Assembly: GCA_029213065.1 (NCBI GenBank)
Contig: JARGPH010000005.1
Coordinates: 1 to 38,424, forward strand
Length of the DNA: 38,424 nt
DNA from: Verrucomicrobiales bacterium
GTDB taxonomy: Bacteria > Verrucomicrobiota > Verrucomicrobiia > Verrucomicrobiales > DEV007
Direction: 5' to 3'
Below are positions 1 through 38,424 of this stretch, one piece after another. A model generated the notes under the pieces. It had not been told where the DNA came from and made no database searches. It saw only the letters and a program-made list of their open reading frames with translations. Within the stretch, counting starts at the first letter, position 1; each line of letters begins with the position of its first letter. The position numbers were made by a program, and so were the translations under genes.

Positions 1-20
1 GCTGCCAGGTTATTAAATTA

Positions 21-49
21 CCACCCCAAGCAATTGGGGTGGTTTTTTT
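21..49 (+). terminator. Rho-independent terminator of an off-window gene
   Basis: A perfect 9-bp stem (CCACCCCAA / TTGGGGTGG) closes a GCAA tetraloop and is followed by seven T. It terminates a plus-strand gene lying left of the window. The minus strand lacks an equivalent T tract, so it is unlikely to serve galM. Confidence 0.9.
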
Positions 50-98
50 ATGCCCGCGCCGAAAGTGCAATGAGGCCCTCAAACCCGCGCAGGATTCG

Positions 99-157
99 GT
101 CGGAAGGGATTCCGACCCTCCATTTCAGGTCGACTGCCGCGGAAACCGTGGAGGGTC
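99..157. repeat. Nested inverted repeats between convergent genes
   Basis: GTCGGAA at 99-105 pairs with TTCCGAC at 110-116. Overlapping it, GACCCTCCA at 114-122 pairs with TGGAGGGTC at 149-157. Neither hairpin has a T tract. They sit beyond the 3' end of galM and may be a REP-like element or a fold-back 3' end. I found no second copy in the window. Confidence 0.45.
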
Positions 158-228
158 GCGGCCTCCTGCGACTTCGATTAACCTGCAACGCTCTCCCGTT
201 TCGAACCTCCTGAAACTCGAACGCTCTG

Positions 229-1332
229 TCACTGCTCCATCACCCCGAACCGGAATTCGGTGGTGTGGTGATAGGCCTCGCCGGGTCGAAGAAGGCTCGA
301 GGGAAAGTCCGGCTTATTGGGGGTGTCAGGGTAGAATTGGGTCTCGAAGCAGATCCCGCCCCATTTCGGGAAGGGGTTTCCTTTGAAGTGGTTCGCGGTG
401 AAAATCTGAACGCCCGGTTTGGTTGTCGCTATTTCCATGGTTCGGCCGCTTGCGGGATCGGTGAGCGTCGCGAAAGGAATCACCTCGCCATCCGGATTGT
501 CTTCGCTGATCACAAAGCAATGGTCGTAGCCGCCACCGGCGATGGTCTCGATATCCTCGCCGACCGGCTTTTCAGAGGTGAAATCGAACGGTGTGTTTTT
601 GACCGGGAGGCGTTTTCCCGTGGGAATGTTTCGGTCGTCGATTTCGATGTATTTTTCGCTTTCCAGTTGGAGGCGGTGTTCGAGTATGTCTCCCTTTCCC
701 GCAAGATTGAAATAGGCGTGGTTCGTCAGATTGAGATGAGTCGGGGCATCGGTCCTTCCCTCGTAGGTGATACTGAGGGTGTTGTCTTCCTTGAGTCGAT
801 AGGTGACTGTCACCCTGACATTTCCAGGATAGCCTTCGTGGCCGTCTTCGCTTGTGAGTTCGAGTCTTGCGAAAGCACCATTTTCATCGACGCCGTGGAG
901 GCCGTTCCAGTTTTGGCGGTGGAATCCTGTCTTGCCCCCATGAATATGAACGCCGGTTTTTTCATTCACGGTTTCGAGCGGGTAAAAGGTCTCATCGATC
1001 GTGAATCCACCTCCATCGATCCGGTTCGCGAAGCGACCGATTACCGATCCGAAAACACCTCCTGCTCTTGCCTCTTCCCCGGATTGGTAGGAAAGGGTGA
1101 TGTTATCCAGTTTCCCGTCGCGGTCCGCTGTTTCGACAGACACTAAAAGGGCTCCGTATTCGGCGATGGTAACTCGCGTTCCTTCGCTGTTGCTAAGCAC
1201 AAAAAGGGATGTGCCGTGTTCGGCTTCGGCAGGGGTCCAGGGGACGGCTTTTGAGCTTTGCGCGTTCACGGAACCGTATTGCGTGATGAGAATGAGGATT
1301 GATATGGCACCAAAATGCGGGAGCTTTATCAT
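229..1332 (-). CDS. galM: Secreted aldose 1-epimerase (galactose mutarotase)
   Basis: Interconverts alpha and beta anomers of aldoses such as galactose. The 367-residue product begins with a hydrophobic signal peptide (about residues 1-25, ending VNAQ), so it probably acts in the periplasm or outside the cell. The family is clear from GSVIGRFANRI (95-105), HIHGG (129-133), the catalytic His205 in NLTNHAYFNL, Asp270 in GYDHCF and the catalytic Glu330 in ICFETQFYPDTPN. Length is normal for the family. The start is the ATG at 1332, preceded on the minus strand by AGGA about seven bases upstream. The reading frame stays open to 1866, but that extension lacks a signal peptide and crosses the neighbour. 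The start abuts the start of the divergent propeller gene, with no base between them. Confidence 0.9.
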   Translation of the reverse strand: MIKLPHFGAISILILITQYGSVNAQSSKAVPWTPAEAEHGTSLFVLSNSEGTRVTIAEYGALLVSVETADRDGKLDNITLSYQSGEEARAGGVFGSVIGRFANRIDGGGFTIDETFYPLETVNEKTGVHIHGGKTGFHRQNWNGLHGVDENGAFARLELTSEDGHEGYPGNVRVTVTYRLKEDNTLSITYEGRTDAPTHLNLTNHAYFNLAGKGDILEHRLQLESEKYIEIDDRNIPTGKRLPVKNTPFDFTSEKPVGEDIETIAGGGYDHCFVISEDNPDGEVIPFATLTDPASGRTMEIATTKPGVQIFTANHFKGNPFPKWGGICFETQFYPDTPNKPDFPSSLLRPGEAYHHTTEFRFGVMEQ

Positions 1333-2562
1333 ATGAAAATCCTGTCGTTTTCCCCGTTTCCCGTCAATCAGGCAATTCTCTCCCTCCTTGTTGCCGCCGG
1401 TCTGGAATCGGCACAAGCGGACGATTGGCCCGTCCTTCGCGGACCGGATCGCAACGGCGTTTCGACCGAAGGAGGGCTGGAAAGAATAGCCTCCGCCGAA
1501 GTGGCATGGGAGAAGCAGCTCGGGCTTGGTTACAGCGCTCCGGTGATTGGAGGCGGGAAAGTCGTGATCTCGGGGCACGATGGTGAGGAAACTGACACGG
1601 TTTTTTGTTTTGATGAAGCGAGCGGGGCTGAGATGTGGAAATTTTCCTACCCTCAGCCGCTGGGCGATCTGTATTTTCCCGGGGGAACCACGGGGACGGC
1701 TACGATCGACGGTGATCGGATTTACCAGCTCGCGAGAGAAGGCGAGCTTTTCTGTCTCAATGCGGAGAATGGTGAGGTGGTTTGGAAATTGCACATGCAG
1801 AAGGATTTCGGGTATTCGAAAGCGGACTGGGGATTCACGGGGGCGCCGATTGTAAACGGCAGTCACTTGCTGATTAATGCGGGAGTCAATGGTATCGCTC
1901 TCAATAAGTTGGACGGTGGTGTCGTCTGGCGATCGAAGGACGCAGAGGCGGGGTATTCAGCTCCTTTGGTGTTCGAGAAAAATGGCACTCAATATGCCAT
2001 TTTCTCGAATGAGAAAAATTACGTGTGTGTGGTGGCGGCCACGGGGGAACGTGTCTGGGTTCATAAATGGATGACGCGCTACGGCGTTAATGCTTCCGAT
2101 CCTGTTATTTCGGGCGATTTTATTCTTATCGCGACAGGCTATGGAAAAGGGGCTGAATTGCTGAAATGGACCGGGAGTGGTGAGCCTGAAAGAGTTTGGA
2201 AATCGAGAGACCTGAGGACCCAGATGAATGCTGCGGTTCTCATCGAGGGGCACCTTTACGGCATCGACGGGGACGAGGGAAAGGACGGCACAGCGCTGAA
2301 ATGTCTGAATCTGGAGACCGGCGAAACGCTCTGGAGTGAGGAAGCCATCGGGCATGGCGCTGTTTCCGCTGCGGGGAATCAGCTTATGGTTCTGAGCGAG
2401 CAGGGAGAGCTGCAGATCGGCGCGGCGAGCCCGTCGGGATTCTCTCCGCATTATACGAAAAAGGTTCTCGACTCTAAAGTGTGGACGGTGCCGGTGTATG
2501 CGAATGGCAGGATCTATTGCCGAAATGCCTCAGGTCAGTTCGTCGTTCTTGCGACCCGATAG
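1333..2562 (+). CDS. Exported PQQ-like beta-propeller protein (BamB-like repeats)
   Basis: A 409-residue protein with a signal peptide (about 1-28, before ADDWPVLRGPDRNG). It is made of beta-propeller blades of the PQQ/BamB type, seen as repeated segments such as GDRIYQLAREGELFCLNAENG and NGIALNKLDGGVVWRSKD, where a strand is followed by a Gly-Glu/Val-Trp turn. Such proteins in Verrucomicrobia and Planctomycetes are usually annotated as PQQ-binding-like or outer-membrane biogenesis proteins. Their substrates are mostly unknown, and I see no proof that PQQ is bound. The ATG at 1333 has GGGAG eight bases upstream. TraB-like follows after 45 bases and may be cotranscribed. It starts head to head with galM. 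Confidence 0.85.
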   Translation: MKILSFSPFPVNQAILSLLVAAGLESAQADDWPVLRGPDRNGVSTEGGLERIASAEVAWEKQLGLGYSAPVIGGGKVVISGHDGEETDTVFCFDEASGAEMWKFSYPQPLGDLYFPGGTTGTATIDGDRIYQLAREGELFCLNAENGEVVWKLHMQKDFGYSKADWGFTGAPIVNGSHLLINAGVNGIALNKLDGGVVWRSKDAEAGYSAPLVFEKNGTQYAIFSNEKNYVCVVAATGERVWVHKWMTRYGVNASDPVISGDFILIATGYGKGAELLKWTGSGEPERVWKSRDLRTQMNAAVLIEGHLYGIDGDEGKDGTALKCLNLETGETLWSEEAIGHGAVSAAGNQLMVLSEQGELQIGAASPSGFSPHYTKKVLDSKVWTVPVYANGRIYCRNASGQFVVLATR

Positions 2563-2607
2563 CGCAGGACTCTAACAAAAGGCGCCGAAAGAACGTTCCA
2601 ATTGGTG

Positions 2608-3663
2608 ATGAAGTTTCTCCCCCTCCTTTTAACCCTCCTTTCATCCGGCTCTGCTTTGTTCGCGCAGGTCAGTGCGCCGACTCCGCCAGTGAACAATGCC
2701 GCAGTGGCGGAAGAGGCGGATTACATTCGTTTTGTGGAGGAGCCGGGGGTGCCGGACCGTTTGCAGACTGCAGTGGCGAGTTTTCACAAAGGCGGAACGA
2801 CGGTTGATCTCGTTTCGGTGGTTCACCTCGGCGACAAAGCGTATTTCGAGAATCTCAATACGTTCCTGAAAGACTACGATGTGGTCCTCTATGAAATGGT
2901 GGGTGGAAAATACTCACCGCCTCCGGCGAACGCGGTGGCAGCTCCGCCCGGGATTGAGGAAATGATGAGTGTGCGGGGAATTCAGCAGATGGCTTCGCAA
3001 TTTCTGGGGCTCGAGTTTCAGCTCGACGGGATCGAATATGAGTCTCCGAATTTTCTTCATGCCGATGTTGATGCGGGCGAATACCAGTCGTTGATGGCGG
3101 CCCGGAATCAGAATTTCGGAACTCTTTTTGCACGGGCAATGAGCATTGCCGATACCGCCGATCTTGGAGGGCTTCCAACCGATGACGCGGCGATGTCTGC
3201 GATGCTGGGAAAAATCATGTCGGCGGTGACGACAGGAAACAGTGCCGAGTTGAAGCGAACAATCGCGCCGCTCATGGCGGAGGCCGAGTCATTTATCACC
3301 CAGTTGGAAGGCGAGGATGGGACGGTCATCGTGACGGAGCGGAACAAGCTCGTTATGAAAAAGCTCGATGAGGAATTAAAGATGCGCCCGCTCAAGCGAG
3401 TCGCCATTTTCTACGGAGGTGGACACATGCCTGATTTTGAGAAGCGGCTTCTCGCTCAAGGATACGCCAAGGGAAGTGTTGCCTGGGCCGACGCCTGGAC
3501 GATTGAAGATTCGCTTCCCGGCGCTGCGGCGGCAGCACCTCAGGGATTTTCCGCTGCCGATATGCTGATCAAGCTGATCGGCGACAATCCTGAACTGATG
3601 AGTTCAATTCAGCAAATTGGGGAAGTGCTTCAGGAGATGGCGAAGGAGGCCGGGACTCAATAG
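2608..3663 (+). CDS. TraB/GumN-family exported protein
   Basis: A 351-residue protein with an N-terminal signal peptide (about 1-20, ending ALFAQ). Residues 54-100 (TAVASFHKG..., VSVVHLGDKAYFENL, DVVLYEMVGG) and the late segment RVAIFYGGGHMPDFEKRL match the TraB/PrgY/GumN pattern. In that family an early histidine motif and a late G-x-GH-M motif frame a putative metal-dependent active site. Some members are peptidases (Tiki) and most are uncharacterised. The start is ATG 2608; in-frame TTG 2602 and GTG 2605 lie just upstream but would extend the signal peptide without benefit. It sits 45 bases after the propeller gene, so a two-gene operon is plausible. The substrate is unknown. Confidence 0.75.
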   Translation: MKFLPLLLTLLSSGSALFAQVSAPTPPVNNAAVAEEADYIRFVEEPGVPDRLQTAVASFHKGGTTVDLVSVVHLGDKAYFENLNTFLKDYDVVLYEMVGGKYSPPPANAVAAPPGIEEMMSVRGIQQMASQFLGLEFQLDGIEYESPNFLHADVDAGEYQSLMAARNQNFGTLFARAMSIADTADLGGLPTDDAAMSAMLGKIMSAVTTGNSAELKRTIAPLMAEAESFITQLEGEDGTVIVTERNKLVMKKLDEELKMRPLKRVAIFYGGGHMPDFEKRLLAQGYAKGSVAWADAWTIEDSLPGAAAAAPQGFSAADMLIKLIGDNPELMSSIQQIGEVLQEMAKEAGTQ

Positions 3664-3698
3664 TCGACAGGAGCGCTGGCTCTCCGGTAAGGTAGTTC

Positions 3699-3721
3699 GA
3701 CGACAGTCGTCCTATTGGAGG
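3699..3721 (+). promoter_or_regulatory. Palindrome and Shine-Dalgarno selecting a TTG start
   Basis: A perfect 13-base palindrome (GACGACAGTCGTC, 3699-3711) is followed by GGAGG at 3717-3721. GGAGG lies seven bases before TTG 3729 but 16 bases before ATG 3738, so the TTG is the better-placed start of the flavoprotein. The palindrome could be an operator or a short hairpin. Confidence 0.5.
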
Positions 3722-3728
3722 AACTCCT

Positions 3729-5264
3729 TTGCGCTCTATGAATACGCCCCGCTTCGAACCGCTCGCTCCGCTTGATGAGCACAATCTCAAACTCGAGAGC
3801 AATGTCGCCCCGCGCGACTGGAAGAATCCGGAACCGTTGGGTCGCTACAATTTGGTTGTAATCGGTGGCGGCACTGCCGGTCTCGTTGCTGCCGCGGGTT
3901 CTGCGGGAATGGGCGCCAAGGTGGCTTTGATAGAGCGACAGCTACTCGGTGGGGATTGTCTGAACGTCGGCTGCGTTCCTTCAAAGGCGGTGATTGCTTC
4001 GGCTCATGCTGCGGCGGGAATTCGCGACGCGGAAAAGTTGGGCGTCACCGTTGAAGGGAAGGTCAAAGTTGATTTTGGAGCGGCGATGGAGCGGATGCGT
4101 AAACTGCGCTCGGATATTGCTCCTCATGATTCGGCTCAGCGTTTTACTGAATTGGGCATTGATGTCTATTTGGGATCTGCCTCATTCACCGGCCCGGATA
4201 CGGTTGAGGTCGATGGAAAAACCCTTTCGTTTTCCAAAGCGGTGATCGCGACCGGAGCCCGTGCTGCGGCGCCTCCGATCGATGGTTTGGATGAGGTCGA
4301 ATACCTCACCAATGAAACGCTGTTCTCCCTGACGGAACTGCCGCCGCGTCTCGGTGTCGTCGGGGCGGGGCCGATTGGGTGTGAGATGGCTCAGGCATTT
4401 GCGAGGCTTGGATCAAAGGTGACACTTTTCACAAGCCCTTCGGGCATCCTCCCCAAAGAAGCGCCGGACGCGGGAACGATCATTGGAAAGCATCTCCTTC
4501 ACGACGGGGTTAAGATCCGGGATTATGGCTCTGACCTTTTACTGAAGCCCGAAGCGAACGGCGTGATTCACTGCTCTGATAAGCGTGACTCCGGCGACCA
4601 TCCTGTCGAGGTGGATAAATTGCTCATCGCAGTGGGACGGGCTCCCAATGTCAATGGGATGGGCCTTGAAGCGGCCGGAGTTGCCTTTGGTAAATCGGGC
4701 GTGGAAGTGAACGATTATCTTCAAACCACTAACAAACGAATCTACGCGGCGGGGGATGTTTGTTCCCGTTTTCAATTCACGCACGCAGCGGATTTCATGG
4801 CCCGGACCGTGATCCGGAACGCGCTGTTCAAAGGGCGGTCAAAAATGTCGGACCTCGTGATTCCATGGGCGACCTACACCTCGCCGGAGGTGGCGCACGT
4901 CGGGCCGACGTGGAGAGAGCTCGAAGATCGCAAACACGAACTCGACCATTTCACGGTGGACATGGGCTCTGTGGATCGGGCCATCCTCGAAGGTGACACA
5001 GATGGGTTTGTGCGGATTTTTGTAAAGAAGGGAAGTGACAAGATCGTCGCTGCCAGCATCGTAGCGAAGAATGCGGGGGATCTAATCAGTCAGGTGAGCC
5101 AGGCGATGACCGCCGGCGTCGGGCTGGGGAGTATCGCCGGAACGATCAGCCCCTATCCAACGCAGGGGGAGGCAATCCGTAAGGCAGGCGATCTCTACAA
5201 TCGAACAAAGCTGACGCCGCTTGTCGCGAAGCTGTTTAAGAAATGGCTCGAGTGGACGCGGTGA
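3729..5264 (+). CDS. Mercuric-reductase-like FAD/NAD(P) disulfide oxidoreductase
   Basis: Class I pyridine-nucleotide disulfide oxidoreductase, 511 residues counted from the TTG. The FAD dinucleotide fold is VIGGGTAGLVAA (44-55). The redox-active pair is Cys77 and Cys82 in GGDCLNVGCVPSK. A second Rossmann motif, VVGAGPIGCEMAQ, binds NAD(P)H, and AAGDVCSR is the C-terminal FAD motif. The dimerisation end carries SPYPTQGE where lipoamide dehydrogenase has HPTxSE, so the usual catalytic His is Tyr, as in MerA-like enzymes. The N-terminal HMA domain and the C-terminal Cys pair of true mercuric reductase are both absent. Without E2/E3-complex genes nearby, lipoamide dehydrogenase is unlikely. The substrate is probably a small disulfide or thiol. 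Confidence 0.82.
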   Translation: MRSMNTPRFEPLAPLDEHNLKLESNVAPRDWKNPEPLGRYNLVVIGGGTAGLVAAAGSAGMGAKVALIERQLLGGDCLNVGCVPSKAVIASAHAAAGIRDAEKLGVTVEGKVKVDFGAAMERMRKLRSDIAPHDSAQRFTELGIDVYLGSASFTGPDTVEVDGKTLSFSKAVIATGARAAAPPIDGLDEVEYLTNETLFSLTELPPRLGVVGAGPIGCEMAQAFARLGSKVTLFTSPSGILPKEAPDAGTIIGKHLLHDGVKIRDYGSDLLLKPEANGVIHCSDKRDSGDHPVEVDKLLIAVGRAPNVNGMGLEAAGVAFGKSGVEVNDYLQTTNKRIYAAGDVCSRFQFTHAADFMARTVIRNALFKGRSKMSDLVIPWATYTSPEVAHVGPTWRELEDRKHELDHFTVDMGSVDRAILEGDTDGFVRIFVKKGSDKIVAASIVAKNAGDLISQVSQAMTAGVGLGSIAGTISPYPTQGEAIRKAGDLYNRTKLTPLVAKLFKKWLEWTR

Positions 5265-5322
5265 GGGAGCGCTCGAAGAGCGAACCCGCGGGACTCACTT
5301 GCGGAAGGTGCGCGGATCGTTC

Positions 5323-6195
5323 CTAACCGAAGACTGCTTCGAGCCCTGCTCGCATCACCGCCGGATCGGGTGTTTCGCCGGTCCAGAATTCGATCCCGAT
5401 GACACCCTGGGCGACCAGCATTCCGAGCCCGTCGATGACGCGGCATCCTTTTTCTCTCGCTTCGCGAACGAGGCGCGTGGAGGGGGGATTGGGAATGACA
5501 TCGGCGACAATCATGTCCGGGGTGATCGAATCCATTGCCAGGGGAACGCGGGCTTCGACGTCGGGGAAGAGTCCAATCGATGTCGCGTTTACGACAATGT
5601 CAGTGCCTTCGGGAACGTGAAAATCGCCGTCCCAGGGAACAAAGTTCACCTTGAGATCTCCACCGGTTGCTTCTCTGAGTTTTCCGGAAAAGAGTGCTTC
5701 CAGTTCCCGTCCGCGCTCTTCGTTTCGATTCACGAGCGTTATTTCCGCGACGCCGGCCAGGGCCATTTCCACACCGATCGCTCTCGCCGCGCCACCTGCT
5801 CCGAGGAGGACGAGAGACTTGCCGGCAGGATCTTCGATTTCTTTAAAACTGGAAACGAATCCTTTCCCATCGGTGTTCTCACCGATCAGTTTACCGTCGC
5901 GATTCACCGCGCAGTTCACCGCACCCATGAGTTGAGCGGATTCTCCGAGGCCGTCGAGATACTGAATCACTTCGACCTTGTGAGGAATAGTGCAGTTGAA
6001 TCCCTGAAATCCGAAAGCTCTCGCTCCGGCGACGGCTTCGGCCAATGAATCAGGCTTCACTTCCAGCGTCAAATAACGCCAGTCCAGTCCCATCGCCCGA
6101 AAGGCAGGTTCGATCATTGCCTGGGTGGGGTTCTCCGCGACGGGATAGCCGAAGCAGCCCACCAGTTCCTGTTTGAAGTTCAATTCAGCAGCCAT
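5323..6195 (-). CDS. Shikimate dehydrogenase paralogue lacking the Ser-x-Ser site
   Basis: A 290-residue member of the shikimate/quinate dehydrogenase family. It keeps catalytic Lys73 (NCTIPHK), Asn94 (GAVNCAV), Asp109 (ENTDGKGF), the NADP fold LGAGGAARAI (131-140) with NRNEERG, and the late Gln in MLVAQGVIGIEF. At residues 17-24, where true AroE has H-S-x-S-P binding the shikimate carboxylate, it reads YPVAENPT, so both serines are missing. It may act on a related substrate, as RifI- or SdhL-type paralogues do. A canonical aroE lies at 11751-12695. Transcription is divergent from the phosphorylase gene and convergent with the flavoprotein gene. No ribosome-binding site is visible. Confidence 0.8.
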   Translation of the reverse strand: MAAELNFKQELVGCFGYPVAENPTQAMIEPAFRAMGLDWRYLTLEVKPDSLAEAVAGARAFGFQGFNCTIPHKVEVIQYLDGLGESAQLMGAVNCAVNRDGKLIGENTDGKGFVSSFKEIEDPAGKSLVLLGAGGAARAIGVEMALAGVAEITLVNRNEERGRELEALFSGKLREATGGDLKVNFVPWDGDFHVPEGTDIVVNATSIGLFPDVEARVPLAMDSITPDMIVADVIPNPPSTRLVREAREKGCRVIDGLGMLVAQGVIGIEFWTGETPDPAVMRAGLEAVFG

Positions 6196-6285
6196 GTCGG
6201 GGGATAGTAGTTAATGGGAAGGTGAGAGCAAGTTTACAAACAATTTTCTTTCCAATCTGCCGACCTCTCCCCACGCTGGAGATTG

Positions 6286-7518
6286 ATGCATATTCCTTCG
6301 CTCATCGAGAAAAAGCGGGACGGTGGCGTGCTCTCTGATGAGGAGATAGCGTATCTCGTCAATGGCTATACGAATGACGAGATGCCGCCCTATCAAATGG
6401 CCGCCTTTGCGATGGCTGTTTATTTTCAGGGGATGTCCTCCGCCGAAACAGCGGCGCTGACAAACGCGATGCTGGAATCGGGGGATGTTATGAAATACCC
6501 GGATCACGCGCCGCGAATTGTCGACAAGCATTCCACCGGCGGGGTGGGGGATAAAGTCTCGCTGGTGCTGGCGCCTTTGTTGGCATGTGATGATCTCTGG
6601 GTTCCCATGATTTCAGGACGCGGGCTCGGGATCACAGGAGGAACCCTCGACAAGCTCGAATCCATGCCCGGGTTCAGCATTGATGTTTCTCAGGAGAAAG
6701 CGCTCGAGCAGCTCGAGAAACTGGGTGTCGTCATGATGGGGCAAACCGCTTCGATTTGTTCTGCCGATAAAAAACTCTATGCACTTCGTGACGTCACTGC
6801 GACGGTCCCGAGCCGACCTTTGATTGTTGCCTCTATCATGTCAAAGAAGCTCGCTGAATCGCTCGATGCGCTCGTGCTCGATGTGAAATACGGTTCAGGG
6901 GCTTTTATGAAAACCCGCGACGAGGCGACGGAATTAGGAGAAGCGATGCGGGAAGTCGGAACCCGGATGGGCGTCGATACGCGGACTCTTTATCACCCGA
7001 TGGATGAGCCGATCGGTCATGCTGTGGGCAATGCCCTGGAGGTCATCGAGTCCATCGAAACCCTCTCGGGAGGCGGACCTGATGACTTGCGTCGGCTCGT
7101 TCTCGATCTCAGCGCCGAAGTGAGCACGGTGGATCGTTCGGTCCTGGAAACCTGGCTGGATGACGGGACCGCGTTGAAAAAGTTTTACGCACTGGTCGAG
7201 GCGCAGGGCGGGCGAGTCGAAGAGGTCGAGAAGCTCGGCGAGATTCATCGGGCCTCTGTGATTCGCGAAATACAAAGCCCGGACAGCGGGTCCATTTCCG
7301 GGGTGGATGCGGATACGGTGGGGCGCGCGAGTCTGGCGCTCGGAGCGGGGCGCGGAAAGTCGGATGACGTGATTGATCCTGCGGTTGGTTTCGATCAGAT
7401 CGTGAAGTGCGGAACGACCGTGGCGAGAGGCGATGTTATTGCCCGGGTGCATGCACAAAGTGATGCGGAGGCGGCAGAGGCGGAGTCACGGTTTTTGAAA
7501 GGAGTAAAAATCGTATGA
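6286..7518 (+). CDS. deoA: Thymidine/pyrimidine-nucleoside phosphorylase
   Basis: Catalyses reversible phosphorolysis of pyrimidine nucleosides to free base and (deoxy)ribose 1-phosphate in nucleoside salvage. The 410-residue product starts with the family's helical domain. It shows the phosphate-binding loop DKHSTGGVGDKVSL, the signature SGRGLGITGGTLDKLES, SADKKLYALRDVTATV with the base-contacting Arg and Ser-Lys region, and a C-terminal domain with AGRGKSDDVIDPAVG. ATG 6286 is chosen because GGAG lies four bases upstream; the adjacent TTG 6283 is too close to it. The stop overlaps the start of the lipoprotein gene by ATGA, so the two are translationally coupled. The product is slightly shorter than typical members (about 430-440). 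Confidence 0.9.
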   Translation: MHIPSLIEKKRDGGVLSDEEIAYLVNGYTNDEMPPYQMAAFAMAVYFQGMSSAETAALTNAMLESGDVMKYPDHAPRIVDKHSTGGVGDKVSLVLAPLLACDDLWVPMISGRGLGITGGTLDKLESMPGFSIDVSQEKALEQLEKLGVVMMGQTASICSADKKLYALRDVTATVPSRPLIVASIMSKKLAESLDALVLDVKYGSGAFMKTRDEATELGEAMREVGTRMGVDTRTLYHPMDEPIGHAVGNALEVIESIETLSGGGPDDLRRLVLDLSAEVSTVDRSVLETWLDDGTALKKFYALVEAQGGRVEEVEKLGEIHRASVIREIQSPDSGSISGVDADTVGRASLALGAGRGKSDDVIDPAVGFDQIVKCGTTVARGDVIARVHAQSDAEAAEAESRFLKGVKIV

Positions 7519-8270
7519 ACCGGTTTCCTGTTTTGTTATTGATTGCTGAGGTCGCGCTCCTCACCTCATGCAAGCGCCCCGAACCAACGCAGGTGGTTGT
7601 GAGGGAGGAACCTTCGGTGGAGGCGCTGGTCTCAACCGTTTTGAATGGCGGCGGCACCTTTAAAGACGTTCCCTTTGCCAGTTTGATCGAAACCTCGACG
7701 GGGAGGCATGTTCTCGCGATGCACCCCGAGGACCCCGCAGACGCGATGATTCTGGCAGGGCTGAAAGAGGCGTTGGACGCGGTTCTGGAGCGCTACAATC
7801 GTCCCGATTCTCCGACCAGTTCGGAACCTCGAATCAATGAGGTGAGTTCGTATTTTGAGAGGGCGATTCTGGAAGCGCTTGACCGGAATCCGGATTTTGA
7901 ATGCGACTACCCACGCACCGCCGACGGGAACTTGCAGCGTTCGGGGTATCCCGATTTGATGATCCGGCATTTGGAATCGGGGCGCGTTATCTACCTCGAT
8001 CCGAAGTTGGTCGCAGAGGGCTCGCTCGATTCGAGCCTGAGGACCTTCTACTTCACGCCGAAAACGAAGACGAACAAAGTACTCCACGACGCCAATCATC
8101 TCCTTGTCGGGATCGAGCACGACGGCAATACCGGAGCGTGGAAATTTCTGCGCTGGCACCTCGTTGATTTGACCCGGTTCAAGGTTCGGCTCAAAGCCGA
8201 GTTCCAGGCGAGCAACAAAGACCTCTACCTTCCCGAGCTGATTATCGAATCGGGTGATGCGGAGAAGTGA
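7515..8270 (+). CDS. Lipoprotein with a PD-(D/E)XK-like motif
   Basis: A 251-residue protein of unknown function. It opens with a short hydrophobic stretch and lipobox LTSC, making Cys19 the probable lipidation site. Residues 111-123 form a predicted helix with Glu115 and Glu120. A strand (FECDYPR) follows, then PD at 146-147 and Asp162-Pro-Lys164 (PDLMIRHL...VIYLDPKL). The order helix-Glu, strand, PD, 14 residues, DxK matches the core of the PD-(D/E)XK nuclease fold, but this is a motif reading only. The ATGA overlap with the phosphorylase gene implies co-expression with nucleoside salvage. Alternatives are a structural lipoprotein with chance residues or a non-nuclease member of the fold. 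Confidence 0.7.
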   Translation: MNRFPVLLLIAEVALLTSCKRPEPTQVVVREEPSVEALVSTVLNGGGTFKDVPFASLIETSTGRHVLAMHPEDPADAMILAGLKEALDAVLERYNRPDSPTSSEPRINEVSSYFERAILEALDRNPDFECDYPRTADGNLQRSGYPDLMIRHLESGRVIYLDPKLVAEGSLDSSLRTFYFTPKTKTNKVLHDANHLLVGIEHDGNTGAWKFLRWHLVDLTRFKVRLKAEFQASNKDLYLPELIIESGDAEK

Positions 8271-8352
8271 ATCGAATTCGGCGGTTGGGCTTATGAGCCA
8301 CGTTTTGGCAAACGCAGCTACTCTCGTGGGTGGAAGAGCGGAATATCTGGAT

Positions 8353-8369
8353 ACAGGATGCAATCCTGT
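8353..8369. repeat. Small hairpin between convergent genes
   Basis: ACAGGAT and ATCCTGT form a perfect 7-bp inverted repeat around GCA. It lies between the converging lipoprotein and C39 peptidase genes. There is no clear T tract on either strand, so it is at best a weak bidirectional terminator. Confidence 0.35.
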
Positions 8370-8389
8370 TCCACCTGATTATCGGGGCG

Positions 8390-9640
8390 CTACCGGAGAA
8401 CCGGCTTCAGCAGAAACAGCCCGCTCGTGGCATTGAGAGCATCGCCTGCATCCATGGTTTTAAACTCGTGTCCCGCTCCCCAGGAGTCGGAGAAAATAAT
8501 GCGATTGGTCTTTTTGTTGAATCCAATGATGAGTCGCATGTGCCCACCGCCGGTTTGCTCCTGAAGGGGAGGGGTTTCCTCAAACTGCCCTACGGTGAGG
8601 GCCCAGAGGAGGGGGATGCCATCCTCGATGTTCTTGTAGATCATTTTGAAGAAATCCTCGTCGGGGATTCGGTCTCCCACATACTTTCCATCGAGAAGTT
8701 CGACGAGGGAGCTGCGATTTCTCATCGCGAGGCACTCAAAGCGGGTTTTGAAGAGATGATCGATCGCGCCCAGTTCTTCGTTGATGGCGAGACCGCTCGT
8801 GCCTCCTTCCGGGGTGGAACCCGCGAGCTGTGCCAGCTGATGCATGTCGCAGGATATTCCGTAGTATTCAAAAACCCGTTGGGCGGACGCGACCACGCAG
8901 TATCCCTTAGTGCCCTGATCGACCATGGGAATCTTCTCGATAAAGACGTCACCATTGGGATTCCGTTTTACGCGGCGGGGAAGATCAGAGAGCTTCGCGG
9001 TCGCGCCGGGGCGCGCGTGGGTCGCCGCTTCGTAGGCCCCTTCAGCGTCTCTGCGGGCGAGACGCATGCGAAGAAATTCCGTGGGATCGGGCGCTTCGTG
9101 ATTGTGTTCGAGGACCGCTTTGCCCCTTGCTGAGATCCATATCCAGCCATCGGTGAGCAGTCCTATGGTGGGCTTTGCCTTACGTCGTTTCGGGCGAACT
9201 TCCAATTGCCTGCCGAGATGGGATCCCATGAGTTTAAATCGCTCCTGAAAGTCTGAGTTGTCGATGGTGCCTCCGTCCCCCCGATTGAAAATCGAGATGG
9301 TTACGCCGACAAACGTGCCGTCTTTAAAATCGACAATCGCTTCTTCAATGGGAACGGAGCCTTCGAGGAGAGTGAGGTTCACCTTGAGATTCTGAGTTTT
9401 TTTCCTCTGAAAGATGGCCCGGCTGTGGTCGGTCGTGAGCCATTTGAAATAAGGGTTCCGGTTCCATTTTCCCTTATCGAACATCGTTTCCAGGTCCGCG
9501 GGTTGGATGCGATAGGCATCCGGCAGGGTGATAAAGGCATCAAGGTCTGCCTCCAGCGTTTCAGCCCCTTCCGAGAGACGGGCAATAAGGAAAAACAATG
9601 TTAAAGCGAGAAGGGAAAAGGGACTGTTTTTCGCTAACAT
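8390..9640 (-). CDS. Secreted C39-like cysteine peptidase domain protein
   Basis: A 416-residue exported protein with a signal peptide (about 1-26, ending SEGAE). The C-terminal half is a papain-like C39 domain: oxyanion Gln242 and Cys248 in IPMVDQGTKGYCVVASAQRVFEYYG, His367 in GGGHMRLIIGFN and Asp385 in FSDSWG form a complete triad. The N-terminal half (about 30-225) has no recognisable family. It contains FKLMGSHLGRQLEV, a pattern seen in uncharacterised Verrucomicrobia proteins. No ABC exporter or bacteriocin precursor lies nearby, so it is a free-standing peptidase rather than a leader peptidase of an exporter. It diverges from dhaK across a 122-base gap. No ribosome-binding site is visible before ATG 9640. 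Confidence 0.75.
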   Translation of the reverse strand: MLAKNSPFSLLALTLFFLIARLSEGAETLEADLDAFITLPDAYRIQPADLETMFDKGKWNRNPYFKWLTTDHSRAIFQRKKTQNLKVNLTLLEGSVPIEEAIVDFKDGTFVGVTISIFNRGDGGTIDNSDFQERFKLMGSHLGRQLEVRPKRRKAKPTIGLLTDGWIWISARGKAVLEHNHEAPDPTEFLRMRLARRDAEGAYEAATHARPGATAKLSDLPRRVKRNPNGDVFIEKIPMVDQGTKGYCVVASAQRVFEYYGISCDMHQLAQLAGSTPEGGTSGLAINEELGAIDHLFKTRFECLAMRNRSSLVELLDGKYVGDRIPDEDFFKMIYKNIEDGIPLLWALTVGQFEETPPLQEQTGGGHMRLIIGFNKKTNRIIFSDSWGAGHEFKTMDAGDALNATSGLFLLKPVLR

Positions 9641-9762
9641 CCGAGCACTGTATCCAATTGCGCTAATTCTGTCTCGCTAAAATACGGACAAACCCTTTTT
9701 CGATTGTCTTTCTTTGTAATCTCTGACAGAAAGGGGGAACGTTACTCAACGAAATACACAGG

Positions 9763-10794
9763 ATGAAAAAACTCATCAATGACCCTTTAAACGTCGCCAA
9801 CGAATTGATCGAAGGCCTCGTCGAAGCTTACAACGGCGAATGCAAGTACGTCGGAAAGCGCTCTATCGTCAAAAACGATATCCCTGATAATAAAGTCGCA
9901 CTGCTTGTCGGTGGTGGCAGCGGGCACGAGCCTATTTATCACGGGCTTGTCGGACGCAATCTTGCCGATGGCGCCGCCTGCGGAGACATTTTTGCAGCTC
10001 CTCCACCGAATATCGTTTTCGAAGCGACTGAGGCTGTCGATAAGGGGAATGGAGTGCTGTATCTCTACGGCAATTATGCCGGTGATGTCTTGAACTTCGA
10101 TCTCGGCGCCGAGCTATCGGATGATGAGGATATTGAGGTGAAGACCGTTCTGATTGCCGATGATGTGTGTTCCGCTCCTCCGACCGAGAAAGGAAAGCGT
10201 CGTGGTGTTGCAGGTCTCGTTCCTATTGTGAAGCTCGTAGGTGCGGCCTCGCAGACAGCGACTTCACTCGATGAATTGGCGACCTTTGCCGAAAAGGCGT
10301 GCCTTCAGACCCGTTCTGTCGGTGTTTCAATGGCACCGGGGGCGATCCCTGCCACCGGAAAGCCCACCTTCAACATCGACGAAGACAAGATCGGCCTCGG
10401 CATGGGGATTCACGGTGAGCCCGGCGTTGGAGAGATTCCGATGCAGACCGCTGATGAACTCACTCCGATGATGCTGAATCTGATCGTCGAAGATTTTGAA
10501 AAAGACGAGGATGTTGACGCGCTCAAAGAAGGCGATGAAATTCTCCTTTTCGTCAATTCGCTCGGTGCGACGACGATGATGGAACTCCTCATCGCTCTTC
10601 GAAAAGCGAAGATGTATTTTAACGAAAAAGGCATCAAGATTTTCGACGTAATGGTCGGGCCTCTTGTGACTTGTCAGGAAATGGCCGGGATCTCCTTCTC
10701 CGTCACCCGCATGGATGACGAATTGAAGAAGAACTGGGAAATGCCCTGTCAGTCCGTCTGCTTCAGCAAAATGGAAGGTCGCTACGGCGGCTAA
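9763..10794 (+). CDS. dhaK: Dihydroxyacetone kinase, substrate-binding subunit DhaK
   Basis: Binds dihydroxyacetone covalently for phosphorylation to dihydroxyacetone phosphate by DhaL. The 343-residue protein has GGGSGHEP with His55, GNYAGDVLNF with Asp108, and His217 in GMGIHGEPG, the residue that forms the hemiaminal with substrate. The length fits separate-subunit DhaK proteins. dhaL follows on the same strand after 168 bases that hold a palindromic repeat and a pyrimidine-rich leader. That is unusual, because these genes are normally adjacent. No dhaM or PTS gene is in the window, so the phosphoryl donor (PTS or ATP) cannot be read from context. The upstream gap has no convincing promoter or close ribosome-binding site. 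Confidence 0.93.
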   Translation: MKKLINDPLNVANELIEGLVEAYNGECKYVGKRSIVKNDIPDNKVALLVGGGSGHEPIYHGLVGRNLADGAACGDIFAAPPPNIVFEATEAVDKGNGVLYLYGNYAGDVLNFDLGAELSDDEDIEVKTVLIADDVCSAPPTEKGKRRGVAGLVPIVKLVGAASQTATSLDELATFAEKACLQTRSVGVSMAPGAIPATGKPTFNIDEDKIGLGMGIHGEPGVGEIPMQTADELTPMMLNLIVEDFEKDEDVDALKEGDEILLFVNSLGATTMMELLIALRKAKMYFNEKGIKIFDVMVGPLVTCQEMAGISFSVTRMDDELKKNWEMPCQSVCFSKMEGRYGG

Positions 10795-10827
10795 GTCCCG
10801 TCGAATCAGGCACAAATACGGCGATCC

Positions 10828-10858
10828 AACAGGGTTGAATCATCGATCTAACCCTGTT
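10828..10858. repeat. 31-nt palindromic repeat (9-13-9 family), copy 1
   Basis: AACAGGGTT and AACCCTGTT form a perfect 9-bp inverted repeat around 13 bases, between dhaK and dhaL. Copies of the same length are at 18846-18876 and 33210-33240. It may act as an intercistronic hairpin that uncouples dhaK from dhaL, or as a small mobile repeat. Confidence 0.75.
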
Positions 10859-10926
10859 ATATCTACGTTCTAGCCCTTGCAGGGAAGATCGTTAGGAATG
10901 GAGGGGACGCATCCCGACTATTCTCT

Positions 10927-10947
10927 CTACTTTCTCCTCCCTACTTT
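10927..10947 (+). repeat. 21-nt pyrimidine-rich leader repeat, dhaL copy
   Basis: A pyrimidine-rich 21-mer beginning CTACTTTCTCC and ending CTACTTT lies 15 bases before the dhaL ATG. The same 21-mer, with the same orientation relative to the gene, recurs in two tandem copies upstream of cimA (18685-18733). Its role is unknown. Confidence 0.65.
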
Positions 10948-10962
10948 CTACTTCCAAAAATC

Positions 10963-11592
10963 ATGGCAAAAGAAACCCTCTCAATCAACGAAACTCGCGA
11001 CATGATGCTCGCGGTGGCCGATAAAATTATCGAGTCCGAGCCTATTCTCTCTGAAGCTGACCGCGCCCTCGGCGACGGTGACCACGGAGTCGGAATGGAG
11101 CGCGGCATGAACGCAGTCAAAGAAGCTCTCGAAGGAGAAGACTTCGCCTGCGTCGGAAAAGTATTCATGGGTGTGGGCATGGCAATGATGTCCAGCATGG
11201 GTGGTGCTTCCGGTGCCGTATTCGGAATGCTCTTCCGCGGTGGTGGCAAGGCGATCAAAGGTTCCGAGACTCTCGGTGCTGCTGAAGTCGCTTCCTTTTT
11301 TAAAGCGGGAACTGACGAAGTCATGACCAAAGGTGGTGCCAAAGCTGGAGACAAGACCATGGTCGATGCGCTTCTGCCATGCGCTGAAGGTGCTGCTGCT
11401 GCCCAGGGCAATGTTTCTGAAGCACTCGCAGGAGCGGCTGCCGGAGCTGAAGCTGGAAAAGAAGCCAGCAAAGCGATGATCGCAACAATGGGCCGCGCCA
11501 AGACTCTCGGCGAGAAGTCCATCGGACTGCCCGACGCCGGCGCAGTGAGCGTTTCTATTATCGCCGCAACGATGCGCGATTTCGCAGCGTAG
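10963..11592 (+). CDS. dhaL: Dihydroxyacetone kinase, nucleotide-binding subunit DhaL
   Basis: Supplies the phosphoryl group to dihydroxyacetone held by DhaK. The 209-residue all-helical protein carries the Mg-nucleotide motif ADRALGDGDHG (Asp33, Asp38, Asp40, His41), the glycine-rich GGASGAVFGMLF, a lysine loop (GGAKAGDKTMVDAL) and the C-terminal GRAKTLGEKSIGLPDAGAVS. All are standard for DhaL. In PTS-type systems ADP stays bound and DhaM recharges it, while in fused kinases ATP is used directly. Neither can be decided here. The 5' leader includes the pyrimidine-rich repeat and no Shine-Dalgarno. A strong hairpin follows at 11659-11686. Confidence 0.92.
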   Translation: MAKETLSINETRDMMLAVADKIIESEPILSEADRALGDGDHGVGMERGMNAVKEALEGEDFACVGKVFMGVGMAMMSSMGGASGAVFGMLFRGGGKAIKGSETLGAAEVASFFKAGTDEVMTKGGAKAGDKTMVDALLPCAEGAAAAQGNVSEALAGAAAGAEAGKEASKAMIATMGRAKTLGEKSIGLPDAGAVSVSIIAATMRDFAA

Positions 11593-11658
11593 TTCGCGCA
11601 ATTGTGGCAGAGATGCCGCTTCGACCGTTTTCTTTCCAAAGCGGTAGTTAGATTTTTT

Positions 11659-11686
11659 GAAATACCGGCGCGAATGCCGGTATTTC
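11659..11686. terminator. Strong hairpin after dhaL
   Basis: GAAATACCGGC and GCCGGTATTTC form a perfect 11-bp stem with a 6-base loop. Six T precede the stem, but none follow it on the plus strand, so it is not a textbook terminator. It may still stop transcription, protect the dhaL 3' end, or act in the aroE leader. Confidence 0.5.
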
Positions 11687-11750
11687 ATTGTACGGGTGCG
11701 AGTATCGCTGCTTGGCGCTTCAGCGATGCGATGCTTAAGTGGTGTGACTT

Positions 11751-12695
11751 ATGGGAGACGCAAAACAGGTTTATACGCTTTCGGATATGAGGCAGTGGGA
11801 TGTCGCCACCGGTGATCTCGATTCTCCTGCCCGGCTGGCGGTTTTCGGCGATCCTATTGTGCATTCGCGCTCGCCGCAGATGCACAACCCGGCGCTCGCT
11901 GCGGCGGGAAAAAACTGCCAGTATGTGAGGCTCCATATTCAGCCTGATGAACTGCCTGAGGCGCTGGAATTGCTTAAGTCGCAGAATTTCATCGGGACCA
12001 ACGTTACGATTCCTCATAAAGGCGGCGTCTTCGATGGCGTTGATGACATGTCTGAAGTGGCTCGTCGTATCGGAGCGGTAAATACCGTTGCCGTGGAAGG
12101 GGACAGGCTGATGGGGCACAACACCGATGCACCCGGTTTGAAACTCGCGATTCGCGAGGCATTCTCGATGGATCTGACCGATCTTCGAATCATGATTTTC
12201 GGAGCCGGCGGCGGCGCGGGTAAGGCGGCTTCGGTTCAGTGTGCGATGGATCAATGCGAACGTCTTGTCCTCGTTAACCGCACCGTCGAGAAGGCTCAGG
12301 TGCTCGCGGAGGAACTGCGCGATCTCATGGATGATCCGGAAAAGCTCGAGGGGCCGACGGATCGCATTTTGGCAATACCTCATGAAGTTGCTGCGATGGA
12401 AGAGGAGATCGATCAGATTGATCTCATCATCAATGCCACCTCGATGGGGATGAAGCGAACCGATCCCGAGGTGATTCCTCAGAGGCTCATTGAACCGCAT
12501 CATCTCGTCTATGATATGATTTACGCTCCGCCGAGAACTCGCCTTATCGCGAATGCGGAGGCGCAGGGGGCGCGAGCGTCGAACGGGCTCGGTATGTTGC
12601 TGTGGCAGGGAGTGCTTGCCTTTGAATACTGGTTCAACGAGGACGCACCAGTCGAGGCGATGCGCCGCGGGCTTTTGGATTCGTTAGGTGAGTAG
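11751..12695 (+). CDS. aroE: Shikimate dehydrogenase
   Basis: NADPH-dependent reduction of 3-dehydroshikimate to shikimate in aromatic amino acid synthesis. The 314-residue protein has the canonical shikimate pocket: Ser39 and Ser41 in HSRSPQMHNPAL, Lys90 in TNVTIPHK, Asn111 in GAVNTVA and Asp126 in GHNTDAPG. GAGGGAGKAA (151-160) is the NADP fold. It is a little longer than usual because of an N-terminal extension of about 25 residues and an acidic segment (about residues 190-215, ending in the stretch containing MDDPEKLEG). A later Met13 at 11787 is an alternative start. Neither candidate has a convincing ribosome-binding site. This is the better aroE of the two paralogues in the window. Confidence 0.9.
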   Translation: MGDAKQVYTLSDMRQWDVATGDLDSPARLAVFGDPIVHSRSPQMHNPALAAAGKNCQYVRLHIQPDELPEALELLKSQNFIGTNVTIPHKGGVFDGVDDMSEVARRIGAVNTVAVEGDRLMGHNTDAPGLKLAIREAFSMDLTDLRIMIFGAGGGAGKAASVQCAMDQCERLVLVNRTVEKAQVLAEELRDLMDDPEKLEGPTDRILAIPHEVAAMEEEIDQIDLIINATSMGMKRTDPEVIPQRLIEPHHLVYDMIYAPPRTRLIANAEAQGARASNGLGMLLWQGVLAFEYWFNEDAPVEAMRRGLLDSLGE

Positions 12696-12708
12696 GTGCT
12701 TCTGGACC

Positions 12709-12754
12709 GGCCTCACAGAGCCTGTCCGCCCTGGACAGGGGGGAGTGTGAGGCC
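12709..12754. repeat. Two-tier inverted repeat after aroE
   Basis: The outer arms GGCCTCACA / TGTGAGGCC (9 bp) enclose the inner arms CCTGTCC / GGACAGG (7 bp, loop GCCCT). No T tract follows on the plus strand. It may stop aroE transcription or be a REP-like element. Confidence 0.55.
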
Positions 12755-12756
12755 AC

Positions 12757-12784
12757 AAAAAAAGGCCCTCCATGCGGAGAGCCT
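12757..12784 (-). terminator. Rho-independent terminator of the HTH-receiver gene
   Basis: Read on the minus strand, a stem AGGCTCTCC / GGAGGGCCT with one mismatch and a GCAT loop is followed by seven T. It lies 30 bases past the regulator's stop codon. Confidence 0.85.
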
Positions 12785-12814
12785 CTTTGAAAACTTTGCT
12801 AAGTTCGAAACGGA

Positions 12815-13375
12815 TCAGGCTGCGTCTGCGCCTTTGTGACCGAGGATCTTAACGGTGCGGTTGAGCTGATCGTATTCGATTGGCTTTTTGATAACCGTAA
12901 CAGGTCCGCTTGAAAGGATCTTCGTGAGAATCTCGCTGTCAGGGTAACCGGTAATGATCACGATCGGGAGGTCAGGGTACTGAGCCTTCATCTTCACGTA
13001 GAGTTCGTCACCCGGAATGTCCGGGAGTTTCAAGTCAAGGAAGACGAGATCGAAACGCTGCTTCTCAATGTAGCTGAGCGCCTCTGCGCCTGTTCCCACG
13101 ACAATGCGGCCGAAACCGGCTTTTTTGAGGAACTGCTTAAAGAGTGTCTGCAAGGCTGGATCATCATCGACAACGAGAACGGTTGGTTGACCACCTTCGT
13201 CTGTCTTGAGGATGTCGCGATCAAGGAGGCTGCGCTTGATACGCCAGCGTCCACCAATCTGGATTGCAGGGAGCTGTCCACGCTGGACAAGGTAGTAAAC
13301 AGTCGGGAGAGGAATGCGGAGGTATTCCGCAGTCTCTTTGACTGTCATCAATTCGGGAGCTTCTTCGTCTGCCAT
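12815..13375 (-). CDS. Excisionase-type HTH fused to response-regulator receiver
   Basis: A 186-residue transcription regulator with reversed layout. Residues 9-56 (MTVKETAEYLRIPLPTVYYL, then GGRWRIKRSLLD) form a MerR/excisionase-like winged helix. Residues 64-180 form a receiver domain with acidic pocket Asp70-Asp71, phospho-acceptor Asp114 (VFLDLKLPD), Thr142 and Lys163 (IKKP), so phosphorylation is expected. Most response regulators carry the DNA-binding part at the C-terminus. No sensor kinase is in the window, so the partner is distant. It is transcribed alone, with its own terminator. Upstream is a long AT-rich gap containing a 9-bp inverted repeat (13467-13495) that could be its operator. 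No Shine-Dalgarno precedes ATG 13375. Confidence 0.88.
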   Translation of the reverse strand: MADEEAPELMTVKETAEYLRIPLPTVYYLVQRGQLPAIQIGGRWRIKRSLLDRDILKTDEGGQPTVLVVDDDPALQTLFKQFLKKAGFGRIVVGTGAEALSYIEKQRFDLVFLDLKLPDIPGDELYVKMKAQYPDLPIVIITGYPDSEILTKILSSGPVTVIKKPIEYDQLNRTVKILGHKGADAA

Positions 13376-13809
13376 TGTTTTAGTGAGTGTGTTTGCCTGA
13401 CATTTGAGGTTTCGAATCCGTTTTTGAATTCCGTAAAAACCACAATAACGGTAATAGTGATGCCCTGCTCTAGAAACAGTGACGAATTCTAGAGCAATTA
13501 CAAGTAATAAATGAGAAATATTTCAATTATGAGATTCTTTTAGGAGAATCCATATAGCTCGATGGTATTGGAATGCTGAAAGTCCAGAAGTCACAGTGAA
13601 GTTTCAATAGGCGTTCCGAGGGCTATAATCAGCAAAATTTAGCCGGTACACTGTATCGTGGCGAAAAGGCTACAAGAAATACCGGATAGTCGACGTAGGG
13701 TCAATCTACGAAATGCGCCGGTAATAAGCAGGCCTGCGGACTTTCTTAACGGTCCGGACGATTCGCTGGAAAACTCACTGGATTGGGTTATGAAACACTC
13801 AGTATAATT
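13376..13809. other. 434-nt structured intergenic region before uppP
   Basis: No gene is evident. The DNA is more AT-rich than its surroundings. It holds the inverted repeat at 13467-13495, a TATAAT at 13624-13629 with only a poor -35 (TTTCAA, 16 bases upstream), the 10-base palindrome GCAGGCCTGC at 13728-13737 and a small hairpin (CGGAC / GTCCG, 13737-13756). A long 5' leader for uppP and a divergent promoter region are likely. No known riboswitch was recognised. Confidence 0.5.
13467..13495. promoter_or_regulatory. 9-bp inverted repeat, possible operator
   Basis: GCTCTAGAA and TTCTAGAGC are perfect inverted arms separated by 11 bases. The arm centres are 20 bp apart, close to two helical turns, which suits a dimeric DNA-binding protein. 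It lies 92 bases upstream of the HTH-receiver start, so autoregulation is a reasonable guess. Confidence 0.45.
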
Positions 13810-14610
13810 ATGGATCTTTTAAATGCGATAATTCTAGGGTTGGTTCAAGGGCTGACGGAATTTCTGCCGGTCTCATCGTCAGGGCATCTTGTCCTTACCC
13901 AGGAGATTCTGGGAGTGGAAGATCATGGAGTTACATTTGAAGTCGCGGTTCATTTTGGAACCCTTCTGTCGGTCCTCGTTTATTTTTGGAAATCGCTTTG
14001 GCGAATGGTCCTCGCGATCATGCCCCCTTTTAAAGAGGAGTACGCGGCCGACCGGAAAATGATTTTATATCTCGCTGTTGCCAGTATTCCGGCGGCAATC
14101 ATCGGTTTTTCCCCGGCTAAAGGGGCTTTCGAAAGCGTTTACGAAAAGCCGGCGATTGTGGGCTTGCTTCTCATTGTGACCGGTTTGCTCCTCTTTCTGC
14201 CGAGGATCCTCGCCAATCGTGGAAAAGGGGAAATGAGCCTGAAAACGGCGATTGTGATGGGAATCGGGCAGGCTTTCGCCATTTTGCCGGGCGTGTCGCG
14301 TTCAGGGTCAACCATTGTCGCCGGAATAATGGCGGGTACTAAGTCCTCTCTCGCCGCTGAATTCTCCTTTCTCATGGCAATTCCGGCGATTGCTGCGGCT
14401 TCTGTGCTCGAGTGTGAGCATCTCGGCGCCATCAGCAGCGAGGTCCTTACCAGTTACCTCGTTGGAGCTGTGGTCGCCTTTGCTTCCGGCCTCCTTGCGA
14501 TCTTTACGGTTCTCGCTGCGATTCGTAAGGGGAAGTTCGAATACTTCGGTATTTATTGTCTCATCGCTGGTCTCTCAGCATTTCTTTACTTTACCTACGG
14601 AGTTGCCTAA
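13810..14610 (+). CDS. uppP: Undecaprenyl-diphosphatase (BacA/UppP)
   Basis: Dephosphorylates undecaprenyl diphosphate to recycle the lipid carrier for peptidoglycan and surface-polymer synthesis. The 266-residue integral membrane protein has both family signatures, QGLTEFLPVSSSGHL near the N-terminus and LPGVSRSGST in the middle, and about eight hydrophobic segments. ATG 13810 gives the usual family start (MDLLNAIILGLVQG). The in-frame TTG 13783 would add nine unlikely residues. A long structured leader precedes it. The M23 peptidase follows on the same strand after 58 bases, which suggests a cell-wall pair. Confidence 0.95.
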   Translation: MDLLNAIILGLVQGLTEFLPVSSSGHLVLTQEILGVEDHGVTFEVAVHFGTLLSVLVYFWKSLWRMVLAIMPPFKEEYAADRKMILYLAVASIPAAIIGFSPAKGAFESVYEKPAIVGLLLIVTGLLLFLPRILANRGKGEMSLKTAIVMGIGQAFAILPGVSRSGSTIVAGIMAGTKSSLAAEFSFLMAIPAIAAASVLECEHLGAISSEVLTSYLVGAVVAFASGLLAIFTVLAAIRKGKFEYFGIYCLIAGLSAFLYFTYGVA

Positions 14611-14616
14611 TATCCT

Positions 14617-14660
14617 ACTCTCCGAATCGTCGTAAGGGGAGTCTGAACTCCCTGGAGAGT
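14617..14660 (+). promoter_or_regulatory. Nested hairpin covering the M23 ribosome-binding site
   Basis: ACTCTCC (14617-14623) can pair with GGAGAGT (14654-14660), and inside it GGGAGT (14637-14642) pairs with ACTCCC (14647-14652). The 3' outer arm contains the GGAGAG ribosome-binding site of the M23 gene. The run TTTTCTCT after it makes a weak terminator an alternative reading. Confidence 0.5.
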
Positions 14661-14668
14661 TTTCTCTG

Positions 14669-15499
14669 ATGTTTTGTTTATCCCCCAGCTTCAGTTGTTT
14701 TCGGTTTCAATGGCTCCGAATTGTCCTTCCGGTGATCGCGCTGGGATTGGCCGCGACAGGTCTTCACGCCCAGTCTTACACCACCGCGCTTCTCGCCGAC
14801 GGGTTTGATTATCCGTGCGGCAAGCCGAACGGGGCGGGTTATTACGTCTATCGCGGCTTTTCGCCGAATGGCCACCTCGGCGAAGACTGGAACGGCAATG
14901 GCGGCGGGGATACCGATGAAGGCGATCCGGTCTATTCCACCGCTCACGGCGTTGTCATCTTTTCAGAAGATTATCGAAAAGGATGGGGGAATGTCGTGAT
15001 TGTTCGTCACGCCTACCGCGAAAAATCAGGGCAGATTGCCTTTGTCGATTCGCTTTATGGTCACCTCAAAGTTCGCTCAGTTAAAGTGGGGCAGCAGGTG
15101 ACACGCGGACAACTCGTAGGGACGATCGGTTGCGGCCCCTACCGGATGTATGCGGCTCACCTGCATTATGAAATCCGGAAAGATCTCCGGGTCGGGATGA
15201 GGCGGGATTTATATCCTAAAACCTATGCGACCTATCACCATCCCCGCAGTTTTATGGATTCACACCGCTCCCTGCGGATGGAGAATCGCCACGTAAGGGT
15301 TCCCATTAATACTTTTCTAAAGAGCAATCCCAACCGTGTCACCACCGATGCGATTGACGTTCCCGAACTGACGACTGGAACAACGGTGCGGCCGGAAGTT
15401 CCCGATAACGTGCAAAGCGTCATCCAGGAGGAGACGGACCTTGAGGAAGCAACTCCGACAAAGTCGAAGTCACTCTTCGAGAAGCTTTTCAAAAACTAA
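14669..15499 (+). CDS. Exported M23-family metallopeptidase (LysM-less)
   Basis: A 276-residue peptidoglycan endopeptidase-type protein with a signal peptide (about 1-34, ending GLHAQS). The zinc site of the M23 (lysostaphin-like) fold is visible: His69 and Asp73 in GHLGEDWNG, and the H-x-H pair in AAHLHYEIRKD. Between them are AHGVVIFSEDYRKGWGNVVIVRH and SLYGHL, also typical. The family hydrolyses peptide cross-links in peptidoglycan. There is no LysM or SH3 domain, and the last 60 residues are low complexity. GGAGAG lies about 11 bases before ATG 14669 and falls in the arm of a hairpin. It ends three bases from the convergent sulfatase gene. Confidence 0.88.
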   Translation: MFCLSPSFSCFRFQWLRIVLPVIALGLAATGLHAQSYTTALLADGFDYPCGKPNGAGYYVYRGFSPNGHLGEDWNGNGGGDTDEGDPVYSTAHGVVIFSEDYRKGWGNVVIVRHAYREKSGQIAFVDSLYGHLKVRSVKVGQQVTRGQLVGTIGCGPYRMYAAHLHYEIRKDLRVGMRRDLYPKTYATYHHPRSFMDSHRSLRMENRHVRVPINTFLKSNPNRVTTDAIDVPELTTGTTVRPEVPDNVQSVIQEETDLEEATPTKSKSLFEKLFKN

Positions 15500-15502
15500 G
15501 GC

Positions 15503-16858
15503 TTATTTGGGGCGGTAGTTTTCGACCGCTTTGAGAGCGGCTGATTTGAGGCGTGAAGCGGTTTCCGGCTGCGACTCGAGGAGGCTCTTCTCCTCATTCG
15601 GATCCTCGCTCAAATCGAAAAGGAATTCACCGTCTGCCGGGGTCTGGAGATATTTCGAATTCCCTTCGCGGTAGGCGAGCCAGCCTTTCCGGCCCAGCTC
15701 TTCGTGGGCACCGGTCATCCAGAGCATTTTGCGCGGCTCGGAGGCGGTCGGAGAGGCTTTCAGGTTGGGGACAAAGCTGCTGCCGTCGAGATGAGGGATT
15801 TCGTCGGTAGCGACTCCGGCGAGCTCACAGAACCCCGGGAAAAGATCGAGTGAGGAGAGCAGGTCGTTGTTGACCGAGCCCGCTTCGATTTGATCCGGCC
15901 AGCGCATCAGGCAGGGGACTTTGATTCCACCCTCGAACAGAGTCGCTTTTGTCCCTCTCAGGGGCAGATTGCTGCCGCCGTAGGTGGGATCTCCTCCGTG
16001 ATCCGTCAGAAAGATCACGAGGGTGTTCCTGTCGAGGCCCTGCTCTTTGAGTTTATCGAGGACCCTGCCGACGCCGTCGTCGAGGCTCACGGTCATCGCG
16101 GCGAACTCGCGGCGGATTTTATCCTCGATGAAATCGACCCGTTTCAGCTCGGCTGCCTGAGGTTGCATCAGGTTGATCGGCTTTTTGTCCGAGGGACTGT
16201 AACCTTTTCCGAAATGGGGTGCATTATAGGCGAGATAGAGAAAAAAGGGCTTCTCGCGGTGTCCCTGATCTTCGAGGTAGGAGATCGCTTCGTCGGTGAT
16301 CAGTTCCGTTGCGTAGCCGTTTTCTGAAACGTGCTGCGAACCATGATACCAGTCGGGAATCAGTCCGTAGGTCATCGTGAAGAAATCGATGCAACCGCCG
16401 GTGTGCCCGATGAAGTGATCGAATCCGTGCGCAAGGGGAAGGAGTGATGGCGCGCCGTGCCCGAGGTGCCATTTTCCAATCAGGGCGGTGTCGTAGTTAC
16501 CCTGATCACGCAAAACCTCCGCGATTGTCGTCTCGTGAGCCTGAATCCCGGACTCGGCGTGTTCGTCGGCCATGAACATGAGCGCGCCGAGAAGGGCGTC
16601 CTGAGAGCGAACCGGGTTGCGTCCCGTGAGTAGCCCGAATCGCGAAGGCGTGCAGATCGAGGAGGCGGAGTAGAAATTGGTAAACTGGACGCCTTCCGCC
16701 GCGATGCGATCGATATTCGGGGTCGGGATTTCCGAACCGTAGCACCCGACGTCGTTTACTCCCTGGTCGTCAGTGAAAATGAGAAGGATATTGGGACGTT
16801 CCGCAGCGGCGGCGGGGAGGAAAGACAGAGCCGCGAGCGCGGCGAAGAAGAAGCGCAT
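15503..16858 (-). CDS. Secreted S1-family sulfatase 1 (CTPSR type)
   Basis: Hydrolyses sulfate esters, most likely on carbohydrates. The 451-residue protein has a signal peptide (1-19) and the metal site NILLIFTDDQGVNDVGCYG. The catalytic Cys69 lies in SICTPSRFGLLTGR and becomes formylglycine after modification by a sulfatase-modifying enzyme. GKWHLGH and the second metal site FLTDHGGD are also present. Length is typical of bacterial S1 sulfatases. The natural substrate cannot be read from sequence. No formylglycine-generating enzyme is in the window. The region just upstream carries a palindromic repeat element. No ribosome-binding site is evident. Confidence 0.93.
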   Translation of the reverse strand: MRFFFAALAALSFLPAAAAERPNILLIFTDDQGVNDVGCYGSEIPTPNIDRIAAEGVQFTNFYSASSICTPSRFGLLTGRNPVRSQDALLGALMFMADEHAESGIQAHETTIAEVLRDQGNYDTALIGKWHLGHGAPSLLPLAHGFDHFIGHTGGCIDFFTMTYGLIPDWYHGSQHVSENGYATELITDEAISYLEDQGHREKPFFLYLAYNAPHFGKGYSPSDKKPINLMQPQAAELKRVDFIEDKIRREFAAMTVSLDDGVGRVLDKLKEQGLDRNTLVIFLTDHGGDPTYGGSNLPLRGTKATLFEGGIKVPCLMRWPDQIEAGSVNNDLLSSLDLFPGFCELAGVATDEIPHLDGSSFVPNLKASPTASEPRKMLWMTGAHEELGRKGWLAYREGNSKYLQTPADGEFLFDLSEDPNEEKSLLESQPETASRLKSAALKAVENYRPK

Positions 16859-16928
16859 ACGGGAACAGTGTTAGTTCTCAAGGGCGCTGTCAAGGTGTAG
16901 CGGGGGGAAGGGGCGGAGACTACCGTGT

Positions 16929-17004
16929 GTAGCACGGGTTTTCTACCCGTGATCGTAGACTCCGTGCGGATAGGCAGAGAACACGGGTAGAAAACCCGTG
17001 CTAC
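16929..17004. repeat. REP-like double-hairpin element A
   Basis: Two perfect 23-nt inverted arms (16929-16951 and 16982-17004) flank a 30-nt spacer. Each arm is itself a hairpin, CACGGGT / ACCCGTG with a 5-base loop, starting GTAG. Spacer and arms resemble the element at 23550-23636 and the half-element at 18730-18752. It lies between cimA and sulfatase 1. The rest of the gap (16859-17087) holds only short echoes of the arm sequence. Confidence 0.85.
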
Positions 17005-17087
17005 GTTACGTGCTGCGCGCGGATGGGGTTGACGGCGCAGACTACCGTGCTACGTCGCGCCTGTTCAGGTTGCAGTCCCTTCTGGAA

Positions 17088-18656
17088 CTACCCGTGTTTC
17101 GCGAGGTAATACTCGATCGAATCCACGAGGGCACGCCAGCTTGCCTGGATGATGTTCGTGCTCACGCCTACGGTTCCCCAGTTTTCCTTTTCATCCTTGC
17201 TCAGAACGAGAACGCGGGTCTTCGACGCGGTTCCGAGATGACTGTCGATGATGCGGACTTTGTAATCCTGCAACTCCATGTCGTCGATCTGCGGGTAGTG
17301 AGGACGCAGCGCTTTTCTCAGGGCTGCGTCGAGCGCGTTGATGGGGCCGTCACCCTCGGCGACGCGATATTCCTCTTCTCCGTTCACGAGCAGTTTCACC
17401 GTGGCAGAGCAGATGTCATAGTTCCTTTTCCCGTCGCGGCGGAAGGAGCAGTAATACTCCTGAAGGTCAAAAGACGACTTGTAGGTCTTGAGGTGCTTGC
17501 GGATGAGAAGCTCAAAGGATGCTTCGGCGGCTTCGAATTCGTAGCCCTGCTCTTCGAGCTCTTTCAGATTTTGAAGAATCGCGAGAGCTTCCTCGCTGCC
17601 TTTCTCGACGTCGAGGCCAAGCTCCTCCGCTTTCATGAGAACGTTGGACTGACCGGAGAGTTCGGAAACGAGAATCCGCTGCGCGTTACCGACCGATGAC
17701 GGTTCGATGTGCTCGAAACTGTGGGCTACTTTCTGGACTGCATTCACGTGCATGCCGCCCTTGTGGGCAAAGGCGGTCGCTCCGACGTAAGGCGCGCGAA
17801 TGTTGTGCGAGCAGTTCGCGAGATCGTCGACGAAGTGCGCGAGATGCGTCAGTTGGGAAATGTCTTTGACGACGGGACGGTCCATCTTCAGCTGAAGGTT
17901 GGGAATCGTCGTCGTGAGGTTGCAGTTTCCGACCCGCTCGCCGTAACCATTGATCGTTCCCTGGACCTGAGTCGCTCCTGCGAGGATCGATGCGAGGGCA
18001 TTACCCACTGCGACGCCGGTGTCGTCGTGCGTGTGGATTCCGACAGGGACACCGATTTCGCGCATGACCACTTCGGTGATTTCCGCGACTTCATGCGGCA
18101 TCGTTCCGCCATTGGTGTCGCAGAGGACGACCCAGTCGGCGCCGCCTTCTTTCGCTGCCATGAGCGTGGCGAGAGCGTGTTCGGGGGAGTCTTTGTAACC
18201 GTCGAAAAAGTGCTCCGCATCGTAAATGACCTCGCGACCGTTCTCTTTGAGGTAGCGGGTCGTATCGCGGATCATGGCCTGATTCTCCTCTTCGGTCGTC
18301 GTGAGAATTTCGGTGACGTGGAGTCTCCAGCTTTTTCCGAAAAAGGTGATTACGGGCGTTTTCGCAGCGAGGAGTGTCTGCACTTGTGGATCGTCTTCCA
18401 CCGCGATGTTCTTGCGTCGTGTGCTCCCGAAGGCGGCGATCTTCGCGTTTTTCCATTCGAGATCAGCGGCTCTTTCAAAAAAGGAAACGTCCTTCGGATT
18501 TGAACCCGGCCAACCGCCTTCAATGTAGTTCATCCCGAATTCATCAAGACGCTGCGCGATGCGGATCTTGTCGATGGAACTGAAATTAACGCCTTCTCCC
18601 TGCGTGCCGTCACGGAGGGTTGTGTCGTAGAGTTTTACATTCGGATGTTGGCTCAT
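17088..18656 (-). CDS. cimA: (R)-citramalate synthase
   Basis: Condenses pyruvate and acetyl-CoA to citramalate, the threonine-independent entry to isoleucine. The 522-residue protein has the HMGL-like catalytic barrel with LYDTTLRDGTQGEG (9-22) and the metal ligands His208 and His210 in VGIHTHDDTG. It also has NGYGERVGNCNL, and a C-terminal LeuA-type regulatory domain (about 370-515, including DYKVRIIDSHLGTASKTRVL), where isoleucine feedback usually acts. GEGVNFSSIDK and the overall length fit CimA better than 2-isopropylmalate synthase. The leader contains two copies of a pyrimidine-rich repeat shared with dhaL. No Shine-Dalgarno is seen. Confidence 0.92.
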   Translation of the reverse strand: MSQHPNVKLYDTTLRDGTQGEGVNFSSIDKIRIAQRLDEFGMNYIEGGWPGSNPKDVSFFERAADLEWKNAKIAAFGSTRRKNIAVEDDPQVQTLLAAKTPVITFFGKSWRLHVTEILTTTEEENQAMIRDTTRYLKENGREVIYDAEHFFDGYKDSPEHALATLMAAKEGGADWVVLCDTNGGTMPHEVAEITEVVMREIGVPVGIHTHDDTGVAVGNALASILAGATQVQGTINGYGERVGNCNLTTTIPNLQLKMDRPVVKDISQLTHLAHFVDDLANCSHNIRAPYVGATAFAHKGGMHVNAVQKVAHSFEHIEPSSVGNAQRILVSELSGQSNVLMKAEELGLDVEKGSEEALAILQNLKELEEQGYEFEAAEASFELLIRKHLKTYKSSFDLQEYYCSFRRDGKRNYDICSATVKLLVNGEEEYRVAEGDGPINALDAALRKALRPHYPQIDDMELQDYKVRIIDSHLGTASKTRVLVLSKDEKENWGTVGVSTNIIQASWRALVDSIEYYLAKHG

Positions 18657-18684
18657 GATCAGGAATGAATTGAGGGAAAAGGAG

Positions 18685-18733
18685 AAAGTAGGGAGGAGAA
18701 AGTAGAAAGAATAAAGTAGGGAGGGGAAAGTAG
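18685..18733 (-). repeat. Two tandem copies of the 21-nt leader repeat
   Basis: Copies at 18685-18705 and 18713-18733 are 20/21 identical and start 28 bases apart. On the minus strand they read as the same pyrimidine-rich 21-mer found just before dhaL. They lie 29 bases or more upstream of the cimA ATG. The upstream copy shares its last four bases with the REP-like half-element. Confidence 0.65.
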
Positions 18734-18752
18734 CACAGGTTTTTAACCTGTG
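18730..18752. repeat. REP-like half-element B
   Basis: One 23-nt arm, starting GTAG with stem CACAGGT / ACCTGTG, followed by a partly conserved spacer containing GCCTATCCGG. The second arm is decayed or absent. The stem carries the same compensated change as element C (GGGT/ACCC to AGGT/ACCT). Confidence 0.75.
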
Positions 18753-18845
18753 GGCAGAGCCTATCCGGCGTGGGCGTCAGCAGGGTTCTCGGAAAACGAG
18801 TTACAAATCTATTCTACAGTTTGGTTATTTAACGAAGTTGGTATC

Positions 18846-18876
18846 AACAGGGTTGGGTCGGGCATTTAACAGGGTT
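18846..18876. repeat. 31-nt repeat (9-13-9 family), copy with flipped right arm
   Basis: Left arm AACAGGGTT, 13-base centre, right arm AACAGGGTT. The length and left arm match copies at 10828 and 33210, and the centre matches the 33210 copy at 9 of 13 positions. The right arm is the reverse complement of the expected AACCCTGTT, so this copy cannot form the hairpin. Confidence 0.65.
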
Positions 18877-18922
18877 CAGTCTCCGGGGCAACCCTTCAAT
18901 GTGCGCGTTGCCCGGGAACAAA

Positions 18923-20257
18923 TCACCCGGGGCGTTTTCCGACCATTTCGCAAAGACGCTTCTTGAGGGCGTCGAGACCTTCGCCGGTCTGAGCGGAAAT
19001 CGGGAAAATCTCCTGCTTGGGAAAGCGATACTGGAGCGCGTTCACATACATCTCGGCCTCTTCGAGATCGGTCTTGTTCGCGACAATGAGCCATTCCCGT
19101 TCGCCCAGCTCCTCGTCGTAAAGACGAAGCTCTTTTCTCAGAATTTGAATGTCCGAGATCGGATCGCGCTGATCGACTGCCGCGGTATCGACTACGAAGA
19201 GGAATACGGAGCAACGGCTGATGTGACGCAGGAAGTCATGCCCGAGGCCGACGTTTTCGTGTGCGCCTTCGATCAGACCGGGAATATCCGCCACCGTGCA
19301 GCGCATGAACCCGGGGAAATCGACCACTCCCACCATTGGCTTGAGCGTCGTGAACGGGTAGGCAGCCACCTTCGGTGTCGCGTTTGAAATAGCAGTGAGG
19401 AGGGTGGATTTTCCGGCATTGGGAAATCCAACGAGTCCCACATCGGCGATCTGTCTGAGCTCAAGATAGTAATGACCCTCGGTGCCCTTCTCGCCCGGAG
19501 TGAACTCGATAGGGGCCTGATTGGTGTCGGTCCGGAAATTCCAGTTTCCCTTTCCGCCGGCGCCACCTTCGCAAAGCACGTATTTCTGCCCGACTTCGGT
19601 CAAATCGACGACGAACTCGCCATATTCGCTTTCGGGAACGTCATCGGTTTCTTCGCCGTCTTCGCTTTCGTCCTCGTCCTCGTCAAATTCATCCTCATCA
19701 AAAACGGTGTCGTCGTCTTCCACCATCATGGACTCTTCCGCCGCCGCTTCCTCTGCCGCGATTTCCCGTCCGAACTCAGTATCAGCGATCTCGCCCTGCA
19801 CGACCGTTTCGGTTTCGGCGTCGTTTTCATCTTCGAGACCCTCATCGCGATCCATCAGCACCATTTGGCCTTCCTCTTCAATGAATTCACCGGCCCAGTC
19901 TTTCGCGGTGTAATCCTCTTCGTAATCGAGGTCGCCCGGTTTGGGCTTCGGCTTGTTGGGTGTTGTCCGATAAACAATCGTTCCCGGTGGCACTTTGAGA
20001 ATGAGGTTTTTCCCGCCACGACCCGTTTTCCGCTGTCCCTTGCCATGAACACCGCGCTCGGCCTTGTAATTCGGCGTGTAGAAAAAGTTCCGCAGATTGT
20101 CGGTGTGCTGGTCGACAACGAGAATGACGTCGCCGCCGCGTCCGCCATCTCCGCCGTCGGGGCCGCCTTTAGGAACGTGGGCTTCACGGCGAAAGCTCAT
20201 ACAGCCGTTACCGCCGTCACCAGCTTTGGCAAAAATTTTGATGTGGTCGACAAACAT
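18923..20257 (-). CDS. obg: Obg-family GTPase with a large acidic insertion
   Basis: Essential ribosome-associated GTPase linked to 50S assembly, stress and chromosome events. The glycine-rich Obg fold begins at residue 1 (FAKAGDGGNGCMSFRRE, GGPDGGDGGRGG). The G domain has GFPNAGKS (277-284), DIPGLIEGAHE (324-334), NKTD (394-397) and SAQTGEG (421-427). Between VPPGTIVYR (about 97) and VVDLTEVGQ (about 216) lies an insertion of about 115 residues that is very rich in Asp and Glu. In typical Obg this is a short loop. The protein ends soon after the G domain, so the C-terminal OCT domain is missing. A DnaA-box array lies 57-102 bases upstream of the start. Confidence 0.93.
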   Translation of the reverse strand: MFVDHIKIFAKAGDGGNGCMSFRREAHVPKGGPDGGDGGRGGDVILVVDQHTDNLRNFFYTPNYKAERGVHGKGQRKTGRGGKNLILKVPPGTIVYRTTPNKPKPKPGDLDYEEDYTAKDWAGEFIEEEGQMVLMDRDEGLEDENDAETETVVQGEIADTEFGREIAAEEAAAEESMMVEDDDTVFDEDEFDEDEDESEDGEETDDVPESEYGEFVVDLTEVGQKYVLCEGGAGGKGNWNFRTDTNQAPIEFTPGEKGTEGHYYLELRQIADVGLVGFPNAGKSTLLTAISNATPKVAAYPFTTLKPMVGVVDFPGFMRCTVADIPGLIEGAHENVGLGHDFLRHISRCSVFLFVVDTAAVDQRDPISDIQILRKELRLYDEELGEREWLIVANKTDLEEAEMYVNALQYRFPKQEIFPISAQTGEGLDALKKRLCEMVGKRPG

Positions 20258-20314
20258 GAGATTGGGTGAGTTTAAAACTCCGGTAAAACGGGGAATGTCG
20301 GAGGTTTTTCAAAC

Positions 20315-20359
20315 TTATCCACAGGGTTTTTCACAGAGTTATTCACATTTTGTGAATAA
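20315..20359. promoter_or_regulatory. Array of four DnaA-type boxes at 12-bp spacing
   Basis: TTATCCACA (20315), TTTTTCACA (20327), TTATTCACA (20339) and the inverted TGTGAATAA (20351) all match the DnaA-box consensus TTWTNCACA, and their starts are exactly 12 bp apart. The last two form a 10-bp inverted repeat around TTT. The array lies between the divergent obg and sulfatase 2 genes, 57 bases from the obg start. It could be a DnaA-controlled promoter, a DnaA-titration site or part of an origin. No strongly AT-rich unwinding region and no dnaA or dnaN gene is in view. Confidence 0.75.
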
Positions 20360-20449
20360 CCGGCGAAATTTGTATCCGGTGTCTGATAGATACCAAGAAA
20401 AGTCCTGCCGCGACAAGACTTTTGGAGAGGAGCGGGGAAAGCTTACCTC

Positions 20450-22198
20450 ATGCATAATTACCTCTCGATTAAGTCATCATGGGGCTGCGGTATTCTCGCG
20501 GCATTAGTCTTTTTATTGATGCCCGGAGTGCTCCGTTCTGAAGATACCCGTCCGAACATCATCTACATCATGTCGGATGACCACGCCGCCCACGCCATCG
20601 GGGCCTACGGCGGTCGTCTCGCGGAATTGAACCCCACTCCGAACATCGACCGGCTCGCAAAAGAGGGAATGCTTTTTGAGAACGCCTTCTGCACCAACTC
20701 GATCTGCTCTCCGAGCCGTGCCTGTGTCATTACCGGTCAGTATGCGCACACGAATAAGGTGCACGATCTCTGGGGATCGATTGATAGCGAACGCCAGTTT
20801 TTGCCCATCGAGATGAAAAAAGCCGGCTACGAAACCGCGATGGTTGGCAAGTGGCATTTGAAAGAGGAACCCGGCGCCTTTGATTATTACAGCGTTCTTC
20901 CCGGGCAGGGCGATTATCACGATCCTTCGTTTCGGGTTCAGGGCGAAAAAGGCTGGCCGAACGATGTCGTGAAATTTGATGGCTACCATTCATCTGACGC
21001 TATCACCGAGATCACCCTCGAATGGCTGCAGGAAAAGCGGGAAGGGGAAAAGCCCTTTTTCCTGATGCATCATTACAAAGCACCGCATGATTACTTCGAG
21101 CACGCCGAGCGTTACAATGACTACCTGAAGGACATCGATATCCCCGAGCCGGAGAATCTCTGGCTGGAAAACCAGCCGAAGTTCGGCTCCATCGCAACAC
21201 TTGGATACGAGGGCGAATTGATTCCCCACATCGGAACCTCGATCGGAACCCGCAATCCGCGTCGTTCCTACGCCGGTGATCTTCCCTCACTTTTTCCGAA
21301 GGATTTTCCACCGAACTACGACCCGTCAAAGCTCACCGGTGAGGAAGTGAAACGCATTTCCTACAACGTCTATCTGAAAAACTACCTGCGTTGCGTCAAA
21401 GGAATCGATGACAACCTTGGCAAGCTTTTTGCCTATCTCGAAGAGTCGGATCTCATGGATAACACCGTGATCATCTACACCGGCGATCAGGGATTCATGC
21501 TCGGCGAGCACGACTATCAGGACAAACGCTGGATGTATGAAGAATCGATGAGAATGCCCTTCCTCGTTCGTTATCCGAAGACGATCAAAGCGGGGAGCCG
21601 CACCGACGCGATTGTTGAAAACGTCGACTACGCGCCGACGGTGCTCGCTTTGGCCGGCATTGAAACGCCTCACTACATGCAGGGAAAAAGCTTCAAAGGG
21701 ATTCTCGAATCAGGCACCGAACCCGAGGGGTGGAAGCAGGCGGCCTACTATCGTTACTGGATGCACATGGCGCACCACGACAATCCTGCCCATGTGGGTA
21801 TTCGCACGAAATCGCACAAGTTGATCTACTACTATGGATGTAACTACGGCGGCGGGTATCAGACGCCTCCGGCCTGGGAGCTCTACGACATGGTGAAGGA
21901 TCCGCAGGAAAACGTGAATCAGTATGACAACCCCGCGTATGCTGAGACCGTTAATCAACTCAAAGCCGAGCTCGCGCAGCTGCGTCAAACCGTTGGCGAT
22001 ACCGGTGAAGATTATCCCGCCGTCGAGAAAGTGGTTCAAGAGTTCTGGAACTATGACGGTGAAGACCAGGCCAGAGCGATCGAGATTTCGGCGCAGTTCA
22101 ATAGTGTGCGCGAAGCGGAACTGAAGGCCAAGGCGCTCAATGCCGGTGCCATGGTCGGAACGAAAGCGAAGAAGGAAGAGGATTCGAAGAAAAAATAA
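20450..22198 (+). CDS. Secreted S1-family sulfatase 2 (CSPSR type)
   Basis: A 582-residue sulfatase with an N-terminal signal or anchor segment (about 1-30). The first metal site is NIIYIMSDDHAAHAIGAYGG. Catalytic Cys86 is in SICSPSRACVITGQYAHTN. GKWHLK and YTGDQGFMLGEHDYQDKRW form the rest of the active site. The HTNKVHDL segment after the catalytic region resembles glucosamine-6-sulfatase-like and related carbohydrate sulfatases, but the exact substrate is unknown. A C-terminal extension of about 90 residues is rich in Lys, Glu and Ala and may be helical. The gene diverges from obg across the DnaA-box array. A GAGGAG lies too far upstream for an optimal Shine-Dalgarno. A terminator follows directly. 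Confidence 0.93.
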   Translation: MHNYLSIKSSWGCGILAALVFLLMPGVLRSEDTRPNIIYIMSDDHAAHAIGAYGGRLAELNPTPNIDRLAKEGMLFENAFCTNSICSPSRACVITGQYAHTNKVHDLWGSIDSERQFLPIEMKKAGYETAMVGKWHLKEEPGAFDYYSVLPGQGDYHDPSFRVQGEKGWPNDVVKFDGYHSSDAITEITLEWLQEKREGEKPFFLMHHYKAPHDYFEHAERYNDYLKDIDIPEPENLWLENQPKFGSIATLGYEGELIPHIGTSIGTRNPRRSYAGDLPSLFPKDFPPNYDPSKLTGEEVKRISYNVYLKNYLRCVKGIDDNLGKLFAYLEESDLMDNTVIIYTGDQGFMLGEHDYQDKRWMYEESMRMPFLVRYPKTIKAGSRTDAIVENVDYAPTVLALAGIETPHYMQGKSFKGILESGTEPEGWKQAAYYRYWMHMAHHDNPAHVGIRTKSHKLIYYYGCNYGGGYQTPPAWELYDMVKDPQENVNQYDNPAYAETVNQLKAELAQLRQTVGDTGEDYPAVEKVVQEFWNYDGEDQARAIEISAQFNSVREAELKAKALNAGAMVGTKAKKEEDSKKK

Positions 22199-22219
22199 CC
22201 ACTTCGGTTGAACCATGCT

Positions 22220-22253
22220 AAGCTCGTTTCCTTATGGGGAAACGAGCTTTTTT
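22220..22253 (+). terminator. Terminator whose loop contains the next start codon
   Basis: AAGCTCGTTTCC and GGAAACGAGCTT form a perfect 12-bp stem with a six-base loop (TTATGG), followed by a T run to 22253. It is a strong terminator for sulfatase 2. The ATG of the downstream START-like gene is in the loop (22234-22236), and the 3' arm encodes its residues 2-5. Confidence 0.88.
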
Positions 22254-22827
22254 GTTAGCGGTTACGCTGGTGTCGGTGGCTTTCGGGCCTTGGTGCGATG
22301 CGCAGGATTTTTCCAAATTCGACAAGGCGAAGCAGGCTCGGTTTACAAAAGGGGAGGCGGTCGTTTTAGAGCGTCGCCCCGGAGAAGCGGTTCCCAATGG
22401 CAGGTTTGTCACCGAAGGCACTCGCGAGGAAATCTGGAAGGTGATCAATGACAAAGAAGACGCTGAGAATTTCGTCGACGGCGTCCTCGAGTCAAAAGTG
22501 CTCAAGCGGGAGGGGAATCGCATCCTCGTTGAGCAGCGGACCCACGTCGGCGGGCCGAAGGGAGCGTATCGATACCGGCTCTGGCACACCCTCACTCCGA
22601 TGACCCGTGCCGATTTCTCCTACGACGGCGGAGAGATCAAAGACATCGAAGGGAGCTGGTGGATCTTCGAAGGCAACGACGCGGAACATTGTCTCGTCGT
22701 TTATTCCCTGCACATCCACCCCGGCTTTTTCGCCCCGCAAACCATCGTCAAACACGGCATGAAAAAATCCATGCCCGGGACTCTGGCTTCGATGCAGAAG
22801 GAAGTCCTGCGGAGGCGCGGGGAGTGA
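22234..22827 (+). CDS. Secreted START/SRPBCC-like protein
   Basis: A 197-residue protein with a signal peptide (about 1-23, FLLAVTLVSVAFG...CDAQ). The mature part resembles a START/polyketide-cyclase (SRPBCC) fold: an early segment REEIWKVINDKEDAENFVDGV, then alternating strands (GNRILVEQRTHVGG, YRYRLWHTLTPMTRADFSYDGG, EGSWWIFEGNDAEHCLVVYSLHIHPG) and a long C-terminal helix. Such folds bind hydrophobic ligands. Binding here is unproven. The start codon lies in the loop of the upstream terminator hairpin. The later TTG 22252 would lose the basic signal-peptide n-region, so ATG 22234 is kept. No Shine-Dalgarno is visible outside the stem. Confidence 0.7.
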   Translation: MGKRAFLLAVTLVSVAFGPWCDAQDFSKFDKAKQARFTKGEAVVLERRPGEAVPNGRFVTEGTREEIWKVINDKEDAENFVDGVLESKVLKREGNRILVEQRTHVGGPKGAYRYRLWHTLTPMTRADFSYDGGEIKDIEGSWWIFEGNDAEHCLVVYSLHIHPGFFAPQTIVKHGMKKSMPGTLASMQKEVLRRRGE

Positions 22828-23057
22828 GCGGAGTCCGGTGATCAATGAGTAAGATCCCTGTAGCCGAGTTCTCTCTGAGGTCGGTTCAGAAGCGATGCCT
22901 GACAAGCCAACGGGATCGTCGCCGATATTGAGTATCAAAAGAAGACGGGAAATTCTGGTCCTTTGATATTTATATGACAGACTAGCTCCTGTAACGGGAG
23001 GGGGCTCTTTTACAATGAACAGGCGACCCCTCCGGAATAAAACTGTTCGGTCTAAAA

Positions 23058-23456
23058 ATGGAGGCGTTTCGCAGAATCCGAGTAGCTATTGTTTTGATCA
23101 CCCTTCTATCGACAGTATTCGCTTTTCTATTCGATCTGAAGGGTGGAGGCCGTGGACCATCCGAAATATCGTATTGGGTCATATCCGGCGTCACCTTTCT
23201 TGTAGGATTTGGATGGCAATCCGGAGTTGATGGGACATTAAACAAATACGAGGTCAAACATCCATGGCTTTATTTGGGGTTTTTCGCATATGCTAGTTTG
23301 ATTTCCCTTGGACTCGTAATTATAGCCCCTATTCTTGCACTTGAAGGTCCATTTTTTCCGAGTGTTGGCGTCTCGATTGGAATCGTTTTCGCAACTCTTC
23401 TTGCCATCGAAACACGACGTAAACAACGGACCAAATCGGGTAGGAGCAGGGATTGA
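23058..23456 (+). CDS. Small four-helix membrane protein, 3' end in intron scar
   Basis: A 132-residue protein of unknown function with four likely transmembrane segments (about 8-25, 39-55, 70-92 and 99-117) and basic ends. Its codons are more AT-rich than the neighbours', which suggests foreign origin. The last six codons (SGRSRD) and the stop lie within the D6 hairpin of a group II intron remnant on the opposite strand. The natural C-terminus may therefore have been replaced. The 230 bases upstream hold no other gene and no clear promoter. It could also be a decayed gene. Confidence 0.5.
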   Translation: MEAFRRIRVAIVLITLLSTVFAFLFDLKGGGRGPSEISYWVISGVTFLVGFGWQSGVDGTLNKYEVKHPWLYLGFFAYASLISLGLVIIAPILALEGPFFPSVGVSIGIVFATLLAIETRRKQRTKSGRSRD

Positions 23457-23506
23457 ACCTGCTCCCCCCCACACACCACCCGGCATGCGTGTCCGCACCG
23501 GGCGGT
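23435..23506 (-). mobile_element. 5'-truncated group II intron end (domains 5 and 6)
   Basis: On the minus strand, 23506-23475 forms a domain-5-like hairpin: ACCGCCCGG pairs with CCGGGTGGT including a G-U wobble, with a 2-base 3' bulge, TGCG/CGCA and a GACA loop. GTGTGTGGGGGG then leads into a domain-6 hairpin, GGAGCAGG / CCTGCTCC (23465-23443), and the 3' end CTACCCGAT. This order and the CGC triad fit class C bacterial group II introns. No reverse transcriptase and no 5' domains remain, so it is a scar. Confidence 0.6.
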
Positions 23507-23549
23507 TCCCATCAGTTATGGATTCTCCTCAACGCGCAGACCTGGAGAT

Positions 23550-23636
23550 GTAGCACAGGTTTTCAACCTGTGTTCTCTGCCTATCGGGGGGGCTCCGGCG
23601 GATGGGCTCTGCTAACAGGTTAAAAACCTGTTCTAC
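23550..23636. repeat. REP-like double-hairpin element C
   Basis: Arms at 23550-23572 and 23614-23636 (20 of 23 positions complementary) flank a 41-nt spacer that begins TTCTCTGCCTATC, shared with element A. Each arm forms a hairpin such as CACAGGT / ACCTGTG. From here to the next gene (23637-23761) I see nothing but GC-rich spacer. Confidence 0.82.
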
Positions 23637-23761
23637 ATTGCTTCGACGCCGCTCGATTTGGTAAAAGTAAGGGGATCCTCTCGCGGCGGGTTAATCCCTC
23701 TTCGCGCGACTTGCCGGGTCCCGCTCCGCGACTCAAGATTCAGGAACGATCACGCGACGGT

Positions 23762-24400
23762 ATGCTGAAGCCACTTATCTATTTCTTCTGCCTGGTCCAG
23801 GCCACCCTCTTTGCTGCGCCGCTGACATCGTCGGCTCAGGAGGTGGCAGAGCCGAAGTTCATTTTCGAAACGGGCGATCCACCGTGGAGAGGCGAGAGGC
23901 TCGTGCTGCCTCCGGGGTTTGCTCCTGATCTTGGTTGGAATGGTATTGAGCATATCCGCTTCGCCCCGGGAATGTTCGATTTCAACAAGCCCGATTTCTT
24001 CTCCTACGTGATTGCCTTTCTTCTCTCGGCAGAAGCTGACACCAGTGAAGCAGTTCTCGAGAAAGAGCTGCTCACCTACTATCGCGGGTTATCCGAAGCG
24101 GTCATGGGAGGAAAGGGCCAGACCGTGGATACGGGGACGTTTACGATCAGTCTGGAAAAGGATGAAACTCTCAAAAGTTTTCCTCCCGAAGTCGAGGGAG
24201 GGAACGCCTATTCAGGTGTCCTGAAATGGATCGAGCCTTTCGCGACTCAAAAGGCCCAGACGCTGAATCTTGAAATTTTTGTGTGGAAACACGGCGACCA
24301 ACCCGTGGTCCTGTCCTGCGTTTCGCCGGCAGCGCGGGATGAGGAGGTGCTGTGGGAAGAGCTGCGGGGGATCTCCGAAAAATTCCGGCTCGAACCCTGA
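23762..24400 (+). CDS. Exported protein of unknown function
   Basis: A 212-residue protein with a signal peptide (about 1-26, ending TSSAQ). The mature part begins with PKFIFETGDPPWRGERLVLPPGFAPDLG and continues with mixed strands and helices, ending in a helix (DEEVLWEELRGISEKFRL). I recognise no family. The pattern, with W-x-GE-RI-x-LPP and a late VWKHGDQPVVLSCVSP, is reminiscent of small exported proteins conserved in Verrucomicrobia. The start is ATG 23762; the frame stays open 17 codons further upstream but that part lacks signal-peptide character. It converges on the lipoprotein gene 24 bases away. No operon partner. Confidence 0.65.
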   Translation: MLKPLIYFFCLVQATLFAAPLTSSAQEVAEPKFIFETGDPPWRGERLVLPPGFAPDLGWNGIEHIRFAPGMFDFNKPDFFSYVIAFLLSAEADTSEAVLEKELLTYYRGLSEAVMGGKGQTVDTGTFTISLEKDETLKSFPPEVEGGNAYSGVLKWIEPFATQKAQTLNLEIFVWKHGDQPVVLSCVSPAARDEEVLWEELRGISEKFRLEP

Positions 24401-24424
24401 CGCGGATCCGGTGAGGGCTAAGGC

Positions 24425-25255
24425 CTATTCGCCGATGGTTCGCTCGAATGAGGTTTTCAGCTCATGATAGTTTTGTCTCGCCGCGAACAGAGCCTTTGAC
24501 AGCTGGGCAACAAGTGGCTCGAGGGCTTCGATCTGAGCCTTCAGTTCTCTTGCCTCTTTAGCGCGATCGATAAGGGTGGATTCCCCGTCGACGCGCTCGA
24601 TGCGAATGCCTTTTCCTCCCTGTGCCTTCTGACGGGCGAGGCTGAGCTGATACCGGCGACGCAGATCGTCGAGTCGTTGCGATTCACGGGAAAAATCGGA
24701 CTCGAGACCGCGAATCCCGAGCATCTGTGCCTCAAGCATTTTTTGCTGACGGGCGATTTCCTGCGCCTTCTCCTGCGGGGACCTTTGCGGCGTCTTCGCT
24801 TCGGGGGCGGAAACCGGCGGATGCACGGGATTCTCTACTGCTTCGCGTTTGGGGATCACCTTGCTGAGTTTTTCCACGAGAGTCGTTGTATCGGGCCGGT
24901 ATCCCCAGCGATCCTGCACTTCCGCGGGCATCTCACTCCACGGAATTTCATCGGTTCCTCCCCGATGTTTGATCAGGATGATCTCATCGGTGATATCGAG
25001 CACCTCGACGTCAGTGAATTGTCTGGTTCCGAGGGTTAATTTGGCAAACTTCCGGCCGATCGTTTCCCGGCGTATTTCCCGGTAATCTTTCGAGGTCTCT
25101 GAACCCTGAGGCACTTCTTCGAGCGGAGGCTTTGTCGTCTCCGCGTCCTCGCGAAGCTCCGGTTTTTTACAGCCGCCCAGACTCATGGCAATCAGGCCCA
25201 TCGCCAGGCCGCAAGCTGTTTGAAAAACCGTTCTCTGGAATGCACTGCCCATCAT
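24425..25255 (-). CDS. Coiled-coil lipoprotein of unknown function
   Basis: A 276-residue predicted lipoprotein: hydrophobic signal followed by SLGGC, giving Cys29 as the lipidated residue. Residues 65-120 form a small beta-rich domain (KFAKLTLGTRQFTDVEVLDI..., IKHRGGTDEIPWSEMPAEV, QDRWGY). This pattern recurs in Verrucomicrobia and Planctomycetes proteins, where it usually precedes a Tyr or Tyr-Asp end. A Pro/Lys-rich linker and a coiled coil (about 165-270, with heptads rich in Leu, Glu, Arg and Gln) follow. It could span or organise the periplasm. Two Met codons stand at the start (25255 or 25252). No Shine-Dalgarno is seen. Confidence 0.72.
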   Translation of the reverse strand: MMGSAFQRTVFQTACGLAMGLIAMSLGGCKKPELREDAETTKPPLEEVPQGSETSKDYREIRRETIGRKFAKLTLGTRQFTDVEVLDITDEIILIKHRGGTDEIPWSEMPAEVQDRWGYRPDTTTLVEKLSKVIPKREAVENPVHPPVSAPEAKTPQRSPQEKAQEIARQQKMLEAQMLGIRGLESDFSRESQRLDDLRRRYQLSLARQKAQGGKGIRIERVDGESTLIDRAKEARELKAQIEALEPLVAQLSKALFAARQNYHELKTSFERTIGE

Positions 25256-25506
25256 TTATAAGCAGGAGGCTAACAGAATCGACCAATTGGAAGCAAGCAA
25301 AGCCGACTGGATCGACATAGTAGGCTCAGCCTGCTTTCGCATCGCCGGGATCCTTTGCAGGGGATGGACGGGGTGATGAAGGTCTTGGGCAGCGCCGCGA
25401 AGTATACTTTTCTCCGGGTCGATCTCCCGGTGCCTTCGCCGAAGCAGTTGGTGGTGCTGCTCCCGACTGTATCATTGACTGATTCGCTATCGCAAAGTCC
25501 GGCACG
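25256..25506. other. Intergenic region with no clear gene
   Basis: The 251 bases between the divergent lipoprotein gene and the terminator hold short inverted pieces (for example GGCTCAGCC) and possible small reading frames on both strands. None has a recognisable product. I assign no function. Confidence 0.5.
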
Positions 25507-25539
25507 AAAAAAGCCGCTCCGTTCCGGAAGCGGCTTTTT
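25507..25539 (-). terminator. Rho-independent terminator of the Gfo/Idh/MocA gene
   Basis: A GCCGCT / AGCGGC stem is extended by flanking A-T pairs and followed on the minus strand by six T. It lies 28 bases past the stop codon. The plus strand also has five T after the stem, so it works in both directions in principle. Confidence 0.9.
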
Positions 25540-25567
25540 CGAAATGTTAGGAGTGTGACTCCGGATC

Positions 25568-26908
25568 TTACTTCTCAGCAAAGATCGTGTCCTGTGTTTC
25601 AGGGACACCGGGGATCCGCATGGGGCGGATCGGAAGCTCGCCGTTCATGTCGATGACATCGGGAACGAGTTTTTGCTCAGCATTCCACATCTCATCCCAG
25701 GTGATTTCTTTGCCTGAGTAACATGCGGTGCGACCGAGGATCGCCATGGTGGTTGAGTGACCAATCCACTCGGCATCGTCCTTGCGGTTCCCTGAACGAA
25801 TCGCCGCGTAGAATTCTTCGTGCTCGAGGTCATACATGCTCTTCGGTGTGCGTGGCTTGCGCCAGTTCCAGGCGTTCTCGCCGGTGATAGACGCTGAGCT
25901 GGTGCCGAATTTCGCGATCCCTTTCGTTCCAACGATGGTGTCGCCGGTGTAGTTGTAGGAATCGAGATACTGTCTCCACTCGACGTGCGCGGTGACATCG
26001 TTGGGATAGTGATAGGTGATGTTGAAGTGATCGTAAATGTTGCCTTCTTCATTCGGGCGGATACGACCACCTGATCCGTGTGCTGAGAGGGGATCGGCGT
26101 CCTGAAATGCCCAGGCGACGCGGTCGACGTTGTGGCAACCCTGCTCAACGATTCCATCACCGGCGAGCCAGGTGAAGTTGTACCAGTTCTTGATCTGCCA
26201 CTCGGTATCGCTCATTCCATCGGGACGAGTCGACGCTGCCGGCATCGCTTTGACGGGACCTGCAAAATAAGTGGAGTGGATGCTCTGAATGTCACCGATC
26301 GCTCCGTCGTGAATGCGCTCGAAGAGAGGGCGGCCGTGCTCGCTGTAGCGGTAGCAGTATCCACAGAGAACCGAGAGATCTTTTTCTGCAGCGATTTTGG
26401 CAGTGGCAAGAAAGTCTTTCACTCCTTCGATATCAGTCGCGCAGGGCTTTTCGACAAAAGCGTGAACGCCGGCGTCAACCGCTGCCTGAAAGTGAGTGGG
26501 ACGAAACGCAGGTGGTGTCGTCAGCATGATGATATCGACGCCGGAATCGAGGACCTGCTTGTAGCCGTCGATGCCGCTGAAAACACGCTTGTTAATCGTG
26601 GGTGAAACTTTGTCACGAACTGAACCCATTTTCTGGACCATCGCGAGTTTCTTGTCGGCTTCTTCCTGATAGAGGTCGGCCACGGCCCAGAGCTCCATAT
26701 TGTCATCCGCGTTCATCGAGTTGATCATCGCGCCGCCTCCACGACCGCCTGTTCCAACGACGCCGACTTTCAGCTTTTTGTCATTTTTTGCGCCGAAAGT
26801 GACGGATGGAAATCCAATAGCGCTGCCGGCTGCCACAGCGGCGCCGGTGGTCTTCACGAAGCTGCGTCGTGACTTATCAATCGGAGAGGAGGTGTCTTTT
26901 TCGCTCAT
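25568..26908 (-). CDS. Tat-exported Gfo/Idh/MocA oxidoreductase
   Basis: A 446-residue NAD(P)-dependent oxidoreductase or glycosidase-like enzyme. A twin-arginine signal (SRRSFVKTTG at 13-22, then a hydrophobic stretch) implies folding in the cytoplasm and export. The Rossmann motif VGVVGTGGRGGGA begins at residue 48. VEKPCATD is the family's EKP catalytic-lysine motif. A C-terminal alpha/beta domain follows (GIVEQGCHNVDRVAWAF, with Cys-His-x-x-Asp, GTKGIAKFG). Substrates are usually sugars or cyclitols. Verrucomicrobia carry many such genes for polysaccharide breakdown. The start is ATG 26908, where the Tat signal begins; the frame stays open 16 codons upstream. It is monocistronic with a good terminator. 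Confidence 0.92.
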   Translation of the reverse strand: MSEKDTSSPIDKSRRSFVKTTGAAVAAGSAIGFPSVTFGAKNDKKLKVGVVGTGGRGGGAMINSMNADDNMELWAVADLYQEEADKKLAMVQKMGSVRDKVSPTINKRVFSGIDGYKQVLDSGVDIIMLTTPPAFRPTHFQAAVDAGVHAFVEKPCATDIEGVKDFLATAKIAAEKDLSVLCGYCYRYSEHGRPLFERIHDGAIGDIQSIHSTYFAGPVKAMPAASTRPDGMSDTEWQIKNWYNFTWLAGDGIVEQGCHNVDRVAWAFQDADPLSAHGSGGRIRPNEEGNIYDHFNITYHYPNDVTAHVEWRQYLDSYNYTGDTIVGTKGIAKFGTSSASITGENAWNWRKPRTPKSMYDLEHEEFYAAIRSGNRKDDAEWIGHSTTMAILGRTACYSGKEITWDEMWNAEQKLVPDVIDMNGELPIRPMRIPGVPETQDTIFAEK

Positions 26909-27042
26909 AAAGTAGAATTGTTGGCCAAATCTCAGCCACAAGCGGGGCGCTGTCAAAAATCCTTCTCTACGTGATCAATACCGTGCCATAGTGGCGTATC
27001 GCGCCCGGGGCCTCGTTTTCCCGCGGCTCACCGTTTTCCGGT

Positions 27043-27942
27043 ATGGACTTTGCCTTTCTTTTGAAAAAGACGCTTTCCGTCTACGTGAATCCCGTCACGA
27101 TCACTCTGGAACTGCTGTTCCTCGGCTTTGTTCTCATCGCATTCTCGCGGAAACGTCCCAAAAAGCAGCGGGGAGAGCGTTGGACGCGATTTGTCCATTT
27201 TTCGGGAGGATTGGGACTTTTTCTGATTGCGACGGGGATGTTGTTCCTCTTTCTCATCAGTATCGATCCCGTCGCGGGAGGGCTGATGCGCTATCTGGAA
27301 CAGCAGCATCCGCCTCTGGAAGAGAAGAATGGAGAGGTGGTAGTCGACCTTGAGCCCGAGTTTATCGTCGTGCTCGCGAGTGGTGATCGCGTTGCCGAGG
27401 GGCGACCGGAATTGTCGCTCCTGACCCACGCCAGCTATCTCCGTATTACCAGCGCGACCCGAATCTGGAAACAGTTTCCGGAGGCGACCATTGTCCTGAC
27501 CGGAAATGCCACCGAGACGGCGGCGATGAAGCTTATTGCGACCCGGTTTGAGGTTCCCGCGGCCCGTATCATTGAGGAAAATGAATCCCGGGATACGAAG
27601 GATCACCCTGTTTTTGTGAAGAAGATCATCGGTGATGCTCCGTTTTTGCTGGTGACCTCGGGGACTCAGATGCCCCGTGCCTTCCGGCTTTTTGCCGCGC
27701 AGGGGCTGAAGCCGACTCCGGCGGCGGTGGATATCTGGGCGTATCCCGAGTGGGGGAACCCCAATCCCTACCAGCCATCATTGCTCATTCCCCGGGCGTC
27801 GAATTTGTATGCCTCGTCGGTTGCGATGCACGAACTCATGGGAATGGCATGGGCGGAACTGCGAGGCCAGGCGAGTGAAACCGCACCTGTGGGAAAAAAC
27901 GCACTTGTGGAAAAAGAGGAGACGGTTGAGCTGTCTTTCTGA
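27043..27942 (+). CDS. ElyC/YdcF-family (DUF218) membrane protein
   Basis: A 299-residue protein with two N-terminal membrane segments (about 18-34 and 53-73), followed by a DUF218 domain. The domain begins with EFIVVLASGDRVAEG, where DUF218 proteins usually read VVLGGG. RITSATRIWKQFPEATIVLTGN, the helix TETAAMKLIATRFEVPAARIIEENESRDTKDH and FLLVTSGTQMPRAFRLFAAQG follow, which is the classical family layout. Escherichia coli ElyC affects peptidoglycan and lipid-carrier use, so a cell-envelope role is inferred. The first strand lacks the double-Gly seen in many homologues. Divergent from the Gfo/Idh/MocA gene across a 134-base gap with no visible promoter consensus. Confidence 0.82.
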   Translation: MDFAFLLKKTLSVYVNPVTITLELLFLGFVLIAFSRKRPKKQRGERWTRFVHFSGGLGLFLIATGMLFLFLISIDPVAGGLMRYLEQQHPPLEEKNGEVVVDLEPEFIVVLASGDRVAEGRPELSLLTHASYLRITSATRIWKQFPEATIVLTGNATETAAMKLIATRFEVPAARIIEENESRDTKDHPVFVKKIIGDAPFLLVTSGTQMPRAFRLFAAQGLKPTPAAVDIWAYPEWGNPNPYQPSLLIPRASNLYASSVAMHELMGMAWAELRGQASETAPVGKNALVEKEETVELSF

Positions 27943-28025
27943 TGGGAAGAGCTGCGAATTTCGCGGTCTCACGAGTATGGAGAAAAGGTGATATGAAAAT
28001 GTGAAGCGGAGCGCCTCTGTGGCAT

Positions 28026-28523
28026 TCAGGAGGGGCGATGTTTTTTCGTCAGTTTTTGAGCGCAGTTGATTTGTGCCCCCGTTTCGAGGCAGCATTTTCG
28101 ACGGGCCCGAATCCAGTCCACCGGATCTGTTTTCGCGGGAATGAATCCAGCCTTGGCGCACCACGCGATGATGAATTGCCCGGTTCTTCCGCATCCGGCT
28201 ACGCAATGGACCACAACCGGTTCCCCGGCCGCGTGATGTCGATCCATCAGATCGATAAATCTTTCAATCTGAGCGTCGGTCGGGACGCCGTAGTCAGGCA
28301 CGTTGATGTGGTGATAGGTAAATTGAGGTGGGACATCCTGACGGTTGTCGAACTCGCAGCAATTCACGACGCCCTTGATCTTTTCCTTATCGTAGATTTT
28401 GAAGACGTAGGGATCCGGCCACCACGAGGCGGCAATGACGCCTTCGACAATCCAGGTGAAGGGTTCGGTTCTTTCGGGTTGGCCGTTGGATGGCCAATAC
28501 CAGGGGCGAATGGTTGCGGACAT
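28026..28523 (-). CDS. Dual-specificity/tyrosine-phosphatase-like protein
   Basis: A 165-residue cysteine phosphatase. The signature HCVAGCGRTG gives catalytic Cys107 and phosphate-binding Arg113. Asp77 in NVPDYGVP is the likely general acid. The N-terminal 45 residues include a Trp-rich start (PWYWPSNGQ) and IAASWWPDP, where DSP-like proteins usually hold a short substrate loop. It lacks added domains and has no signal peptide, so it acts in the cytoplasm on a phosphoprotein or small phosphate ester. The start follows the stop of the SUKH-domain gene by 13 bases on the same strand, so the two form an operon. The gene converges on elyC-like. Confidence 0.85.
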   Translation of the reverse strand: MSATIRPWYWPSNGQPERTEPFTWIVEGVIAASWWPDPYVFKIYDKEKIKGVVNCCEFDNRQDVPPQFTYHHINVPDYGVPTDAQIERFIDLMDRHHAAGEPVVVHCVAGCGRTGQFIIAWCAKAGFIPAKTDPVDWIRARRKCCLETGAQINCAQKLTKKHRPS

Positions 28524-28536
28524 AATCGGTTTCTGT

Positions 28537-30798
28537 TTATTGATTCAATTCATCCACTTTGGCGCGGAGGGTGGCTATGACGCCGTGAGTGTAATGTGTC
28601 AGGGACATGGGGGCGATGCGGAGTTTAAACTTATCCTCTTCGGGAAGGTAGTCGGCCCGGGCGAGAAAGGGCGTGGACCGGAACGAGCCTTCGGACAGGT
28701 CGAGCAGAGTAATGGATTGATTCTCATCAACACCAATGACGATGAGTCGTTCGGTGACGTCTGGTTCGGTCAGCATCTCCGGCATGAGATCTTCTTTGAA
28801 GTTTTGAGTCGCGGCAGTTTTCCGGGATTGGCTGAACTCTTCGATGGTGATCCACTCTTCCATTCTGAGAATGCCGCCGGGAAAAAGCTCAAGCCATTCA
28901 GTGAGGCTACCATCATTTTGAGGTTCTCCGAATTGTCCTGTTCGTTCGCCGATGGGTGGCACATAGCGGAACCTTGCTTCGCCGCCGTTCTGCTTTTTGA
29001 GAAGCACGGCAAGTTCTTCCGGGACAGCTTTGCCAAATTTTTCAGCGACCGTTGCGAATAGCGCATCGGTTGCGCCGCCCCGCGCGGAGTCCGCAACCCA
29101 GAAGGTATCCAGGGACATGACACGGGGAGAAAGCCGGGGGTCGGGGATGGGGATCGGATCGTTCCCGGAGGGATTTTTACGTCCGCGCAATTGAGGCAAA
29201 AACGTGTCCATTGTTCCCAGACTGATTTTATCGTCGGGGCTCATTAAATCATCAAAGTAAACCACTTCCGGTTCGGCATCGCTTCGGTAATCGAGCGCGA
29301 GCGCGAGCGCGGTGTCGTAGGTCGCTGCGAGAATGATGAGCTTTTCGGGCTTCTCATGAAGTTCGGCATAGGTCGAGACTCCGTCGAAATCGATCCGCGA
29401 GGAAAGGGTTTCCAGACTGATCCAGGATTCAAGGGGAAGCAGTTTGCTCACCGAATAGAGTTGGCCGCTGAATGGGGAGCGCGGTTCGCCGTGCTCGTTG
29501 AGCCCGAGACCGGCGTGGAAAGGATAGGCAACGACGCCCCCGTCAAGGACACCGTAAGGTTCCCGGAGTAGCGGTGGCAATGTCAGGCCCAGCCGGGATT
29601 CGGCATCTTTCCACTCATCGTCGTTCACACCGCGGGAAGCGTTTGAACTGCTCGAGGCCCAGAATCGGTGAGGTTCGTTGAGTTGGTAGCCGTCCTCACT
29701 CAAGGTGGTGAAATCCGTGGGGTTGGGATTCTTTTTCTGGAAATCAAACGGTGCTTCCTCTTTGAGATCGGCAAAAAAGGCATCGAAGTTCGGGTAGTGT
29801 TTTCGAATCCAATCCGGCGCTTCGAGGCTCAAGTCGACGATCAGCAGTTCGGGTTCAGTGGGGTTCGCGTGGTAGTCCAGCAGGGTTGCATTTCCGTATC
29901 GTTGAGTGAGAACGACCATTTTCTCTGAGTGGGGAAACCAGTCCTCTTTTTCTGATTCGTCACTGTATTCAGGATCGAAGTTTTCGAGGTAGTCACTGAT
30001 CAAAAGCTGAAGGCTTTCGAGGGGGCGCAGGTCATTGTAGTCGTTCGCGAAGGCATCGATCCAATCCTCGTAAGCGCCCCGGGGATTCTCGACGGCAGGG
30101 ACCCAGTATGTCGGCAGGGACCCTCCGTTTCTGATATGATAGAGGCGTCGAAGTTTCTCAGGGAGGGGAAAGCCCAGCCTTTCTTCGGTGCGTTGAATCA
30201 TTTCATCGTTCGCGGTGATTCGGCTTCTGCGAACGGGAGCAGATTCGTTTTCCGTCCAATTCGTGAGGGCCGCGCGACTATGATCGGACACGGTGAAATG
30301 GCGGCTCCCGAAAAAGGTCTCTTCAGTGACGACCCGGTCCAACATGGCAATGTCAGCGCCCCCGTCTTCGTCAGAATCACCCCGCGCGGGAGGTGAATGC
30401 GGTGTCGCTACGGATGCCGGAGTCTTTTCGCGGGAATTGATCAAGAAAGCGGAGAGTGCAGCAAGGGCGAGGCTGACCGCGATTAAGGTGATTTGTCCTG
30501 AAGTGATTCCGGTCGCCATAAGATTATCTGAAAAGAGTTTACTGAATCCCAATCCGATTGAAAACAGTATCGAAACGAGGATGGTTTGAATCAGGAAAGT
30601 GATCGCGAGATTTTTACCGAGTTTAACCATTTTCGATTCGCGGAAAAGAGTGGCCCATTGTGCCCATTTGCCTCCGATAAATCCCACGAGAAAGACAAAT
30701 CCGATCGGCAGGATCAGAAAGGGACTGCTCCCGGTAAATCCGAAATAGAGAGGCAGGGCGGGAAGGGCCAGGCCCGGAAGGAGGCGAAAAAGGGGCAT
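28537..30798 (-). CDS. Membrane protein with three tandem SUKH domains
   Basis: A 753-residue protein. About 120 N-terminal residues hold four hydrophobic helices (near 6-20, 26-43, 64-85 and 103-120), and a charged linker follows. Then come three SMI1/KNR4 (SUKH) domains at about 194-344, 391-537 and 572-719. Each opens with an E-x-x-LG/FG-x-x-LP/VP helix and an NGG or DGG turn: TEERLGFPLPEKLRRLYHIR, AESRLGLTLPPLLREPYG, AEKFGKAVPEELAVLLKK. Each continues with LESL- or MEEW-type strands and an LDL/LDY segment. SUKH domains in other bacteria serve as immunity proteins against toxins and as scaffolds. A membrane-anchored triple set is unusual. ATG 30798 is used; TTG 30831 is possible. A phosphatase gene follows 13 bases downstream. 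Confidence 0.85.
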   Translation of the reverse strand: MPLFRLLPGLALPALPLYFGFTGSSPFLILPIGFVFLVGFIGGKWAQWATLFRESKMVKLGKNLAITFLIQTILVSILFSIGLGFSKLFSDNLMATGITSGQITLIAVSLALAALSAFLINSREKTPASVATPHSPPARGDSDEDGGADIAMLDRVVTEETFFGSRHFTVSDHSRAALTNWTENESAPVRRSRITANDEMIQRTEERLGFPLPEKLRRLYHIRNGGSLPTYWVPAVENPRGAYEDWIDAFANDYNDLRPLESLQLLISDYLENFDPEYSDESEKEDWFPHSEKMVVLTQRYGNATLLDYHANPTEPELLIVDLSLEAPDWIRKHYPNFDAFFADLKEEAPFDFQKKNPNPTDFTTLSEDGYQLNEPHRFWASSSSNASRGVNDDEWKDAESRLGLTLPPLLREPYGVLDGGVVAYPFHAGLGLNEHGEPRSPFSGQLYSVSKLLPLESWISLETLSSRIDFDGVSTYAELHEKPEKLIILAATYDTALALALDYRSDAEPEVVYFDDLMSPDDKISLGTMDTFLPQLRGRKNPSGNDPIPIPDPRLSPRVMSLDTFWVADSARGGATDALFATVAEKFGKAVPEELAVLLKKQNGGEARFRYVPPIGERTGQFGEPQNDGSLTEWLELFPGGILRMEEWITIEEFSQSRKTAATQNFKEDLMPEMLTEPDVTERLIVIGVDENQSITLLDLSEGSFRSTPFLARADYLPEEDKFKLRIAPMSLTHYTHGVIATLRAKVDELNQ

Positions 30799-31011
30799 GA
30801 GCGAATGGATCTGCGAGATGAGGAAATTCAACCGTTTTTCTGTGAATCCCGGGGATGCGTTTGAAGGGCTTCCCTTGAGATCTTGCCTCGCTCTCGCCCG
30901 GTCGCAGATTGAATTTCAAGCTTTCCGATTTCAACTTCTCTGGCTACGATTCGGCTGCGTATCGCCAAGTCGGACCGCCACGTGATATTAGTCAGCTTGA
31001 TTGAAATCCAG

Positions 31012-32478
31012 ATGAAACGAATACTCGCCAGCCTCCTCGCATTTTTTATCGGCTTCTCGAACGCCGTATCGGAAGATCAGCCGCCGAATTTTGTGGTCAT
31101 CTTTGTCGATGATCTCGGCTATGCTGATCTCGGCTGCTTCGGTTCGCCTGACATTCGCACCCCTCGACTCGATCAACTCGGAGATGAGGGAGTGCGTTTC
31201 ACTCATTTTTATGCGCAGCATATCTGTGGACCGTCGCGGGCTGCCTTGATGACGGGTTGCCACCCGCTTCGCGTCGCTGAGCCGGGGAATATTAAGGAGA
31301 TTCACCCGGTTCTGCATACGAAAGAGATTACAATCGCGGAGGTCTTGAAAACTCAGGGATACGCAACCGGGTGTTTCGGAAAATGGGATTTGGCTCGGCA
31401 TTCGCAGAGAGGTTTTGAGCCGGGCTTGATGCCGAATCACCAGGGGTTTGACTATTTCTTCGGGACTCCGTCGAGCAATGATCGCTACGTCGATCTCTAT
31501 CGCAACGAAGCTCTGATCGAAAAAGAGGCAGATATGTCAACCCTGACAAAACGTCACACCGATGAGGTGATTGAGTTCATTGATGAGAACCGGGAGAAAC
31601 CCTTCTTTGCCTACGTTCCCTATTCAATGGTTCACACCCGGCTGGACGCCTCAGCTGACTTTAAGGGCAAGTCTCCGCGCGGGCTTTACGGGGATGCCGT
31701 TGAGGAGATTGATTTCAGTTGTGGTCGGATCATCGATAAATTGAAAGAGCTCGGGCTTGTCGAGAATACCTGGTTCCTGTTCACGAGCGACAACGGTCCA
31801 TGGCTGAGCAAGAACAAGGGGCACGCTGACGGTCATCTCCCCACCGATCATGGCGGTTCGGCAGGGGAATTGCGCGGCGGTAAAGTTTCCACCTGGGAGG
31901 GCGGCGTTCGTGTTCCTGCCATTTTGTGGGCACCGGGTCGGGTTGCTGCGGGAACAGAGTGCGATAAGGTTGCCGCAACGATTGATCTGCTGCCGACCTT
32001 TGCAAGATTGGCAGGGACTGAAGCGCCGCAGGATCGTGTCATCGATGGCGTCGATATCCGGCACCTTTTTTCGGGCGATTTCAGAGAGGCTGATGACGAC
32101 CGTATTTTCCGCTATTACTTTATCAACACCCTCCAGGCGGTGCGTCAGGGGAAATGGAAGCTGCATCTGCCGCGTCCGGAGAATCCACCATGGCTGGGGA
32201 CTTTCTCGAATAACAGACACATCGCCGCTTCGGATTGGATCGCGATCGAAGAGCCGTTTCTCGTCGATCTGGAGCTCGATCCCGGTGAGACACACTCGGT
32301 CGCTGAAGCGAACCCCGAGATCGTCGCGCGTCTCTTGAAACTGGCAGAGGAAGCCCGCGAAGACATTGGTGACTATGACAGGGTGGGGGAGAACATGCGG
32401 TTTTTTGATCCGCTGGAAACCCGCCCTGAGAGACCTCAATTCAGAGGACTCGTAAAAAAGGGGAAAAAGAAAAAGTAA
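31012..32478 (+). CDS. Secreted S1-family sulfatase 3 (CGPSR type)
   Basis: A 488-residue sulfatase with a signal peptide (1-20, ending FSNAVS). The metal site is NFVVIFVDDLGYADLGCFG. Catalytic Cys72 is in HICGPSRAALMTG, matching the C-x-P-S-R formylglycine motif. GKWDLARH stands where GKWHLG is usual, so one His of that motif is Asp. FTSDNGPW is the second metal motif. Its third-position Gly makes it a different subtype from the other two sulfatases in the window. ATG 31012 gives a proper signal peptide; an in-frame GTG 30982 is less likely. It ends in a Lys-rich tail (GKKKK). It converges on the VanX-like gene 15 bases away. No terminator is seen. Confidence 0.92.
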   Translation: MKRILASLLAFFIGFSNAVSEDQPPNFVVIFVDDLGYADLGCFGSPDIRTPRLDQLGDEGVRFTHFYAQHICGPSRAALMTGCHPLRVAEPGNIKEIHPVLHTKEITIAEVLKTQGYATGCFGKWDLARHSQRGFEPGLMPNHQGFDYFFGTPSSNDRYVDLYRNEALIEKEADMSTLTKRHTDEVIEFIDENREKPFFAYVPYSMVHTRLDASADFKGKSPRGLYGDAVEEIDFSCGRIIDKLKELGLVENTWFLFTSDNGPWLSKNKGHADGHLPTDHGGSAGELRGGKVSTWEGGVRVPAILWAPGRVAAGTECDKVAATIDLLPTFARLAGTEAPQDRVIDGVDIRHLFSGDFREADDDRIFRYYFINTLQAVRQGKWKLHLPRPENPPWLGTFSNNRHIAASDWIAIEEPFLVDLELDPGETHSVAEANPEIVARLLKLAEEAREDIGDYDRVGENMRFFDPLETRPERPQFRGLVKKGKKKK

Positions 32479-32493
32479 CCTGAGAACCGGATT

Positions 32494-33174
32494 CTACTTC
32501 ACTGGGAAATCGAAGGCCTCGCTGAACGGTTCGCCTCGCAGGGTGTAGTGCCACCATTCTTTGTGATAGGAGTAGAAGCCGCCGCGACTCATTGCAGATC
32601 GAAGCCGCTGCCGGTTCCGGCGTTGTTCTGCGGTGACCTTGGAGGAATTGTGGGAGGACTCGGGGCCGAAGTAATCAAATTTGGTTCCCATGTCGACCTC
32701 TCCTCTGCCGGATTTTATGAGTGTCAGGTCAACAGTGCTTCCGCGTGAATGGCCGGATCGGCCTGAGATGTAGCCGCCACCGGCGAGAGTCGATTTTTCG
32801 ATGTCGGGATAGTATTTGGACTTTGTCTTTTGATCACTCCGGTCGCGCACCCAGCGCATGAAGTGGTTCACGGCGCGCTGCGGGCGATAGGCGTCAAAGA
32901 CCTTGAGCTCGTAACCGTCCGCTTTCAGGTCGGCCTGGACTTTTTTCAGCGCCTCGGCTGCGCGGCGGGTGATGACAATTTTCCTCGCCTGATACCCGTC
33001 GACTCGTTTACCCACAAAATTGTTCGAGGTCGCGTAGCGGACGTCGGTAGCGATCGTAGGATCAACGTCTTTCAAATAGACAAAACCCTCAGGCAGATCG
33101 GCGAAGGCTGCGAGAGGGCTTGAGAGAAGGAGAGCAGCGCAGAAAAAGGATTGGAATCTCAGCATCGAGGTCAT
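32494..33174 (-). CDS. Exported D-alanyl-D-alanine dipeptidase (VanX/DdpX type)
   Basis: A 226-residue zinc dipeptidase with a signal peptide (about 1-25, ending AFADL). Zinc ligands His142 and Asp149 are in SGHSRGSTVDLTL, and the third ligand His209 and catalytic Glu206 are in KEWWHY. Arg97 in AYRPQRAV stabilises the substrate. All match VanX/DdpX. No vanR, vanS, vanH or ligase gene is near, so a housekeeping or nutritional role (recycling of peptidoglycan D-Ala-D-Ala) is more likely than glycopeptide resistance. Position in the periplasm fits peptidoglycan turnover, as with M23 and UppP here. The gene diverges from the symporter across a palindromic repeat. Confidence 0.9.
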   Translation of the reverse strand: MTSMLRFQSFFCAALLLSSPLAAFADLPEGFVYLKDVDPTIATDVRYATSNNFVGKRVDGYQARKIVITRRAAEALKKVQADLKADGYELKVFDAYRPQRAVNHFMRWVRDRSDQKTKSKYYPDIEKSTLAGGGYISGRSGHSRGSTVDLTLIKSGRGEVDMGTKFDYFGPESSHNSSKVTAEQRRNRQRLRSAMSRGGFYSYHKEWWHYTLRGEPFSEAFDFPVK

Positions 33175-33207
33175 GGTAGATGAGATATCAGCTTAGGAAT
33201 CGAGATG

Positions 33208-33240
33208 CAACAGGGTTGAGTCGCTCATTCAACCCTGTTG
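33208..33240. repeat. 31-nt palindromic repeat (9-13-9 family), copy 3
   Basis: An 11-bp perfect stem (CAACAGGGTTG / CAACCCTGTTG) contains the 31-nt unit AACAGGGTT-13-AACCCTGTT (33210-33240 without the outermost pairs). It lies between the divergent VanX-like and symporter genes. Confidence 0.78.
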
Positions 33241-33317
33241 GATTCACTGAGGAATTCCCCAACTGCGGCAAAATTGTTCTTTTACAGGAAAGCTGAACCG
33301 CTCACGTTCAGGGCAGC

Positions 33318-35438
33318 ATGGATCCTTTTGTGTATCAATATAGCGTCGGCGGATTGGTTTTTGTGGTGGGCTTGTACTTTGCGGGGCGTCAGGGATACAT
33401 CGGACTTTCGGGAAGAGGGTTCCGGAATCTGCTCCTGATGCTGGGCGGGATGATGTTCTTCATGGTCCTTCAGGGATACCTGCAATATGCCCCCATGAGC
33501 GAACTGGAAGCGGTTCCCTACACCGGAGGGGAACGGGCGGAGAAGTCGATCGGAAAGCCCATCGATTTCGGGATCATGGGGATTTACATCGTCATGATTT
33601 TGCTGATCGGAACCTGGTTCGGGCGCAGGCAGCAGGGGACCAAAGATTACTTTTTCGGCGGTCAGCGATTCTCCTGGTGGATGATTGCATTCAGTCTCGT
33701 CGCGACCTTGGTCGGCTCCTACAGCTTCGTGAAATATTCTCAGGCGGCCTACAATTACGGCTTCGCCTCGAGTCAGAGTTACCTCAATGACTGGGCGCTG
33801 ATGCCGTTGCTGCTTTTCGGCTGGCTTCCGATTCTCTATTTTTCGCGGATCACGACGGTGCCGGAGTATTTTGAAAGGCGCTTCAATCGCAAGGTCCGCC
33901 TCGCTGCGACGGTCGGAGTGCTTGTCTATCTGGTCAGTTATGTCGGGGTCAATCTCTACACGATGGGAACGGTGTTTCACCATCTTCTCGGATGGAATGT
34001 GATGGGTTCCGCGATTCTGATTGCGGGGATTTCAGCCATCTACGTGACCTTCGGTGGGCAGACCTCTGTGATCATGACGGATCTGTTTCAGGGCGTCATG
34101 CTGCTTCTGACAGGGATCGTCCTCCTCGTTTTGGGGATTCACTACCTCGGCGGCGTCGAGGAGTTTCTCGGTCATTTACCCCGCGGGCACCGGCTTGCTT
34201 TTAACAATTTCAACGAGAACCCCACCTTCCCTTCTGTGGGGATCTTCTGGCAGGATGCGATGGCCAATTCGGCTTTCTTCTACTTTCTGAATCAGGGCAT
34301 TCTGATGCGTTACATGGCGACTAAATCGACTCGCGAAGCGCGGAAGGCGGCGATTGCGATGCCCCTGATTCTCATGCCGATTGCTGCCATTGTCGTGGCC
34401 TCGGGTGGCTGGATTGGTCAGTCTTTTGTTCACGCCGGAATTCTCCCTGAGATGGATCCGAAAAAGGCATTCTACATCACCGCTGAATTTCTCTCCCATC
34501 CCGGCGTATTCGGGCTCATTCTCGCCGCTCTCACAGCGGCACTCATGTCCACGGTCGACACGCTCATTACTGCTGTTTCCGCCGTGGTTGTGAATGATAT
34601 CTATAAGCCGCTCGTGAAGCCGAACGCGACTGATAAACAGCTCCTGCGCACCGCGCGGATCAGCTCGATCGGAGTGACTTTGTTAGGCATTGCGCTGGTG
34701 CCGGTCTTCATGCAGTTCGCGACGATCTACGCCGCGCATGGAGCGATGACAGCAGCGGTGACGCCTCCGCTCGTGGTGGCTTTGATTCTCTCGGTTTTCT
34801 GGCGGCGCTTCACTGCAAAAGCGGCGCTCGCAACCATCGTCGGGGGACTGCTCGCAATTGGCGTTTCCATCTTCATCCCCGAGATCATTCGCCTGATTGC
34901 TCACGGCGTGCCCATGGACGAAAATTTCAGAGACAACGGCGAGGGTCTTTTTGCGGGTGCCAAAGAATACAAGTTCATGCGGGCCTTGTTTGGTCTCATT
35001 GTCAGTGGCGCTATCGGTGTGATCGTGACTCTTTTTACGAAACCGGAACCGAAAGAGAAACAGGCCGGACTGGTCTGGGGGACGGTGAAGGATGCGATCC
35101 GCCATTACAAGGGGTCGGAGGGTAGTGAGGACGATTCGGCTGAGACTTTGGCGATGCCGATGAAGTCAGAGGTGGAAGCACCGCTCGAAGGGGAGGGTAA
35201 GCTTCCAACGGTGCGTCTCTCCGCCACGGTGATGGCGCAACTCCGCGCGAAAGTGGGCGATCCTGTCTACATCACTGATACTCGCTGGTGGCTGGGCGGC
35301 TTGCAGTCCATGCATGTCGTCGTGGGCGGACAATGCGAGAGTGACGCGGACGTGATCGAGTTGGGACCGGACACACACGGGGCGGTCGTGACGGCCGGGA
35401 GGCACGACAGGCCGCTCAAGGTGGAGCGGCTCTACTGA
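33318..35438 (+). CDS. Sodium:solute symporter with soluble C-terminal tail
   Basis: A 706-residue SSS-family transporter with about 14 membrane segments. Typical motifs are SLVATLVGSYSFVKYSQAAY, VPEYFERRFNR, TFGGQTSVIMTDLFQGVML and the conserved LAALTAALMSTVDTLITAVSAVVVNDIY, where Na+-site residues lie. It imports a small organic solute with Na+; substrate specificity cannot be read from sequence. After the last helix (about 585) come a charged linker and a folded-looking tail (about 640-700, TVRLSATVMAQLRAKVGDPVYITDTRWWLGGLQSMHVVVGG). That tail contributes no known transport motif and may be regulatory. ATG 33318 has no clear Shine-Dalgarno. It overlaps the convergent histidine-phosphatase gene by 7 bases. 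Confidence 0.88.
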   Translation: MDPFVYQYSVGGLVFVVGLYFAGRQGYIGLSGRGFRNLLLMLGGMMFFMVLQGYLQYAPMSELEAVPYTGGERAEKSIGKPIDFGIMGIYIVMILLIGTWFGRRQQGTKDYFFGGQRFSWWMIAFSLVATLVGSYSFVKYSQAAYNYGFASSQSYLNDWALMPLLLFGWLPILYFSRITTVPEYFERRFNRKVRLAATVGVLVYLVSYVGVNLYTMGTVFHHLLGWNVMGSAILIAGISAIYVTFGGQTSVIMTDLFQGVMLLLTGIVLLVLGIHYLGGVEEFLGHLPRGHRLAFNNFNENPTFPSVGIFWQDAMANSAFFYFLNQGILMRYMATKSTREARKAAIAMPLILMPIAAIVVASGGWIGQSFVHAGILPEMDPKKAFYITAEFLSHPGVFGLILAALTAALMSTVDTLITAVSAVVVNDIYKPLVKPNATDKQLLRTARISSIGVTLLGIALVPVFMQFATIYAAHGAMTAAVTPPLVVALILSVFWRRFTAKAALATIVGGLLAIGVSIFIPEIIRLIAHGVPMDENFRDNGEGLFAGAKEYKFMRALFGLIVSGAIGVIVTLFTKPEPKEKQAGLVWGTVKDAIRHYKGSEGSEDDSAETLAMPMKSEVEAPLEGEGKLPTVRLSATVMAQLRAKVGDPVYITDTRWWLGGLQSMHVVVGGQCESDADVIELGPDTHGAVVTAGRHDRPLKVERLY

Positions 35439-36055
35439 ACCGGTGCCTGAATCAAGTGACGCACCTCGCCGGTCTTGATCGGATCGAGAGAGCGGTGATG
35501 ACGCGGGTCCAGGTTTTGAAAGGCGCAGGAGAGAATCATCGCGACATCGCAGTGGGTCACGAGCAGGCAGGTTTCAATGTCAGGGTTTTTCTCCACTTCG
35601 AGAATGAGATCGCAGACTCTTCCGGTGACCTCATAAACTGACTCGGCATGGCCCGGAACGTTTTCCGGATCTGTCGGGTCGACTTTCCACACGTCGTGGT
35701 AGTGCGCGTCTGGAAGCAATTCGTAGTCACCAAAGTCACGTTCGATGAGGCGGTGATCCGTTATCGGCTGAACTCCGAGAATCACTCCGGCGATTTCTGC
35801 AGTTTCACGGGTGCGGAGAAATGGTGACGTTACGATGCGCAGAGGTGGCGTCGCCAGCAGGTCCTCCCGGGCGGGGCGGACGGAGTTCTCCACCTCTTCG
35901 CGGCCGTGACCGGTCAGTCCGAAAGCAGTTTCAGCGTTGGCGAGCTGACTTGCGACAATGCCTGCAACATTGGCTTCGCTCTGGCCGTGCCTGAGGACGA
36001 ACCACCGTTTCGTGAGGCGGGCGGATAATGGGGATAGGTAGTCGCGGTTGTTCAT
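35432..36055 (-). CDS. Histidine phosphatase family protein
   Basis: A 207-residue member of the phosphoglycerate-mutase-like branch. The phospho-accepting His23 is in FVLRHGQSEAN. The second histidine is in LLVTHCDV, and Arg and Glu of the family lie in SPFLRTRETAEI and LIERDFGDYELL. The family includes phosphoglycerate mutases, alpha-ribazole phosphatases and many small-molecule phosphatases, and the true substrate is unknown. It shares its final 7 bases with the symporter 3' end on the opposite strand. No clear promoter or Shine-Dalgarno is visible upstream. Confidence 0.87.
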   Translation of the reverse strand: MNNRDYLSPLSARLTKRWFVLRHGQSEANVAGIVASQLANAETAFGLTGHGREEVENSVRPAREDLLATPPLRIVTSPFLRTRETAEIAGVILGVQPITDHRLIERDFGDYELLPDAHYHDVWKVDPTDPENVPGHAESVYEVTGRVCDLILEVEKNPDIETCLLVTHCDVAMILSCAFQNLDPRHHRSLDPIKTGEVRHLIQAPVQ

Positions 36056-36197
36056 TTCAGGAGGTCTGCCTACCGGGAGTTTTCATCACAGGGGATTCAA
36101 TTGAAAGCAAATACCGGTTGGATTCGTCAAAGCTATCAGTGGCGTTCGGGAGTGAAAACAGTAGCATTCCACCTCACTGCAAAATCGACTAACTATC

Positions 36198-37046
36198 ATG
36201 AAACGATTCACACGCGCTTCCCTCGTCGCCGACGCTCTCTGTCTGGGCTCCCATTGGATTTACGATCAGTCCCAAATCGCCTCCCGTTTTCCGAATGGGA
36301 TCTCCACTTTCTCCGATCCGGCGAGTCCGTATCACCCGAACCGTGAGGCGGGGGAGTTGACTCACTACGGGGATCAATGCCTGACATTATACAATTCGAT
36401 TGAAAAACGGAACGGGTTTGATCTCGATGGCTGGCGCGAGGACTGGCTCGCGGCGATGGCGAATTATGACGGCTACGTCGATGGTGCGACCAAGAAGACA
36501 CTGGCCGCGGCCGGGCTCAAACCGTCCGATTCACACGATCTCGCAGGCGCTTCACGCATCGCTCCGATTCTGGATCTCGGGCTGCCGGTGAAGGATGCTG
36601 TAAAAGCAGCGCGTGCCCAAACCACTCTAACCCACGGGGATCCGGCTGTCGCTGATGCGGCGGAGTTCTTTGTCCGCGCGGCGGTGGCGGTGCTGAACGG
36701 GGCGACCTTTGATGACGCTTTTTTCGATGCCGTTGAATGCGGCCATTATGACAGACTCAACGTTAAGCAGAGTGTCGAGCTCGCCTGCGGGGCTGCGAAA
36801 AGTGGTGGCGATTCCCTGACGATCGCTTCAGATTTCGGCCTCACCTGTGACGTTTCTGATGCCTTCCCGCTCGCGCTATACATGGCGTTGCTGCCGGGCG
36901 GGAATTTCGCTTCAACGATGAGCACCAACGCGCTCGCGGGCGGCGACAGCTCGGCCCGGGCGATGCTGGTGGCCCTGCTCTTTGCAGCGCGGGATCCGGA
37001 AGCCGGTGCTGAACTCGCCGGAAAATTGCGGCTTGGCAATGGATAG
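36198..37046 (+). CDS. ADP-ribosylglycohydrolase-like protein with altered metal site
   Basis: A 282-residue all-helical protein of the DraG/ADP-ribosylhydrolase fold: SLVADALCLGSHWIYD at the N-terminus, LTHGDPAVADAAEFFV in the middle and TNALAGGDSSARAMLVALL near the end. In active DraG-type enzymes the metal-binding motifs are TDDT early and GGDTDT late. Here the early motif region reads THYGDQCLT, and the late GGDSSAR lacks the second Asp. It may be inactive, use fewer metals, or act on a related substrate. Relatives with this change are common in Verrucomicrobia and Planctomycetes, as far as I recall. It stands alone, converging on the YeeE pair. ATG 36198 has no Shine-Dalgarno. Confidence 0.8.
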   Translation: MKRFTRASLVADALCLGSHWIYDQSQIASRFPNGISTFSDPASPYHPNREAGELTHYGDQCLTLYNSIEKRNGFDLDGWREDWLAAMANYDGYVDGATKKTLAAAGLKPSDSHDLAGASRIAPILDLGLPVKDAVKAARAQTTLTHGDPAVADAAEFFVRAAVAVLNGATFDDAFFDAVECGHYDRLNVKQSVELACGAAKSGGDSLTIASDFGLTCDVSDAFPLALYMALLPGGNFASTMSTNALAGGDSSARAMLVALLFAARDPEAGAELAGKLRLGNG

Positions 37047-37083
37047 GCGCAGGCGGCGTCGAATCCCTATTTTGCCGGCCGGA

Positions 37084-37641
37084 TCAATTCAACTTCTCGA
37101 CAGCCCAAAGGAGTGCTGTCAGGATTACGACCAACAGTGGGACAAGGTATCGAGCGGGGAGATGCGTCACCTCGGGGAGCGTCAATTTTCCGTAGTCGCC
37201 CCAGTTGTCGATGGTGCGGCCGATCACCGAGGACATTTCGGCAAAAAGATAGGAACCGGCAATCAGTCCCATCGCGACAACGACGGCGTCCCAGTTTCCC
37301 TGCCCGAGCGCAGCGATGTTGGTTCCGGGACAGTAAGCCGCGAGTGCAAATCCCGATCCGAAGAGGAGTCCGCCGATGATGTTAGGTCCTAGTTTGGTCG
37401 CTTTAATGTGCAACTCGACCCGTCCGACGGAATGCAGCGTGTAGAGCCCTATCATTCCGACAATCACGGCGGAGACCATGATTTTAACGACGGTCCAGTC
37501 CTCAAGGAGAAGCTGCCCGATGAGGACGTGGAATTTCCCCACGCCGCCTTTCTGAAGGAGGAATCCGAAGACGATTCCGAAAAGCAGTCCAAACTGTAGA
37601 TTAGAGGACTTGCTGTCTTGTGGTTTGGTCAGGTCGGTCAT
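37084..37641 (-). CDS. YeeE/YedE-family sulfur transporter half (CPGT)
   Basis: A 185-residue membrane protein with about five segments. The motif LAAYCPGTNIAALGQG carries the conserved Cys and GT of the YeeE/YedE (TsuA/PmpB-like) family, which moves thiosulfate or other sulfur compounds across the inner membrane. It is half-size, so it should pair with the second half encoded four bases upstream. An N-terminal segment (FGLLFGIVFGFLLQKGGV) includes Lys-Gly-Gly typical of these proteins. The order rhodanese, YeeE half, YeeE half suggests one sulfur-handling operon. Confidence 0.86.
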   Translation of the reverse strand: MTDLTKPQDSKSSNLQFGLLFGIVFGFLLQKGGVGKFHVLIGQLLLEDWTVVKIMVSAVIVGMIGLYTLHSVGRVELHIKATKLGPNIIGGLLFGSGFALAAYCPGTNIAALGQGNWDAVVVAMGLIAGSYLFAEMSSVIGRTIDNWGDYGKLTLPEVTHLPARYLVPLLVVILTALLWAVEKLN

Positions 37642-37645
37642 GTCA

Positions 37646-38239
37646 TTAGAGCCGGTAGAGAAGGAATGCGGTCGCGATGCCTCCGATAAAAAAGCAGGTC
37701 GCTGCGATCCACGACCCGACTGACAATTGCATCGTTCCGGAGATCCCGTGGCCGCTGGTGCATCCGCCCGCGAGCCGTGCGCCGAAGGCCATGAAGATGC
37801 CTCCCGCGAAGGCTGTTAAGCCCCGTAGCAGGAAAGTTTCTTCGCCAAAGCGATCCACCCACATTTCAGGGAGGAACCCCGGGGCGAATTCATCGCCGGT
37901 GATGGCGGCTGCGGTTGCTCCTATCAGCATTCCGATGATGAGCATTGTTCCCCAGCCGAACTTCGGCGGGTTGTCGCGAAAGTATTTCAATGAAGTGGTG
38001 TGCCGCGGGGCGATCGCTTTCCCCAAAGCTCCCGCCGCCGTGGCATACTGGCTCGAGGCACCGAGCGCCTTGTTTGAGAGGAGAAACGTCAGCCACGAAA
38101 GCACTCCGATCAGTCCGCCGACGAGGTAGGGAGACCATGCTCCCCCCCGGTAATCGAGTGGATCGACCGGCTCCAGGGGCGCGGCCATGGCCATCGCCGG
38201 TAAGGTGAGGACAGTCAGGTATAAACAGATGAGTTTCAT
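37646..38239 (-). CDS. YeeE/YedE-family sulfur transporter half (GCTSGHG)
   Basis: A 197-residue partner of the half-transporter encoded by the next gene. It has a cleavable-looking signal or first helix (MKLICLYLTVLTLPAMAMA) and about five further segments. The signature GARLAGGCTSGHGISGTMQL has the conserved Cys and His of PmpA/YeeE proteins. It starts by ATGA overlap with the rhodanese gene and ends four bases before the second half, so all three are probably cotranslated. In Agrobacterium and Xylella, similar pairs lie with the BigR-regulated persulfide dioxygenase and rhodanese. The substrate is presumably a reduced sulfur species. A regulator is not in view. Confidence 0.87.
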   Translation of the reverse strand: MKLICLYLTVLTLPAMAMAAPLEPVDPLDYRGGAWSPYLVGGLIGVLSWLTFLLSNKALGASSQYATAAGALGKAIAPRHTTSLKYFRDNPPKFGWGTMLIIGMLIGATAAAITGDEFAPGFLPEMWVDRFGEETFLLRGLTAFAGGIFMAFGARLAGGCTSGHGISGTMQLSVGSWIAATCFFIGGIATAFLLYRL

Positions 38240-38424
38240 GAGTCGCTGCTTTCTTCATTTTCAACAGGAAACCCCTGTGACTTCCACGCCTTCCAGCTTC
38301 CGGGGAGAGTCCGGACGTCCTCGAATCCCTCCTGCTTCAGGAGGCTCGCGGCAATGCTGGCGCGATAACCGCTCGCGCAGTATGTCACGATCGGCGCTGA
38401 TTTTTTGAGGTCGCCGGTTCCGTC
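38236..38424 (-). CDS. Rhodanese domain, C-terminal part (cut by window edge)
   Basis: The last 62 residues of a rhodanese-domain protein. The active-site loop CASGYRAS begins with the catalytic Cys; the family motif is C-x-x-G-x-R. SIAASLLKQEGFEDVRTLPG and SWKAWKSQGFPVE are the usual end of the domain. The protein continues beyond the right edge, so full length and fused domains (for example a persulfide-dioxygenase MBL domain) are unknown. Its stop overlaps the next start by ATGA. It probably transfers sulfane sulfur in the same pathway as the transporter halves. Confidence 0.85.
   Translation of the reverse strand, partial: DGTGDLKKSAPIVTYCASGYRASIAASLLKQEGFEDVRTLPGSWKAWKSQGFPVENEESSDS

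Follow-up and report, generated by a model that had tools for sequence, protein, structure and literature searches.

A phased DnaA-box array upstream of obg in a genus of Verrucomicrobiales probably serves as a DnaA-control site outside the chromosome origin

The stretch of DNA analysed here, hereafter the window, is the initial 38 kb of a 218-kb contig in a draft assembly of 5.9 Mb that is 96% complete (genome G000). It carries obg and a sulfatase gene, transcribed divergently from a short intergenic region in which a series of DnaA-type boxes is located. The features of the locus are as follows.

18923..20257, minus strand: obg, encoding the Obg/CgtA GTPase (PF01018 and PF01926 above the cut-off), with transcription directed away from the array
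20258..20449: intergenic region of 192 bp between obg and the sulfatase gene, containing the array
20305..20313, plus strand: weak DnaA-like site TTTTTCAAA, agreeing with 7 of 8 consensus positions and with its start 10 bp ahead of box 1
20315..20323, plus strand: DnaA box 1, TTATCCACA, fitting TTWTNCACA and kept in the closest relative (G022)
20327..20335, plus strand: DnaA box 2, TTTTTCACA, fitting TTWTNCACA and kept in G022
20339..20347, plus strand: DnaA box 3, TTATTCACA, the form common to the genus
20351..20359, minus strand: DnaA box 4, an inverted TTATTCACA, degenerate in G022 (TGTGATTAA)
20450..22198, plus strand: sulfatase gene (PF00884), the divergent neighbour in G000 and G022

The original prediction, made from the window alone, described three direct boxes and one inverted box with a spacing tighter than chance. 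Both parts held: the four boxes start exactly 12 bp apart, at 20315, 20327, 20339 and 20351, and none of 200 first-order Markov simulations of the window placed more than one box in a 45-bp stretch. TTWTNCACA matched the window five times against 1.39 expected (five matches were attained in one of 100 shuffles), and four of the five lie in the array. A pattern for the 12-bp tandem pair (TTWTNCACANNNTTWTNCACA) gave two overlapping matches, both at the array, and was found nowhere else in the 5.9-Mb assembly; the reversed-pattern control gave none.

Boxes 3 and 4 pair as a palindrome (arms of 10 bp, loop of 3 bases) in the centroid fold, and the fold of the 91 bases of DNA around it was beaten or equalled by two of 200 shuffles (z = -2.76). 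We rejected a terminator or RNA hairpin at 20339-20359, as the terminator scan gave only a site at 20484 and the inverted box occurs in just 7 of the 24 box-bearing regions described below. Apart from the array, we noticed that residues ~110-190 of Obg, between the N-terminal and GTPase domains, gave no alignment with the Obg of order-level relatives.

We compared 29 obg upstream regions. Genomes of the same genus supplied 18 of them, and the other 11 belong to named relatives whose rank is not stated. The genus set holds 23 genomes, among which G002, G003, G008, G012 and G018 have no usable obg upstream region. The named relatives come from 51 Obg loci, 47 of which were scanned (L178, L179, L187 and L203 were left out): 13 of the 47 are contigs of genomes already in the set, 11 joined the 29 and 23 are more distant. 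Judged by Obg, the close named relatives are metagenome-assembled or uncultured Verrucomicrobiales, several of them labelled Akkermansiaceae. The conservation upstream of obg on which the original prediction had hinged was borne out among these relatives. TTATTCACA is present in 24 of the 29 regions (16/18 from the genus and 8/11 from named relatives) and absent from those of G015, G017 (115 bp available), L167, L173 and L201. No 9-mer is more widespread than TTATTCACA and its one-base shift GTTATTCAC, each in 24 of 29 regions, and any two of the regions share at most 15% of their 16-mers. TTWTNCACA was found in the 700 bp scanned at none of the 23 more distant obg loci, and two outgroup obg loci from a whole-genome search (L025 and L030) each carry a single box-like 9-mer, located downstream of the obg start.

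A search independent of obg, covering 36 genomes, found the 12-bp tandem pair at 12 places. Nine are upstream of obg, one is beside the transporter gene described below at a contig end (G018) and two are in G015 away from obg; the reversed control gave one place. G036, the genome of L178, has boxes within the gap between obg and the transporter gene. When all TTATTCACA sites of 14 genomes were tallied by hand, 38 of 210 fell in the obg intergenic region, or 38 of 232 with G003 and G015 included; the 14-genome tally left out G003 (no obg locus), G015 (cluster elsewhere), G005, G006, G012, G019, G022, G037 and G038. All three sites of G021 (4.0 Mb) sit in the obg intergenic region, and the five sites of G014 (6.5 Mb) are divided among the obg gap (two), a DUF2851 gene (two) and the 5' side of rnc (one). 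The comparison of sequences suggests that the boxes upstream of obg have been selected, and that what is held there is the DNA.

The gene on the other side of the array is variable. An AI-2E-family transporter gene is opposite obg in 19 of the 23 close named loci as well as in G014, G009 and G001. The sulfatase gene has this position only in G000 and G022 among the genomes examined, and neither gene was found there in G019. For G000, G022 and G019 the best-matching transporter gene is on another contig, and no box was present in the 1.5 kb around it; as these relocated genes lack boxes in their loci, we rejected the reading of the array as a transporter promoter. G008 has the transporter gene without boxes and no true obg match, and at L167 and L173 obg and the transporter gene face each other across a short gap without boxes. 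In G015 the space between radC and a PSCyt2 gene holds two box pairs, separated by 293 bp, and the transporter gene is 5.4 kb away; its obg is on a separate contig beside the enolase gene, with no box. The presence of the cluster without obg in this one genome argues for the array being a stand-alone site, of which obg would remain the usual neighbour.

These neighbourhoods bear on the earlier proposal that the array controls obg or the sulfatase gene. The sulfatase part is weakened, as that neighbour was seen only in G000 and G022 among the genomes examined. The boxes of G015 being away from obg speaks against the obg part as well, which we nevertheless retain as the main rival to a stand-alone site, albeit a rather unlikely one: DnaA would act as a transcription factor, bound upstream of the obg promoter and tying the Obg level to the replication cycle. 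Boxes at DnaA-regulated promoters are located upstream of the gene, as they are here, and Obg has a link to replication. A promoter element would be expected where nine of the 12 tandem-pattern places of the 36 genomes are found, upstream of obg, and the distance between the obg start codon and the nearest direct box stays within 60-193 bp in every one of the 24 regions that carry boxes. However, unlike boxes of a regulated promoter, the cluster is found without obg in G015, and obg without the cluster in several genomes; at L167 and L173, for instance, the gene pair is unchanged but boxes are absent. Direct boxes also extend 327-372 bp past the first one, in the same orientation, in 13 of the 24 regions. 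A sigma-70 scan of 20150-20550 gave no promoter, which says little with 0.3 expected by chance.

Box number and span differ between regions, with direct boxes spanning 327-372 bp in 13 of 24 and 0-139 bp in the remainder. Of the 69 strong boxes, 40, in 23 regions, are preceded at 11 or 12 bp by a weak partner of the same orientation (at least 6 of 8 matches). The background rate of such partners is 1.1% per position; the z values for this comparison ignore the relatedness of the sequences. Nine of the 29 obg regions contain the exact 12-bp pair, and the weaker partner at 11-12 bp is commoner. Strong and weak boxes in one direction, with affinity judged by consensus match only, are an arrangement shared with datA of E. 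coli. datA requires IHF, which has a site between the boxes; the E. coli IHF consensus was found in only 2 of the 29 regions, isolated in both, and the native HU/IHF may have another specificity. The scarcity of this consensus counts against the reading that we favour below, as do the 5 of 29 obg regions without a box, the variable number and span of the boxes and the box-free transporter gene of G008.

Seven of the 24 box-bearing regions have an inverted TTATTCACA 12-57 bp after a direct box; the interval between the two starts is exactly 23 bp in five instances (G013, L160 twice, L162 and L165). We consider it improbable that the array is a DARS-like site, at which DnaA would be reactivated by nucleotide exchange at opposed boxes such as those at 20339 and 20351. 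The last two boxes in G000 do face each other, and the recurring 23-bp cases are in favour of such a site, but 17 of the 24 regions have no inverted TTATTCACA and box 4 is degenerate in G022. DARS1 and DARS2 of E. coli, so far as the available part of PMC5742627 describes them, also consist of boxes outside oriC, and an opposed pair in G000 or an opposed box in the seven regions would be the counterpart; unlike in DARS1 and DARS2, no conserved opposed core pair was found here. The recurrent part of the array is instead its same-direction boxes, the datA arrangement according to the same part of that source.

No box cluster was found in the dnaA loci of the genus, which have at most two scattered box-like 9-mers (G015). 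In G000 the likely oriC is not beside dnaA; it is flanked on contig C58 by rnc and a glycosyltransferase family 9 gene (L129 9000-9930). There, TTATTCACA is located just 3' of rnc, beside TCC-TAGTAGTAGAAG, a DnaA-trio tract; the motif is described in the available part of PMC8287927. A strict trio pattern matched C58 in G000 and not the obg site; as it matched none of the other 35 genomes, the pattern is not sensitive. Reading by eye gave trio-like tracts together with boxes or near-boxes at the rnc loci of G004, G005, G007, G011, G013, G014, G016, G020 and G036. A full-consensus box 3' of rnc was present at only 11 of the 19 scanned genus rnc loci, which is a further point against a datA- or DBC-like reading (DBCs being the DnaA-box clusters of B. 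subtilis). The GC skew turns from negative to positive at the rnc-linked locus of G000, whose contig ends ~5 kb further, and flips sharply in G011, from -0.067 to +0.125 between adjacent 10-kb bins; it is noisy in G007 and makes no clear switch in G014. Because boxes, DnaA-trios and skew flips occur there, the origin of the genus is most likely at rnc, on its 3' side.

Several other observations were made around these loci. The likely origin core, ~250 bp, is duplicated in G000 (C58:252201-252424 and 256337-256561; L129 9702-9925 and 13838-14062), the two copies being 4.1 kb apart and 96% identical, which points either to a duplication of oriC or to an artefact of assembly close to the end of the contig. 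In G023, a member of another family, the dnaA locus carries an opposed TTATTCACA pair with starts 10 bp apart (L057 706-724). An AT-rich stretch of G004 (C14; L149 ~6800-7550) with two TTATTCACA sites was unlike the other G004 stretches that we read, and may belong to a foreign or contaminating contig. The boxes of G037 at C15 are within masked, repeat-like sequence.

Since the same boxes occur at the likely oriC, DnaA is the likely reader of the obg boxes. PF00308 was matched in 18 of the 23 genomes of the genus, once in each, and with a single such gene per genome no Hda-like partner was seen in these 18. Domain IV of DnaA (G000, L072) matches five PDB DnaA sequences, including 1j1v, from E. 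coli. The recognition motif of the G000 protein is DHGT, as compared with DHTT in three aligned PDB chains, and this difference might alter the box preference. That difference leaves a slight chance that another DNA-binding protein reads the motif. Nevertheless, identical 9-mers stand directly beside DnaA-trios at the rnc-linked locus, making DnaA the simplest reader. The DnaA-type identity claimed for the boxes is upheld by that match with the likely oriC and by the repeated presence of boxes ahead of obg in the genus; the boxes look true.

A comparison of GC skew with the obg locus, which the original prediction had suggested, gave no lasting switch at obg in four genomes, binned at 10 kb across 119-218 kb (the whole 218-kb contig of G000, 119 kb of G011, and the first 200 kb of G007:C36, 299.5 kb, and of G004:C65, 250.6 kb). 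The G000 contig has a single negative 10-kb bin, near zero (-0.006), 130 kb from the obg site. The two 1-kb bins beside the obg site are negative as well (-0.083 and -0.045), which is too local for an origin. This outcome fits a site that is not oriC and possibly titrates DnaA. It is hardly credible that the array is or was the chromosome origin: its boxes are tandem and intergenic, the dnaA loci lack a box cluster and two 1-kb bins of negative skew adjoin it, but the skew makes no lasting switch in four genomes, the trio pattern has no match at the site and a better candidate is beside rnc.

The reading we favour, with moderate confidence, is that the obg array is a DnaA-binding cluster outside the origin, under selection and similar to datA or to the B. 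subtilis clusters, most likely helping to control how often the chromosome is copied. DnaA would bind the strong box or boxes and spread head-to-tail over the weaker boxes 11-12 bp upstream, and the resulting complex would reduce the DnaA available to oriC. This could be achieved by either of two routes: a) DnaA is held at the site, as in titration by the DnaA-box clusters of B. subtilis, or b) ATP hydrolysis is promoted in the head-to-tail oligomer, as at E. coli datA. The data at hand fit either route. As the site would double when the fork passes after initiation, it may help to prevent a second start.

DnaA-box clusters outside oriC are a known kind of element (available parts of PMC5295017, PMC5742627 and PMC12371093), and DnaA-control sites outside the origin have been described for E. 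coli, B. subtilis and Streptomyces in the available parts of PMC5295017 and PMC5742627. According to the part of the review PMC5295017 available, removal of all six DnaA-box clusters from B. subtilis leads to early initiation (Okumura 2012); the same part also states that the B. subtilis clusters play no significant role in replication initiation, a point against the reading favoured here. The obg array resembles these clusters in being a group of several close consensus boxes (four in 45 bp) outside oriC and away from the origin. It differs from them in belonging to another phylum with no sequence relation shown, and in that one cluster beside obg and one inside the DUF2851 gene recur in the genus. 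With datA the array has in common an intergenic position and same-direction strong and weak boxes, but it shows no consistent IHF consensus and its pairs are phased at 11-12 bp. The essential boxes of datA share one direction, suggesting head-to-tail DnaA contacts, in the part of PMC5742627 available.

The second place where boxes recur is the interior of the DUF2851 gene (PF11013, of unknown function), found in G000 at C26:12080-13618 (L128 9578-11119). A Lys-Leu-Phe-Thr stretch of the product is spelled AAG TTA TTC ACA, with rare codons, in 12 of the 17 intact genus copies. At this column 13 of the 17 copies have TTA and 12 have ACA, and every other column has fewer than 4 of 17 for either codon. 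None of the 12 aligned outgroup genes has the stretch. An opposed box is located 262-295 bp upstream of the codon-spelled box; among the 17 intact copies, 11 have both boxes, two have one (G011 and G012) and four have none there (G005, G008, G015 and G017). The boxes are invariant in seven aligned DUF2851 copies by construction, as these copies were chosen for holding both. The distance between the DUF2851 site and the rnc locus is 83 kb in G007, as compared with 32 kb in G036.

A DUF2851 match at 1e-20 was absent from G010, G013, G020, G021 and G022. Box positions were compared in four of these five genomes (G010, G013, G020 and G021): G013 and G020 keep both boxes, 263 and 260 bp apart, in DUF2851 stretches that are recognisable by tblastn and broken by stops; G010 and G021 have no such pair. 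The two decayed copies, noticed via their boxes, are 47% identical to each other.

It is possible, and we propose it tentatively, that the genus has two dedicated DnaA-control sites, namely the same-direction array at obg and the opposed pair, 260-295 bp apart, in DUF2851. The second site would dictate codons, and perhaps amino acids, of its host gene and could outlive it. The two could form an antagonistic pair, one datA-like and the other DARS-like, which would have evolved independently of the enterobacterial ones. None of the publications among the matches listed, so far as their available parts show, deals with clusters of DnaA boxes away from oriC in Verrucomicrobiota, with boxes linked to obg in that phylum or with DnaA boxes in DUF2851. 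The features that appear to be new are a pair of sites that recurs across a genus, the phasing of weak and strong boxes, and a site kept inside coding DNA. The DUF2851 site is a possible case of a DNA-binding site shaping a protein sequence, and the two-site system supplies precise sequences for testing. If true, a system of two sites kept by selection at the DNA level in Verrucomicrobiota would make it possible to ask whether bacteria lacking Hda generally rely on sites of this kind against over-initiation.
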